Assembly (NCBI GenBank): GCA_964036045.1
Contig: OZ038395.1
Span: 4,355,753 to 4,419,752 of the forward strand
DNA: 64,000 bases
Direction of reading: 5' to 3'
DNA from: Eutreptiella sp. 'Long Island Sound 2002'
Lineage: Eukaryota > Euglenozoa > Euglenophyceae > Eutreptiales > Eutreptiaceae
The first letter of the stretch is position 1, and every line of letters starts with the position of its first letter. Of the stretch, positions 1 through 64,000 are shown piece after piece. The position numbers were made by a program, and so were the translations under genes. The notes beneath the pieces are model-generated. The model was not told the DNA's origin. It saw only the letters and a program-made list of their open reading frames with translations, and ran no database searches.

Positions 1-44
1 ACCCGAATGTTCCATTGCCGGTGGCACAGCTCATAACAAACCCT

Positions 45-745
45 CTACAGCTGGTACAACCTCTGGGAGTGCACCCTGACACGCTCCATAAGCTCACCCT
101 TCCCCCCGCTGACACCCAAACCATGCTTCCTACAAATGGCCTTAAACTCAACTTTAGTCCAGTCATGCAATTTCCCCCTCTCCATTGCCTTCAACACTGC
201 CTCATCCACATCATACGCGAACACCATCTGCAAGGCAAGGTTGGAAGAGATAGAGGGGTCAGCTGATGGGTTACGAAGGTCAGGAGAGGAGCTACTGGCA
301 ACTTCACTTGGCAGCTCCAAATCCTCGTCCTCACCTCAACTGCATGCCCTTGCTTCCGTTTGCGCGGGCGGAAAGGGCTCTTCCGGAGATCATCAAACAC
401 CTCAAAGGGGCCCCAATCCTCTGGTGCCTCCCCATTGCACCTTACCCACAGCGTCTCACACATGCGCTCCGTGCTTTGGCCAAAGTCAGTAGCCGTCACG
501 TAGATAAATACTCTCTCACACGAACACGAGCTTGCCTCAACCCAATCCTCCACTGTAGCACTACCATCCCACTGAGTTCCATTGAAGCATGTTTGGACAT
601 CTTCAATCAGACTGCGAAGAAACTTCATCGGGCTACCCTTGATGAGGCTACTCCCTACGTCAACACCCAACGATTCCTCCCACCCCCCTGGAATGACATG
701 ACGCATGGCGTGCAACAGCTGTGTGCACATCACGTTCATCAAACC
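45..745 (-). CDS. SAP-domain protein, 3' exons (5' part not resolved)
   Basis: Two exons on the minus strand join in phase: 745-335 (137 codons), then 227-45 (60 residues plus stop). The intron 334-228 has donor GAG|GTGAGG and a pyrimidine-rich acceptor ending TTGCAG. The last exon encodes a SAP motif, the DNA-binding helix-turn-helix of chromatin and repair proteins: hydrophobic residues, then ICRKHGLGVSGGKGELMERV near the C-terminus. A basic patch (RPRKRKQ) just before the splice site could be a nuclear signal. The rest of the upstream exon matches no family I recognise. The acceptor at 746 is weak, so the exon may begin further up, and the N-terminus is not identified. A nuclear, nucleic-acid-binding role is inferred from SAP only. 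Ku70 also ends in a SAP domain, but I see no Ku core here. Confidence 0.6.
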
Positions 746-805
746 CTGGACGGCGGTGACCCGTGCCCCCTTGATCGCTTGAACTTTCTTGCTTGTGGCA
801 CATAA

Positions 806-1050
806 CTCCTGCCGCCTGGGGGGTCCCCACCGCTTCAGAGCGGGGGGATAAATCAGAAGTGGCCCACAAGTGGGCAAGTTGGCTACATTACCCCTGCCGC
901 CTAGGGGTTCCCCACCGCTTCAAAGCGCACACAAGTGGGCAAGGTGGCTACATTACCCCTGCCGCCTAGGGGTCCCCACCGCTTCAGAGCGTGGGAATAA
1001 ATCAGAAGTGGCCCACAAGTGGGCAAGGTGGCTACATAAACCCTTTTTGT
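806..1050. repeat. Tandem repeat, 3 copies, 65-82 bp unit
   Basis: Three consecutive units carry CCTGCCGCCTAGGGGT, then CCCCACCGCTTCAGAGCG, then CACAAGTGGGCAAGGTGGC. The middle copy lacks an inner segment of about 20 bp (ATAAATCAGAAGTGGCC) that the outer copies have. It lies directly upstream of the SAP-protein exons. Confidence 0.8.
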
Positions 1051-1450
1051 GGTGCCCAAAAGAGGGCGGAATTGCTACGTAGCCCCTGCTTTCTTGGCGA
1101 TCCCCAAAAAGGGGGGATAGACATGGCCCACGTTGGGCCAGCGCAAAAAGGCCTCTAGGGGCAGTCCTTAAGGGCGGTCCTTAACAAAAAGAAATCTCGT
1201 CCCTTGAGGACCCCCCTGCTGTTGGGGGGATGGACCAGCCCGTGTTAGGACAGGGGGGGGGGGGCTGACCACATCCACACCTGACCACAACTGCCCGGAC
1301 CGTCGCAGCCCAACAGCGCGTGTGCAGTCCAACGAGCACCAGGTCATGAACGTGTGGTCTGCCGGTTTGGGGGTGCGCACGCCCCGCCCTCGTCGACAAT
1401 GACTGCATGGCACCACATGCACTGCCAACGCCCCCCCCCCCCCCGCCCCC

Positions 1451-1483
<33 letters not shown>

Positions 1484-2508
1484 CACAACACAACACAATG
1501 ACTGCACTGCGTACCGCACACCTAACACACTTGGGGGGCTCATCCACAACAACTGCCTTTTGCTGTGTTCCGTAGAACAGGCCAGACCACTGTGAGCCAA
1601 GCCATCATCCCCTGATCCCCTTAGCCCCTATTGGCCTCCCTGAACCCCCCCCCCCCCCCGGATCATGTGTGTGGACGCTACGATTACGAAAGTTGAACAT
1701 CCGCATCCGCTCGTTGCACATGCCACAGGGCCATGCACCGGAAGTAATCAAGGCCCGAGCCATCCCAAATCAGTACAGCCAAGCAACTGATCGGCTACCG
1801 CCCCCGGTCTGCACCCCATGGCCCTGGCTTACACTTACGGGAGACCGAAATGCCATTACCAACAAAATGTGTGTGTGTGTGTGTGTGTGTGTGTGTCTGC
1901 GCACGTGTTGTATGTGGATGTGGATGACCACGTGCAAGTGCATGCCCATGGGGTCGGTGGCCTAGAGACACTTCTGCGTCGTTTTGGACGTGATGCAACG
2001 GTGCCGATGAGGCAGTGGGAACGCGAATCCTGCGGCGGCCAATTTGGGTAATAATCGTGGAACAGGGGAAAGTGTGCCCTCTGTGACCCGTTTTGAATGG
2101 GGAGTGGGTATTGCAGCGTTTTTGTCCGTTTTGAGTATTGCGCCTCCGTGCCACTGCTGTGCGCTTTGGCTCCTCCGGGTGACTGTGTTTGTCTGGAGTG
2201 CACTGACACAGCAATCCCCGTGTGCAAATCACATTCAAGGGCACTTCACCGAGGGCACTTCAACTTCAACAGCTGCACTTCAACGAGGGCGGTCGAGCAC
2301 CCCGTTTGTGACAACCACACTTTCACCTTCCGCCACCCCAGGCCATCGTTTGACTCACCCAAACTTGAGGAAAATTACTGCGGTGCTAATTACCCCACCG
2401 CTACTTACCCTTCCCCTGCAGCGGCTGCGGCGCACGTGCGGCGCGCAGGAAGCGTTCCCGGTGACGCGCGCGCATGACCCCTGCTTTACTCACAGCGGCA
2501 CTGCTGAA
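1051..2508. other. Non-coding stretch with microsatellites
   Basis: No convincing gene. It holds a (CA)n tract at about 1453-1498, a (TG)n tract at about 1868-1894 and several G or C runs of 10-16. Open frames over these tracts encode only His-Thr or Cys-Val repeats. Confidence 0.7.
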
Positions 2509-5500
2509 TCATGCGGTCTGACCATCGCCGACGAAGGGCCACAGTGCCGTGATGCGTGCGAGTGACTGCGGGCACACTGCGAACATGTCCCGCCGGTCCA
2601 CTCCCCCTTTTGCCCTGCCTTCCCGGTCTCGCACCCCTGGCCCGGCTTCCGGACCTTTGGCCGTCTTCAGATGGTGCAGCACGCCGCACAGAAAGTACAG
2701 GTCGGCGGTCTGGACCCCCGTTTCGTGCACCTCTTTGGAGTAGCCCGAAAGAGGCACCGTAAGTTCCGTGGCGAGCCATGACCAGTTCACGGGCCAATCT
2801 TCATGCTCCTCCTGGGGCAGAGAGGCAGGCAGGCGGGTGTGGGGGGCAGGCCTTTGCTTAGAGGGGGGGGGGGGTCCAGGGCGGGTTCCTAGTGAGGAGC
2901 CTTGTGGATGGTGCTGGGTCCTACTCAGCTGCCCGTAGGGCGGGGCTCCTTCCTACTGAGCTGACTGGCATGTGGGGCTGGATCCTACTGAGATCCCTCA
3001 CCAGGGGCAGGGGATCACCCCCAGCCCCCGCCCCCACTAAGCAAAGGCCTGGTGGGGGGGTTGCATGGGGTTCGACGCTTCCCATCAAAACGTTTTGCAA
3101 CAAAACATTTTTCTGACAAAAAATTTGCATCCGTAGTACAAACCCGCTCAGAGTCCCAGGAAAACCACAGATGACCCCAATCCTTCGCTGCACTGGGTCA
3201 CTGACTCACGAGTGCGTCACAAAAACATTTGAAAAAAAATGGGCAAATTTTTGGCAAAAATTTTTGTTGGAATACTTTTTTTTTTAGCACAGCAAAGTTA
3301 TCGAAATGAGCGGCCTGATCACGGGCATAGCGTTCATGACGAGCCGAAGTTCACCGAAGGACACCCGAGCGGTCAAGGGGTGGCACTCAATTTTTGTTGC
3401 AATACTTATGTTGGCCGGTGTGACCGGTCCCCGCTTATCTGGGCCTCCCTCTCAGGCTGAGGAGAGGGAAACAAACACTCGGATTTTGGGTGGAGGAACC
3501 TCCCGCTCCTCCACTCATGGGCTCCACGCATCCCTCGCTTGTCACTTGTTCTCCATTTCCATGTTCCCTCGCGACCCGCCCCGCGCGGTCTTCCCAAACG
3601 CACAGACCGGCAGAGAAACACGCGCACAGGGCCATGGCTGCCGCGAGAGGGCGAGCACCCGATTCACATTGCACAAACCGTCATCGGTTGGTCGCTCTGA
3701 GACACCCCGGCCACACGCGACCCCGACAGACGTGCGGTGGGGCATCACTCAAAAGTGCGTCGGCCTTGCACCAATGAGGCGTGGGGGCACCGTTTGAGGG
3801 CTGCAGCGTGAGGCGGGATGCGGCCTGCTGCGGCGGTGGGAAGGCGAGCAGGCCCGGGATTGGGATGTACCCCTCCAGCGGCGGGGGGGGGGGGGGCGCG
3901 AAGGCAAGGCTGCGCCGCAGCCCCTCGACGTGGTGGCGCAGCAGCACCTGCCCGGCCCGGACGCGCCGCCGCTCCATGGAACAGCAGCCGCGGCAGCCAC
4001 CGCGCGCGCGGGCACTCCTCGGGCGCGGTGGGCAGGACCGAGCAGCGATGTATTGGAATGGGGGGGGCCTCAATAGGTCAGGTGTGGACCCACCACTTAG
4101 CTCCAGCCGCGCCTGCCTCACGACCTTCATTGCCATCTCAGTTCCTTGATTGTGCGTGGAAGGGGGGGCAGGGGGGTCTGAAGCGCGGGGGGGGGGGGGG
4201 GCTTGGCTGGGACCCCCCCTCCTCCCAGGGTCCCCATATGGTCTCCGCCGAAGGGGGGGCCCTAAATTTCTAAGCTTCAATCCTCTTGGCACCGAAGGCG
4301 CCGAAGCAAAATTTTGGCTGTCAGCCTCAAACATTGGAAGAGGAGGGGGGGGGGGGGGGCCTGTGGGGGGGGGGTGAGGGGGGTCTAGGGAGGGGTACCC
4401 CCCCCCCTCTTCCTACCGTGTACGGCCGTTCTAATACATCCCTGCGACCGAGGCTGCCCAAACGAGAGATCCCCGCCAGATCGGACACGGCCGGCCGGGC
4501 CCGTGCAGGAAACCCGTGGGGCACGACGTGTTTGACCCCCCCGGCCGTCACTACCGGTCATTTGCTCTGCGTCTGATGCGCCCGCGTCTGCGCTGCCCGC
4601 ATTTCACTTGCGGGTCGGGGCTCGCGTGGTGGTTTGTTTTCGTGGAGATCGTGAGGACGGTCCAGCGTCTGCTGCGTGGGCCCCGCTGAAGGGGGTGTGC
4701 TGCGCATTGTGGTGAGGCAGCCGGTGGTTGAAGGGCTGTAGGAGGGTTTTCATGTGCCTTGAAATCCTTCTTTGGACACCGCAGGAGGCCCAATGGAGTT
4801 GCTGCCTGCAGTCGCTTCGGACAGCACTACGCAGGGCCTATTGGGGGGGGGCCTATTGGGGGGCCTATTGGGGGGCCTATTGGGGGGCCTATTGGGGGGC
4901 CTATTGGGGGGACTATTGGGGGGCTTATTGGGGGGCCTATTGGGGGGACTATTGGGGGGCCTATTGGGGGGCCTATTGGGGAACGGGCCGCCGACGCACC
5001 TGACACAACACCAGCGCGTAGCATGACGACACGTGAATGCCCCGGAGCCGCGGCCCGAAAGCCTGTTGGCAGAGCTGCACGAAGTCATAGACCGAGCAGA
5101 ACTCCTCGAAGCCGTACTCCGCCGTCACGGCCGTGGGGGTGCAGCTGAAGACCTGCCCCTGCGCGCTGGCGTGCACGCTCAGCATCACCACCACGTGCTG
5201 GGGGGTGGCACCTGCAGAAACGGCGGCGTGGGCCTCGCGGCGGCGGCAGCAGGTCCCGACGACGCGAAATGCGGTGAACACCGGAGGGCGGCAGGCAGCG
5301 GCATCCCTGAGGGCCGCGGTGCACGACCAGCGCAGGGGACGGATCACACGGGCGCACAGCGACTGCACGCACACCGACCTCTCGAGCCTGTTTCGAAATT
5401 TTTTGGAAAAATCAAAAAAAAATCCAAACAGAAATTTCCAAAAAGAAATTTCCATCAAATTTTCAACAAAAATTCCACAGAATACCCCAATTCATTCCCC

Positions 5501-5939
5501 CAAAATTGCAAGGATTTCCCAAACATTTCCCAAACTAATTCCCACCCAACCCCCAGCCCCTGGCCCACCCTTTTACTCAATGGAGCAGGGGCTCACTCAG
5601 CAGCGGGAGGCAGACCCCTCGGCAGCCGCACACCCGGTCATCCGCACCCCCCGCTGCGCGCCCCGCATGCATCAGGGCGCATCCGCCCACGGGGCCCAGA
5701 CCCGGTGCCCCCCTGGGCCGGGGCCGGCGCCATACCCTGCATCCGCTCCCGCCACTTGGCCAGGCTCAGCACGAGGTCCCACCGACACGCGAACTCCTCG
5801 GCAAACACCGCATGGGACCGCGCGGTCCGGGGGCTGCGGTGCGGGTGATGCCAGGGGGTCTGCGCGAGAAACGACGACACGAACGAGCTGCAGGCGGCGC
5901 CGGCGGGCTCAAAGACCAGGATGCAGACGTCGGGAAGAG
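2509..5939 (-). CDS. Multi-exon gene of unknown function (3' part)
   Basis: Minus-strand exons. (1) 5939-5648 follows the acceptor CTCTCATTCCACAG. (2) 5387-5000 follows a T-rich tract ending GAAACAG and ends CAG|GTGCGT; the phase fits exon 1 exactly (2 + 1 bases). (3) One or more exons between about 4548 and 3717; the frame reading VEGLRRSLAFAPPPPPPLEG looks coding, but its borders are tentative. (4) The terminal exon 2811-2509 follows CTGCCTCTCTGCCCCAG, encodes 100 residues and starts in phase 0. Exon 1 opens with an acceptor, so further exons lie upstream. Exon 2 is rich in Cys and hydrophobic residues; exon 4 contains QTADLYFLCGVLHHLKTAKG. I recognise no family. Strand and splicing are supported by good acceptors and matching phases; function is unknown. 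Confidence 0.5.
4043..4444. mobile_element. hAT-like MITE, family C (TIR CAGGGATGTATTAGAA)
   Basis: 402 bp. The left end CAGCGATGTATTGGAA and the inverted right end CAGGGATGTATTAGAACGGC form terminal inverted repeats. Flanks are GGACCGAG (4035-4042) and CGACCGAG (4445-4452), a 7/8 match consistent with an 8-bp hAT target duplication. Inside is a palindromic CGAAGGCGCCGAAG core next to GCTGTCAGCCTCAAA, shared with the 23.2-kb copy. It lies within the minus-strand gene, between exon-like segments. Confidence 0.75.
4837..4982. repeat. 12-bp minisatellite CCTATTGGGGGG, about 11 copies
   Basis: Perfect to near-perfect tandem units; variants carry ACTATT or CTTATT. It sits just inside the intron that starts at 4999 on the minus strand. 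Because 12 is a multiple of 3, all frames stay open as Gly-Pro-Ile or Leu-Gly repeats; these are not counted as coding. Confidence 0.95.
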
Positions 5940-6105
5940 CTGTGGAATGAGAGGGGGTGAGAGGGGTGTGGGAACGGGGGTGGTTTCGCTGGTGCAGGTC
6001 CGAATTGGGATGGGTCCGTTGGTTGGCCTCAACGGCGGTGTGGTATATGTTGTACGCGCTCCGGGAGACGGGAGGCATTTAGGGGCGGGGGGGGTGGGGG
6101 CTGCT

Positions 6106-6183
6106 GCTATGTCGTGTCACGTGCCTCGCTGTTGTGTCGTGTCATATGCCTGGCTATTGTGTGGTGTCACGTGCCTGGCTCCT
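6106..6183. repeat. 25-bp tandem repeat, 3 copies
   Basis: Units of the type GCTATTGTGTGGTGTCACGT plus GCCTG, slightly diverged. Confidence 0.8.
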
Positions 6184-6294
6184 AGCTCATGATGTGTTGT
6201 ATGCCGCGCAATGGTTCGTGTACTCGGATGAGTGGCACTTGTGTCACCTGTGCCGGCTGTGCCACCCTAACCGGGGTTATCGGAAAGTGTGCCC

Positions 6295-6326
6295 CGACAC
6301 GTGTCGTGACACGTGTCGTGACACGG
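6295..6326. repeat. Palindromic tandem ACACGTGTCGTG
   Basis: GACACGTGTC is repeated with an 11-12 bp period; each unit is self-complementary around CACGTG, an E-box-like core. No gene is visible next to it. Confidence 0.6.
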
Positions 6327-9300
6327 GGAAGCTCCACTCATTGCCCTCTGACAGCGTCTCACCTGCATGCACGTCAGGGTGTGCGGCACTTATCCCATCT
6401 CGCATGGTGTCTGCGAAACCCCCCCTTGCGCAACGTCCAGCCATGTTTCACCGCTTGACCAGCGGGCGGTCGTCATCAGGGCACCATGGATAGGCACACA
6501 ATAAGCAACTTGCACATCAGGGGTACCATAGATAGGGACACGGTGTACTAGGCACACACATGCTGAAGAACAACCTTGGGGGAGGCTGCAGATCGCCCTT
6601 GTCCTTGCATATCCGGTGGAATGTACAAAACTGTGGACCTCGCGCCCCACGTGCTCTTCGACCAGCCTTACCCCTGCACAGTACAAGAAAGTGGCCTATC
6701 GGGTCAGGATTAGAGGTGGGCGGGCATGCAACATCATTCACACGTGCTGTTGAGGCGTCGAGGAGGGCTTGTGCGGAAAGTCCCATGCGCATTGCAACCT
6801 CACAACCCTCGTGAGCTTCCTTACCCTATGCTCCTGACACGCTGTGCACGTGCATGTGTGTGTTTCGTGGAAAGAGCGGAGGCCTAGACGGGGCCCACGG
6901 GTTCCAACGACCGTACAAACCACCCATGACGCCCCCCCCCCCCCCCCCCGGAAGTAATAGTATGTTGTGCCAGCCTGGTGAAATCAAGACCGCGCTGCCG
7001 TTTGCTGCTTTAGTGTTGTGGGCACTCCGCAGTGAAGGTCATTGCCGCGTGGATCCTTAGTGTTGGCCACGACCCGCCACCATGGAGAAATAGAAACGGT
7101 GGGCCAACGCGGCGGCATTGGTGGACCCTTGCGAGTGCCGAGAAGTTGATCAATGCCGCCAACTGCCGGGAGGATGGCACACCCAACCCATTGCCTTAGG
7201 TCCGAGGAAGCGAGCCTTGGTGGTGGAGAGCGCGGTGAAGGACACACTCATAAGCATGGGTGCGTGTTATGTTGAAGACTCTTGGATGTAGGAAGCGAAA
7301 GAGATGGGTTGCATAAACCAAAAAATTGGAAACCTGGGCGCCGACAATGAGCAAGCTCGTAGGTTTGCAAGACATCTTTGAGAACTTCCATGCTACTTGG
7401 GAGGAGGTTGTGAGGCCACCAAGTGCCTTGTGGGGATACCTTGCGGAGGGGACGGACGCGGAATTGCCTGTGCGGCGCCTCGTGTGACCTACCCCGGCCC
7501 AAGTACTTGCCCTTGCCCGCCCCCGTGCCTCTCTACTGATGCGCTCCCTTGGGGGAGGGGGGGCCATCGTTGCCCTCGCCCACCCCTTTTAACCCCCATC
7601 CACGCCTTCTCGCCGAGTGCCCTCCCCCCACCGCATCCCCCCTCGCGGACACCTGGAGGGGGGTGCGCTAGGTTGGTTGGTGGGATTGCCTTTCTTTTGC
7701 GCCCATAAACATCCACCCATAAACCACTTAATCCCTCCCATGGTTCCCCGGCTATTCCTCTCGAGCCCTTGGCAAGTTGCCCTTTAACTTCTTCTTGCCA
7801 TGACCATCCCGAAGCTAAGCTCGCTTTAGGCTTGGTGCAAATGATTCGGGGGGAAAGGCTTCCGGCCGGTCCAGGCGCGGATTCCAAGGTTTTCGTCCCG
7901 TACTCCGCGTGACCACGTTCCCATATCCACTTTGAGTACGTGAAACAACCAAGAACATGGAATGGGAGAGTTCATCACAAATATCAAAGGGCACAGTATC
8001 GGGATCGCCGGGTTGTCCACTCGTGACCTAGACGACGTGGGGTGTTCAGCCATGTTGGAGGTAGGGAACTCGGCCTTTGCCAAAGTTGCAAACCCAAAAA
8101 CCTCTCGGCAACGCGCAAGATTCCAAGCCATGCAATACCTGCCACTGTGTTTGCGACCCATCCGACACCTTCTCCTTGTCGCTTGTGGGTGTGGCACATT
8201 GGGAAGTCGCAACGTAGTTGTGAGCAATCATCGTTTGTGTCACACATGAACACTGTACTCTTTGGGATCTCCATGTTTCGGAATCCATCCTATGAAAACG
8301 TTGGGAGCAAAGTTATGAGACGCTTTTGCATACTCCGGTTGACATGGCACTTTCGATGGTCGCTCAAAGTAAAAATGATGCCCCTCGCAAAACGGACGGA
8401 CTCGGAAAACGTGGACCCTCCAACCAAAGAGGAACGAGGCCACGTGCCATCCTCGAACCGTAAATGACTTTCAACCCCTGCCGGTATGGCACTTTGGTGG
8501 CACACCATTCCATATGCCGGGTGGCAAAGAAACGCCCTCCCCATCAAAACCGTGAAGGCCGACAACCTTCCGTAGCCTGTGGCACTCCTTTCGGTCTCGT
8601 CCGACACTCGTGGCTTGACGTCCGGCTCCCGTTGATATGCGGGTGTCGTAAGCACAACTAAAGTGCACCACCGATGAGAATGGAATGGCACCCGGGTATA
8701 ACCTCACGTGACCATTGCCTCGGTTCGTGTTATGTCCTCATTTGTCACCTTGTCGGTGTTCCTATTGGACACGCCACAACGGTTATTTCGTTTCATCGGT
8801 TGAGTCTCTGCGTGTTGATCATACTCACTTTGCTTTCGACGATTTTTAATGACCGGCCGTTCGCTTCAATACCCAAGTCACCGTTGGCTTGCAAATGTGA
8901 AAGAAAGCAACAAAGCGTGGGAAGTCCACAAGACTTGTTGCTGCTCACAAACGACGGGCACATTGACATGTTAATGAGACATTCCACCCTCCATTGATGA
9001 GTCTCAACGGCGAGAACTCAATGAGGCTGGTCCGTAGCATTCAAGCACGAAAAGAGAATTGCCTTGCAACCCACCTTATTGTGAACGGTACCGAAGGTGC
9101 GGGGCGGTGATCGTGCACGTTAATTACATGACGCGAAATACACGACACATTCAACGCCCCCAAGTCCGAAGGCGCATGGCATATCTTCTCCAGCCCGTGG
9201 GCGATAGATTGCGGCCATCGCAATCAATTTACGGCGATTTTGGGCGCGTCTTGTGACCAAGGAAGGGTCACTGAGCTGAGTGTGTCATTGCATCGCTAGA

Positions 9301-10038
9301 TATGAATGTCCATGCCGCCCACGAGGATACAAAACCAGCAAGGCTACAGTATCAGTTCCAGTGCGGTTTGGCTGCACCCTTTGCGGCAACCATTTCGCGA
9401 ATGTGGCACTTATGCAGGGCCTTATGCAACATGCCTCAGGAAATTGGATACTGTAGAATCTACAGTACATTTTATTTCTTGATTTATCGCCACAGATCGG
9501 ATTCTTCCCGCGTTTCAATCGAATCTGGGAATTTTTTACCATTTTTGCGATTTTTTTGCGTTTGGCATGTTTTAGAAGCGAACCATTCATGTGACATGCT
9601 CGTCTACGGAGTTGCCGCAAAAGAAGGACTGCATGTGCGTCTCCATGCTCCTCGATTCACACAAACGCACAAGAGGAAAAAGCATCAAACCATGCTATTC
9701 ATGCCAGTCAACATGCACTCCACCTGTTCACCGAGAGATGGCAAGGACGTACTTCCAATATCCCAATCCCTGCACGCACCGAACGAATAATAACAAACCA
9801 CTAATGTTGCAAGATCCCATCGAAGATCTTGGATAATCCGGGGAAGAGGATGTGCACAAGATTTTATGTTGTAACACCAAAGATCCCAAAGATGCAATCA
9901 TATGATCCACTTCACCTTACCGTTTATAGCGTCTAATGTTGCGTTCGAGACCCTACTTCGCAATGTGACACCCCCATGCGTCTCCTTGACTGTCACACAT
10001 CAAAAAGAGGAAGTCGTTCTTGGTACAATTGAGTCAAA
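6327..10038. other. No recognisable gene
   Basis: Balanced base composition with few long G runs, unlike the flanks. Open frames of 60-140 codons occur on both strands without recognisable motifs, strong splice sites or mutual consistency. About 7.5-8.3 kb on the minus strand has the most protein-like text but is broken by stops, so an old decayed element is possible. Confidence 0.5.
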
Positions 10039-13000
10039 ATGTCGAGCACTTCTAGCGAGAGGTCAGTGATCTCCTTATCTTCTCGGGGTGACACTATTCG
10101 GAGCGAGAAACCATTTCGGACCGATTCAATTGCAAAAAGAACTTTAAGTGGAACAAGGGGGACTTTCTCATCAAGTGCTCGCTACTCAATCCGGAGTGGC
10201 GTGTCTGACAGAAAAAGTTTGGCTTCCAAAGAACATGTTTTCCTCGGACGTGATTCTGTAGAGCGTAGCTCAACTCCAAGTGATCGCGGCTCAATCCGGA
10301 GTGGCGTGTCCGACAAAAAAAGTTTGGCTTCCAAAGAAGATGTTTTCCTCGGACGTGATTCCGTGGAGCGTAGCGCAACTCGAAGCGTTGTGTCGGGGAA
10401 CAAGAAATTGAGGCATATGGATGAATCTACGACAAGTTCATGTGATGGCATCCTTCCGGGCTCTTTCTTTCGCCCCCCCCCAAGTCCACAAAGCTCAACG
10501 AAAGGATCCCGTGAGGCAACTCCGTCACATTATGTTACGCGAGGGTCCCTAGACGTGGTGGACAAGGAACACGAAACAAAGGATACCTTGCAATCGGAGT
10601 TGACACGTGCCCAAGAGGTGTGTGCATCACATGGCATGTCCTCTTTGCGGGGTTGGTTTCCTAAGCGAAAGTATGAGGGTGCATATGCAAAGCATGTTGT
10701 GCAGGGAGGGTGGGGGTTCCAAGCACTGTATCACTTTTCTGTGGACTATTAGCAACTTTCACCGTGGTTGTGGTGTCTCACTTGACAACAGGTGTCATGC
10801 ATGGAATAGTGGGGGGGGGGTTATTGGCCCCAAATCGTTCCGTGTTCACCATGCAATTGGGGGGCGGTCTATCCTATGCAGAACAGGGCAGCATCTTGAG
10901 TTTCAATGATTTCAAGTTCAAGCATGATATTGTTTCGCATTCAATCCTTTTCCACTTTTCCGCTTAAGAATTGAAGAGCCTTGGATTGCAAGCAAAAGCA
11001 AACCAATTGTCCATGAACCTCTCAAAAGAAATGTTTTCAAAACCGCACCCGGTAATCCATGAACCTTATGCCCCCCCCTCGTCCCGACTATAGACCCAGG
11101 TCTTATAATTTTTTCCCCCTCCGCCCGGCCGGGTGGGTCTTAGTGGTCGTTTTGTGAAGTGGTTCTTGTACTTCTTTGATCCGGAGCACACTGTGACCTG
11201 TTTTCTCGGCCACCAAAGAATGCCGGTTTCGGTGACGCAACTTTTATCCGTTTTTATTCTTCAACCAAAAAAAACCCTTTGGGGGGGGGGGGGGGCAATG
11301 ACATCATCATTATGTCACCATATGTACATTTCATAAAGAATCAAAACATTGATTGATGACGAAATTTTGAGGTTCCACAATTCATGGTACAATTCCACAA
11401 AAAATTTTCTAGTTGTTGACATTAATTTTTCTCAGTGTCATTATGATGAGTGAATCTAATGGACACATTCAAGAACCACATGATGAAGAAGGTTTGGAAG
11501 AAGATTCATTCTTCACTCCCTGATGTGTCTTGATGTGCAGCAGGCGATGGTGGTGGGGGGGTTTTATGGTAGGTGATCTGGATAATTTTTGATCCAAACA
11601 TTAGGCAGTGGGGAGGGGGGGGGGGTTCTATGGTGGTGATCCAAAAGTGATCCATGGATCATTCTTGCACCATTTTGCTCACTATACTTCCAACTGTGTT
11701 TTGATCCACCAATTCATCTAAAAAAAATGATCCAACACCAAGTGTAACATGCAAGTACAAAGCAACGAAGTGATCCACCAATTCATCTTTAAACAAACTG
11801 ATCCGCAAATTTAACTTCCCAAAGAAAAAGAAAAAGGAACGCAACCAAAGAAAATAGTTCAAAGTTTAGGCAAGGCACATAAAATTGATCCACAAGTCCA
11901 CAATCTGTACTTGCATGTTACACACGCTTTGAACAAATTGGTAGCACTAATTGGTAAATTGGTAAATTGGTAAACCCTTTTGTTTCTTCCACACGCCCTT
12001 TGTGTACTTAATTTTTAATAATAGTGTATCAGTTTGTGCTATGTGTCTGCACTCTGCAACCCCAGGTTCTTGAGCCCCTAGGAGTGTCTTCGTTAGCCCC
12101 CACGATTGTCCACGTGTCCGGATGGGTGGTCCAGCAAATTTGCGGATCATTTTGTAGTGGGGATGGGGGGGGGGGGGTTGTGGGGCACGTGATGTGTGAT
12201 CCATGGATCATTGTGGTGGGGGCAGGGGGGGGCCTATGCACGCCCGCAAGCAATGATCCACAAACTGCCAACCGCACGATGTGGGATACTCCGGTCTCGC
12301 AAGCATTTGAGGGCAACTTGGCAAGTCATATGACACAATCCCATCACTCAAAGCATCCAAGGAATGTTTTTTGTCTTTTTTGGGGCCGGGGTTGAGGTTT
12401 GCTTCATTTCCTTGTGCTCCGCAAAAATTTCCACGTGGGTTTTTTAAATTGTCTTTTGAAAGTGGGTCTTCTCGTTGTCTTTGCCAGGGAGGGGCCCAAA
12501 AAAGGGTGTGTCTTATAAATGGCCTTTGGCTGGTGGGTCTACAGTCGGGGGCGGGGGGGGAGTAACATGGTAAAGGCAAAGCAATGACCGTTGTTCCAAA
12601 AGAAATTGTGAAAAGCACACTCGTTCATGTAGCGTGACATGCAACCAAAGTGAACCAATTAGCCATGCATACTTCTTACCAAAAATTTTCCCAAGCGCAA
12701 CTGCATCACCAATGCCACCCTTGGCAAAAAAAAAAAATTCAAATTGCGTGATATGGTGTGACATGCATGTAAACGGAAGGCAATGCGCCATGAAACTTGT
12801 TGGAAAGAATTTGTCACCACCTCAACTTACGAAGGTCACCTTTGCAATTGTTTTATCAATCATTGCTTTGCATGTGGTTGCACGTCACACCACATCACCG
12901 GGTGCTCCGGGATTGAGTCCTCGGGGACAGCTCTGGAACATGGGGGGGGATTCTTGTCTGAAGGGGGGGTGGCGGTGGGGAGGTTGTGATCCGGGATTTC

Positions 13001-16000
13001 AAGCTGAACGGAACTCTGAGAAGGGCATGCGAAGTGTAGATCCAATTCCGGGGGGCGGGAGTGAACTACTTGTGGGGTCGTGACAAACTACCGAGTTTGC
13101 GCATGCATGCATGCGCATTGTAGCCGGTTGACGCATTGGTCAAAATTTGCTTTTGCAGCAAAGGAGGGAGACCTGAGGGAGACGTGTACACGCGCAATGG
13201 ATATTACAAGGTTGGCGTCACCCCATTTCATCCCCATGAGTACGGCCCGGCAACACGAGCATTCTAAGCCCCCGCCCTAAACATTTAACACCCCAACTCC
13301 CAATGTTGCACATACTCATGCACTATGGCATTGCCTCGTAATTAGGAACCAGAATCCACACATGAAGTATTTTGCATCCGTTTCCATCAATTTCTCTTTT
13401 CAAGACGTCGTATGATGCCTATTCTCGGGCAACCAACGCGAGGGTAGGGGTTTACAAGTAGAATGGTGGGCATTGCAATGCATTTGGTATTGGCTCACGT
13501 GAACTTCGGCTCACCATGACATCTTTGACCATGGCTAGGTTGCGACTTGAGTGATTTCGCCTTGTGGCATGAGAAAAACAAGTTTCGTCGCTTCGAAGTG
13601 CCATGGTGCGGGTCTGCTTTTCTTGTTTGTATTGTTTCACTTGTTGATCATCTTGATTATTCCGCATCCATGGCGTCCTCAGAGCCTCAAAAAAAAGGAC
13701 GAAACAATCGCCCAACTGCAACGGACCTGCGAATCGATTCAAGATACTCGGCGTCGCAAGGACGAGGCCACCAACTTGTTGAAGGAGGAAGTAGGTGTGG
13801 GTCTTGGGATTGGAGTTTAGCGGTAGGTCCACTCCGAGGCCATGCCTCACAACGCTCGTTGTCATGTCCCGCAGCCGCGTTGAAAGAACGGTTGAAAACT
13901 GCTCAAAGATCGTGCGAAGAATTGGAGTTGCAGTTGGAAGTTGAAAGGACAAAACTGCGGGTGGCAAGCACGGGGGAGCTATACCTGAAAGAAGTGTTGG
14001 TGGAGAAAGATGAGGAGGTGGCGCGATTGCAACAAGGCCTGGAAGGGCAAGTCAAGGAGTTCGAGGAGTTGCGCGCTTCTGGTGTGTTAGGGAGACCAGC
14101 TGCTTGCGGGGGCCATTGTGTGTGGGGGGCGGGTTGCGGTTTTGTAATTGAACGCGGAATGCTTGTCCCAGTGTCCACGATTGCACTGTCTTCCTCCGTG
14201 GTACCCACTGTCCTGCAGGCTTCACACTTGCTACAAAGGGGGGTTTTGGCATGACGCCATGGTGTGATGATCTCGTCTGCAGCTGGCGGCGCCTACTGGC
14301 CGATCGCCATTCGCTGCCCTTCCCTTGGACCCTTTCCCTCCATAGGCGGTGGTGCCCATCAGCTTCTCACCACCCTTTGACCTTCCTCTTCTCCTCACCA
14401 CCCTTGACCTTCCGCTACAAAGGGGGGTGGGGGAGGGGCCATCAGCACCCCTTTCAACAACTCGGCAACACTGGGGGGGGGGGGGGGGGTGGCGCTGACA
14501 CGCAAACGGCACATACTGCCGCATCCAGCACAGCCCCAGCACACCAACCACTGGGCTCCGCGAACGCGGAAACGACTGTCCAGGCTCCCCGTAAAGAACC
14601 AACAATCAGACGGAATGCCCCACAGCGGGAAACGACACCAGCAGGAGCACCGGCCGACAGAAAGCAGCGACCCGACGTAACATGCGAAGGGAAGAATGTG
14701 TGACTGTCCAGGGCGGAGCAGCAACCAGACGGAATGCCCCACAGGGGGTAGTATTTGTCTGGTGGCAGCACTCGTGCATACCACCGCCGGTCCATGCAGG
14801 GTACATCAGGGCAGGGATGCATCACGTCTCATATGCACGCCCCCATCCAAGTGATACATCACAGCCCAGATGAATCTCTCTTTTCCTTTGTTACTGCTTT
14901 TGTTGACTGAGTCCCTCAATCGCTTTTGCTTTCTGAGTCCCAAAGGGGTGGCTCCAGTGTGCCAAGCCCAGCGATCTACATCCCCCGATTCCACATGGAA
15001 ACAACCCGCGGCCTCACCAGCGCAAAGAGACCGGGAAAGCCACCAAAGAACACACGGCCCTCCCCGGCGCACGGCGGACCCCCGTCCCCATCGATTCGTC
15101 TCCGTCCCCGTTCCACCCGCCCACATCAGAAAAATCTTCCTTGGGGGAAAATGAAATTTAGTGAGGAGGCCCGAAATTGGAGACCGATTTGAGGTACACA
15201 AACTTGTTTCTTGGCGTCTGACCCCCGTTCGTGAGGCTGTTGTCTCATCAGGAAACAAGGAATGGTGGTGAAGGGTGGGGATGCACAGGCACGTGTGATT
15301 GTGCTGACACACCATTGCCCCAGACCGCTATCATTGGCCAGTGGTGGTACGCCCAAGTGCCGCCACCATCGCTTGTGCTCTGTGATAACCACAACGCAAA
15401 CGTGGGGTGATGTACCTCGTGTGTGTGTGTGTGCGCGCGCGCTCGTCTGACGGGAGTTGCCACTAAGCAATGGCCTGAGCAGGATGCGGTGACAGACAAC
15501 GGAAGTGTGACACCGGGCCGTCTCCCGGGATTGGGCCGCCGCTGCCCAGGCCCCCAAATAAACCCGCCCCCGCCGCGCCCTGCCCCGGGGTCCGTAAGCA
15601 ATGGCCTGGTCCTGCCCCCGCCCCCCATGCCTCCGCCGATACCCCCCATTCTTCCCTGACGCCCACCCCTGAGGCTGCGCGTCTGTGCATGCCACTGCGT
15701 GCGGTGTGCAGAGGCCCCCAACAGAGAACGCATCCGCGAACTGCACGCGGAGTTGCACGGGCTCAGGGATAAAGTGCAGCAGAAGAACGAGGAGTGCGAC
15801 CGGCTGCGCCTGGCCCCCGACGCCGGGGCCTCGGCGCCTGGCCCGCGGGCGCGGAGCGGCGCATCGCCTGGCGACCCCATCGCCCCGTTCATTGCAAGTC
15901 GGCTGCGGACGTTTATGGCCCAGCACGGGATTGAGGGCCGTGAGGCTGCAGAAGCTGATGTGCCGCTTCCAGGTTTGTCGGCGACTGTGTGTTTGTGCGT

Positions 16001-19000
16001 GTGTGCGTGCGCAGGCATGTGTGTGTGTGTGTGTGCGTGTGTGTGCGTGGCACTTCTGTTTTGGTCGCAACGAAGTGTGTGTGTGTGTGTGTGTCCTGAC
16101 CCGACCTGAATGAGGCTGAGCTGCCGGGCTGGCAGTGCAGTGCCTCATTCTGCTGTGCAGGTGAAAGTTCGGACATTTGCTGACGCCTGCTTCCTACAGA
16201 AAGGCGCCTATTGGCGTTGAACATGTCTTTTGTTTGACTCCAACTGACGAGGATTCACACTCAGCCACGATTGTTGTGCTGTGTTTCGCAAATGTCTGTG
16301 TGTGTGCCCTGAGCACCAGTCACTTGCTGTCTATTGCTTATCTGCCTGCTGGTTCCTGAATAAGGTTCTCCAGACAAGGTGTACATTTCACACCCATCGC
16401 ACAAACTTCCCATGAAGAGATGTCTGGTTGCAAAAACCATAAGGACTAAGCATGCATACTGTAGTGAGCAACCACACTCGTCCTGGATGCTGCCACCAGA
16501 TTTGGCGGTAGGGGGAATATGCGGGGTGTGCACCCCCAACCACCATTCCGTGGCCGCCATACTCCAGTAGATTGCCGCTGCAAAAACTGACTGGCTGTAC
16601 AATGTCTGTGTGACTCCCAACTTGCCCGGAAAAATGTCCACCACAAATTCAAATCATCTGCGTGATTCCCAGTATGCATTGTCGGTCATGTGCCAAAATT
16701 GCGGCAGACCTCCTGAACTCCATTGTTTAGCTATGCTGGCACAGTCAACATCGTTTACATCTAACATGAAAAATTTTGCGTTTCTGATTGGTCCGCGCCA
16801 TACCTCTCGGGGTGCATTCACCATGTTTTCCCTCTCTTTGGACAGTTGCTGCGTTTCATTTTACTATCCAGATTAGCATTTCATTTCGGCTACAATTTGA
16901 AGGGGAGTAACAACCCAATAGTAGGGCGGAGATAGAAGCCGCCAGGTTGTGTAGGGCCATCACCTGAAAGCTAGTGCTTGTGATGAACAGCCAAATTATG
17001 CTTCGGGGCCGTTAATAGGGAACAAAGGGGAAGTGTGGTGCACCGATGATGGTGTGCTTGAATGTTTGCATGAATGCATTGTTGTGGTGACGACACCACA
17101 GTCCCTGGAGGGGCGGTGGAGTAGGGGAGGGGCCAAACCGACCCATCACCCGTGAAGGTGTGAACTACTGAGATCACCCGTATACGTCGCATGGTGCACA
17201 CAGGCCCCAGTCCGCATCCTGCCACTGGGGTCCTTTCCGACCCCATTGTGACGCTGTGGTCCATCTGGCAGGTCCTGCCATAGGGCACCGCCGTGCTCCT
17301 CTTCCTTTGTAGGGCGGTGAATCAATTGTGTGTGCCTGTCCCTACAGAAAGGTGCCCATTCGCGTTGAACATGCCTTGTCTTGCTTGACTGTCCAACTGA
17401 CGAGCAGATTGACATTCGGACTTTGTGTTGTGCTCGTCTGTTGATAACTGTATGTGTGTGCATGCTCTGTTTGTGTGCAATCGTGTGTGCATGTGTGCAG
17501 GGGGCGGGAGAGGGGTGCGCAGACAGTGGTATGTGGACAACACTACAAGGGGGGGCAGGAATGATTTCGTGGGAAATTTAGGTCTTTAAGGAAGGTGGTG
17601 CAATTTTCCCAAATTCAGGGGTGTCGGCAGGGCACTGCAGAATGCACGTAGCATACCCCGAAGTGTGATATCGGATGTGTAACCCCTTGTAAAATCATCA
17701 TTTTGGGAGTCAAAATTATCCCCCAATGAATTTTTTGATTTTCACTGCTCTATCGCCCTCTACCTGGGTACCACTTTGGGGGGGGGGGGGTAGCCATATA
17801 GCATGAGCCATGAGCCCCCAGAGGCAAAAGGTACAATTGTTCTAGTATGCAAAGAGTCAGCACAGTCAGCCAACCCCGGTCTCATTCCGTCATTTCGCCA
17901 TTTCACTGGGCCCCATGCACACACACACCAAGCAACACGCACCGCCCCCACGGCCGAGCAGGCACCAATGACCCGGCGCACTCTGCGAAGGGGAGACCGT
18001 CTGCCCAGGGAAGAAGAATTTTCAGGGCCTCGTAAGGGCACCAGCGAAGAACGAAGTGTCACACAGGGGGGGGGGGGGCGACCCTGGCAACAACCAGCAC
18101 AACCCCCAATACGCCAATTATTGGGCGCCGCTGACGCGCAAACGGCACATCCCGCCACATCCAGCACAGCCCCGGCACACCAAACCACTGGGCTCCGCGA
18201 ACGCGGAAACGACACCAGCAAGAGCACCGGCCGCAGTGGCCGACAGAAAGTAGCGACCCGACGCAACATGCGAAGGGAAGGGCGGGTGACTGTCCAGGGC
18301 CCCGTAAAGAAGCAACAACCCGACGTAATGTCACACGGGGGGGGCAGCCCCAGGGATGGGCAGCCCCCCCCCCCCCCCGCCCTGCCAGGCCCCGCCAGGC
18401 GCTGCAGCAACACGATCCCCCCAACCCCCCGTTCTCAGAGCTGCTGGAGACGGTCCTGCGGTCGTTCAGCGCGCGGCTGCAGGAGGCGAGCATCGGGGGC
18501 GCGGTGCTGGGCCCCGACCTCAACGACCGGGTCCGCACGCTGGGGGACCTGCTCGGGGTCGAGTGGGGGGGCCTGCCCCGCGTCCTGACGCGGGACCAGG
18601 CCCTCCGGGTGTTCGACCAGATGACGGGCAGAGTGGGCGTGCTGGTGCATTCGCACCGCGTCAACGCCGAGACCGTCGAGCGCCTGGAGGAGCAGCTGCA
18701 GGCCCTCCAGCTCCGGCCCCCGCCCCCGCCGCCCGCGCCCCACGCCCCCACCGCAGACCCCCTCGCCCTCGGGCCGGCCTTGTCGGAGCGGACGCCTTCC
18801 GGGCCCGCACTCGACGGGCCCACCGACCCCGGCCTCAGCCCCGGCGCGCCCCCCGGTCCCCCCAGCGGCCGGTCTCTGGACGGCCCGTCGCCCGCGCCCC
18901 CGGGGGCGGCCCCGCCGGAGGCCGGGCTCGCGCCGCACGCCAGCCACCGGTCGCTCACGGGCTCTCTGCCGGGCTCTGACCGGGGCCCCGGGGCCGCCGC

Positions 19001-19280
19001 GGAGGCCTCTGGCGACGCGGCGTCGGCGGGCGGGTCGTCGCGGGACGGGCGGCCGCCGTCGTCGCGGGATGGGGTACCGCCGGGGCTGCAGGCCCCGGAG
19101 CCGGAGCGGGGCCCGCCGCGCGTGATGTGGCAGACGGAGGGGGGGCAGGAGAGCGGGAGGACCCACACGACGCACTCCCACGGCAGCTCCCGCCAGCCCC
19201 TGGACTTCATTGACCCCAGGGACCTCATTAACTTTTGGCCGGAGCCGGGCTCGATCCGCTCCAAGAATAGTCACCGGTAG
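10039..19280 (+). CDS. Coiled-coil protein, serine-rich N-terminus, proline-rich C-terminal region
   Basis: Exons: 10039-10617 (193 codons; ATG in AAAATGT context), 13683-13794, 13875-14081, 15712-15972, and a last exon 18399-19280 ending TAG. The first four join without breaking frame. Donors are GTGTGT, GTGTGG, GTGTGT and GTTTGT; acceptors are TCAG, GCAG, GCAG and CCAG. Residues 1-193 are rich in Ser and Arg and contain a 35-residue tandem duplication around SIRSGVSDKKSLASKE. Exons 2-4 form a continuous heptad pattern (NLLKEEVAALKERLK, then RIRELHAELHGLRDKVQQ). The last exon holds a helical part (FSELLETVLRSFSARLQ, VERLEEQLQALQ), then a Pro/Ser/Gly-rich tail. Exon 4 ends in phase 1 while the last exon as placed starts in phase 0, so at least one exon between 15973 and 18398 is missing, or these are two genes. 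A structural or cytoskeletal role is only a guess. Confidence 0.65.
10618..13682 (+). other. Intron 1 of the coiled-coil gene
   Basis: 3.07 kb between donor GTGTGT and acceptor CCTCAG. It contains several G runs and two related segments with GATCCATGGATCATT (about 11640-11670 and 12200-12225). No strong inner gene is seen. An open frame starting near the donor reads CPLCGVGFLSESMRVHM, which resembles a zinc knuckle but has no other support. Confidence 0.55.
14494..14757 (+). repeat. Dispersed repeat family A, copy 1
   Basis: Starts ACACGCAAACGGCACATACT and ends GGAATGCCCCACAGGGGG. Landmarks of the family: GGGCTCCGCGAACGCGGAAA, ACACCAGCAGGAGCACCGGC, GACAGAAAGCAGCGACCCGA and CATGCGAAGGGAAGAA. 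This copy has an internal duplication of its 3' part. Confidence 0.85.
15113..15222 (-). repeat. Dispersed repeat family N, inverted copy
   Basis: Reverse-complement relatives lie at about 21050-21200 and 54780-54905. Shared text includes TCTGATGTGGG and TTTCGGGCCCCTTCAATAA-like sequence. Confidence 0.55.
16606..17033 (+). repeat. Dispersed repeat family K, copy 1
   Basis: Aligns along nearly its whole length with 38686-39066 in the same orientation, sharing ATGTCCACCACAAATTCAA, CATCGTTTACATCTAACATG and CACCTGAAAGCTAGTG. Small indels and substitutions suggest an old interspersed element. No coding potential. Confidence 0.8.
17950..18072 (+). repeat. Dispersed repeat family A, diverged copy
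   Basis: Shares GAGCAGGCACC, CTCTGCGAAGGGGAGACCGT and the terminal GTGTCACACAGGGGG with the other copies but is otherwise diverged. Confidence 0.5.
18076..18341 (+). repeat. Dispersed repeat family A, copy 2
   Basis: Includes the upstream part GGCAACAACCAGCACAACCC and the core GGGCTCCGCGAACGCGGAAA; ends GTAATGTCACACGGGGGG. It ends just before the last exon of the coiled-coil gene. Confidence 0.85.
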
Positions 19281-19324
19281 TGCGAGTGAAGTGTGTGTGC
19301 GGGGGGAGGGGGTGGGGGGGTGGG

Positions 19325-19661
19325 GGGCAGAAACACAGCGAGGCAGGCGATGGACGGCCTGTGGACAGAGGTGTGTGGACAGCAAAAACAGTCAAACGAC
19401 CCCGGCAACAACCAGCACATCCTCAATACGCCAACTATTGGGCGCCGCTAACACGCAAACGGCACATCCCGCCACATCCCGCACAGTCCCAACACGCCAA
19501 CTACTGGGCTCCGCGAACGCGGAAACGACACCAGCAAGAGCACCGGCCGCAGCGGCCGACAGAAAGTAGCGACCCGACGCAACATGCGAAGGGAAGAACG
19601 GGTGACCGTCCAGGGCCCCGTAAAGGAACAACAACCAGACGGAATGTCACACAGGGGGGGG
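19325..19661 (+). repeat. Dispersed repeat family A, long copy 3
   Basis: The longest form, about 337 bp: starts around GAAACACAGCGAGGCAGGCG, includes GTGGACAGCAAAAACAGTCA and ends GGAATGTCACACAGGGGG. It lies about 45 bp after the stop codon of the coiled-coil gene. Confidence 0.85.
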
Positions 19662-19739
19662 CAGTAGAATGAAGACAGGGGCGCATTCGGGGGGGGGGGG
19701 GGCGGTTGCAATGAAGGCAAAGTAAGTATGGGGGAGGGG

Positions 19740-19850
19740 CAGTGATGTATTAGAACGGCCGTACACTGTTAGGGGAAGGGTGGTGACACCCCCCCCCCCG
19801 CCATACAGCCCCCCCCCCTCCTCCCCTTCCAATGTTTGAGGCTGACAGCC
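19740..19850 (+). mobile_element. hAT-like MITE family C, 5'-end fragment
   Basis: Begins CAGTGATGTATTAGAACGGC, the family C terminus, and runs to TTTGAGGCTGACAGCC. No matching right end is found, so it is truncated or interrupted. Confidence 0.6.
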
Positions 19851-19912
19851 TTCGGTGCCAAGGGGGGGGGGGGGCGCCTGTCATTTTGGGGCCAGTGGCC
19901 CGGGGGGGGGAG

Positions 19913-20069
19913 GGGACCACAACGAACGCAGCAACGACGCCGCAAGGAACACCGGCCGCAGCGGCCGACAGAACGCAGCGACCCGACGCAGCACGCGGAG
20001 GGCAGAACGGGTGACTGTCCAGGGCCCCGCAGAGAAACCGCAACCCGACGGAATGTCCCACAAGGGGGG
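19913..20069 (+). repeat. Dispersed repeat family A, partial copy 4
   Basis: Carries only the 3' half (ACACCGGCCGCAGCGGCCGA through AATGTCCCACAAGGGGGG). Confidence 0.75.
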
Positions 20070-21049
20070 GCGGGGGGGGGGCTGGCGATGCGCTTTCGCG
20101 TGCGTTCGGCTGTGCTTTGCGGGTATTTCTGAACTGGAAAATTCAACTCCAGAACATACGATGCACCAGCTCCAGGGATCTCCGCATGCCACTGGCCCTT
20201 CTGCGGATCATCGCAGCGCGGCCGCCCCGAATTACACCGGGGCCCCGCTCTGCCGGGCATGGCCCAGGGGCTCCGCAGCCTTCGAACTTGGACGGCGCCG
20301 GCGGGAGGGCACGACACCCGGGGGCACGACGGGGGGCCCTACACGCGGACTTGGCGCGTGGGACGGTGTTGTGTTGTCAGTACTGTCCTCCGCGCTCGCC
20401 GCTGCCTCTTTGTGGGGGCCCCACCCACGGGCCATCTTCGTGTTGCGCTCTGCCGTGACACACGGGTACCTCTGGTCTCGTATGCCACTGCCTGAGCCAA
20501 AGTTGTGCCGACCGCCTCCTGTGCACACGCGCAATAGCCCAGACTGCCTTCGGGGAGGGGGAGTGTCTATTTTTTTTCGACCTTTTGCAAAAGGCGCCTA
20601 GGGCCGTTTTTGGCTCTTGATAAGCTTTTCTCCTCTTCTTGTGGCCTGCATGTGCTGATTTGTTGCGGACGTCGTCTCAACCAACAAGGGCTCCGCTGTT
20701 CCCCGACTCTTGAGACGACATCCCAACATCCGTCAGCGGGTCGTCGGTTGGCCTTCAACCGTCGGCGGTTGGCGGGCGGTCGCCAGCGGTCGGCGCCCGC
20801 GGCGGTCCCGGACTTTCTTCGGTGGCAACGGACGGGAAGGTCCTGCCCCTTCATGGGGCCCCTGCTCTTGCCCCCCCCCCCCCCCGTATGGTGACGTGTG
20901 AGCTGTCACGTGTGTGCTCTCGTGGCTCTCGAACGACTCCTCTGCCGCTCGGAAGCACCGCCCACTCCCATGACACTACCCCCCCCATCCCCCTCCCTGC
21001 GCCAGGCTATTGCTGAAGGAGGGTCGGTGGGGGTGGGGGGTGGGTGGGT

Positions 21050-21205
21050 CAGACGCCAAACAAAAGTTTGTGTGCCCAACATCGGCCTCATATTTCCGGC
21101 CCCTTTGATAAATTTCATTCTGTTGCCGAAGGAAACGTTTTCTGATGTGGGTAAGGGGGGTGGGTCGGCCGGGGCTGGCCACTGCCCCAAACAACCCCCC
21201 CCCCC
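21050..21205 (+). repeat. Dispersed repeat family N copy
   Basis: Shares TTTCTGATGTGGG, CGGCCGGGGCTGGCC and the segment around GGCCCCTTTGATAAATTTC with 54780-54905. Confidence 0.6.
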
Positions 21206-21633
21206 CCGGGATCTTTAACTATTAGCCTGCCCCGCACACGCACGCACACACACACACACACACACACCTCCAGAACCACACACAATCCGGGGGCCATTGG
21301 CTTGGTGTGGGCAGATTGGATCGATGTGGCCGGGTGCCCTCCCCGCACTCGCTCGCTGCGGACACTACGAGGGCACGGCGCGCTTGCTTCCGGGGTCCGG
21401 GTCGCCGCTGTGGGGCTGCTCCACACGGGGGACCGCGGGGGCGGACAAGTAATCCAGTTGATACGCCCGATGTAACACACTTGTTTGTGTATTGTGGAGG
21501 AAATATTCGATTTGGCTACGGATGGCCGGTGGTGGGGCGCACGCCTCCGCAAAACACACCCGAAGATGCATGAAACTGGAACCCCCAACCCCCGGCGAAC
21601 CTCCACCGCCTCTGACACCCCCCCCCCCCCCCC

Positions 21634-21865
21634 AAGGGATGCATTCGAAGGGAAGGGACCTCGGAGGTGGCCCCAGCAGCGGTTAGACAGGCGGTTGGCG
21701 GAGGTTGCCAAAGCGGTTTGGGGCGGTTACTGTCGGTTGCAAATGCCATTGAGCCTGGCACTTGCTGCCAGGGGGACAGTGGCTGGGCGTAGGCTGGGCG
21801 CCCTCGAGGGGGGGGGGGGGGCTGCCCCCCCCCCCCAGCGCCATGCCCCCCCCTCCAATGCCCTG
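21634..21865 (+). mobile_element. hAT-like MITE family B, copy 1 (right end damaged)
   Basis: The left end AAGGGATGCATTCGAAGGGA and the inner motifs AGCGGTTAGACAGGCGGTTG and GGTTACTGTCGGTTGCAAAT match the family. The right end CTCCAATGCCCTG has lost part of the inverted repeat. No target duplication is visible. Confidence 0.7.
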
Positions 21866-22261
21866 CCTGCCATAAACGTTCATGCGGCTGCCGCATTACA
21901 CTGGCTTTGGTGCGTGCCTCCGCCCCCTTCCCTCCCGATGCCCCTGTCGCAGGCCACCCCTGCACTTGGCACACCACAAGTGCCCCTGGGCATCCCCACG
22001 CCATCGCGGCCTGACCGTCGCGCATGCGGCCCGCATCCCATCCACTGGCCGCTGGCCCCCAGAGTAGATACCTCCGTGGCCCTGTTTGGGGCCTGATGGT
22101 GGACTGTGTGCCGGCGGGCCTTGGGGTGAGGCCGCACCAAGCGCTGATCCGACCCCTTCTCACACCCTGCCCCAGGCCGCCGGGTCCTCTGGGCAGTGAT
22201 TTCTGAGGCATCCAGTGTGTTTCGGATGCAGCAGGGCACGGGGGGGAGGGGGGGGAGCGGG

Positions 22262-22440
22262 CACGGACGCATTAGAAGGGAAGGGGCCCCATACGTGCCC
22301 CCAGAGGCGGTTAGACAGGCGGTTGGAGGAGGTTGCCCAAGCGGTTGGGGACGGTTACTGTCGGTTACAAATGCCATTGACGCTGGCACTTGCCGTCAGG
22401 GAGACAGTGGCTGGGCATAGGCTGGGCGCCCTGGAGGGAC
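22262..22440 (+). mobile_element. hAT-like MITE family B, copy 2 (3' end replaced by family A)
   Basis: The left end CACGGACGCATTAGAAGGGA and the inner part (GGTTACTGTCGGTTACAAAT, GGGAGACAGTGGCTGGGC) are present. The element then runs through a G run straight into a family A repeat at 22447, suggesting insertion or recombination at the homopolymer. Confidence 0.7.
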
Positions 22441-22446
22441 GGGGGG

Positions 22447-22667
22447 GGGGGCGCCGCTGACGCGCAAACGGCACACCATGCCACATTCAGCACAGCCCCA
22501 ACACACCAAGTACTGGGCTCCGCAAACGCGGAAACGACACCAGCAAGAGCACCGGCCGCAGCGGCCGACAGAAAGCAGCGACCCGACGCAACATGCGAAG
22601 GGAAGAACGAGTGACCGTCCAGGGCCCCGTAAAGGAGCAACAACCAGACGGAATGTCACACAGGGGG
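22447..22667 (+). repeat. Dispersed repeat family A, copy 5
   Basis: Starts CGCCGCTGACGCGCAAACGG directly after a G run and ends GGAATGTCACACAGGGGG. Confidence 0.85.
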
Positions 22668-23190
22668 TGCCTCCCCCCCTGCCAATGCATCGCTGGGGGG
22701 GGGGGGGGGCGATGCACCCCCCCCATTATGTGAGTGCATATCACTTGGGTATCCCCCCCTCAAAAAAAAAAAAAACTGCCCCTCCCAGAGCCCCCCCCCC
22801 CCCCCCCCACGCTGGGGCCTCCGGCCAACACTGACTTTGGGCAGGTGGGGTGGGGGGCATGGCGTCATAACGAGAAGTCGCCCCCCTGTGCAGCGCGGTC
22901 ATCATGAAGGCTGGTCTCACCAAGATGCATCTCCATCCGGACCCTCTGTGGCGTCTGATTCTGTCTGATGATGTTTTCCTGTGATCAAAGCCCCCGAAGA
23001 TTCATACGCCTGTTTCCCGCCCTGTGTCTGCCCTACAACGCCACGCCCCCCCATTTGGTGAATGTGGTTTGCAGCCCTTGAGCCACACCAAAGGCATGCC
23101 ACTGGGCGCCAATTGTAGAACACGGTCATCACCCGGCTTTGATGGGATGCCCCCCGGGCCGCATGGGGCGGGAGGGGGCGGGGGGGGGGG

Positions 23191-23485
23191 CAGAGATGTA
23201 TTGGAACGGCCGTATATCGTAGGAGGAGGGGAGGGGGGTAACCCCCATGCCCCTGGACCCCCTTCCCCCTCCCCTCATTCCCTTCCAATTTTTGAGGCTG
23301 ACAGCCAAAATTTTGCTTCGGCGCCTTCGGCGCCAAAAGGATTTAAGCTTAAAAATTTTCGGCCTGCCCTCAGGGGGGACCATAGGAGGACCCTCGGAGG
23401 GGGGGTGTCCCAGCCAAGCCCCCCCCCCCCCCTCCTCCCTTCAGATCCCCCCTCTCCCCCCTCCCCCCCTTCTAATACATCCCTG
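23191..23485 (+). mobile_element. hAT-like MITE family C, complete copy
   Basis: 295 bp from CAGAGATGTATTGGAACGGC to TTCTAATACATCCCTG, with palindromic core TTCGGCGCCTTCGGCGCCAA. Instead of a simple 8-bp repeat, the flanks carry a 45-bp imperfect direct duplication (23144-23190 and 23486-23531). Confidence 0.75.
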
Positions 23486-24278
23486 GGGATGCCCCCTGGG
23501 CCGCGTAGGGCGGGCGGGCGGGGGGGGGGGGCTCCCGCAGTAACACATTCCTGACCTCAACTGTACAGCGCCAACCCTCCCGCGCCCCGGCAGCTCCAGC
23601 ATCTACCCCCACGTCACCGAATCCCATGGAGCCCCAAGCCTCGACCTGCCAATCCAGACCTGAGACTGGATTGGGATCCGCCAGTACGTCTTGAATGGTA
23701 ACCTTTGCACTAGACGCCCTGACCCACACTGACCCCCCACTCATGCTCCGTTCCCCTCGTTCATCTCATATTGCTGGCCTCACCCTCTGCCCACTGCAGC
23801 TGCATGAAGCCTGATCTCAGCCCTAATCTGAAATCAACTCGCCTTTCAGTAGATGCCCAGGTCCGATGGCTGGGGCGACACTGTGCTGGGGCGAGGTGGG
23901 TGGGGAGGGTTGGGGCTGTGCAGCCCACTTGCAGTGAGCATGCGACCGAGGCCAAGAGCCCTGCTTTCGCCATCGTTTGGCCATGTACCGAAGTCCACTC
24001 TGACGGGCTGCACGACCGACCAGCTCATTCTTTGCGGGTGGGAGGCGATGCCTGCAAGAGGCCCCAGGATTCGAACCTTTTCTGGACTCCATAGGTGCGC
24101 CTGTGGTGCTGTGCTGTGGGATAAGAGGAGACTGGCCAGGCGTTTTCCGACTGCCCATACTTGTTTTGGCACCAATGCGGCTGTTGTTCCCTACAAACCG
24201 CCCGCAAGCCAATGCACGCTGTGCTTGTTCCCAAGCACAATTTGGCACTCACCTGGAGTACAATTACTTGCATTGCTA

Positions 24279-24632
24279 CCCCCCAATGTAAAAGCTACGC
24301 CCTTGTCCAAGCTACAGCGGGCGTAGGGACCGTATTGGTTTGGTACCTAATTTGATTTGGTACAACTGTAGTGCAGCCACATAAGGCATGGGTCTGGTGA
24401 CAAATTTGCCAGTTACATAGGGTCATGGACACATTTGTTGTGAGTGTTTGCCCACTTACCCACATAGCTCTGATTTTTGGGATATTTGTGCATTATATTC
24501 CCCTTTCTTGCACCAGCTCACCATGCAATCTTCTCTTTTTGAACCTGGGTGTCTACGGCCTTGTCCAAGCTACAGTAGGCGTAGGGACCATATTAATTTG
24601 GGACTTTTGCGTAGCTTTTACAAGGGGGGGGG
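24279..24632 (+). mobile_element. TA-associated MITE family E, copy 1
   Basis: Inverted termini TGTAAAAGCTACGC and GCGTAGCTTTTACA, with an outer C run at the left and a G run at the right. The left flank is TA; the right flank is not clear. The direct subterminal repeat CCAAGCTACAGTAGGCGTAG occurs near both ends. It keeps ATGCAATCTTCTCTTTTTGA, the start of the reading frame in the long copy at 56.1 kb. Confidence 0.8.
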
Positions 24633-25129
24633 GGGGGCAGCACAGCCACACAGAATGCGGGAGCCACACCAGGAGGGATGAGGGCGAGTGCAGCGGACGA
24701 GGAGGAGGGGGGCAGCGAGGCAGGGGGGGCAACCAGGACAGCGGGAACAGGGAACCAGAACGTAGGGGATGGGAGAGCATGCGCATGGGAGGCAGCGACA
24801 ACACAGGGGATGGCCTGGCGAGCCAGCCCCGTCACTACCGGGTGCCAGGGCAACTCCTGCTCAACCGGCATCAGGTGGGGGGTGGCTCCCGCAGCCCAGA
24901 TGGGCTGTTTGTGCGACAAGAGGGGGAGCCCATCAGGGGCAGACCAGCCGTGAGGGGGAAAGGGACAATAAGGGCCCCCCAGCCCACACCCCACACCCAC
25001 ACCAGCACCCACCCGGCGCCCAGGTCCCCCACACCCCACCCATAGTCCCCCCAGCCCGACGCAGTGTACCCCTGCACCGCCATTTCGCACAACAGGAACA
25101 TTGGCCGTCGAGGAGACCTAGTGACCCCA

Positions 25130-25460
25130 CAGAGGGGTGGGCCAGGAGATCGGACTCCCAGTGGGCCAGCAGGGCCTCTGGGGAGTTACGTAAAATGGTG
25201 AGTGCGCGCAGGGGATGGGGCACCCAGAGGCCCAACCCTGAGGCCCCTGCAGCGCAACGTCTCTGTCTGTCCACACGCTCAGCGGAAACTGCTCCCAGTG
25301 GGCCACCACTGGGGCCCCTGATGCATTCCGTGGAGCTACCAGTGCGCCCAAGGAGCCAACCCTGGGGGCCCTGCGGCATAGCGCCGTTGTTCGTCTGTGC
25401 CCAGGGGATCCCACGCCCAGTGGGCCACCGCTGGGGCCCGTGCCGAGCAGGGCACCTGGG
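25130..25460. repeat. Degenerate tandem repeat, about 115-bp unit, 3 copies
   Basis: Units share CCCAGTGGGCCACCRCTGGG or a variant, followed by a CCAACCCTGRGGSCCCTGC-type segment. Confidence 0.6.
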
Positions 25461-25463
25461 GCT

Positions 25464-25804
25464 CACGCACACGGAAACATAGAGAGAGGCAGGCCGTGGA
25501 CGGCCTGAGGATGGAGATGGGTGGACAGCAAAAACAGTCAAACGACCCCCACAACAACCAACACAACCTCAATATGCCAACAACTGGGCGCTGATGACGC
25601 GCAAACGGCACACCATGCCACATCCAGCACAGCCCCAGCACACCAACCACTGGGCTCTGTGAACGCGGAAACAGCACCAGCAGGAGCACCAGCAGCAGCG
25701 GCCGACAGAAAGCAGCGACCCAATGCAACATGCGGAGGGAAGAACGGGTGACTGTCCAGGGCCCCGTAAAGAAACAACAACCAGACGGAATGTCACACAG
25801 GGGG
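25464..25804 (+). repeat. Dispersed repeat family A, long copy 6
   Basis: About 340 bp and colinear with 19325-19661, including GACAGCAAAAACAGTCAAAC; ends GGAATGTCACACAGGGGG. Confidence 0.85.
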
Positions 25805-25999
25805 TACAAATGTGTTTCCACCACAGGTCCTATGCAAGAGATCCTGGGGCTAGGGTGTTTATCCCGGGTACACCCCTGAAAACCACCCATGAAGCGCGCA
25901 TGATCAATTCAAGACTCTGAAATTCAAATGTCATGTGTTCTCAAGATGATTTCTGTCCAAAAACATATATTGCAAACAAGATATTTGGGAACATCAATC

Positions 26000-26278
26000 T
26001 CACAAGTATGTTGTGCTGTCCCTTTTCCCACAAACTTGGCAGAGATAGGTATTGACCTCTTCCTCATCAACCTCGGGGGCCGTTTCCTCTATCCAAATCC
26101 AAAGGAATGTATCCCCATGGGCCATAAGGCTGATATTTTTTTTGTCTCCGCAACATTGAATTGTGAAAAATGGAGACTCTGAGAATGTATCACCATAAAC
26201 CCGGCCCAAGGTGCTGGTTTGCAAAGGTACATACAAGCAGAGGAGGGGGGATGATGCTACAATTATGCACAATGGCAA
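26000..26278 (-). pseudogene. Exon-like fragment with a CxxC motif
   Basis: A minus-strand frame ending in a stop, with acidic text and a terminal YLCQVCGKRDST that resembles half a zinc finger. There is no partner exon and no recognised family. It may be a transposon remnant or a last exon. Confidence 0.3.
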
Positions 26279-27191
26279 TGGTGCGCTGCGACAATGCTGT
26301 GCGGGTGTCCATGCCTATCATACACCCCCAAAACTGGCTACCGGTGGTGGAAAGCAGCTGGCTTTTTGCACAGGGCACGCACAGCGCACGGTGCGCCCCC
26401 ATAGGGCAATGGGAGGGGTGGTTGCCCCTTTGGTAAGTCCTTCTTCTTGCAATGTCAAAGAAGGCGTCCCGAGCTCCCGAAGATACCTGCATACCTTTCC
26501 TAGAAGAGGCGGGGGGGGAAACAAGTGTAGGGACATGACATGGTGGCTTAACGAAGTGACCTTGCACTGCAAATAAAATCAGCCGCCCACTGCTGCGCAA
26601 ATTCAAAGATCCTCAGCCACTTGCACTACTCCTCAAACTTCTGTTGGTCAATCTTTCCCTTGCTTTCCCCTGCCCATCCCCCGTTTTTCGGAAATGTGTT
26701 TGCCGCCGCAGGTGCTCATAGTGGTGCGCCAACAAGAGGGACTTCCGGGTGGTGGCTCGTCGGGCGCTTGCGCCACCACATCAAGGCAGAGCCATGCAAG
26801 AATGGTTTTATGCGGCACATCACATAGGGGGCGTTTTCGCACAACACGCGCACGACGCTCACCCTCCCCCCCCCTTGTCCACCCCCTCCCCTGGGGAAGG
26901 GGGTGGGGTCACTTGGCCCATGAACAATAAGAAATCAATAGGAAATCACAGGTGCCAAAGGCGCCGAAGAAAAATTTTGGGTGGGTATACAAGAACTCAG
27001 GTTACTGTTTTGTGGTGTCTGTCCCCCCCAGGGGTGGGGGGCAATTTCATTTGGTGACAGTCCCCCGTGGGGTGGGGGCGAACCATGGGGGGGACAGACA
27101 TGTGGGGGCAGGGTATGTAGAGGCACAACATGCGGTGTGCCGGATGTCCCGGCTAGCGGACTTTCGCCGACTATGCTTCCGCTAGTGGCGC

Positions 27192-27850
27192 ATGACCGTG
27201 TACCTTGAGGCGCGGTCCACAGCAGCATGCAAGCTCGCTGCGGCGTCCTTGTGTTGGGAGCAGGCCCATTTATTGCAGGTCCGCCGACGTCCAAGCGGAG
27301 GAAGCGTGCGGGTGGCACCACCTATCCCAAGTGCAAGGCGATACCCCGGTCATTTGATGTTGAAGTGCGCCTTTCTTTACTGTACCATGCAATCTGTGCC
27401 ACGGTTGACAAACTCAGGTCAAACAAGGCAGAGTGAATCCCACCAAACAAATTCTGTGGCATAGCAATTGTATGGCCCTGGCTGATTGAGTTGGAGCTAC
27501 CGAACATAGCTGCATATGCATACCACGGCGTGCATGTGTGGAGTGCTTTGTAACTTGCGTGCGGCCAAGTGCACGCGGTTACCCTGATAGCCGCGCGGTG
27601 GACGACCTTGTGTGAATTCCACACGTGGTGACAGTGCACGGCACGCGAAGCGCCCGAGGGACGATGCCCGGCATGTGGCGCACAAGCAGCGCAAGATGGA
27701 AGGACCACCGGTACTGGAGGTCCCCGTCGACCTCTAGGACATGGAGATCCCACTTGAAGACATGGGCGATGCCATTGTTTCAACTGGATTGCACCTCCCC
27801 CGAGAGGTCTGGGAGGATGCACACACCCATGCAATCACCAGTTTGTCCCC
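27192..27850 (+). pseudogene. Decayed coding sequence, probably of mobile origin
   Basis: A frame at 27227-27436 (VLGAGPFIAGPPTSKRRKRA) is followed, in another frame, by 27641-27850 (HKQRKMEGPPVLEVPVDL, in-frame TAG, then DMEIPLEDMGDAIVSTGLHL). The text is protein-like but broken by a stop and frame changes. I do not recognise the family. Confidence 0.35.
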
Positions 27851-28869
27851 CAAACTGGGTTTACCACCTCGACCCCCCCCCACTGCTCTGTTCTACAGGC
27901 TTTTGCCTGCCCAGAGTCTTGGTGCTTGTGTGCCTTGGTAAACGGGGTGCCAAGTGTGGGCAAGGTGTGGGACTTGTTCGCCCTGCCACCCTGCCGCAGT
28001 TGGTTTGGTGGAAGTAGGTCATACCTAACCCACACCCGAAATTGGCCCTGTCACTGACCCATGACTTGCAATGTGTACTCTCGATGGACACTTGGTGGAG
28101 CTTCGGTCACAGGTTAAAAAAACACTAATAAAGCCATGTGTCTTGGGAGGCATGATCGCGGCCACCTAGCCCATGTATGCCAGCTAGGAGGGGGTCCCCA
28201 AATGTGTCCCCATGGTGGGTCATGGTGGACGCATGTCCCCTCCCTTGGGTGGTAGCTCCAGGGGGTTGCCTAGCTATTTGGAGTATCTCGGGCCACAGGG
28301 GGTATTGCTCCCGCTGTCTACGGTCCAATTGCTTGTGGTGTGAGTTGCGGAGTCACGTTGGCGTACGTGCTCCCTCTTGTCGTGTGGTGCAGTGTTTTGG
28401 TAGTGTTTGCTGCCTCGGCTTTGGGTGAAGTTTGCCAAGGTCCCCATATCAATCTGGCCAAACTTGGGCCACTTGCCGTGGGGGGCCTGCCCTGCTCGTC
28501 CCCATTTTGCCTCGGTTGGGGGCTTCGTTCATGTTGTGGTCCACTGCGCCGTGGCCCGTGGTATGTGGGTGTCCATGGTGCCTAGGCTCATTGTGCACCA
28601 TGTGATTTGCTGTGGTGTCCATGGTGCTTGGGCTCATGTTCTCTGTACAAGCACCACCGCAGCGACCAGCATATGGTTGTGTCACATAGGGCAGAGGCGG
28701 TGAACCAAGGCGCTAGGACACAAATTTTTTTCGCTCTTGGGGCAGCAAAGAAAGCTTTGAACAGTTTGTTTGTTTTTTCCATGTGGTTTTCTACCCCCCC
28801 CCCCTTTTAATTAGTTTTGTAGCTTTTGGTGGCTATTCTGGTCTGGGCATGAACATGAACCAGCACCAA

Positions 28870-29320
28870 GCACCTGTCAACCAACTGTCAACCACCGTCA
28901 ACCAGCTGTCAACCAGGTGTCAACCACCTGTCAACCACTCAACCAGCTGTCAACTACTGTCAACCACCTGTCAACCACCGTCAACCACCTGTCAACCACC
29001 TGTCAACCACCGTCAACCACCTGTCAGACACCGTCAGCCATCTGTCAACTGGCGTTAATCACCTGTCAACCACCTGTCAACCACCTTCAACCAGCTGTCA
29101 ACCAAGTGTCACCCACCTATCAACCTTGACACCTGTTGGACAGGTGGTTGACGGTGGTTGGCAGGTGGTTGACAGGTGGTTGACAGGTGGTTGACAGGTG
29201 GCTGACACCTTGCTGACAGGTGGTTGACGGTGGTTGACAGGTGGTTCACAGGTGGTTGACAGGTGGTTGACAGGTGGTTGACAGGTGGTTGACACTGGTT
29301 TGCAGGTGGATGACACCTGG
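28870..29320. repeat. Fold-back minisatellite: CAACCACCTGT array followed by its inverse
   Basis: From 28870 to about 29130 the top strand repeats GTCAACCACCTGTCAACCACC units of 10-11 bp. From about 29143 to 29320 it repeats GGTTGACAGGTGGTTGAC, the reverse complement. A spacer of about 15 bp lies at the centre of symmetry. Confidence 0.9.
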
Positions 29321-29780
29321 TTCCGCAGAGAACGAATGTTCCGCGCAAGGGAGTGTGCAATCGTGAGGCAACAGCGGAGTGTGTGTGCTGCACTGGTGTA
29401 CATATGCAGCGTAAAAATTTTGTGGGAGGTGAGTCAATGCCCTCCAGGGAGTACAGCGGATGCTATTGAACGTGCCACACAGGAGGTGGGGAGAGGGGAG
29501 ACGCGCTCGATGCACATACACTCCCGGCGGAACAGACCAAAAGGTAAGGGGACGACGCTCCACTGCTTTTGTGGCTGTCGATGTGTGAGGCCATTGCCCA
29601 AGAGGGGTAAACAACCTCCTCGCCGGAGTGGAGATGCCTGAGGATGGCGAAGTAACTGCTGCCATGGCGGAGAAGGGGTCCGGTAGGTGGGGTAGGTGCC
29701 AGTGCCGCAATGGCTTTGGCATGTCTATGCGTCTCTGAGTGTCTATTTTTTTCCCAGCCCCGCTCATTTATGACAAGGTG

Positions 29781-32700
29781 ATGGCGGACTTTTCCCCCCG
29801 TGTAACATCTTTGAGACGACTGGTTCTACTTGATGATGATGATGATGACCATGCGAGAGTTGCTGCAACTCGACCAAAATCTGCCCCGACGGTGAGATAT
29901 GGTAACGTGAATCATTCTCTTTGGCCCCTGAAGAAGAGAAGGCCACAGTCAGCGGCCTCACGGTCAGCAACTTTCTTGACCTCTGTCACTGCCGACGAGG
30001 AAGCCCCTGAACTCGATGAAGTTGCAGTTCAAGCGGTGCTACAAAATCGAGTGGAACACCGGGTGCACTGTGCGATGAACAAATGGATTGCTGAACGGCA
30101 CCCGCCGGTTGTCCTGGCCCGTCAGGGAACGCTCGCGCTGAATCTTCATGCGAAGTTCGTTTGGGTCGGCATGTCGTGGGACGTGCTCTCCGGTACCGGC
30201 CCGCCGTGCGAGCTCGACATCCTCGCGTTCTGTTTGGATCGGAACGGGGTTTGCAAGAGCAAGAAAGACGTTGTGTACTGGGGCAACCAGGCCAGCACCC
30301 TCGATGTGCTCACACACCAGGACGGCGGCAAGCCCGGCGATATGGAAACCTTGAAGCTGAGCACGTACCGGGCAAAGGTGGCGGGCATCTGCGAGATTCT
30401 GATATTTGTGAATATCCGCCGTGGACGGAGGTTAGGCCAGTTTTGGGACCAGAACGTCCGGAGCTGCAAGTGCTCGTGTTACGAGAAATTCGGCTCCCGC
30501 TACCGCGAGTTCGCCTCCGTTCTGATCGAGCCCCCTTTCGGAGCGGGGACGACGACCGTTGAGGTCGCGAGACTCAAGCGGCAGAGCGGGGCCTGGGGCT
30601 TCCACGCGGTCTGCAACGAGACGAAGCTGACCACGAAGCAGCTCCACGAGACGTTCGGCGAGGGCTTCAATCCCGCGGCCCCGCACGCCATCAAGCGGGC
30701 CAAAGGGGAGGCGTACGCGATGGAGGACTACCAAACGGCCGACGCCATTCTCGTCGGGTTCTCGTGGGTGTCGCTGCCCTCCCGGTCGGGCGCCGCGACC
30801 AAACTGCACGTCGCGGTTGCCATGCTGGACGCGAACGGGCGGCTGTGCAAGCCCATGATCACGGGGCTGACCAACAAAGGGGCGGGCGTCGTGCACAAGT
30901 GCGAGTCGCACGCCGCCTTCATGGACGACGACAACATGGACAGCGAGACCGTCGAAGTGCGACTGAGCCAGGTCCAGTGGTGGAGATAGAGTACCCCCCC
31001 CCCGCCCTTGTCTAAGCTACGCCCTTGTCCAAGCTAGTAGGCGTAGGGACCGTATTAATTTGGTACCTAATTTTAATTCGGTACCAAATTTAGTGCAACT
31101 ACATCAGACATGGGTTTGACGAATTTGCCGGGTACATAGGGTCATGTACACATTTGTTGTGAGTGTTTGCCCACTTGAACCCACATAACTCTGATTTTGG
31201 GGCCTTGCCTTTGGGAACATGGGTGGAGGTTGAGGTGCACTCATACTATGCGCTCATTTACGTGTGTGTCGGTAGTTGTATATGTCGCGCGCAAGCTACG
31301 CCCGTGTCCAAGCTACAGTAGGCGTAGGGACCGTATTAATTTGGTACTTTGGCGTAGCTTAGACAAGGGGGGGGGGGTACATCCCATGTGGGTTTAAGGC
31401 AAAATGACCGATTTTTGGCGATTCTTGAGGGACAAAAAGTGTTATTGCACAGACACCCGTTGGTGAGTCCCAAAGCATTTCCCCCGAATCTCTGCTAACA
31501 CCCACCAACTTGCATTGTGTAACTTTGCATTCAGATTGCAAGCGTTGCTGCCCTTCAAAAGCCGGTTTTCTATTCTTTTAGCAATCGTAATTACTGCATC
31601 CAACTGTATCCCAAGCTCCAGACGTGTGTGTGCCATGTGTATCTCAGCCTTCAAGCGTGTGTACCACGGAGGATATCACAGAGCAACCACAGCGGTAAAG
31701 ACAGAGAGCCGCTAACCCACGGTGAGTTGTATGCAGTGACCCGCAGGTCGTGTCAAAACACGTCAACAGCGTTGGGCTTGATCAGTATGCGATATTACAG
31801 GTGTTGTGCACCATGCTCTGGGCGCATGAACTCTACAGTGTCACTCTGCTTGCGGCAAGAACACATGAGAAGCCAGGATCCCGGTGTGTGGGGCTGGGGG
31901 AGCACTGAAAACCACGCGATTTGGCCACCTCTCGCCAGGTCCCGGACGACGTCAGCGACGTGGTGGTCCTGGCCATCGTGGACGACGCGTGCCAGGCGGC
32001 GGGGCGCAACTTCGAGTCCATCACCAACGGCACCCTGCGGCTGTACATGCGGCAGTCCACCGGCAAGTCCACCGACCTGTGCCTGCACCACCTGCCCAAC
32101 CACCTGCAAACCGAGACCTGCGTGGAGCTGGGCCGCTTCTCGCGGCAGCGCGACGCGTCGTTCGCGAAGTTCCATTTCACGTCGCAGGGAGTCCGCGCGG
32201 ATTTCAAGACGCTGCTGAAGGGCCTGCGGAACGGGACCTTCCTGATGAAGCGGACGCTGCAGGGCCTCAGGTACAGGGATGCATTGGAAGGGGGGGGGGT
32301 GCCCCCCCCCCCCCCCAGCCTACGCCCAGCCACTGTCTCCCTCACGGCAAGTGCCAGCGTCAACGGCATTTGTAACCGACAGTAACCGCCCCAACCGCTT
32401 TGGCAACCTCCTCCAACCGCCTGCCTAACCGCCTCTGAGGTCCCTTCCCTTCGAATGCATCCCTGCTCAGGTACGGCGACCGCTGCAACATCACGGAGGC
32501 CTGCCCCGGCACGAGCGTCTTCCGCGTGGCGTGCGGGTGGGTGAACCCGCCCGGGACGCCCTTCGACGTGGACCTGCTGTCGTTCGGGGTCGCGGAGGAC
32601 GGGAAGCTGCGGACCTCGAAGGACTTCGTGTACTGGCGCAACGTGCGCAACCGGTCCGAGACCATCCGGCTGGTGAACGACGCGCGCGGCGGGGCGGGCG

Positions 32701-33784
32701 CAGAGGAGGAGGAGGTCCTGGAGATCGAGTTGTACAACGTCCCCGACCCGATCCACAGCGTCATCCTGATCGTCAACATCTGCAAGGCCCAGCAGCGCAA
32801 CCAGTTGTTCCGGGCGGTCAAGGAGGTATAACACACAGGGACACATGCGTACAGATAGAAATACCCGGAGGTGCATGGCTATGCACGTCTGGAGAGCCCA
32901 CACAGGGTCCAGAGCCCCGGGCATGAGGTCAGGGGCGTTGCATTTCGTTTCGTCTCGTTTCGCTTCGCTCTGTTTCGTTGCTGGTGTAGGCGTGGATCCA
33001 CATGTACGACGCCGAGACGCAGCAGCGCATCTTCAGATACGACGTGGAGATGGCGAACTTCGAGTCCGCGACCGCCATCGAGTTCGGGCGCGTCGTGCGC
33101 GCGAGCAACGGCCAGTGGGTCTTCCACGTCCAGCCCGAGCCCATCAACGGCACGTTCACGGAAATCAAGAGCAGCTTCTTCCGCAACTTCATCACCGAGG
33201 GTTGCCGTCAGGTCCTGGACTTCCGTCACGCGGTGTTCGGGCTGGGCTGGGACGTGCCCAAGACGCACAGCGGGCCCCCCTTCGATCTGGACGTGCTGGT
33301 GCTGGCGCTGGGCGCCGACAACCGCCTGGTCAGCGACGGCTGGTTCGTCTACTACAACCACCTGGCGACCGGCTGCCGGTCCATTGTGCACAACGGCGAC
33401 GCCCGCGACGGGGACTCCAACAAGGAGGACGACGAGACCGTGACCCTGAACCTGTGGGACATGGACGAGCGCGTGAAGAAGGTCTCGTTCATGATCAACA
33501 TCTACGAGTGCCAGAGCCACGGCCACTGCTTCACGCAGATCCCCACGCTTTGGGTCCGGGTGTGCAACCGGGACACCAACGCGGAGCTGCTGCGGTACGA
33601 CATGGACACGGAGGGCTTCGCGGGCGTGCCGACCATCGAGGTGGCGCAGTTGGTGCGCCTGGGGGACGGGCGGGGCTGGGAGTTGACGGCGCTGGGCAAC
33701 ACGATGCAGTTGGATGTGGACGGGCTGTATCAGTTGTACGCGCCGCGCAGGAGCTGGCAGGGGCACATACAGACGGGGCATTGA
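29781..33784 (+). CDS. Protein with four tandem TerD domains
   Basis: CDS join(29781..30971, 31939..32270, 32471..32825, 32990..33784): 2673 nt, 890 residues. Start: ATG in GTGATGGC context; an acceptor (TTTTTTTCCCAG) at 29758 suggests a 5'-UTR intron. TerD (tellurite-resistance/stress family, a calcium-binding beta-sandwich) occurs four times, at about residues 124-273, 322-476, 524-669 and 708-855. Each begins with the (G)xxWD/V signature (VGMSWDV, VGFSWV, VACGWV, FGLGWDV), followed by a DLD-like strand (ELDILAFCLD, HVAVAMLD, DVDLLSFGV, DLDVLVLALG). The last copy keeps most acidic ligands; the second has lost the DLD motif. The N-terminal 120 residues are basic with a run of six Asp. Domain 2 is split by intron 1 and domain 3 by intron 3; intron 2 lies between them. 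All three introns look transposon-derived. A stress or calcium role is inferred from the family. Confidence 0.92.
30972..31938 (+). other. Intron 1 of the TerD gene, bounded by a 9-bp direct repeat
   Basis: The donor side is GAGCCAG|GTCCAG and the acceptor side TCGCCAG|GTCCCG. GCCAGGTCC is present at both ends (30967-30975 and 31934-31942). The ends just inside, AGTGGTGG and the reverse complement AGAGGTGG, resemble hAT termini. Splicing leaves one repeat copy and joins Gln to Val in phase 0. A family E element (30994-31377) is nested inside. Confidence 0.8.
30994..31377 (+). mobile_element. TA-flanked MITE family E, copy 2 (nested in intron 1)
   Basis: Starts with a C run then GCCCTTGTCTAAGCTACGCC and ends GGCGTAGCTTAGACAAGG plus a G run. 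Both flanks read GTAC, so the duplication is TA or GTAC. The two subterminal copies of GTAGGCGTAGGGACCGTATT are in direct orientation. Confidence 0.9.
32274..32465 (-). mobile_element. hAT-like MITE family B acting as intron 2 of the TerD gene (introner)
   Basis: 192 bp with terminal inverted repeats CAGGGATGCATTGGAAGGG and CAGGGATGCATTCGAAGGG. It is flanked on both sides by CTCAGGTA (32266-32273 and 32466-32473), a perfect 8-bp duplication. The resulting intron 32271-32470 uses the donor CAG|GTACAG from the left duplication and the acceptor CTCAG| from the right one. Joining gives AG|G (Arg) then TAC, in frame with the following exon. Relatives lie at 21634, 22262 and 52970 in the opposite orientation. 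Confidence 0.95.
32827..32987 (+). mobile_element. 161-bp element family G acting as intron 3 of the TerD gene (introner)
   Basis: Starts TATAACACACAGGGACACAT and ends TTTCGTTGCTGGTGT. It is flanked by AGG on both sides (32824-32826 and 32988-32990). The intron 32826-32989 (donor GAG|GTATAA, acceptor GTGTAG|G) removes the element plus one AGG and joins Glu to Ala in phase 0. A second 161-bp copy is at 58938-59098. No clear inverted repeats. Confidence 0.88.
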
Positions 33785-33870
33785 AGGTCCGACCGCGGTT
33801 GGCGGTGAACCGATGGCGGCTGGGGCTTTGAGCCGCCAGCAGGTGTTGGCGGCGGCAGGGAGCCAAGGAT

Positions 33871-34189
33871 CAGGACTGCCCTTAGGAACCCCAATTGGTT
33901 TTTTGTGAAGGACAGCCAACCGCTAACCGCCAACCGCCACCAACCGCCAATCGCCAACCGCCAATCGCCAACCGCCACCAATCACTAACTGCCAGCCGCC
34001 AGCCGCCGCCAACCACCGCCAACCGCCAACCGCCGACCGCCGCCAACCGCCAACCATTCTCCAATACTGTTTCCGGGGTTTTGTGTCTTGCCCATGTTTT
34101 GACCATGAAGAAGAAAGCGTCCCCGTGACAGTTCATTTCTGTTGGTGTTACGAATTCTTTTCTTTTTTTTCCCCTGAGGGACAGCCCTG
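33871..34189 (+). mobile_element. hAT-like MITE family I, copy 1
   Basis: 319 bp from CAGGACTGCCCTTAGGAACC to CTGAGGGACAGCCCTG, with a perfect 8-bp flanking duplication CCAAGGAT (33863-33870 and 34190-34197). The interior begins with a CCAACCGCC-rich minisatellite, then a conserved block around GTGTCTTGCCCATGTTTTGA. It starts 86 bp after the TerD stop codon. Confidence 0.93.
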
Positions 34190-34419
34190 CCAAGGATGCC
34201 ATGGGCTGACATCGCAATTTATAACCTTCAACAGTGGCCAAAACCCACAGATATGCCAGCTATGCCCGGGGCTTATTGATGCCTGTGCGCCTGCCTTTGC
34301 TCAAGGCATTTACAGCGGTTGCCAAAGGGGAAGCCTGCTGGCAGGCTCCGGACGCTGCCGTCGTAGTACAGCATAACCGGTGCGGAGGCGCAATGCACAA
34401 GGCCGGGGAGTCATGCGGC

Positions 34420-34672
34420 CAGGGCTGTTCTTAAGACGTCTTTTCTGGTTAAGGACAGCCCTCAAGGACAGCCCCTTGGGACCAGCAACTGCCAACCGCC
34501 AACCGCTAACCGCCACCATCCACCAATCACCGCCAACCGCCAACCCTTGTTCAATAATGCTTCTGTGGTCTTGTGTCTTGCTCATGTCTTGACCGCGAAG
34601 CACAGAGCGTCCCCGTGACCGCTCATTTCTGTTGCCGTTACAAACCCTTCCCCCCCCTCAAGGACAGACCTG
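34420..34672 (+). mobile_element. hAT-like MITE family I, copy 2
   Basis: 253 bp from CAGGGCTGTTCTTAAG to CTCAAGGACAGACCTG. Flanks CATGCGGC and CATACGGC match at 7 of 8 positions. Interior as copy 1, with a shorter CCAACCGC array. Confidence 0.88.
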
Positions 34673-35211
34673 CATACGGCAACAATTTTGCGCTTCTGTG
34701 TGGAGCACTCCTCTCCCACGAAGGCGTTTACTGGTCAATCACCGTCAATTAATCGCCCCACTGTTCGTCAGTGAACGTCGCACACTGACCAATTCCATGT
34801 TTCATGTTCCATGTCCATCCAGTTCCATGTTCCATTTTCATCGGGGGAGGCGTATCCGCAGGGTCTTCAAACCTGGTCACAACGGTCTGGTTAAGACCCA
34901 CCCGCACTGCTCCTGAGAATATGCCAGCGGACCTTCCACAGTAACCGCCGTGCCCAGTGCAAAACCGTGAGAAACCGGGGGAATATAGTTGTTGGCGTTT
35001 CCTGCTTCTCCATTTCTCACATTTCTTCCCATTCGCCCCCAGTTCGGTCGGGTATCCCCCGTTTAAGCTCGGTTTCCCAAGTGGCCACGCCCAAGTGGCG
35101 GAAACTAAGGGTCCCTGGTGCAGTGTGGCCGAGCGTGTGTGAACTGGGTATGAGTGCAGGCAGGCCATTGGGTTGGGAGAAGGACGAGGAGGCTATGGGC
35201 ATATAGTGGGC

Positions 35212-35440
35212 CACAACGGTGGATGTAGGGGGGCGTTTCTGCACAGCGCGCACACAGCGTGGGCACCGCGCGGGGCACCGCGTCCACTCGTAAGTTCGGT
35301 TTCCCGTGACCCCCCCTGCAAACCACCCAACCCTCGGGGAAGCATACGTCCGCAGGGCAAAAACAGCAGATTTAGACAGCAATCCGGTTTTCAGTGTAAA
35401 AGATAGCGTTATCTGAGTTTTTGGACTGCGTAAGTCTGAG
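35212..35440 (+). mobile_element. Dispersed element family M, copy 1
   Basis: Starts near GGGGGGCGTTTCTGCACAGC and includes GCAAACCACCCAACC, CAGCAGATTTAGACAGCAAT and GAGTTTTTGGACTG. The same blocks occur in inverted order at 57600-57836. The GCACAGCGCGC end recurs alone at about 26.4, 26.8, 38.0, 38.25 and 56.05 kb. Confidence 0.7.
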
Positions 35441-35515
35441 CAGTCCTGCGTTTGGGTGCACAGCGGGTACCGCGACCACCTTGGCCATCAGGGGAAACGG
35501 GTCCAAACTGGCCTA

Positions 35516-35900
35516 CCCCCCCCCCCCCTTGCGCATGCACGGCCTTGTCTAAGCACGGGGTGGGCGGTGAACCGCCGTTTTGAGGAAATTTTGGGACCGC
35601 TGTTTTTGTGGTCCAGCATGGAGGATTGGGCGTTTGTAGAGCGTTTGCTCAGGGAAAGAGGGGCTCAGTCATGTCTGTGATGGTGCATTCTGTTCATAAC
35701 AACATTGTACTACACATTGCAACCCCATGCTGCTTGTTCTGATGTGATTTTCAGCCCTGGCTAACAATGTTATTCCCGGTCTGGCTGTCACATGTGTCAC
35801 GCGCATGCACGGCCTTGTCTAAGCACGGGGTGGGCGTTGGACCGCCGTTTTGGCCTGACTTCTGGGACCGCGGTCGTGCTTGCGCAAGGGGGGGGGGGGG
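35516..35900 (+). mobile_element. TA-flanked MITE family F, copy 1
   Basis: C run then CCTTGCGCATGCACGGCCTT at the left; CGTGCTTGCGCAAGG plus a G run at the right. TA lies at both flanks (35514-35515 and 35901-35902). GCGCATGCACGGCCTTGTCT plus AAGCACGGGGTGGGCG occurs twice in direct orientation, about 285 bp apart, echoing the subterminal repeats of family E. Confidence 0.85.
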
Positions 35901-36073
35901 TACTTTTTGCACAGCACGGGCACCGCGCACGGTCGTCCTCTACGTCAGCGTTGGGTCTCAGGTAGGCACTGTCTGTCTCCCTGGACCATTGTAGATGTAC
36001 ATATTTGTGCGCGCGCAAACGGTGCTCATTGAACAAAAGACTGGAGGGGGACGTGTGATTTGGGGCGCCCCTT

Positions 36074-36587
36074 TTACTGTTCTCTCTGCTGACCAAGCCA
36101 GGGCAGTCCGTGGGGCTCCAGACTGAACCCTTTTGTGGCACTAAAACTGCCACTGAGCGTCTTCGGGGCTTGTGTTCCGAAGTTGCCCATCTGCCCATCC
36201 CTCATCACCATGGCAGCTTGGGCAACCCGGTCCCCTCCAAAAGGGTCATCCCATACGCTGCGTTTTGTTTGTCCACCACAGAGTTCTGCCAGCTCATCGG
36301 CCTCCCTGGCAATTTTGGGTCCCTCCTTCGACCCTAACAACCATCAAGAAGGGACCGCCTCGCTGGCCCCCACACCCATTGCTCAGATACCCACCGTTCA
36401 TGTTGTGTGTGATGCATTGCATCACCATCATTGAGCCTGTCTGTGGGGCACTGTCCTTTGCATTCTCCACAGCGTCGTGCCAAAGTCGGTCGAATACACA
36501 GTTGTACAGCAGGGCCTGCCTGAAATCGATTCCGGTTGTCCCATCAAAAAAGTCCGCCAGAGCACAGCCAGGCCCTCGTTGGCTCAC
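36074..36587 (-). pseudogene. Protein-like minus-strand remnant
   Basis: Two frames, 36587-36294 (SQRGPGCALADFFDGTTGID, then NMNGGYLSNGCGGQRGG) and 36340-36074 (READELAELCGGQTKRSVWD), read like one protein with a frameshift between them. No recognised family; probably an old mobile-element gene. Confidence 0.3.
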
Positions 36588-38685
36588 AATGTGCCGCAGA
36601 CATGGCCTGAAACTGCCTCAATTTTTCTGTGACAGAGGCTGCTGTTGCTGCTGGAGCTGCTCTATATATGTGCTTCGGGACCATTGCTGTGTTGCGCACA
36701 TCACCCCTTCTTTCAGAGCCCTTGCACTTCATCCCAGCATCCAGTCCCTGCACCCTACACGTAGAGGGCCTGTCATCGGGGGTTTGCTATTGACCTCTCC
36801 TCAATCTTGTCCCTCCGGGCATGGCGTGGTCTGCAGGGCATTTGTCTGCATCCCCACGGGGCTCGTGCTTACCAGCAAACCGGTGGCGGCAATCACTGAA
36901 CGCTGGCAGTGACCCGGCCAACTATTGTCTCTGCGTCTGCAGCGTTTTATTTCGGGGTCCTCCACAGCAGTTTGTTGTCTCTGCCAAGCCTTTTGCCCCC
37001 ACGGTCCCTGCTTCTCCATCGCTGCATGTCGTAGGAGGCAACAAATTTGGGGGTTGCAATGTGGCAGAACCGCTGATTGCTGCACTGGATGCCACAACCC
37101 GGACCCCAGAATTTTCAAAGGGGGGTGGAGGAGTAGTGCATGGGAACCAATGGACCAGAGTGGTCCTTGATCTCGCTGATTCGTTGACAACAGAAATGCC
37201 GCACAATCCAGTAATCAATCGATGACGCCTGGCCGGTCACCAACAGTGTTCATCTGCAGTGTGAGCCCGGAGCATACCTCCTATGTTGGGTGTTTTCAAG
37301 TCGCATGCTGTCATCCCTACCCCCAGCCTCTCAGTGGGCCCGCTTCTGTCAAGGGGGGGGTGGGGGGCTGTTGTCTTCAACCCAGGGACCCCGCCCTGAG
37401 AACTTTCAGGGAACCTCTACTGCCTTTGGCAATTCACGCCAAAGTTGGTTGATGCGTGTTGGAGATTGTAAAGTGCGGAGGGCCTGAGGACAGGCTCGTG
37501 TGTACAATTTTTCCTTCTTGTGGCTGATGGCGTCACACGACAGCTCTGCTTTGCTGTACAGTGGACAATGGAACTTGTGGACCAGGAGTCATAACCCCGT
37601 GAGAGTCCGTGGTTGTGGTTGTAAAGCCACCACCAAAGGGGCCGTCAAGCTGTTTTGGCCATCTAGGTACCCTGGGGGTTATGCCCCTCAGCTCGCCGTG
37701 CAGCAATCCTAAGGGTGGTACCACCCCTGGGGGTGGTGGTGTTTTTGATATCCCTCTTTCCGGGTGGTTGAATGCCTTGTTTGGGGTGGTTTTGTCTGCC
37801 TGTTCGGGGGGGCATGGGGGGATTGCCCATTTCGAACCACAAATCAGTGTACCAGTGTATGATTCAGGCCATTGCTTTGTACATAGCTGCACTACGGATC
37901 TACGAATGGAACCCGATGAACCAGATGTCAACCTGTAGATGTACAGCCCATGGATGCACTGTTGCAGTTGCCGACTGTTAGGAGGCGTACCGTGCGCTGT
38001 GAGCGCGCTGTGCGAAAAGTTGGCTGTTCTCCACCACCGGGAGTTCGGTAAGTTCAGAAGATTGAAAGGACGTCATTGAATGGCTGCTGCAGTGGACGGG
38101 GCTGTAGGGGGCAGAATTTAGGTCCCTGGGACCCATCGCAAGCATCAGATGTTTGAATTTTTGAGTTTTGAATTGATTGTGCATGATTCCGCAGGTGGGT
38201 GGTTTTCAGGGTTGTTACCTGGATAACCACTGCAATAATTGGCGCTGTGCCCGCGCTGTGCGAAAATGCCCCCTTAAAGAACAAAAGCAACAATCTATGA
38301 TGCCATGCTCAACGTATGGCGTGGTAACCGAATATGCAGCTCATGTCCGTGTGAGCTAAGGGCCGCCGGAGTGTGATGGTAAGTTTCAGAAATCACCCGC
38401 TCTATTGGCTCTGGGGCTCATGCAGCATGCACGATTTCAGCGAGCATCATTCATGGTACGGAGGGGAAGGCCATGTTGTTGGTGTCTGCCAAAATTTTGG
38501 CACACGAGGTGTCCAGCAACATTTGGGTAGACGTCATTTGTTGCGAGGATAAGAATTTTTTCCCCACTTTTGGCAACAAAGTTTTTCATTGAGATTGCGT
38601 CAAACTTCGTCTTTCGAGACAGCCAACAACTTTTGGTGTTCAGCTTTTTCACTTGTTTTAAGACTCCTAATTTGCAACACATTTA

Positions 38686-39066
38686 CACTCCCAACTTGCC
38701 CAGGAAAATGTCCACCACAAATTCAACTCATCTGCGTGATTACCAATATGCATTGTTGGTCATCTGCCAAATTGTCGGCAGACCTCTCAACTCCATTGTT
38801 TAGCTATGGTGGCATATTCAACATCGTTTACATCTAACATGAGATAATTTGTGTTTCTGATTGGTCCGTGTCATACCTCTCGGGATGCATTCACTGTTCC
38901 CTCTTTTTCCACAGTTGCTGCGTCCATTTAGATTAGCATTTCATTTCGGCGACAATAATAGGGCGGAGACATGAGCGGCCAGGTCGTGCAGGGCCGTCAC
39001 CTGAAAGCTAGTGTCTGTGATGAACAGAGAAAATATGCTTCTGGGCCGTTACTAGGGAACAAAGGG
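38686..39066 (+). repeat. Dispersed repeat family K, copy 2
   Basis: Colinear with 16606-17033. It ends at the border of the 43-bp satellite, so the satellite may have expanded next to or inside this element. Confidence 0.8.
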
Positions 39067-39097
39067 GCAGATTGGCAAGGTGAAGAAAGCCACCTAC

Positions 39098-41018
39098 CCC
39101 ATATATGGGGGCCTTTTTGCCAGTGCAAAGTGTCCCCATGCCCATCTATGGGGGCCTTTTTGCCAGTGCAAAGTGTCCCCATGCCCATCTATGGGGGCCT
39201 TTTTGCCAGTGCAAAGTGTCCCCATGCCCATATATGGGGTCCTTTTTGCCAGTGCAAAGTGTCCCCATGCCCATATATGGGGGCCTTTTGGCCAGTGCAA
39301 AGTGTCCCCATGCCCATATATGGGGGCTGTTTTGCCAGTGCAAAGTGTCCCCATGCCCATATATGGGGGCTGTTTTGCCAGTGCAAAGTGTCCCAATGCC
39401 CATATATGGGGGCCTTTTTGCCAGTGCAAAGTGTCCCCATGCCCATATATGAGGGCCTTTTTGTCAGTGCAAAGTGTCCCCATGCCCATATATGGGGGCC
39501 TTTTTGCCAGTGCAAAGTGTCCCCATGCCCATATATGGGGGCTGTTTTGCCAGTGCAAAGTGTCCCCATGCCCATATATGGGGGCCTTTTTGCCAGTGCA
39601 AAGTGTCCCCATGCCCATATATGGGGGCCTTTTTGCCAGTGCAAAGTGTCCCCATGCCCATCTATGGGGGCCTTTTTGCCAGTGCAAAGTGTCCCCATGC
39701 CCATCTATGGGGGCCTTTTTGCCAGTGCAAAGTGTCCCCATGCCCATATATGGGGGCCTTTTTGCCAGTGCAAAGTGTCCCCATGCCCATATATTGGGGC
39801 CTTTTTGCCAGTGCAAAGTGTCCCCATGCCCATATATGAGGGCCTTTTTGCCAGTGCAAAGTGTCCCCATGCCCATATATGGGGGCTGTTTTGCCAGTGC
39901 AAAGTGTCCCCATGCCCATATATGGGGTGCTTTTTGCCAGTGCAAAGTGTCCCCATGCCCATATATGGGGGCTGTTTTGCTAGTGCAAAGTGTCCCCATG
40001 CCCATATATGGGGGCCTTTTTGCCAGTGCAAAGTGTCCCCATGCCCATATATGGGGGCTGTTTTGCCAATGCAAAGTGTCCCGATGCCCATATATGGGGG
40101 CCTTTTCCACCAGTGCAAAGTGTCCCCATGCCCATATATGGGGGCCTTTTTGCCAGTGCAAAGTGTCCCGATGCCCATATATGGAGGCCTTTTTGCCAGT
40201 GCAAAGTGTCCCCATGCCCATCTATGGGGGCCTTTTTGCCAGTGCAAAGTGTCCCCATGCCCATATATGGGGGCCTTTTTGCCAGTGCAAAGTGTCCCCA
40301 TGCCCATATATGGGGGCCTTTTTGCCAGTGCAAAGTGTCCCCATGCCCATATATTGGGGCTGTTTTGCCAATGCAAAGTGTCCCCATGCCCATCTATGGG
40401 GTCCTTTTTGCCAGTGCAAAGTGTCCCCATGCCCATCTATGGGGGCCTTTTTGCCAGTGCAAAGTGTCCCCATGCCCATATATGGGGGCCTTTTTGCCCG
40501 TGCAAAGTGTCCCCATGCCCATCTATGGGGGCCTTTTTGCCAGTGCAAAGTGTCCCCATGCCCATATATGAGGGCCTTTTTGCCAGTGCAAAGTGTCCCC
40601 ATGCCCATATATGGGGTCCTTTTTGCCAGTGCAAAGTGTCCCCATGCCCATCTATGGGGGCCTTTTGGCCAGTGCAAAGTGTCCCCATGCCCATCTATGG
40701 GGGCCTTTTTGCCAGTGCAAAGTGTCCCCATGCCCATATATGGGGGCCTTTTTGCCAGTGCAAAGTGTCCCCATGCTCATATATGGGGTCCTTTTTGCCA
40801 GTGCAAAGTGTCCCCATGCCCATATATGAGGGCCTTTTTGCCAGTGCAAAGTGTCCCCATGCCCATATATATGGGGGCCTTTTTGCTAATGTCAACTGTC
40901 CCCATACACATCCGTGGGGGCCTTTTTGTCAGTGCAAAGTGTGGCCATGCCAATATATGGGGTCCTTTTTGTCAGTGCAAAGTGCCCCGATGCCCATATA
41001 TGGGGGCCTTTTTGCTAT
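39098..41018. repeat. 43-bp satellite, about 44 copies
   Basis: The unit reads TGCCCATATATGGGGGCC, TTTTTGCCAGTG, CAAAGTGTCCCCA. Copies are 90-100% alike until about 40860, after which the last units diverge. Because 43 is not a multiple of 3 and the unit lacks stops, frames stay open on both strands for hundreds of codons; I do not call these proteins. Common variants are CCCATCTATGGG and GGCTGTTTTGCC. Confidence 0.97.
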
Positions 41019-42264
41019 GCCGTTCACGCAATGTGCACGCAATGCAAAATTTCACATGTCGCCAACGATGCGAGCCCTAGTTTTGGCCCTTTCATACAAG
41101 TTACCAGAATTTTTTCGGGTGTTAAATGAGCTTAATTCTGTTGATGATATGCATTTCATTGAATTTTCGGTGAAAAGGGGTAGAAAGGGTGTTTGGTCAT
41201 GGTTGAGAGGTCTGGCCCACGCAGTGTTCACACAGCTGCTTTGATTCCTCCCCGCTTTGTGAAATGGCAGAAACTGATGTGGCACTGTGGACCAGACCTA
41301 AGTCATGTGCCTTCCGTAACCAGGGCTGCGGTGAGGAGGGGCTGGGATGGTCATCCCATATGGTACTGGATACACCAAGGCTTGAGGACGCCTGCCTTTA
41401 GGCGATTCACATCTAATGACAAGGTTGGCTAGTCAATCTCGCAAGATGCCCACAGGGAAAAGGGGGAAGTGGCCGAACAGCGGGTGAGGTAACTGAACCT
41501 TGGTACCCTGACCGTTACGGCCCTATCCTCGTCGGACGCTGCTTTGTCAGGCGTGGAATGCCGGCCATGGTCTATACAGCCCAGTACCAGGATATCCCTC
41601 CCTACCCACCTGAGATTTACTGCATGTGCATGCAGTGCACACGCAGTGCAAAAGCACTGCCCTACACCCTGGTAGCCTCGTTCCACATGCCACAAGAGAA
41701 GGCCGCAGACACTGCGTCTGTGCTGGGCACAGACAGTAGGTTGACGCAGCAAGGTGAGGGTGGCAGCAGCAGAGCCGGCGGATCTGGCAGAACAGGCTTC
41801 AAGCTTGTCAGGGTTGCGTTCATAGGTGGGGCAGCATGCAGGTGCAGTACAACCTGCTGAACCAAGGGTCAGGGACATGAGGTTCAGATTTCTCATCCCA
41901 ATAGATCAGTGCATTCAAAGCAGATATCAGTGCCTCATGGACATGCGTTGCGACCATTTCTTGACACTGCACACAGGCGGGAAAGGAAGCTGGCATTTCT
42001 GTGCATTTCTAACCGTTTCTAGCGACCACCATCTCTGTGCCAGTCTCCCCTCGTTTGGGTGTGTTGAGCCCTGTACGGGGGTGTACCATTGTTTGCGAGA
42101 TAGCAATGAACGCCGCATGAAAGGCTGGCGCCGCTGGAGATAAGTGAGTTCTCAGGCCCATGTCCCTGGCTCGTCCATGTGCTTGACTCTTCCATGTCCT
42201 TCGCCCTGTGTCATATGTACTATGCAACACAAATGACTTGCTTGCTCTTTTGCCCCACTTCCAG
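41019..42264. other. No recognisable gene
   Basis: Short frames on both strands. A stretch around 41700-41830 (GEGGSSRAGGSGRTGFKLVR) could be an exon of the fragment at 42265, but I cannot link them. Confidence 0.45.
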
Positions 42265-42513
42265 GGTGGTCCTGGGGCAGCGAGCCAGGTTCTGGCCCAA
42301 GTGCTTACAGCACTTGTTGAGGGACAGACAGGGACGCAGCCTAGCCCAACAGGGCTATCACCGGAGGGTGCGACCCAGCGCGAGGACGCCGGTGTGGCCG
42401 TACGGGCGTTACCGGGACAGCCTGGTCACAGTGTGAAATCCCTCCCCTTGCTTGCTCTTTCGCACAGACACTCTTTCTGCTGTGGTTCTGTGCCCCTTCA
42501 CAAATGCGGCTGA
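42265..42513 (+). CDS. Candidate last exon of an unidentified upstream gene
   Basis: Follows the acceptor CCCCACTTCCAG and reads GGPGAASQVLAQVLTALVEG, then Gly/Pro-rich text; if unspliced it runs to a TGA at 42511. It overlaps the first codons of the dephospho-CoA kinase gene in another frame. It could be the 3' end of a neighbour or a 5' leader exon. No family recognised. Confidence 0.3.
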   Translation, partial: GGPGAASQVLAQVLTALVEGQTGTQPSPTGLSPEGATQREDAGVAVRALPGQPGHSVKSLPLLALSHRHSFCCGSVPLHKCG

Positions 42514-43953
42514 TCGGCCTCACGGGCGGTATAGCATGTGGGAAGAGTACCGTGTCTCAGATGCTGCAGGAGCACGGCGCCATCATCATCGACTGCGACG
42601 AGATTGCGCGGGACGTTGTGGTGCCGGGAACGGATGCCTACAACCGAATCGTGGACTATTTTGGGTCTGAGGTGGTGCAGGCGGACCGGACACTGGACCG
42701 CGCCAAGTTGGGGGAGATGGTGTTTGGATCGCCCATGAAACGGAAGGCACTCAATTCCATCACAAGTCAGCCCATTTTCTGGGCCGTCATCCGGAGGATC
42801 TTCCACGAAATGTATGTGTGCCACACCCAAAAGCGGTCTGCAGGCTGTGAATGCGCTGCTACCCCACCACAGCACCGACGTGCCCATGGACAGATTGGAT
42901 AGGAGGGTGGCGTTGGGCTTTGGAGCAGGCCATTGCTTAGTGGCAACCCCCTCACACCACCCACGGGCAGGGATGTAGTAGAACCGCCAACAACTATAGG
43001 AGGACCCCCCCCCCTGGACCGCCCCCCCCCCCCTGGAACGATGTGCCACAGGCCACGGACGCAGCATGCCCTACGTCACTGCCATGATATGATCTGCCTT
43101 GTTCTGCTCAATCCTGCCGTGGCCTGGCCAGCAGTGTCTATCTATGGTGTGTTACAGTGGTCTATGCCATTGGGACACGGCATGAAAGCGTCCTGCGCCG
43201 ACAATGGGCCATGCGTTGTCGATTCCTAAGAGCAGGCCCCGTTACGTCCACCCGGGGATGAGCACGGCGTTTATGATGGTCGTCTTCTCGAAGCCGTTCA
43301 CACGGTCCTACGGATGTCAATATGGTTGTCTTCAACGCTACAAGATGTCCAAACCACCTTGTTTGATGCCCATTTCGATGGCCTACCCTCCACGCAAGTG
43401 CAAGCAATTCCGCGAAGCTCACAGTGTCTTGTTTGTGTGCCATGTGGGAATCACGGCGTGCCGAGAGCACAGTGAACGGTGCCACACAAGGACAGGGGAA
43501 CGGCCCTTCGTTTGTGCTCCTCGTCGCCAAAGCATTCCCCCTCCACGTGCATTTTCCAGGTTCATCGCACGGTCCGATGTCGTGATTCTGGATGCGCCCT
43601 TGTTATTTGAAACCAAAGTCTTCTGCTACCTCATCAAATTCTCGGTGGTGGTGTACGTGAAGCCTCAGATCCAACTGCAGCGGCTGATGGCCCGCAATGG
43701 CTACTCCAGCCCAGAGGCCCAGCAGCGCATCAATAGTCAGATGCCATTGGATGACAAGGTGCGACAGGCCCGGTACGTCATAGACAACTCCGGGGAAAAG
43801 GACGAGCTGCGCTGTCAAGTGGACACGTTGTACGCCAAGTTCCGGGAGTCGTGGCCGACAGGGACCCACACGTTGATTTTCTGTTTCACGTCGCTGGCAG
43901 TCATTGTGGGCATCCGCCCGTTGTTGACCACGATCTTTGCGCCCCGTGTCTGA
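42504..43953 (+). CDS. DCAKD: Dephospho-CoA kinase
   Basis: CDS join(42504..42811, 43560..43953), 233 residues. It phosphorylates the 3' hydroxyl of dephospho-CoA with ATP, the last step of coenzyme A synthesis. The Walker A loop GLTGGIACGKST is at residues 5-16, followed by the DCDEIARDVV segment (family DxDxxAR). The conserved ILDAPLLFET is at 112-121, then VVVYVKPQIQLQRLMARN, RINSQMPLDDKVRQARYVI and DNSGE. The intron 42812-43559 (GTATGT ... TTTTCCAG) splits the Met codon before FIARSDVV and joins in phase. The length equals the single-domain eukaryotic type (about 231 residues), and a C-terminal hydrophobic stretch (about 206-225) could anchor it to a membrane, as proposed for DCAKD. No frameshift or missing catalytic residue is seen. 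Confidence 0.95.
42968..43034 (+). mobile_element. Fragment of hAT-like MITE family C in the DCAKD intron
   Basis: CAGGGATGTAGTAGAACCGC followed by short text and two C runs. Only the left terminus is recognisable. Confidence 0.45.
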
Positions 43954-46440
43954 CACAGGGCCCCTTTTAACAACTCAGCACCACTGAGGGGGGGAGGGGG
44001 AGTCCCCCCCCCCTCGAGACCCACCACCCCTCCCCCTCCCCTTAAAAGATTGCGCCAAATTTTCTTCCGGGCCTTCGGGATCAATCAGTTCAGCCCAGAA
44101 ATTTTCTTCGACGCCTCTAAAACACAGCACCACCGGGGGGGGGGGGGCAAAAGGAGCCTGACGCCCGCGGAGCCCCTGGGAGGGGCAGGGGCGACGGCAG
44201 TGTGGGGCCAACCAACAGCCCAGTCCCAATAGTCCCGGACTGTCAAGGCACGACCCATCTGTTGCGTGCCTGTGGCCCCCGCGAGGGGCTGCCGCGGAGG
44301 GGCCAAGCGAGAGGGGCCGCCATACACAAGAGGTCACCAAAGTCAGGCCACGGGTGCAGGCGGTTTGGGGTCAGGAGGGGGCCCATTCGGTGCCCAGCCG
44401 GTGCGTCCGACCCGCTGGCACATGCTGTTCTCCCTCCTCAAAATGACCCCCAGGCGCACCGGCGTCCGGGGCCTCAACAGATGAGTGCCCCCCTCAAAAT
44501 GATGAGGCGCGCGCTGGACAGGGACGCGGTGCGTCCTGCGGTCCCGGCGACCTGCTGGAGGGCCGCGCTGGTCCCTCTGGGGGGCGATCGGTGCAGGGCG
44601 CGCACGGAGCGACCGGCCTTCGCGTGCCACGGTGGAGCACATGCGACACTTGGAGGCGCACTGCCAGAGCGCGGCGCCTGGGGCGGCCGAGGGCCGCACG
44701 CCGCGAGGCGTCCCCCGACGACCACCTGGCGCAACCCGGAGGTGGAGATGGTGCGGATCCACGTCGACGCGGGATACACACTTCTTCTTTTTGGGATACA
44801 ACAAATAAAGTGTGAAGGAGGCTCCGGCACGGAGCAACAGAACCGTTGGTTCTCGTTTTACGCCCTGTCCTACCACCCTCGGGTTTTCGGTCCCATTCCT
44901 TTGGATGCGCAATTTTGTTGCCGACCCACCCATCGCGATCAGTGGCCCACCAATCGCGATCAGTGGCCAGGCAGCTTGACCGCCGAATGCTGATGGTTGA
45001 CCAGCCAACCACTGCGGGTGGCCAGCCAGCCCCGCTGCTGTTGCAACCCCTTTTGTTTTTCCAGCCTGGCCGTCCCCCCCCCCCCCCGCGAAGGAATGTC
45101 CCTACCGTAGTTGAGGATCGTGAGCCCTCCCAAAGCCTGCCCAACCCCCGTGAACCACCTGCAAAGGTGGTTCCCGGCCTCCTTGTCCCTGAACCTGGAG
45201 GTGGGGGGGGGGGGCTAGAGCCTCGGGAAGGGGGGAGGAACCGGAATGCCTGTGCCCTGATGGGGAGTGTGGCAGCATGGCGCTGCACGGTGGCGGCCGG
45301 TGCCACGCGGTGGCGGCTGCCGTCTGAGGAGGTGGACGGCAGAGGCCGCCCCCTGTGCCCGAGCACCCCCAGCAGTCATTGCCTCTGTCGCCCCGGTGGC
45401 AGCTCCTTGTCTGTTGGCGGCAGGCGCTGGGACTCGGAATAATGGGAAATTTGTGCCAAATTGTCCCACTTTTCTCCGATTTTCCTCGTGTTCCCTATCA
45501 ATTGCACACATTTTTTCTGCACCCCCCACAATGTATTTTTGGCAATTTCCCACGATTCCCCATTCCCCCCGTTTTCCCCCGTTTCCCCCCGTTTTCCCCC
45601 ACTTTTCCCCGTCCCCCCCCCCCCCCCGTTATTCCATTTTGCTATCCTGGGGACCTTGCACCGCCAGTTTCGGGAGCCCGCCGCGCCGGCCGCGATTCCG
45701 TCACCCGAGGCGCTGTGAGCCACGCCTGCCGCGCTGCGGCTCTTGCCCATTCCACCGCCAGGTCAAAGCAGCGCCCCTCAACAATCTGTCAGGGCCTTCA
45801 AATACCCGCAGCAGCCTTCACCGACCTTCAACAGCTCTGCCGGCAGCCACGGGCAGAAAGCTTGATGGGGCCAGGCATACTGTCGCACGGGGGACGAGTG
45901 CGTGTCCACCTCCCACCGCCCACCCCAGCAGGGGTGCAGTCCCCCCCCCCCCCCCCCGAGGCCTTGTGCCAACCCCCCCCCCCTTCGGACTGGGGAGGGG
46001 CTCGACGGTGGGGTTGATGGACGCTTCTGGGTCCATCGTTGCGCTGAGTAGAGCGACTGGTGCAGGGGAGAGACAGCGCCCCCCCCCCCCCCTCCCCTAA
46101 AGCAGGGCGATAGGCATGACCCATCCACCCTCCTCTCTTCCCCACAGCCTGCGAGGCAATACGCATGACTGTCAGGCACAAGCTTCAGCCAGCCTCTAAC
46201 CTGCTAACCCCCTCCCTTCCCCTTCGCACAAGCGCCCAGGACCTTAATAGGCTTCGCTGGGCAACAACGCCATGGGTGAGTGCACGTGGCTAGAACAGCC
46301 GGGTGGCCGGGACGGCGGGGGGCTGAGGGGTGATGCCCTCTCAGTTGACAGGGCGACCAGCCACCGCTAACCGCTAACACCGCTAACCTGCATGACAGGC
46401 AGTGGAACCCCCCGACGCAGCGCCAGCCTGTTTGACCATC
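43954..46440. other. GC-rich stretch without a supported gene
   Basis: A plus-strand frame at about 44487-44816 (ending near GATACAACAAATAAA, a possible polyadenylation signal) reads partly like coding sequence, but two frames compete and no splice sites settle it. The segment 45440-45640 is a pyrimidine-rich tract of TTTCCCCC repeats. Confidence 0.5.
43964..44146 (+). repeat. Dispersed repeat family H, copy 1
   Basis: Begins CCTTTTAACAACTCAGCACC and includes a GCGCCAAATTTTCTTC segment. An inverted relative lies at 51225-51334 and another at 50488-50625. It starts 11 bp after the DCAKD stop codon. Confidence 0.6.
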
Positions 46441-46462
46441 ATCGGAACTCCCTGATTAAAGG

Positions 46463-46476
46463 GACACACAAACACA

Positions 46477-46532
<56 letters not shown>
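46463..46532. repeat. (CA)n microsatellite
   Basis: About 70 bp, with a shorter tract at 46609-46632. Around both the text GTGATGTATG(T/A)TAGCGAACGC is repeated (46558 and 46841), so a segment including a (CA)n tract was duplicated. Confidence 0.9.
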
Positions 46533-46888
46533 GCAGTGCGAACAGTGCTGTAGAGAGGTGATGTATGTTAGCGAACGCTATGGAGTTTGTTGAAATGATT
46601 GGGCGTCACACACACACACACACACACACACATCGCGTCGGCTGATCCATCGCCGTGTGCTGTCGCAGGCTCGTCTAGACGGGGCCCTGCACAGGGGTCG
46701 GCGCATGGGCATTCGGGGATGCAGGGTGTGGTAGGCGCATGAAGGCTGTACACAGTCTTTGTGTCGTGCTGAGAAGGAGGAAAGGCCGCTTGGGGCAGAA
46801 AATCCAAACATTGCTGCAGTGCGGACATTGCTGTAGAGAGGTGATGTATGATAGCGAACGCAGTGGATTTTGCCGAAAATGATGGGCG

Positions 46889-47622
<734 letters not shown>

Positions 47623-48356
47623 GTGGTCAGAGAAAGAGAAGGCGGCAATGTGCCCACAACAGGACCTAGGACCTGGTGGACAAATGGGGCATGGAGGATG
47701 CGTGGCCACTTACGCTAACCCTGACCAGGAATATTTGTGGTTCATCCATTTCCAAGCCATGACCTCTGAAGATACCCCATTCAGATATTGATCTTTGTGT
47801 GGACCCCGTGCAAGCTAGCCTTGTCTATGCACACCCTATGCAGATGGCTGCTCTAGTCATTCGTGCCCAACTGTTTCAGCATTGGCACTGGTATTGGTTC
47901 CCAATGAGGCAGTTTGTATGCCGTTGAGCTCTTTTTCCCGAAAGATTGCCCGTGGAGTCCACAGCCACGAATGACACTCTTGTTTGGTGTGGCCCCGAGA
48001 CGCAAGGGATACACAGCCACAACCCACCCCACTATTCTTGTTTCCCCTTGACTGATCAGAGGGCACGATTTACGGGAGCGGAGCCTCAACGGAGAAACAG
48101 AAATGGCCAGCACCCACATTGCAGACTAGAGTTGATGATGACGGGAGAATGATGGGAGTGCCACAATAATGCGGGAAAGGGCCCTGAGGAATGTCGCCGG
48201 AGTGGAACCCGTCGCTAGTGGCACCCGCCAGAGGGACCTCATAACTTTGGGGTCAGGGTGTCGCTTGGACAAAGGGGGGGAGAGGGTGAACTCTGCAGAG
48301 CCCCAAAGTGGACCCGATAGACCGCGCACCGTGCGGTACCAGCCAAGCCAGGAGTA

Positions 48357-48598
48357 ACGACATTAGTCGTGGCTGAAAATCACATCAAAACAAACAGCAG
48401 TGGGTTGCAGTAGCAAGCATCATGCAGTTATGAGCAGGAGGACTCATCCCAAACATGATACAGCCCCTGTTTCTCTCTACAATTGGCACACAATCACGTT
48501 CTGCTAAGTTTCTGACCACAAAAAATGTCGTCAGAAAAACGACCGTCAGACCAGGTCCAGGTGCTTAGACAAGGCGGTGCTTCCGCAAGGGGGGGGGG
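48357..48598 (-). mobile_element. MITE family F, inverted diverged copy
   Basis: The right end GTGCTTAGACAAGG, a GCTTCCGCAAGG-G run and then TA match the left end of family F in reverse. The interior GGCTGAAAATCACATCAAAA is the complement of the F interior. Confidence 0.6.
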
Positions 48599-50487
48599 TA
48601 CCCTGCCTTCCCCTTGCGAGGGCGGCACTCACGTCCCAAAATTGGATGGAGACAACACCTACTGTTGCTCTAACAAAGATGTTGCTCTCACAGGGTGTGT
48701 GTGCAATAAATGCTGAAAGAGCATGCCAGTTGGTACTCTTGCAAGGGGGTTACTAGCCTGAGAGCCAGTGCGCTTTCTGTTTGTTTTCCGCTTCTTCTGC
48801 TGAATCAGAACCTCAGCAGTCTTCAGGCATTTGACTTCGCTCTGTGCTGTGTGCGGTGGCGTGTGTGTGTGCGTGTGGGGGGGGGGGGTCGCCAGATTAG
48901 AGAGGAAGGCCTGCAGGGGTCTACGGGCTGCCTGCTTTGAAAAAAAGTGTGTGTGTGTGATGGTGGTGTGGGGGGGCACTGTCTGATCAACTTGCCAGCA
49001 TGCTCTGTTTCGGGGCAGGCAGAATAACATTAGGGTATCTCATACAACTTTCCTATGCTCCACCGTGCAGCATCACATGAAGCCCTTTTCACATGGTGAC
49101 AATGGTGACAATGTCACATGGTGACACACTGAGCACAAGGAGGCCACAAAGCAAAACCGGAAGAGGTGGAACGCATGCCCCGTCCTTTGTCCTGGCAGCA
49201 TGTCCTGGGTGTGCGTCCACACCGCATACACCGGGTGGCATGTGCTGCACTATTTGTGTGTATACAACATACCCAAAGAAGGATGATCCACATACCACTC
49301 GGCACCATGTTTTAGAACACAATTTTTTTCCGTGTTCCGGCGCTACGCGTGTGCAGCAGCCCGCAAGAAGGGTGTGTAAAACAACCCTCGTAAGCCATGT
49401 GAAACGAGGAGAGCCGGAAGTCTCTCCACCCCTTTGGGGAGGGGAGTTGCACGCGCCTTCCATACTGCCGCTCGGTGCAAGGGGGCCTGGTGCTGACATG
49501 CAAACATGGGACTTGAAGGCCCGTGTCTCCACCCGCTCATTCCCCACAATGCCCCCTCAGTCCCATCATATAGTCGCATCTTGGGGCCAAATTTGCGGGG
49601 GCACCTCCGGCGTACCCTATGTACCCCCGGCCCCTTTGTACTCCCCCCCCTATTGTCAGGCCGGTCCCCCCATGGGGGGAGGGGGATTGCATCACACAAT
49701 GTTGGGGGAATGTTTGCCCGGTGCGCGCCCGGCGCATGCCCGGCACGCTACCTCTGTATCAAGTATCTTATCTCTAGCCCCAAGGTTATCCTCACCTTGG
49801 GAAGTCCCCCAAGTAGACCACACTAGACCGCAAACCTTCTCTGCAAAGCACGTTGCATGAGCCCAAAATATGAGAATGCAACAACACAAAATGTCACTCC
49901 CACCACTTCCAACCACCACCCTTGCCATCGTCATAAACTGGGTGCAAAGGATGGGCCAAATTCTTAGACACGGCGAGAAGGTACTCCAAATTGTTTGGTG
50001 AGGTGGGGGCAAAAACAGGCACGGGTGGGGAATGGTCAAAAAAAGATGCCCGGCGCGCCAATGCTGCCCCGTTAGCACTAAAACAGCAACAGTTCCAATT
50101 TAACCTCAAGAAGATTTTTCTTCGTGGCCTTCGGTGCCTAGTATTTCCCATGCTTTTTTGTCGAAGTGACTGTCCCCCACATTTGGGGGCGGGGGGGTCT
50201 CTCAAAACACGGCCCTCGGCACTGCGATGCAATGTCCAAGGGCCACGCTCCCTTTCATGGGATGCTCCGCTCAGGTACACAATCCACCACCCTCACTCTT
50301 GGATTTGGCGGTGGACGCTTCATCGGAGGCTGCCATGTCTGCCGCAAGCCTCTGTCCCTTTCCGGGGCCTGCACAGACGGGGTGGCGATGGGGTGCCACC
50401 CCCAGTGCGCGGGAGGTGCACCACGTTCTCCATATCTTTGAGGGCTATTGCCGCCGCAGCATCATGTGTAGGCAGGGCGGGGGTGGG

Positions 50488-50625
50488 GGGTCTCCTTTTA
50501 AAGGGGGGCTGGGTCAATGGGGGGGGGGGGGTTCCCGCCCCCAGTGGTGGTGAGGTTTTAGAGGCAAAAGAAATTTTTTGGTTTCAACTAATTGGCGCCA
50601 AAGGCGCCAGAAAAAATTGTTGATT
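50488..50625 (+). repeat. Dispersed repeat family H, copy 2
   Basis: CCTTTTAAAGGGGGG, CCCAGTGGTGGTGAGG and the ATTGGCGCCAAAGGCGCCAG palindrome. Confidence 0.5.
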
Positions 50626-50771
50626 GACCAAGTGGGCGCGGGTGCACTGTGCGCACACGGTGCACACCGTTTTGGGCAATTTCACCCCCCAAACGGACCC
50701 TCACAGAAATTGGCACCGAGAAAACAGCCGGGGAATGGGTGTCTCATCAGTCTCTTGTAGTCTGACTTGAA

Positions 50772-51032
50772 TCAGGATGACACCTGGATTGTACACAGCA
50801 AACTGAATGATGTACAACATCTAGGGAATATATAAGGAATCCATGTGCCCTGTCCGCCTTCATTGATTGAATCAGTCGGCGGGGCATCCAACACTCCAAG
50901 ATGATGATTTCCATCTTCAAGCAAGCTATCGTATGTGTAGGTAATCACCAGGGTGTTGCGAGGGGCCCAGAATAATAGCAAGAACCCGCTCATTTGCACT
51001 GCTGCAGTTGTAGAAGACATGGGTACTGGCAC
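50772..51032 (-). pseudogene. Protein-like minus-strand fragment
   Basis: Reads FLLLFWAPRNTLVITYTYDS, then a Gly/Asp-rich part. There are no partner exons and no family recognised. Confidence 0.2.
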
Positions 51033-51224
51033 AAACCCAAGACAATGACATTGTGTTGCTAAGCTATGGACCAGGGAATAGCTTGTACAATGCAGTCCTT
51101 AAGGCATGTAGGGTGAAATGGGGTACCAGCTCAGCATCACAGCACCTCATGGGGCAACAACAAAGCAGAACAATGGTGTCAGGTGAATTATCAGAAAAAA
51201 GGCGCATGGTGAGTGCATGGTGCG

Positions 51225-51334
51225 TGCCCCCCAAAGGCCTAGAAGAAAATTTGGCCCAATCTTTCAAGGGGGGGGGTCCTAGGGGGTGTGTGTGGGACCC
51301 CCGCCCCCAAGTGGTGCCGAGTAGTTAAAAGGAG
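51225..51334 (-). repeat. Dispersed repeat family H, inverted copy 3
   Basis: Ends CAAGTGGTGCCGAGTAGTTA plus AAAGG, the reverse of copy 1's start, and carries GAAGAAAATTTGGCCCAATC. Confidence 0.55.
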
Positions 51335-51540
51335 CGAGGTCTATCAAGCTTGTGGTAAGGAGTACATGCCCTTGCAATACCCTGGAGGCTGATTCAGGGT
51401 TTTGGTTGCACATGATTCCATCGTTTTGAGAACCGTGCATTGGACTTAGACCGCCATGTGGCGTCCCTGGGTCTCAACCGCGATTCGTTTCACCATGTAC
51501 GCCCCCCCCCCCAAAAAAGAAAAGTGGTCAAAGGAGCATC

Positions 51541-51680
51541 CGCATGACATCAGCATCAGCACCAGCTTCAGCACTAGCACCAATACAAGCTACAGCACCA
51601 GCACCAGCCCTAGCACCAGCACTAGCACTAGCACTCGCACTAGCATTAATACCAGCACCAGCACCAGCACTAGCTCCAGG
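51541..51680. repeat. Trinucleotide/hexanucleotide repeat AGCACY
   Basis: Imperfect AGCACC and AGCACT units over 140 bp; open frames read as Ser-Thr or Ala-Gly repeats. Confidence 0.85.
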
Positions 51681-51793
51681 CAGGCTCACAATAGAACGGC
51701 CGACAACCATATGAGGAGGGTCCCGCCCCCCCTCGACCCCCCCCCCCCCCCCACCACCAAAAGCCACCTGGAGTGGTACTGAACTGGTCTGCG

Positions 51794-51993
51794 NNNNNNN
51801 NNNNNNNNNNNNNNNNNNNNNNNNNNNNNNNNNNNNNNNNNNNNNNNNNNNNNNNNNNNNNNNNNNNNNNNNNNNNNNNNNNNNNNNNNNNNNNNNNNNN
51901 NNNNNNNNNNNNNNNNNNNNNNNNNNNNNNNNNNNNNNNNNNNNNNNNNNNNNNNNNNNNNNNNNNNNNNNNNNNNNNNNNNNNNNNNNNNNN
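51794..51993. other. Assembly gap, 200 N
   Basis: Exactly 200 undetermined bases, probably a fixed-size scaffold placeholder. Sequence on either side may not be contiguous at this scale. Confidence 0.99.
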
Positions 51994-53360
51994 CGAGAGG
52001 AGATACCGCCGTGCCTGTATGTGTAGGCGCGCGTGCCGTGGGGGGTCCTTGGGGGGGGGGGGGAGGCTTGCGCTGGAAGCAGAGGGGAAGGGCACCCCTT
52101 CCCCCCGCCCTGAGGGCCCTGCCGGCTTCCGGATGGGAAGCCCCGCAGGCCCTCGGTCCTCGTCTTTTGCGACCACGAAAGACCCGTAGAGCCCCAGTTC
52201 GGGCCCCCGCCCGCCCGGGCGCACCCGTGGCAGGGCTGGTCGAGTGGCTGGCAATGGGTGGGTCACGGGTCCTCCTCCTCCTCCTTCCCCTCCTCCTCCC
52301 CCTCCCCGTCCTCCCTGTGGGGCCCTGTCAGCCCTGCCAAACACTCCCGGCCCAACGGCCCAACAGTGTTCACACGGTTTGCCAGCACTCGCCCCCCAAC
52401 CGCTTTTCCAACCGCCCGCATCCACTTGTACGACCACCGTCAAACCTGCGTTCTAAACCCCTCCGGAGGGGGGGGGGGCGGGGGGGGGGGGGGGAGACAG
52501 GTATGGCTGGTGTTGTCGCGCCGCCTCGAGCACTTCGCTTGCCACTGCTGCCGCATGAGGCCGGTGGGGCCACTGCCGCGCAGCGGACGAAACTATCGTT
52601 TGCCGCTTCCCGCGAGCGGTGGTTTCGGTGAGGCATCCCGGCACTGTCCTGCCATACCGGTCCAGTGATTATCATTGTGTTTGTTGGGTGCGGCGAGACA
52701 GCCCACTGCAATGATTGTATTGGAGTTGCGGCAAGTCTGTGCCCGAAACAGTGTACTTACGCGTTGCCCCCCACATCCGCCCCCCGCGGGACATGCCGTG
52801 TTGTCGCATGGTGGCAGCCACGGGGCGTGCTGGGCCCAACGTGTGGCCGCTTGGGGGGGGGGAGGGCGGGCGGCCTTGCACGGCAGAGGGGGATGACAGG
52901 GCGCCCCACTGCGGATGATGGGGGGGGGGGGGATGGCACTGGGGGGTACCAACGGGGAGGGGGGAGGGGCAGGGATGTATTAGAAGGGAAGGGACCTCAG
53001 AGGCGGCTCCAGAAGCGGTCAGATGGGCGGTTGGAGGAGGTTGCCAAAGCGGCTGGGGGCGGTTACTGTCAGCTACAAAAGCTATTGAAGCTGGCACTTG
53101 CCGTCAGGGGGACGTTGGCTGGGCACAGGCCGGGCGGCATGGAGGGGGGATGGGGGTACCTCCCCCCCTTCCATTGCATCCCTGGGAGGGGGTTGGCTTG
53201 TGCTTGAAGGGGGGGGGGGGCACCCTCCACCGCTCTTTGGCGCGACGTTCAGCCCTGCCAGTCACTTCGGTCCGCTCCCAACGGCCCTGCAACCGGTTCG
53301 TACCCGCCAGACGCTGCCTCCCAACCGCTGTTCTAACCGCCAGTAACCGCCTCAGAGGCT
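51994..53360. other. GC-rich stretch with a family B element
   Basis: Apart from the element at 52970 I see no gene. Two segments (52320-52445 and 53225-53350) share CAGCCCTGCCA, CCCAACGGCCC and CCCAACCGC text and may be diverged copies of one repeat. Confidence 0.5.
52970..53184 (+). mobile_element. hAT-like MITE family B, copy 4
   Basis: Starts CAGGGATGTATTAGAAGGGA and ends TTCCATTGCATCCCTG. Inner motifs as in the TerD intron, opposite orientation. Flanks GGGAGGGG and GGAGGGGG agree with a duplication only after a one-base shift in a G-rich context. Confidence 0.85.
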
Positions 53361-53879
53361 ATGGCGCGACCACGTGCGGACGTTGCGGAGCGCGACGGGG
53401 CTGAGCAGGCCGAAGGCAACGCGAGGGCCCCGTTGTACCCGCGGCCCGAGATTCGCCCTTTGGCCCCGGGCGATGCACCCGTGGCACCCTTGGCACAGTC
53501 CGACAGCGCTGGGCCAATGCCGTTCCTTGTACAAGGCACTGCAAAGTACACCACAACCCACAGACCGTTCGCCAGACACACAGCACTGCTCGTCCATGGG
53601 CAGTCCTCCATGCGGGGGGCACCGCCGGGCGAAGGCCAACGGACCTCCTCTTCTGGATTCGAAATACCCTTTGGACTCGTCGTAACGTCGTACATGTCAA
53701 CCGATACCTTTGCGCAGACGTCTCAGTGTCGGTGTGTTCGGATGCCCGTGGGTTCTCTGTGGAGGGCTCCATTTCACGACACAACTGTGCACAGAGTACG
53801 CTGCCCGTTTGCATGTGCGGTGTTCTCATGCTGCTCTGTGCTCCAGCAGTGGTATGGGCCGTGGTATGGGCAGCGGTGA
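53361..53879 (+). CDS. Unassigned open frame
   Basis: An ATG in TATGGC context opens 172 codons; the first 110 look protein-like (RPEIRPLAPGDAPVAPLAQS). It overlaps an open frame on the other strand. No domain or splice evidence. Confidence 0.25.
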   Translation: MARPRADVAERDGAEQAEGNARAPLYPRPEIRPLAPGDAPVAPLAQSDSAGPMPFLVQGTAKYTTTHRPFARHTALLVHGQSSMRGAPPGEGQRTSSSGFEIPFGLVVTSYMSTDTFAQTSQCRCVRMPVGSLWRAPFHDTTVHRVRCPFACAVFSCCSVLQQWYGPWYGQR

Positions 53880-53887
53880 TGCAGTGA

Positions 53888-54058
53888 TTGTGTCCCAGGC
53901 CTACATGATGCACTGCACTTCAATGCCCAAATGCCACCACAGCCTGCCCCAGGCCTACATGCTACATCGTACTTCAATGCCCAAATGCCACCACAGCCTC
54001 TCCCAGGCCTACATGCTACATCGTACTTCAATGCCCAAATGCCACCACAGCCTGCCCC
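53888..54058. repeat. 54-bp tandem repeat, 3 copies
   Basis: Units begin CCCAGGCCTACATG and contain TTCAATGCCCAAATGCCACC. The unit length is a multiple of 3, so an 18-residue repeat would be kept in any frame; one plus frame reads PGLHATSYFNAQMPPQP. Confidence 0.9.
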
Positions 54059-54066
54059 ACACAGTC

Positions 54067-54310
54067 TCATTTCGGGCACTTGCAGGTTGCCACATTGGCT
54101 TCAGGCTTCATACGTGCACAGGTCATGCACATGTACGATTTGGAGTTGATGTTTCGACCGGTTTTACCTTTACCTGCTTTGATTGACATCCTCACACTGT
54201 GCGGACAGTCACGCCAGCCACTTTTGGCAACTGCACACTCCCTTGACCAGGGACCCTTCCGTTTGCGGTACACGATTGCGATCGCATGCGGGATCCCCGT
54301 ACCTTGAGCC
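54067..54310 (-). pseudogene. Cys-rich C-terminal fragment
   Basis: A minus frame reads RKRKGPWSRECAVAKSGWRD, then MCMTCARMKPEANVATCKCP before a stop, with spaced Cys pairs that could bind zinc. Family not recognised. Confidence 0.3.
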
Positions 54311-54384
54311 TCTTTGCCAGCACCGTTTTCAGGCAGGGCATAGCTTCGTGGGCAAAATACCGGACCCAGAGGCCAAAAAGGTTT

Positions 54385-54470
54385 GCGGACCTGAAATATG
54401 CCCCAAGTTTCGGGCCCCTTCAATAAATCTCGCTTTTCCCCTGATGTTTCTGATTTGGGAGGGGGATGGG
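54385..54470 (+). repeat. Dispersed repeat family N, short copy
   Basis: GACCTGAAATATGCCCCAAG, TTTCGGGCCCCTTCAATAAA and TGATTTGGGAGGGG match 54790-54870. Confidence 0.6.
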
Positions 54471-54477
54471 TTGGCAC

Positions 54478-54662
54478 CCGCCGCAACCAGCACAGCCCCA
54501 GTTCGCCAACGACGGGGCTCCGCGAACGCGGAAACGACACCAGCAGGAGCACAGACCGCAGCGACCGACAAAGCGCGGCGACCCGACACAACATGCGAAG
54601 GGAAGAACGGGTGCCTGTCCAGGGCCCCCGCAAAGAAACAGCAACGGAATGTCACACAGGAG
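54478..54662 (+). repeat. Dispersed repeat family A, copy 7
   Basis: Core CGGGGCTCCGCGAACGCGGA and ACATGCGAAGGGAAGAACGG; ends GGAATGTCACACAGGAGG. Same orientation as all other copies. Confidence 0.8.
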
Positions 54663-54779
54663 GTTCCAGATCCCCCCCACAAGCACAAGCCAGCACGCCA
54701 GACAAACGGTACCCTCCCCCCCCCCCCCCGCGCCTTGAAATCGCCCCCGTCACTCCACTGTTTCGCTTGGCAATATCTA

Positions 54780-54905
54780 TTGCGGTGGTTTGTGCACCTG
54801 AAATATGCCTCAAGTTTCGGGCCCCTTCAATAACCTTCGGGCCCCCCGAGAAAACTGTGTCTGATGTGGGGGGTGAGGGGTTGGCCGGGGCTGGCCGGGG
54901 CCCCA
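54780..54905 (+). repeat. Dispersed repeat family N copy
   Basis: ACCTGAAATATGCCTCAAGT, then TCTGATGTGGG and a TGGCCGGGGC duplication. Confidence 0.65.
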
Positions 54906-56113
54906 AAATGACCCTCCCCCCCCTCCCACTTGGGGGTCTAGCTTGTTTGTAGGGTCCGCAGTCCGAGACCAATGGCGCCTCTTGTCGCCCAGCCTTGTGG
55001 GGGTGTGACCCCAATGCGGCTGCATCCTCTCGCTTTGGGGCCCTCTGTATCTGAGATGGTGCACCCCTCCCGCCGCGCCTGCTGACGTCGATCTTAACCC
55101 CGCCTCCCGTTGTAGCCCCACTTCCCCCGCCCATCGGCCGGACAGGGCCCGTCTCGCGCACTCATCTCCTGCTCTCTGTAGAACAACACCGCGTACCCGT
55201 CGCTGACCTGTCATATACCCTCCCCTTCCCGTGCGCGAGCGCGGTCTTGACTCAGCACGGCCCCATGGCACCGTCGGTCTTGGGCTGCCAAATTTGTGGT
55301 GCGGAATGTGGGGTCATAGGAATGCGAGCCCATTGTGTTGAAGAAGACGAGGAGAGAGGGGTTGGGGCGCGTGTGCGAGGCCCACCTCTGCCCATCAGAG
55401 CATTGCACCCCAGAGTGCAAGGCCATTTGGATATGGTTGAGGGCCCTGGCGGATGTTGCCATCCCCAACACGCACCCTCCTCCTCATGCCTGTGCATGAG
55501 CGTGCCTGTGGCACCGTGTTACCGGCTTCCAGCTTCTAGCACCACAAGGGCTTGTGTGTGTGGCGCCCAGGACGAATTCAATGCATGCTCAAACTGCGAG
55601 CTTCAACAGACCTACGCTCGTACTAACCATCAGCGAAACCATGAGTTTGAAGTTCGAGTGCATCGCTGGCACTTTGTGTGTGTGTGGGGGGGTCGCAGTA
55701 TCAGGGTCTTCACATGGGTCATGGGCGGGCTTGCGCTTGAGGGAGAGGGAGGATGCAGTGTAGCACAGCAAACGCCCGTAAAACCGGTTGGTGACGGTTG
55801 GGGAAGCGGTTTTTGTGCGGGGGGGGGGGGGGGGCGGCAGTTACAAAACTGTTGCTCCCGCAGTCGGAGGTGGAAGAATGCGGTTGGGGCGGACGTGACA
55901 GTTACTTCTCCCCGTGTGGTGCAAACCTGGGCGTAGATCCATGACAATCCACCACCACAACAAGGGGACCATGCGTCAGTCCAAGGTGCCCCCGGTGCGC
56001 AAGCACGGCCCCAACCCCAGAAAAACGACACTATGGGGGCACACCGTGCGTTGTGCAAAAAGTAGGCTATTTTGGACCCGTTTTCCCCGATGGCCAAGGT
56101 GACGCAAGAACTA
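54906..56113. other. No supported gene
   Basis: A plus frame from 55247 contains CQICGAECGVIGMRAHC and CVCGAQDEFNACSNC, possible zinc-binding pairs, but it lacks domain-level similarity and splice support. Confidence 0.4.
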
Positions 56114-57590
56114 CCCCCCCCTATGCCCTTGTCCAAGCTAGTAGGCGTAGGGACTGTATTAATTTGGTACCTAATTTTAATTCGGTACCAAATTTAGTGC
56201 AACTACATCAGACATGGGTTTGACGAATTTGCCAGGTACATAGGGTCATGTACACATTTGTTGTGAGTGTTTGTCCACTTGAACCCACTTATCTCTAATT
56301 TTGGGGATATTTGTGCATTGTATTCCCCCTTCTTGCACTAGCTCACCATGCAATCTTCTCTTTTTGAACCTAGGCACCCAATTATTTTCACATCTTCCAC
56401 CAGTGAGCATGTGGATGCCACAATGAAGGGACCATCGGAGAAGGGGGACCAGTTTGCGGTGTTGGAGTACATGAAGGCCGGGCAGGTGGTCACACACCCC
56501 TGTGCCCCCCTTCAAAAAATTGAGTTCTTCATTCAGTCCCCTTCCCCGGAGCCAAACGTCACCACCGCCACCTTCCCCGGTTGCTGAAGTTCCGGCTGAA
56601 CCGGAGGTGGTTGCGCAACCTTGTCCAAGGCCAAGGCACACCACAAAGGTCCCCCCCCCCGGGCTGCTACAGCGGGGCATCTCACAATGAAGGGCTTCTT
56701 CATGCGCCCCGCTCTGATGATGAGGATGATGCGGATGATAGTGAGCCCCCCACCAAGTACCGGTGCGTGGAGACCACCAGCACCTCCACGTCCACGGCCG
56801 TCTCCATGGACTGCACAAAGGTGAAGTCCAAACGGCGCTGCACGAGGACGGCCACGTGGGTTTTAATGCAATCACCGAGAATGATGTTAAGTCTGCATGC
56901 CATGCGGCCTACTTCCCCAAAGGGATGATTGAGGATTTGACCTATTTTGGTAATTCTGATTCCGATTCAAGTTCTGATTCTGATTCTGGTTTTGGGACGG
57001 ATACCGATGAGGATGATTGCATTGAAGAGTCCTCTTCTTCAGGTGATGATTCTAGTGACTCCGATGATGCTCCCACTGAAGTTCTTTTGGGCTAAGGCTG
57101 CCCGAGGTGTGTGGGGAATGGCCCATGTCTTTGATGGGAAGTTGTACTTTATAAGAGACCACATGCAAGGCAATTTCATTCCCAAGAATTTGAAGTTGCC
57201 CGAGCCTAAACCAGCCCCTAAACCTCGGGCAAAGGCATCTTTAAAAGGCATCTTCAAGTGGCGAACATGTGCAATTGTTCCGCATGGTGTATGATTGCAA
57301 GAAGGGTTTCCAAGCCGAACATTTGTAGGCTTCTCGAGCTTCATTGCTTATGAGAACATGGGTGTGAACCTGAATTTCCATGTTTCAAACACTTTCTTGT
57401 GTTTGCATGCCTTTGGGAACATGGGTGGAGGTTGAGGTGCACTCATACTATGCGCTCATTTACGTGCGTGTTGGTAGTTGTATGTGTCGCGCGCAAGCTA
57501 CGCCCGTGTCCAAGCTACAGTAGGCGTAGGGACCGTATTAATTTGGGACTTTGGTGTAGCTTGTACAAGGGGGGGGGGGGTACTGTGTTC
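56114..57590 (+). mobile_element. Long form of family E (1.48 kb) with coding remnants
   Basis: Left end: TA, C run, then TGCCCTTGTCCAAGCTAGTA. Right end: TTGGTGTAGCTTGTACAAGG, G run, then TA. The outer parts match the short copies at 24279 and 30994. The interior holds a reading frame starting MQSSLFEPRHPIIFTSSTSE (56348), then, in shifted frames, acidic Ser/Asp-rich text (SDSDSSSDSDSGFGTDTDED, near 56990) and a basic stretch (KLPEPKPAPKPRAKASLKG, near 57200). The short copies keep this start codon, so they are internal-deletion derivatives. No catalytic transposase core is recognised, and the frame is broken. Confidence 0.8.
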
Positions 57591-57599
57591 CCATACACA

Positions 57600-57836
57600 G
57601 GACTACTCAGACTATTACTCAGTCCAAAAACTCAGATATCGAGCTGAAACAAACTATATTTCCCACTAAAAATGCCAGATTGCTGTCTAAATCTGCTGTT
57701 TTTGCCCCGCGAACGTGGCTCCCCCGGTGGTGGGTGGTTTTCAGGGTGGTCACAGCAACGCTCATTTACCACTGGGCGCTGTGCGCACGCTGCGCCCGCG
57801 CTGTGCCCGTGCTGTGCAGAAACGCCCCCTATGACA
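57600..57836 (-). mobile_element. Dispersed element family M, inverted copy 2
   Basis: Contains CAGTCCAAAAACTCAG, GATTGCTGTCTAAATCTGCT and CTGTGCAGAAACGCCCCC, the reverse of 35212-35440. Confidence 0.7.
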
Positions 57837-58255
57837 CATTGCGAAACGTGTGACACAACGAAAGCGAAATTTTGGGTTCAATCCCTGGGTGCCTTGAGAC
57901 ATAGGTGAATGTAGGCCTTTACAAACATCGCTATGATGGTGGGCCTTTCCCTAGCGAATGCCGCCACTGTACATTGCTTGACAGCGAAGACTCCGACCCA
58001 GAAGGATCTACATGCCTCACACTCCCCTGGCCCCCCTCTGAGCTTGGGTCGTGATGGCAGTGTTACCAAACACATTGTGGACGCCGACCATTCCGAGTTC
58101 AGTATTGATTTGTCTGCAAGTGTTGCTTACTCTGTGTATGGCACACCTGTTCTTCACCGCCTTCGGTCTTTCTTGTGCTCCAGTCGCACACTGGGCTGCC
58201 TTCTGGCGCGGCAGTTCCCACTGCATTTTCTGGTCAGATTAGTTCATCCTCACTA
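57837..58255. other. No supported gene
   Basis: A plus frame at 57933 reads through about 100 codons of protein-like text (MMVGLSLANAATVHCLTAKT) but without motifs or splice sites. Confidence 0.4.
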
Positions 58256-58817
58256 CCCCCCCCCCCCCCCTTGCGCATGCACGGCCTTGTCTAAGCACGG
58301 GTGGAGGTACACGCACACATGTAGGCGGCTTCGCCGCCTTGCCGGACCTATTGGCGCGGCTCCGGACAATTTAGACAATTCACGGCAGCGGCTCTGCCAC
58401 GTTTACTGAGTCAGAGAACACTGATTTCCTGCCGGTGGGATACCTGGGGTGACGGCCATCGTCGGATGAGGGCTAATCACGGGGTGGGCGTTAAACCGCC
58501 CTTTTGAGGAAATTTTGGGACCGCTGTTTTTGTGGTCCAGAATCGGGGATTGGGTGTTCGTAGAGCGCTTGTACAGGGGAACAGGGGCTCAGTCATGTTT
58601 GTGATGGTGCATTATGTTCGTAACAACATTGTACCGCACATTGCCACCCCCATGCTGTTTGTTCTGATGTGATTTTCAGCCATGGCTAACAACTTTATGC
58701 CCGGCATGGCATGTTCGCAGCACTGGGGAACATCCGTCTGCCACTATCATTGGTAGTGAAGCCCGCAAAAAACCACTTTCTAGCACCACAAGGGCTTTTG
58801 TGCCGAGGGGGGGGGGG
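58256..58817 (+). mobile_element. MITE family F, copy 2 with internal insertion
   Basis: Left end as copy 1 (TA, C run, CTTGCGCATGCACGGCCTTG). The interior TTTTGAGGAAATTTTGGGAC and GATGTGATTTTCAGCC are shared. Between them lies extra sequence with a CGGCTTCGCCGCC hairpin. The right end, G run then TGC, is altered. Confidence 0.7.
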
Positions 58818-58937
58818 GTGCAGGCCTTGGCAAGCTGGCGAAGCCCGCTCACCAGAGGGCACTCGAGAAATCTCTCGGAATCAAGGATCAGAGCTGTCCA
58901 ATGCTATGATTATCCCACAAGGCGATGTAGTAGCGGG

Positions 58938-59098
58938 TATAACACGCAGGGACACATGCGTACAGATAGAAATACCCGGAGGTGCATGGCTATGCACGTC
59001 TGGAGAGCCCACACAGGGTCCAGAGCCCCAGGCATGAGGTCAGGGGCGTTGCATTTCGTTTCGTCTCGTTTCGCTTCGTTCTGTTTCGTTGCTGGTTT
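58938..59098 (+). mobile_element. Family G element, second copy of the TerD intron-3 sequence
   Basis: 161 bp, the same length as 32827-32987 with no indels and four single-base differences, three internal and one near the end. Flanked by GGG on both sides (58935-58937 and 59099-59101), where the intron copy has AGG. Its right border reads TTTGG, so it lacks the AG needed as an acceptor. Confidence 0.88.
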
Positions 59099-59101
59099 GG
59101 G

Positions 59102-61782
59102 TGTGTCTGGTAGATACGAGTGGATGAAGCGGGGGGGGGCGCCCATCCCCGGAACACCCCCCCCTCCCCCGCCGCACTCTATCACCCCCCCCATCCCCCA
59201 CAGCGTGATGGGGTGCAGCTCTCGCTTCGTTCCGTTTCGCTCGGACTGGACCCGGTGGGGCCCGACGCGGCCCGACTCATTCCGACCGGTTTTGTCTTGT
59301 TCCGCATTCGTTGTTGTCGCCTCCGAAGGTGTTGAATGGTCCTCCGTCCTGCGGTGTTTGTGCAAAGGGGGAGGGGAGGTGATGACTTGACCGCCGCTTA
59401 ATGGAGTCACCCTGGCCCGAGGACGTCCCGTTCGACACCCGCGCTTTCTTTTTGTCTGTTTTGTCAAGGAATACAGACGCCCCGCGCTGCTGGAGACCGG
59501 GCCGTTGTCGGCGGTTACTGACCGACCGCTGTCTGCCGACCGCCAACCGCTGGCGGTTAGCCAAATTTCGTTGGTTGGCCGCCGGTCCGGCCCTGTTTTG
59601 AAGCCCCGAAATTCGGACGCCCGGAGCTGTTGCTTTTCTTTTTCTGCTCAGGAACGTCCCGCAGGTGGCCCTCCTGTGGCTCGCCTGCGCTTGTGGGGTG
59701 GACTTAGTGCGAGTACCTTCTTGATCGCAGCTGTTGCTGCAGTGCTCTCCGTCACTAGAGCCTCATGCAGACCGTCTGTGAGCCCTTCCTGTCTTCACAC
59801 AGAGTGTGGTCTGGCGGAGGCGCAGACAGCGGCACTCGCCCAACGCCATGCCCAACCTTACCACACTGTGCCCCCCATCCACCCTGCCTCAGCCCCAGGG
59901 GTCTGCTCCGATTTTCGTTGCGGCGAGGGGGCGGGGGGGCAAGGGGCTGAAGTAGCACCTGCGAGCACCCACTCTCACCCACCAAAAATACCCCTCCCCA
60001 CCGCCTGGGGACTGAAAACTAAAACCGGACCGAATCATTTTGCTGATTTGTGTTCAGCTGCTTGTGCCGGGCCTACGCAATGTTTGTGTCTGTATCAGTG
60101 ATCAGTGACGGGACAGGACAAAGTGGGAGAGAGTGTCAAACGCTACCACCTAACACTTAAACCAATGCGTACACCGAGAGTACTAACCGGCACACGTGCG
60201 GGGCCTTTACCCCCCCCCCCCCCACACACACACACAACACAGCCACAGTGTGGAGGCACGCCTGCACAACACACATCTCAGTGCATGAAACCGGAAGCAC
60301 CACTGGCAAACCTGCTCCACTTTTGATGGATCAAGCCCCCTCTCCTCCACCCCTTCAGGCACACCCCTGCCCTGACCTGAGTCACGTCGGGAATGCAGAC
60401 CTGCGCGGCATCAACATTCCAGAACAGGCAACAAAGATCATGGAGGGGGTTGCATGCAGCGTGCGCGCACCATGCAAAGTTTTTGGTGCATCGGGCTACA
60501 CAGGCACTCCTATTTGCGTCATCTTACATTCTTAGGGGGAGCATTTGATTTGATGTGTGCGCAGTGCAGCTGTTTGGAGACGTCCACGGCCCATGTTTGT
60601 GGCCAAAGGGTTTGTCATTTTGGGAGGGGGTAAAAATCCGGACATTCCGGGTGTGTTTGCTGCAAAAGTTGTGAGCGGTGCAGGTGTGGCGCAAGTACTG
60701 CCCCTTATATTGATTTAAGTAGTTTTATTATCATTTATTTCTTTACTGTATCTGGCGTCTGTTGCCCCGTATATCTACCAGGGTCAGGGTCACCGGGTGG
60801 AATTTGGGTGGGTGTACCCCCCCCCCATTTTGAGGGTGAAGAACTCCAAAAAAAAAAAACACACGTTCGAAGGTATTTGATGGTTAGGGTTGGGTATTGG
60901 GGCCCATCAAGGGGTAGGAAGGGCCAGAAACGGGTGTGGCATCACTGCTCACACGATCCTGAACAGAACTGTGTTACTAACGGTCGCATAAGACATGTTT
61001 GAGGTGACTCAGGGGTTCCCCAGCGTATGGTGTGTTTGATGGATCCACTCCTGCTCCTTTCCGCAGGGGCCCCCACATGAGGATACCCCTAGTACCCACG
61101 AATTCAGACCCACGTGGAATTCATGCCACCCTGGTTTTGTGAGGGCCTTATCGCTGGGGCAGCATCTCCGGAAACATCTCAAAAGTGCCGCGCCGTGCGC
61201 GCGCCATGCGACAAGCCCCCTTTGAAGTCAGGTGTAGTGGGAGCCCGGTTGGTGGTGGCACACCTGAAGACCTCCTTCTGCAGCATTACTCATGGAGGAC
61301 TGCCAGTATGTAGTCTACTCTCCTGCCCCTTCTCCTGGGAGGGGGGCGATCTGACCCAGACGGCCCAGGAAACATTCGATGGCCGTATCAGAGCGGTGAT
61401 CTCAAGGCAACATTCGAGGCTGGTCTGGTTTGCGCTGCAGGAGCGGCACGGCAAAACATTTTGTGATTGCGGTACAATTGAGAAGTGTTGAACTGAGTAC
61501 ATGGCATGAGGTCAGGATCATGCTGGTTTTTTCAAAACCTGACCTCATGGCCTGCCCCTTGTCCGGGCGCGGACGTGGACCAGGACCAGTGCCGCACACC
61601 CCTTTGTATATGTACATATGTCAACCCCAACCCCGACCCCAACTCAACGCAACACCCCAGCGGAACGGATTTGCCCTCCAGCCGCTACGATTGAATATGA
61701 ACTCATGTTGCAGTGCTTCGTTGCCGGTGCCGCAGGCGTGAGGGACTGGTGGGAGGGGCAGTGCCTGCCTGTGTCTGGGTTT
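59102..61782. other. No supported gene
   Basis: Frames are short or compositionally biased. A plus frame at 61114-61491 ends with protein-like text (SWEGGDLTQTAQETFDGRIR) and may be a mobile-element remnant. A short (CA)n tract is at 60223-60239. Confidence 0.45.
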
Positions 61783-62077
61783 CAGGGCTGTCCTTAAGAA
61801 CCCCAATTTTGCTTTGGTAAGGACAGCCCTTAAGGACAGCCCCCAATTAACACCAACTGCCAACCGCCGACCGCCACCAACCTTCGACCCCCAACCGCCA
61901 CCACCCGCCACCAACTGCCAACCGCCAACCACCAACTGCTGCCAACCGCCAACCACTGTTTCTGTGGTCTTATGTCTTGCCTGTGTCTTGACCATGAAGC
62001 AGAGAGCGTCCCTGTGAAGGTTCATTTCTGTTGGCATTGCGAACAGTTTTCATTTTTTATCCCTGAGGACAGCCCTG
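61783..62077 (+). mobile_element. hAT-like MITE family I, copy 3
   Basis: 295 bp from CAGGGCTGTCCTTAAGAACC to CTGAGGACAGCCCTG. Flanks CTGGGTTT (61775-61782) and CCGGGTTT (62078-62085) match at 7 of 8 positions. The CCAACCGCC array and GTGTCTTGACCATGAAGCA block are as in the 33.9-kb copies. Confidence 0.9.
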
Positions 62078-62354
62078 CCGGGTTTTTCTGGCACTTGCCC
62101 CCATCACCAACTGCGCCGTCTGTGCGTTTCAAGGCATTCAGGTGCAATAGACCCAGTCCGTGATTTATGTAAGGTCCCTCCAAGAGTCGTCCCCAGTGTT
62201 AGCTTTGTAGCACTTTGTAAAGGGAACTGGCAGATGAGGAGGACGTGTAAGGGAGCCTCGAGGGGGCGGGTGCCATAAAGGCTGAATGACGGCGGGGGGG
62301 AGGGTGTATGTTGCAATTGGTGTAATTTTTTTGCAGCAAATACATCCAATATAA

Positions 62355-64000
62355 ACATATGCTGGAGTACGAAACTTCCTATCTGAGTCACGGGGGAGGT
62401 CATGCGCTAGTGTGGGTTTCCTGGGGAAAACGGGAGCCCCGGGTGAAGCCGACCCGTCGCCCTCGATCAAGCATTGGTGGAAGGCGGACATCAGGGCGTT
62501 TAGGGAACACATGAACAAATGGAAGATGCCGCAACGGCATGACCCATTGCACGTAGGAACAAATATCCAGGAGGCAGTGGCGCATTATGTGCAGACACAT
62601 CAGCGGGTTAGGCACACGGACAAAGAGGAGCAGGAACTAGCGGAGGAGGTAGAGAATCACCAAGGGGATAAGCGGAGAACAAGAAAATTGTACGCCTACC
62701 AAGGAAAAAAGGCAAAGCAAATGGCAGACAAGGCTCTCCGTTGGTTCAGGCGCACGGCGGCACAGGGGACAAGCTATTTTTACCAGATGCTCAAGAAATG
62801 GATGCTCGCGCCGTTGTCACAGACCGCCAAACATCCCACGGCGAGGTCCGCAAGAAGGATACTTCCGGATTTTAGTGGCAACCCACCGTGGGATGAGGAG
62901 AAAGGCAAGGAATCGATTGACCGGCACGTAAGGCAAATCCTACGTGAGGTCAAGCCACCAACCTACAAGGAGTTCGTGAGAGCGACCAGCTGATCCCTGG
63001 GAAAAGGGGCAGCGGCGGATGGGATCCCCACGGGGACCTGGCAGTTGCTGCCGTACAAGGTGCTATGGGTGCTGTACCTTGGGGTGGTGTGGGCATGGAC
63101 AGAGGGGACGACCCCAGCCAGGTGGGTAGCGGCCAAGGTGACACTGATCTACAAGAAGGGTCTAGCCACAAAGGCTGAAAATTACCGCCCTATCTTTATA
63201 AACCCCCTGATGTACATCGTGTTCATGAAGGTGGTATATTGGCGATACGCACCCACGATCATGAACAACCTGGGCGTATACCAATATGCGGTCAGGGGAA
63301 GAACCACACTGATGCAATGCCTGAATTTGGTGCATGCAGTCACGGCCCCCAAGTCAAAGTGAAAGGGCGGATACATTTGCAAGCTTGACATAGCTTTTCC
63401 CTCTGTCCCACACGCACTGCTTTACCACATGATGGGGCGCATGGGGTGGTCTGCCCCGCTGTTGAAAGCTTTTGGGGAGTCCATGCAACGGACCTCATGT
63501 AGTTGTAGGGTGGGGGCGGATGAAATCAGGTGGACCCCGAAGAGGGGCCTGAAGGAGGGATGCTCGATGTCGCCCGTCTTGTTCATGGCCTATTATGATG
63601 TCTATATCCAGCAATTGCGACAGCGGCACTCGGAGGTACTTTTCTTGAGTTACGTGGACGATATCTTGTTTGTGGCGGCGAGCCTGGAGGAAGTAGGTGC
63701 GGTCCGGATGTCAGTTGATGAGATAGGGGGCATCTTAGGACTAAGGGCACACCCAGGGAAGACGGAACCGTACCACTGGGGAGGGCAGTCGGTAGGTCGA
63801 AAAGTGCGCTGGAATGATGTGCGGATTGAGGTACGGGCACCCTACCTGGAGTACTTAGGACACCACATGGTAGCACCGCAGTATAGGGGAATGGCCTTGG
63901 AAGATTTCCGACAAAGGGCTATGGTGGAACTGACTAGGTATAGACTCTTGCCGTTGGATGATTGGGAGAAGGTACAACCGCTACATGTGGTAATAGCCCC
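62355..64000 (+). pseudogene. LINE-type reverse transcriptase, broken, running off the window
   Basis: One frame runs from after a TAA at 62352 to the window end, interrupted only by TGA at 62991-62993 and 63360-63362. The upstream part is a basic helical region typical of the linker before RT. RT motifs follow: AADGIPTGTW (about 63010), ENYRPIFI (about 63177), motif A KLDIAFPSV with Asp at 63387, motif B GCSMSPVLF (about 63558) and motif C SYVDDILF (YVDD 63651-63662). The order and spacing suit a non-LTR retrotransposon. The catalytic Asp residues are intact, but the two stops mark a dead or decaying copy. Any endonuclease domain and the 3' end lie outside or are lost. The frame stays open after the second stop, so decay is recent. 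Confidence 0.9.

Follow-up and report, generated by a model that had tools for sequence, protein, structure and literature searches.

A hAT-like MITE as the probable source of an intron in a four-TerD gene of the euglenid Eutreptiella

Introduction

The closest described counterparts of the intron reported here are introners that derive from DNA transposons (Gozashti et al. 2022, PMC9860276). The available portions of that survey count between 1 and 43 families of introners in a genome, an enrichment of introners in genes in 161 of 175 genomes and, for Florenciella, a case in which both splice sites come from the insertion site (legend of Fig. 2E); this way of obtaining splice sites has thus already been published for another alga. 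The introners of Amoebophrya, as far as they are presented in the available text of PMC7789003, likewise have direct repeats over the intron borders and inverted repeats at the intron ends, but they are mostly non-GT-AG and their direct repeats measure 3-5 nt.

Euglenids have, in addition, nonconventional introns, for which the accessible part of PMC4770533 gives a stem consensus with CAGG at +4 and CCTG ending at -6, along with border preferences: a pyrimidine at the end of the upstream exon and at the end of the intron, and A at position 2 and C at position 3 of the downstream exon. The same source calls an intron that fits both the conventional and the nonconventional model hypothetical. 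An origin of nonconventional introns from MITEs was suggested earlier and is credited to a 2014 paper (PMC12621601); no actual element is named in the available portions of PMC4770533, PMC6221363 and PMC12621601. Here we describe a four-TerD gene of Eutreptiella sp. 'Long Island Sound 2002', located in the window, i.e. the 64,000-nucleotide stretch of contig OZ038395.1 under analysis, one intron of which appears to be such an element.

Results and Discussion

Architecture of the four-TerD gene and its predicted introns

The four exons (Table 1) join into a single frame with an 890-aa product containing four TerD stretches and, judged from the sequence, the gene and its three in-phase predicted introns appear to be real. 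As originally predicted, excising the insertions leaves an uninterrupted in-phase frame over the TerD domains, and each of the three introns is flanked by a direct repeat containing AGG: GCCAGGTCC (9 bp) at intron 1, CTCAGGTA (8 bp, with a ninth base, C, that matches too) at intron 2 and AGG at intron 3. All three predicted introns (967, 200 and 164 bp, respectively) are GT-AG. Among the AG|GT...AG pairs in the window with a spacing of 100-1200 bp, 53-56% carry a repeat of at least 3 bp, 0.4-0.6% one of at least 8 bp and 0.2-0.5% one of at least 9 bp; hence, the repeats at introns 1 and 2 are unusual, while that at intron 3 is at chance level. An Rfam search of positions 29000-34500 gave five matches, all far under the curated scores, and a homologue search with residues 400-890 of the product returned one match among 8000 candidates scored.

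Table 1. Features of the four-TerD gene and associated repeats (positions in the window)
Feature	Position	Strand	Remarks
Relict spliced leader TCTGAGTGTCTATTTTTTT	29734..29752	+	28 nt before the ATG of the four-TerD gene
Exon 1	29781..30971	+	
Intron 1 (predicted)	30972..31938	+	967 bp, phase 0, GT-AG; flanks GCCAGGTCC at 30967-30975 and 31934-31942
MITE nested in intron 1	30994..31377	.	27-bp inverted repeats near the ends, TA on both sides
Single monomer of a 194-bp tandem-repeat family, in intron 1	~31385..31581	.	
Repeat in intron 1	31679..31927	.	the ends of seven other copies read fall no more than 1 bp from the point matching 31927
Exon 2	31939..32270	+	
Intron 2 (predicted)	32271..32470	+	200 bp, phase 2; both splice sites lie in the duplicated CTCAG|GTA
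hAT-like MITE (putative)	32274..32465	.	192 bp; ends CAGGGATGCATT...AATGCATCCCTG; CTCAGGTA duplication at 32266-32273 and 32466-32473
Exon 3	32471..32825	+	
Intron 3 (predicted)	32826..32989	+	164 bp, phase 0; repeat is AGG only
Exon 4, including stop codon	32990..33784	+	
Other copy of intron 3	58936..59105	+	ends near the splice sites, without the AG; sole other match

Intron 2 corresponds to a dispersed MITE

Among the three predicted introns, intron 2 is the only one that looks clearly like a transposon. Its element has 19-bp inverted ends, with 18 of the 19 end letters paired, and an exact 8-bp duplication that contains both GT and AG. It recurs at three further main places in the window, and a first look across the genome gave 3170 candidates, while intron 3 has one other match; the earlier claim that both introns match dispersed elements thus stands for intron 2 alone. 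In all, 39 genomic copies besides that of the window were scored, and all 39 were fetched: 24 have both ends and at least seven of the eight duplication letters, and nine have all eight letters along with good ends.

MITEs of the hAT superfamily are characterized by CAGGG ends, or inverted ends starting with CAG, and by an 8-bp target duplication, and hAT elements prefer T at position 2 and A at position 7 of the target site. The intron 2 family resembles them in its CAGGG ends, in its 8-bp duplication and in favoring the same letters: with both strands counted, the duplications of those 24 copies have T rather than A at position 2 by 14 to 2 (which amounts to A over T at position 7), a bias to which the three that read GTGGGGGG contribute. 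From the ends and the duplication we infer that the element is a hAT-like MITE. A scan of the fetched DNA for exact 8-bp duplications round CAG...CTG inverted ends recovered 14 distinct elements, only one of which, intron 2 itself, is strongly coding on either flank (48.6, the next best being 10.8); the scan thus brought up no nonconventional MITE intron.

Copies of the family in other conserved genes

The pattern AGGTN{0,4}CAGGGATGCATT occurs at 69 sites in the genome, 25 of them ungapped; reading covered 27 of the 43 gapped ones besides the window copy. Three of these 27 (L117, L125 and L131) lie in conserved genes, where the coding sequences of the two flanks join in frame, and the in-frame copies carry AG|GT within the duplication in gene-sense orientation, with in-frame stops inside each predicted intron. 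At L117 the junction reads KKQ|VVPIM, with a TPP_enzyme_N match to its left (3e-7) and a pyruvate-oxidase alignment across it (3.8e-11). At L125 a Na_H_Exchanger match spans the junction (2.4e-5), its 23.8 bits falling under the cut-off of 26.2. L131, taken with its neighbor L135, gives a UDP-sugar pyrophosphorylase alignment across the junction (8.3e-38) and has an exact duplication, CAGGTGAC, and a poor right end to its element (5 of 12 end letters). Intron 2 and its three counterparts are alike to near the splice sites in several genes, and in each of them excision restores the frame exactly.

In the other 24 of the 27 copies, coding sequence was not seen on both flanks. The right flank of L120 runs into a stop after ~19 codons, and at L132 the left flank was recognized and the right one was not. 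None of the 39 control copies, which were not selected for AGGT, has two coding flanks, and in this non-random sample four (L008, L041, L042 and L099) have a one-sided flank score above 99% of the background. The comparison of 3/27 with 0/39 (p = 0.064) sets copies found via the AGGT motif against controls selected non-randomly by similarity to the window copy. The flank score alone gives 2/27, L131 having been recognized after an extra stretch that the controls neither needed nor were given. The right flank of L123 shows a weak paraflagellar-rod match (PF05149, 5.8e-4; 19.9 bits, under the cut-off of 23.4), which, along with the spliced-leader match described below, points to Euglenozoa and away from other algal groups.

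Like the DNA-transposon introners described in the available part of PMC9860276, the intron 2 family is a non-autonomous element of small size that has inverted ends, duplicates its target and is predicted to form a precise in-frame intron with splice sites drawn from the duplication. Unlike them, it resides in a euglenid host, most of the copies read lie outside recognizable genes and the introns are predicted from genomic DNA.

A retrocopy history and the origin of intron 2

The relict upstream of the four-TerD gene, TCTGAGTGTCTATTTTTTT, is identical at 19 of 19 positions to part of the Euglena gracilis spliced leader (PMC6242988). Across the 2.28-Gb assembly, 5644 instances of its 18-letter core were counted, or about one per 404 kb, and the chance of finding it in sense at most 60 bp upstream is ~7e-5. 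The spliced leader is, however, also present in a repeat family (L104, L107).

Two paralogs bear on the age of the introns. The C2 paralog is one 998-aa frame, in which 780 codons cover residues 84-863 and therefore leave no room for the introns of the four-TerD gene. C6, the closest paralog and the presumed parent, falls into 12 colinear pieces, none of whose borders lies at residue 397 or 626, and exon 1 of the four-TerD gene covers four of its borders. With its leader relict and without the paralog's introns, the four-TerD gene has the look of a trans-spliced mRNA that was copied back into DNA, so that its own introns are probably late gains; in a gene with such a relict, introns can be placed after the event of retrocopying. 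Against this, neither a poly-A tract nor the flanking repeat of a retrocopy turned up in the 2.7 kb past the stop.

We consider the following account likely. A trans-spliced mRNA would have been reverse-transcribed to give the four-TerD gene, with its leader relict and without nearly all the introns of the C6 paralog; later, a non-autonomous hAT-like MITE with CAGGGATGCATT ends and an 8-bp duplication would have inserted into a coding CTCAG|GTA site. The duplicated CTCAGGTA would supply GT on the left and AG on the right, so that splicing would remove the element together with one copy of the duplication and restore the old frame. Members of the same family are placed likewise in the three further conserved genes described above, where AG|GT again reads in the gene sense. 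The anatomy of the element, its dispersed family, the in-frame positions and the paralog devoid of these introns are direct observations on the DNA, to which the account adds a predicted splicing of intron 2 in RNA and the putative retrocopy history.

The C6 paralog has an intron border of its own within ~1-3 nt of intron 2, which could mean that an old position common to both genes was re-used, with the MITE replacing the content of an old intron. We regard this as quite improbable: intron 2 holds nothing besides the MITE and its exact duplication, the C2 paralog reads through the site, the remaining C6 introns are absent from the four-TerD gene, and one of three introns is expected to fall within 2-3 residues of such a border in 18-27% of trials.

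Relationship to nonconventional euglenid introns

Intron 2 reads CAG from +4 to +6, followed by a G (+7); near its other end, positions -8 to -6 read CTG, preceded by a C (-9). The published nonconventional stem consensus equals the ends of this MITE plus the 8-bp duplication split 3+5. As presented in the available portions of PMC4770533 and PMC6221363, which likewise propose a MITE origin, nonconventional and intermediate introns share with intron 2 the direct repeats at the borders, the pairing ends and the CAG/CTG positions; intron 2 differs in its standard GT-AG and its border letters, and a dispersed element is identified here. Of the other two introns, neither of which has non-GT-AG borders either, intron 1 has the CAG but CTC in place of CTG, and intron 3 lacks the CAG/CTG stem. 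Intron 2 would be at most 'conventional/intermediate'.

That intron 2 is removed by the nonconventional end-pairing pathway with an incidental GT-AG, or by both pathways as a true intermediate intron, would accord with its bearing the stem consensus set out in the available part of PMC4770533 and with a predicted fold in which its ends pair. Nonetheless, this appears unlikely: its border letters are G, G, T and A, contrary to the nonconventional model, in its in-frame counterparts the GT precedes the element by 4 or 5 nt instead of 3, and the fold is no more stable than those of shuffled sequences (z -0.74).

A broader proposal, to which we give roughly an even chance, is that the nonconventional consensus (3 nt, CAGG...CCTG, 5 nt) is itself the footprint of hAT-like MITEs, a comparison made with the published consensus. 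If CAGG and CCTG are the ends of the element, and 3 + 5 makes up the 8-bp duplication, then cutting there restores the pre-insertion sequence whatever its letters. The published border preferences are in keeping with this: the two pyrimidines, one closing the upstream exon and one closing the intron, would be a single duplicated letter, as likewise would the purines at the intron start and the downstream exon start, and the A at position 2 of the downstream exon would be duplication position 7, where the MITE family favors A over T. Where the duplication holds AG|GT, the standard spliceosome can excise the element too, as proposed for intron 2. If true, one kind of transposon insertion would be removed in euglenids by either of two routes. 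A dispersed element with fitting ends and duplication, placed in frame in four genes, provides a checkable account of the nonconventional-intron consensus.

Introns 1 and 3

Intron 1, which starts GTC-CAG, is a mosaic of dispersed repeats that the original prediction did not mention: a nested MITE, whose structure suggests a Tc1/mariner-like element, a tandem-repeat monomer and a further repeat, which stops at 31927, 6 bp before the 9-bp duplication. No other full-length copy of the intron was seen among the candidates scored. Intron 1 probably goes back to an older insertion, since decayed, that was built like intron 2 (8- or 9-bp repeat, CAG at +4) and now has other repeats nested within it. 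For intron 3, a word search, which diverged copies may escape, covered the window and the entire 2.28-Gb assembly and yielded a single further place, 26 kb away, and no dispersed family. Nothing longer than six letters was found by way of inverted ends, and the 3-bp duplications seen by eye at its two copies (AGG and GGG) are indistinguishable from chance.

The original prediction took all three introns for introners and inferred that up to three unrelated kinds of element had converged on the gene. An introner origin is supported for intron 2, with its dispersed family and three other in-frame copies; a transposon origin is plausible but unproven for intron 1 and is not supported for intron 3. 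Convergence of three families might be read from the repeats at all three introns, those of 8-9 bp at introns 1 and 2 exceeding chance, and from the copy of intron 3 elsewhere in the window. It is nevertheless highly improbable, given that intron 3 has two genomic copies in all, no clear inverted repeat and a chance-level flank, that the repeats of intron 1 are nested pieces of which one stops short of the duplication, and that introns 1 and 2 may share one structural class.

Intron 3 shares its sequence only with the place 26 kb away, which suggests that a stretch was copied locally and not that an element was proliferating. Copying may have run in either direction, and the copy at 58.9 kb could equally be the second hop of a rare ~162-bp element with 3-bp duplications. 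We give about an even chance to the view that intron 3 arose by double-strand-break repair with a patch from 26 kb downstream, or was itself copied to that place. Exactly two copies in 2.28 Gb, located in cis and alike up to a few bases from either end of the intron, would agree with this, as would the short flank repeat; break repair is also what the available part of PMC4770533 proposes in the case of a new intron with 8-nt repeats in a euglenid.

Gene structure and border repeats

The original prediction held that the three introns of the four-TerD gene, each bounded by a direct repeat, appeared to be insertions of up to three unrelated introner types. Its exon and intron borders proved correct, the four exons joining into one 890-aa frame, and the product does contain four TerD stretches (Pfam 2.9e-103). 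Direct repeats are likewise present at all three introns (see table), but the AGG repeat at intron 3 carries no weight as evidence: among AG|GT...AG pairs in the window with a spacing of 100-1200 bp, 53-56% show a repeat of at least 3 bp, 0.4-0.6% one of at least 8 bp and 0.2-0.5% one of at least 9 bp.

Exons and introns of the TerD gene (window positions, + strand) and in-frame copies of the intron 2 element at other genome loci (L numbers)
Feature	Position	Intron length	Phase	Splice letters	Border repeat or junction
Exon 1	29781-30971
Intron 1		967 bp	0	GT-AG	9 bp
Exon 2	31939-32270
Intron 2		200 bp	2	GT-AG	8 bp (9 with one further matching letter)
Exon 3	32471-32825
Intron 3		164 bp	0	GT-AG	3 bp
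Exon 4	32990-33784
L117, TPP enzyme		224 bp			KKQ|VVPIM
L125, sodium/proton exchanger		218 bp	1
L131 with L135, UDP-sugar pyrophosphorylase	C15:15620281-15621259	579 bp			DEQ|VTIVK

Intron 2 and its MITE family

The insert of intron 2 is 192 bp long, its ends (CAGGGATGCATTGGAAGGG and CCCTTCGAATGCATCCCTG) pair at 18 of 19 letters, and the duplication CTCAGGTA is exact on both sides. As predicted, it matches a dispersed element: across the genome (2,280,300,865 bases in 2205 contigs), a first look picked out 3170 candidates. Forty of them were scored, and the 39 besides the window copy were all read. Both ends and at least seven of the eight duplication letters are seen in 24 of these 39, and all eight letters in nine. 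At position 2 of the 24 duplications, counted on both strands, T outnumbers A by 14 to 2, and therefore A outnumbers T at position 7; GTGGGGGG is the duplication in three of them. The family has the structure of a hAT-like MITE, a superfamily assignment that we infer, and on its anatomy intron 2 is a strong candidate for a transposon-made intron.

Sites with AGGT in the left duplication number 69 genome-wide, and in 25 of them the motif directly adjoins the element. Reading covered 27 of the 43 gapped sites other than the window copy, the last seven picked partly for donor-like letters. The right end is visible within the stretches read in 17 of the 27, recognised in 16 by at least 6/8 duplication and at least 7/12 end letters, and at L131 by the exact duplication only (5/12 end letters). 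Three of the 27 have coding sequence on both sides, in one frame once the element and one duplication are removed, and in-frame stops lie inside all three introns. The pyrophosphorylase piece aligns with solved relatives across the junction (8.3e-38), the TPP piece likewise aligns across its junction with pyruvate oxidase (3.8e-11) and has a Pfam match left of it (3e-7), and the exchanger piece matches PF00999 over residues 2-134 (2.4e-5, below the curated cut-off). The pyrophosphorylase intron is long because its MITE holds extra internal DNA; both its duplications are still exact despite this. At L120 the duplication TCAGGTGC is exact, the left flank shows a GPS motif (0.0019, below cut-off) and the right flank hits a stop after ~19 codons; at L132 the left side alone is open.

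As a control, none of the 39 scored copies has two coding flanks, and four (L008, L041, L042, L099) have one side above the 99% background level. The difference between 3/27 (2/27 by flank score alone) and 0/39 has p = 0.064. Because of this comparison, AG|GT within the duplication seems to be the condition under which a copy becomes an intron, on a small count and with copies found by that very motif.

Relation to the nonconventional introns of euglenids

Intron 2 reads GTA-CAGG...CCTG-CTCAG, with these elements in the same places as in the consensus of euglenid nonconventional introns, whose 3 + 5 nt correspond to the 8-bp duplication of the MITE. The border letters differ, being G, G, T and A in intron 2 and pyrimidine, pyrimidine, A and C in the nonconventional model (PMC4770533). 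These letters, along with the GT that lies 4 or 5 letters ahead of the element in the other in-frame copies, suggest that the family is spliced by the standard spliceosome. The identity of the nonconventional consensus with MITE anatomy is, despite this misfit, the most interesting reading. Passages in PMC4770533, PMC6221363 and PMC12621601 already suggest a MITE origin for nonconventional introns; the element behind them goes unnamed in the titles and abstract openings among the matches listed, a scope that lies outside preprints and most subscription papers.

Introns 1 and 3

A MITE with 27-bp inverted repeats and TA on either side (30994-31377) is nested in intron 1, the rest of which contains one monomer from a family of 194-bp tandem repeats as well as a ~250-bp repeat. 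Seven other copies of the latter were read, all ending at the equivalent of window 31927 +/- 1 base, 6 bp before the intron 1 duplication. With an 8-bp duplication (GCCAGGTC), the insert would begin with CAGTGGTGG and finish with CCACCTCTC, a weak inverted repeat. The best reading is a candidate decayed hAT-like insertion with later nesting, and a transposon origin of intron 1 is possible.

Intron 3 had also been matched to dispersed elements, and the whole-genome search found none: its sequence was found at two places only, its own site and 58936-59105. The two are 98% identical over 160 bp, their similarity breaks off no more than a few bases from the splice sites, and the second copy lacks the AG. 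Local copying, e.g. by break repair, is the likeliest origin. With intron 2 strong on anatomy, intron 1 possible and intron 3 without a dispersed element, the claim of three families in one gene falls; what is gained is the euglenid link.

Spliced-leader relicts and the history of the gene

An exact 19-letter piece of the Euglena gracilis spliced leader (ACTTTCTGAGTGTCTATTTTTTTTCG, as quoted in PMC6242988) lies at 29734-29752, 28 nt upstream of the ATG. When up to 3 mismatches are allowed, 0.03 matches per window to the 18-letter leader core are expected. The core occurs 5644 times in the genome, part of these copies belonging to a repeat family, and its reversed control 0 times. A TerD paralogue on contig C2 (G000:C2:184760503-184762842; 35%) covers residues 84-863 in a single open 998-aa frame and is therefore without the three introns. 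A closer paralogue on contig C6 (41-61% per piece) forms 12 colinear pieces across 94 kb, one with an internal stop. Exon 1 of the window gene spans four of its borders, and neither residue 397 nor residue 626 coincides with a border in C6. That the TerD gene is a retrocopy which gained its introns later explains most of these observations; no poly-A or flanking repeat of a retrocopy was found. One C6 border, at residues 505-507, adjoins intron 2 (507.67); the chance of such a coincidence within 2-3 residues is 18-27%, and it may be due to chance, or the retrocopy may have kept a splice-like exon junction there.

A second relict, GAGTGTCTATTTTTTTTCG at 20561-20579, is identical to the 3' part of the leader (19/19); it is followed by ACC rather than GT, so that a further retroposed transcript probably has its 5' end here. 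At L104 and L107 the leader tail precedes identical downstream letters, marking a leader-tagged repeat family. Runs of short repeats (CAACCACCTGT-like and CCAACCG-like, by eye) lie on either side of the gene, at 29000-29310 and 33915-34060.

Other MITEs with CAG...CTG ends

In a scan of the window, five elements (at 4043, 32274, 33871, 34420 and 61783) showed CAG...CTG inverted ends flanked by 8-bp duplications that agree in 7 or 8 letters; the identical scan with eight other end triplets gave none. Those at 33871-34189, shortly past the stop codon of the TerD gene, 34420-34672 and 61783-62077 form a separate family with ends CAGGRCTGYYCTTA and duplications alike at 8/8, 7/8 and 7/8 letters, respectively. 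A further MITE, at L014:550-796, has ends CAGGGGGTGCCATA/TACGGCACCCCCTG and an exact duplication TCTAGATC.
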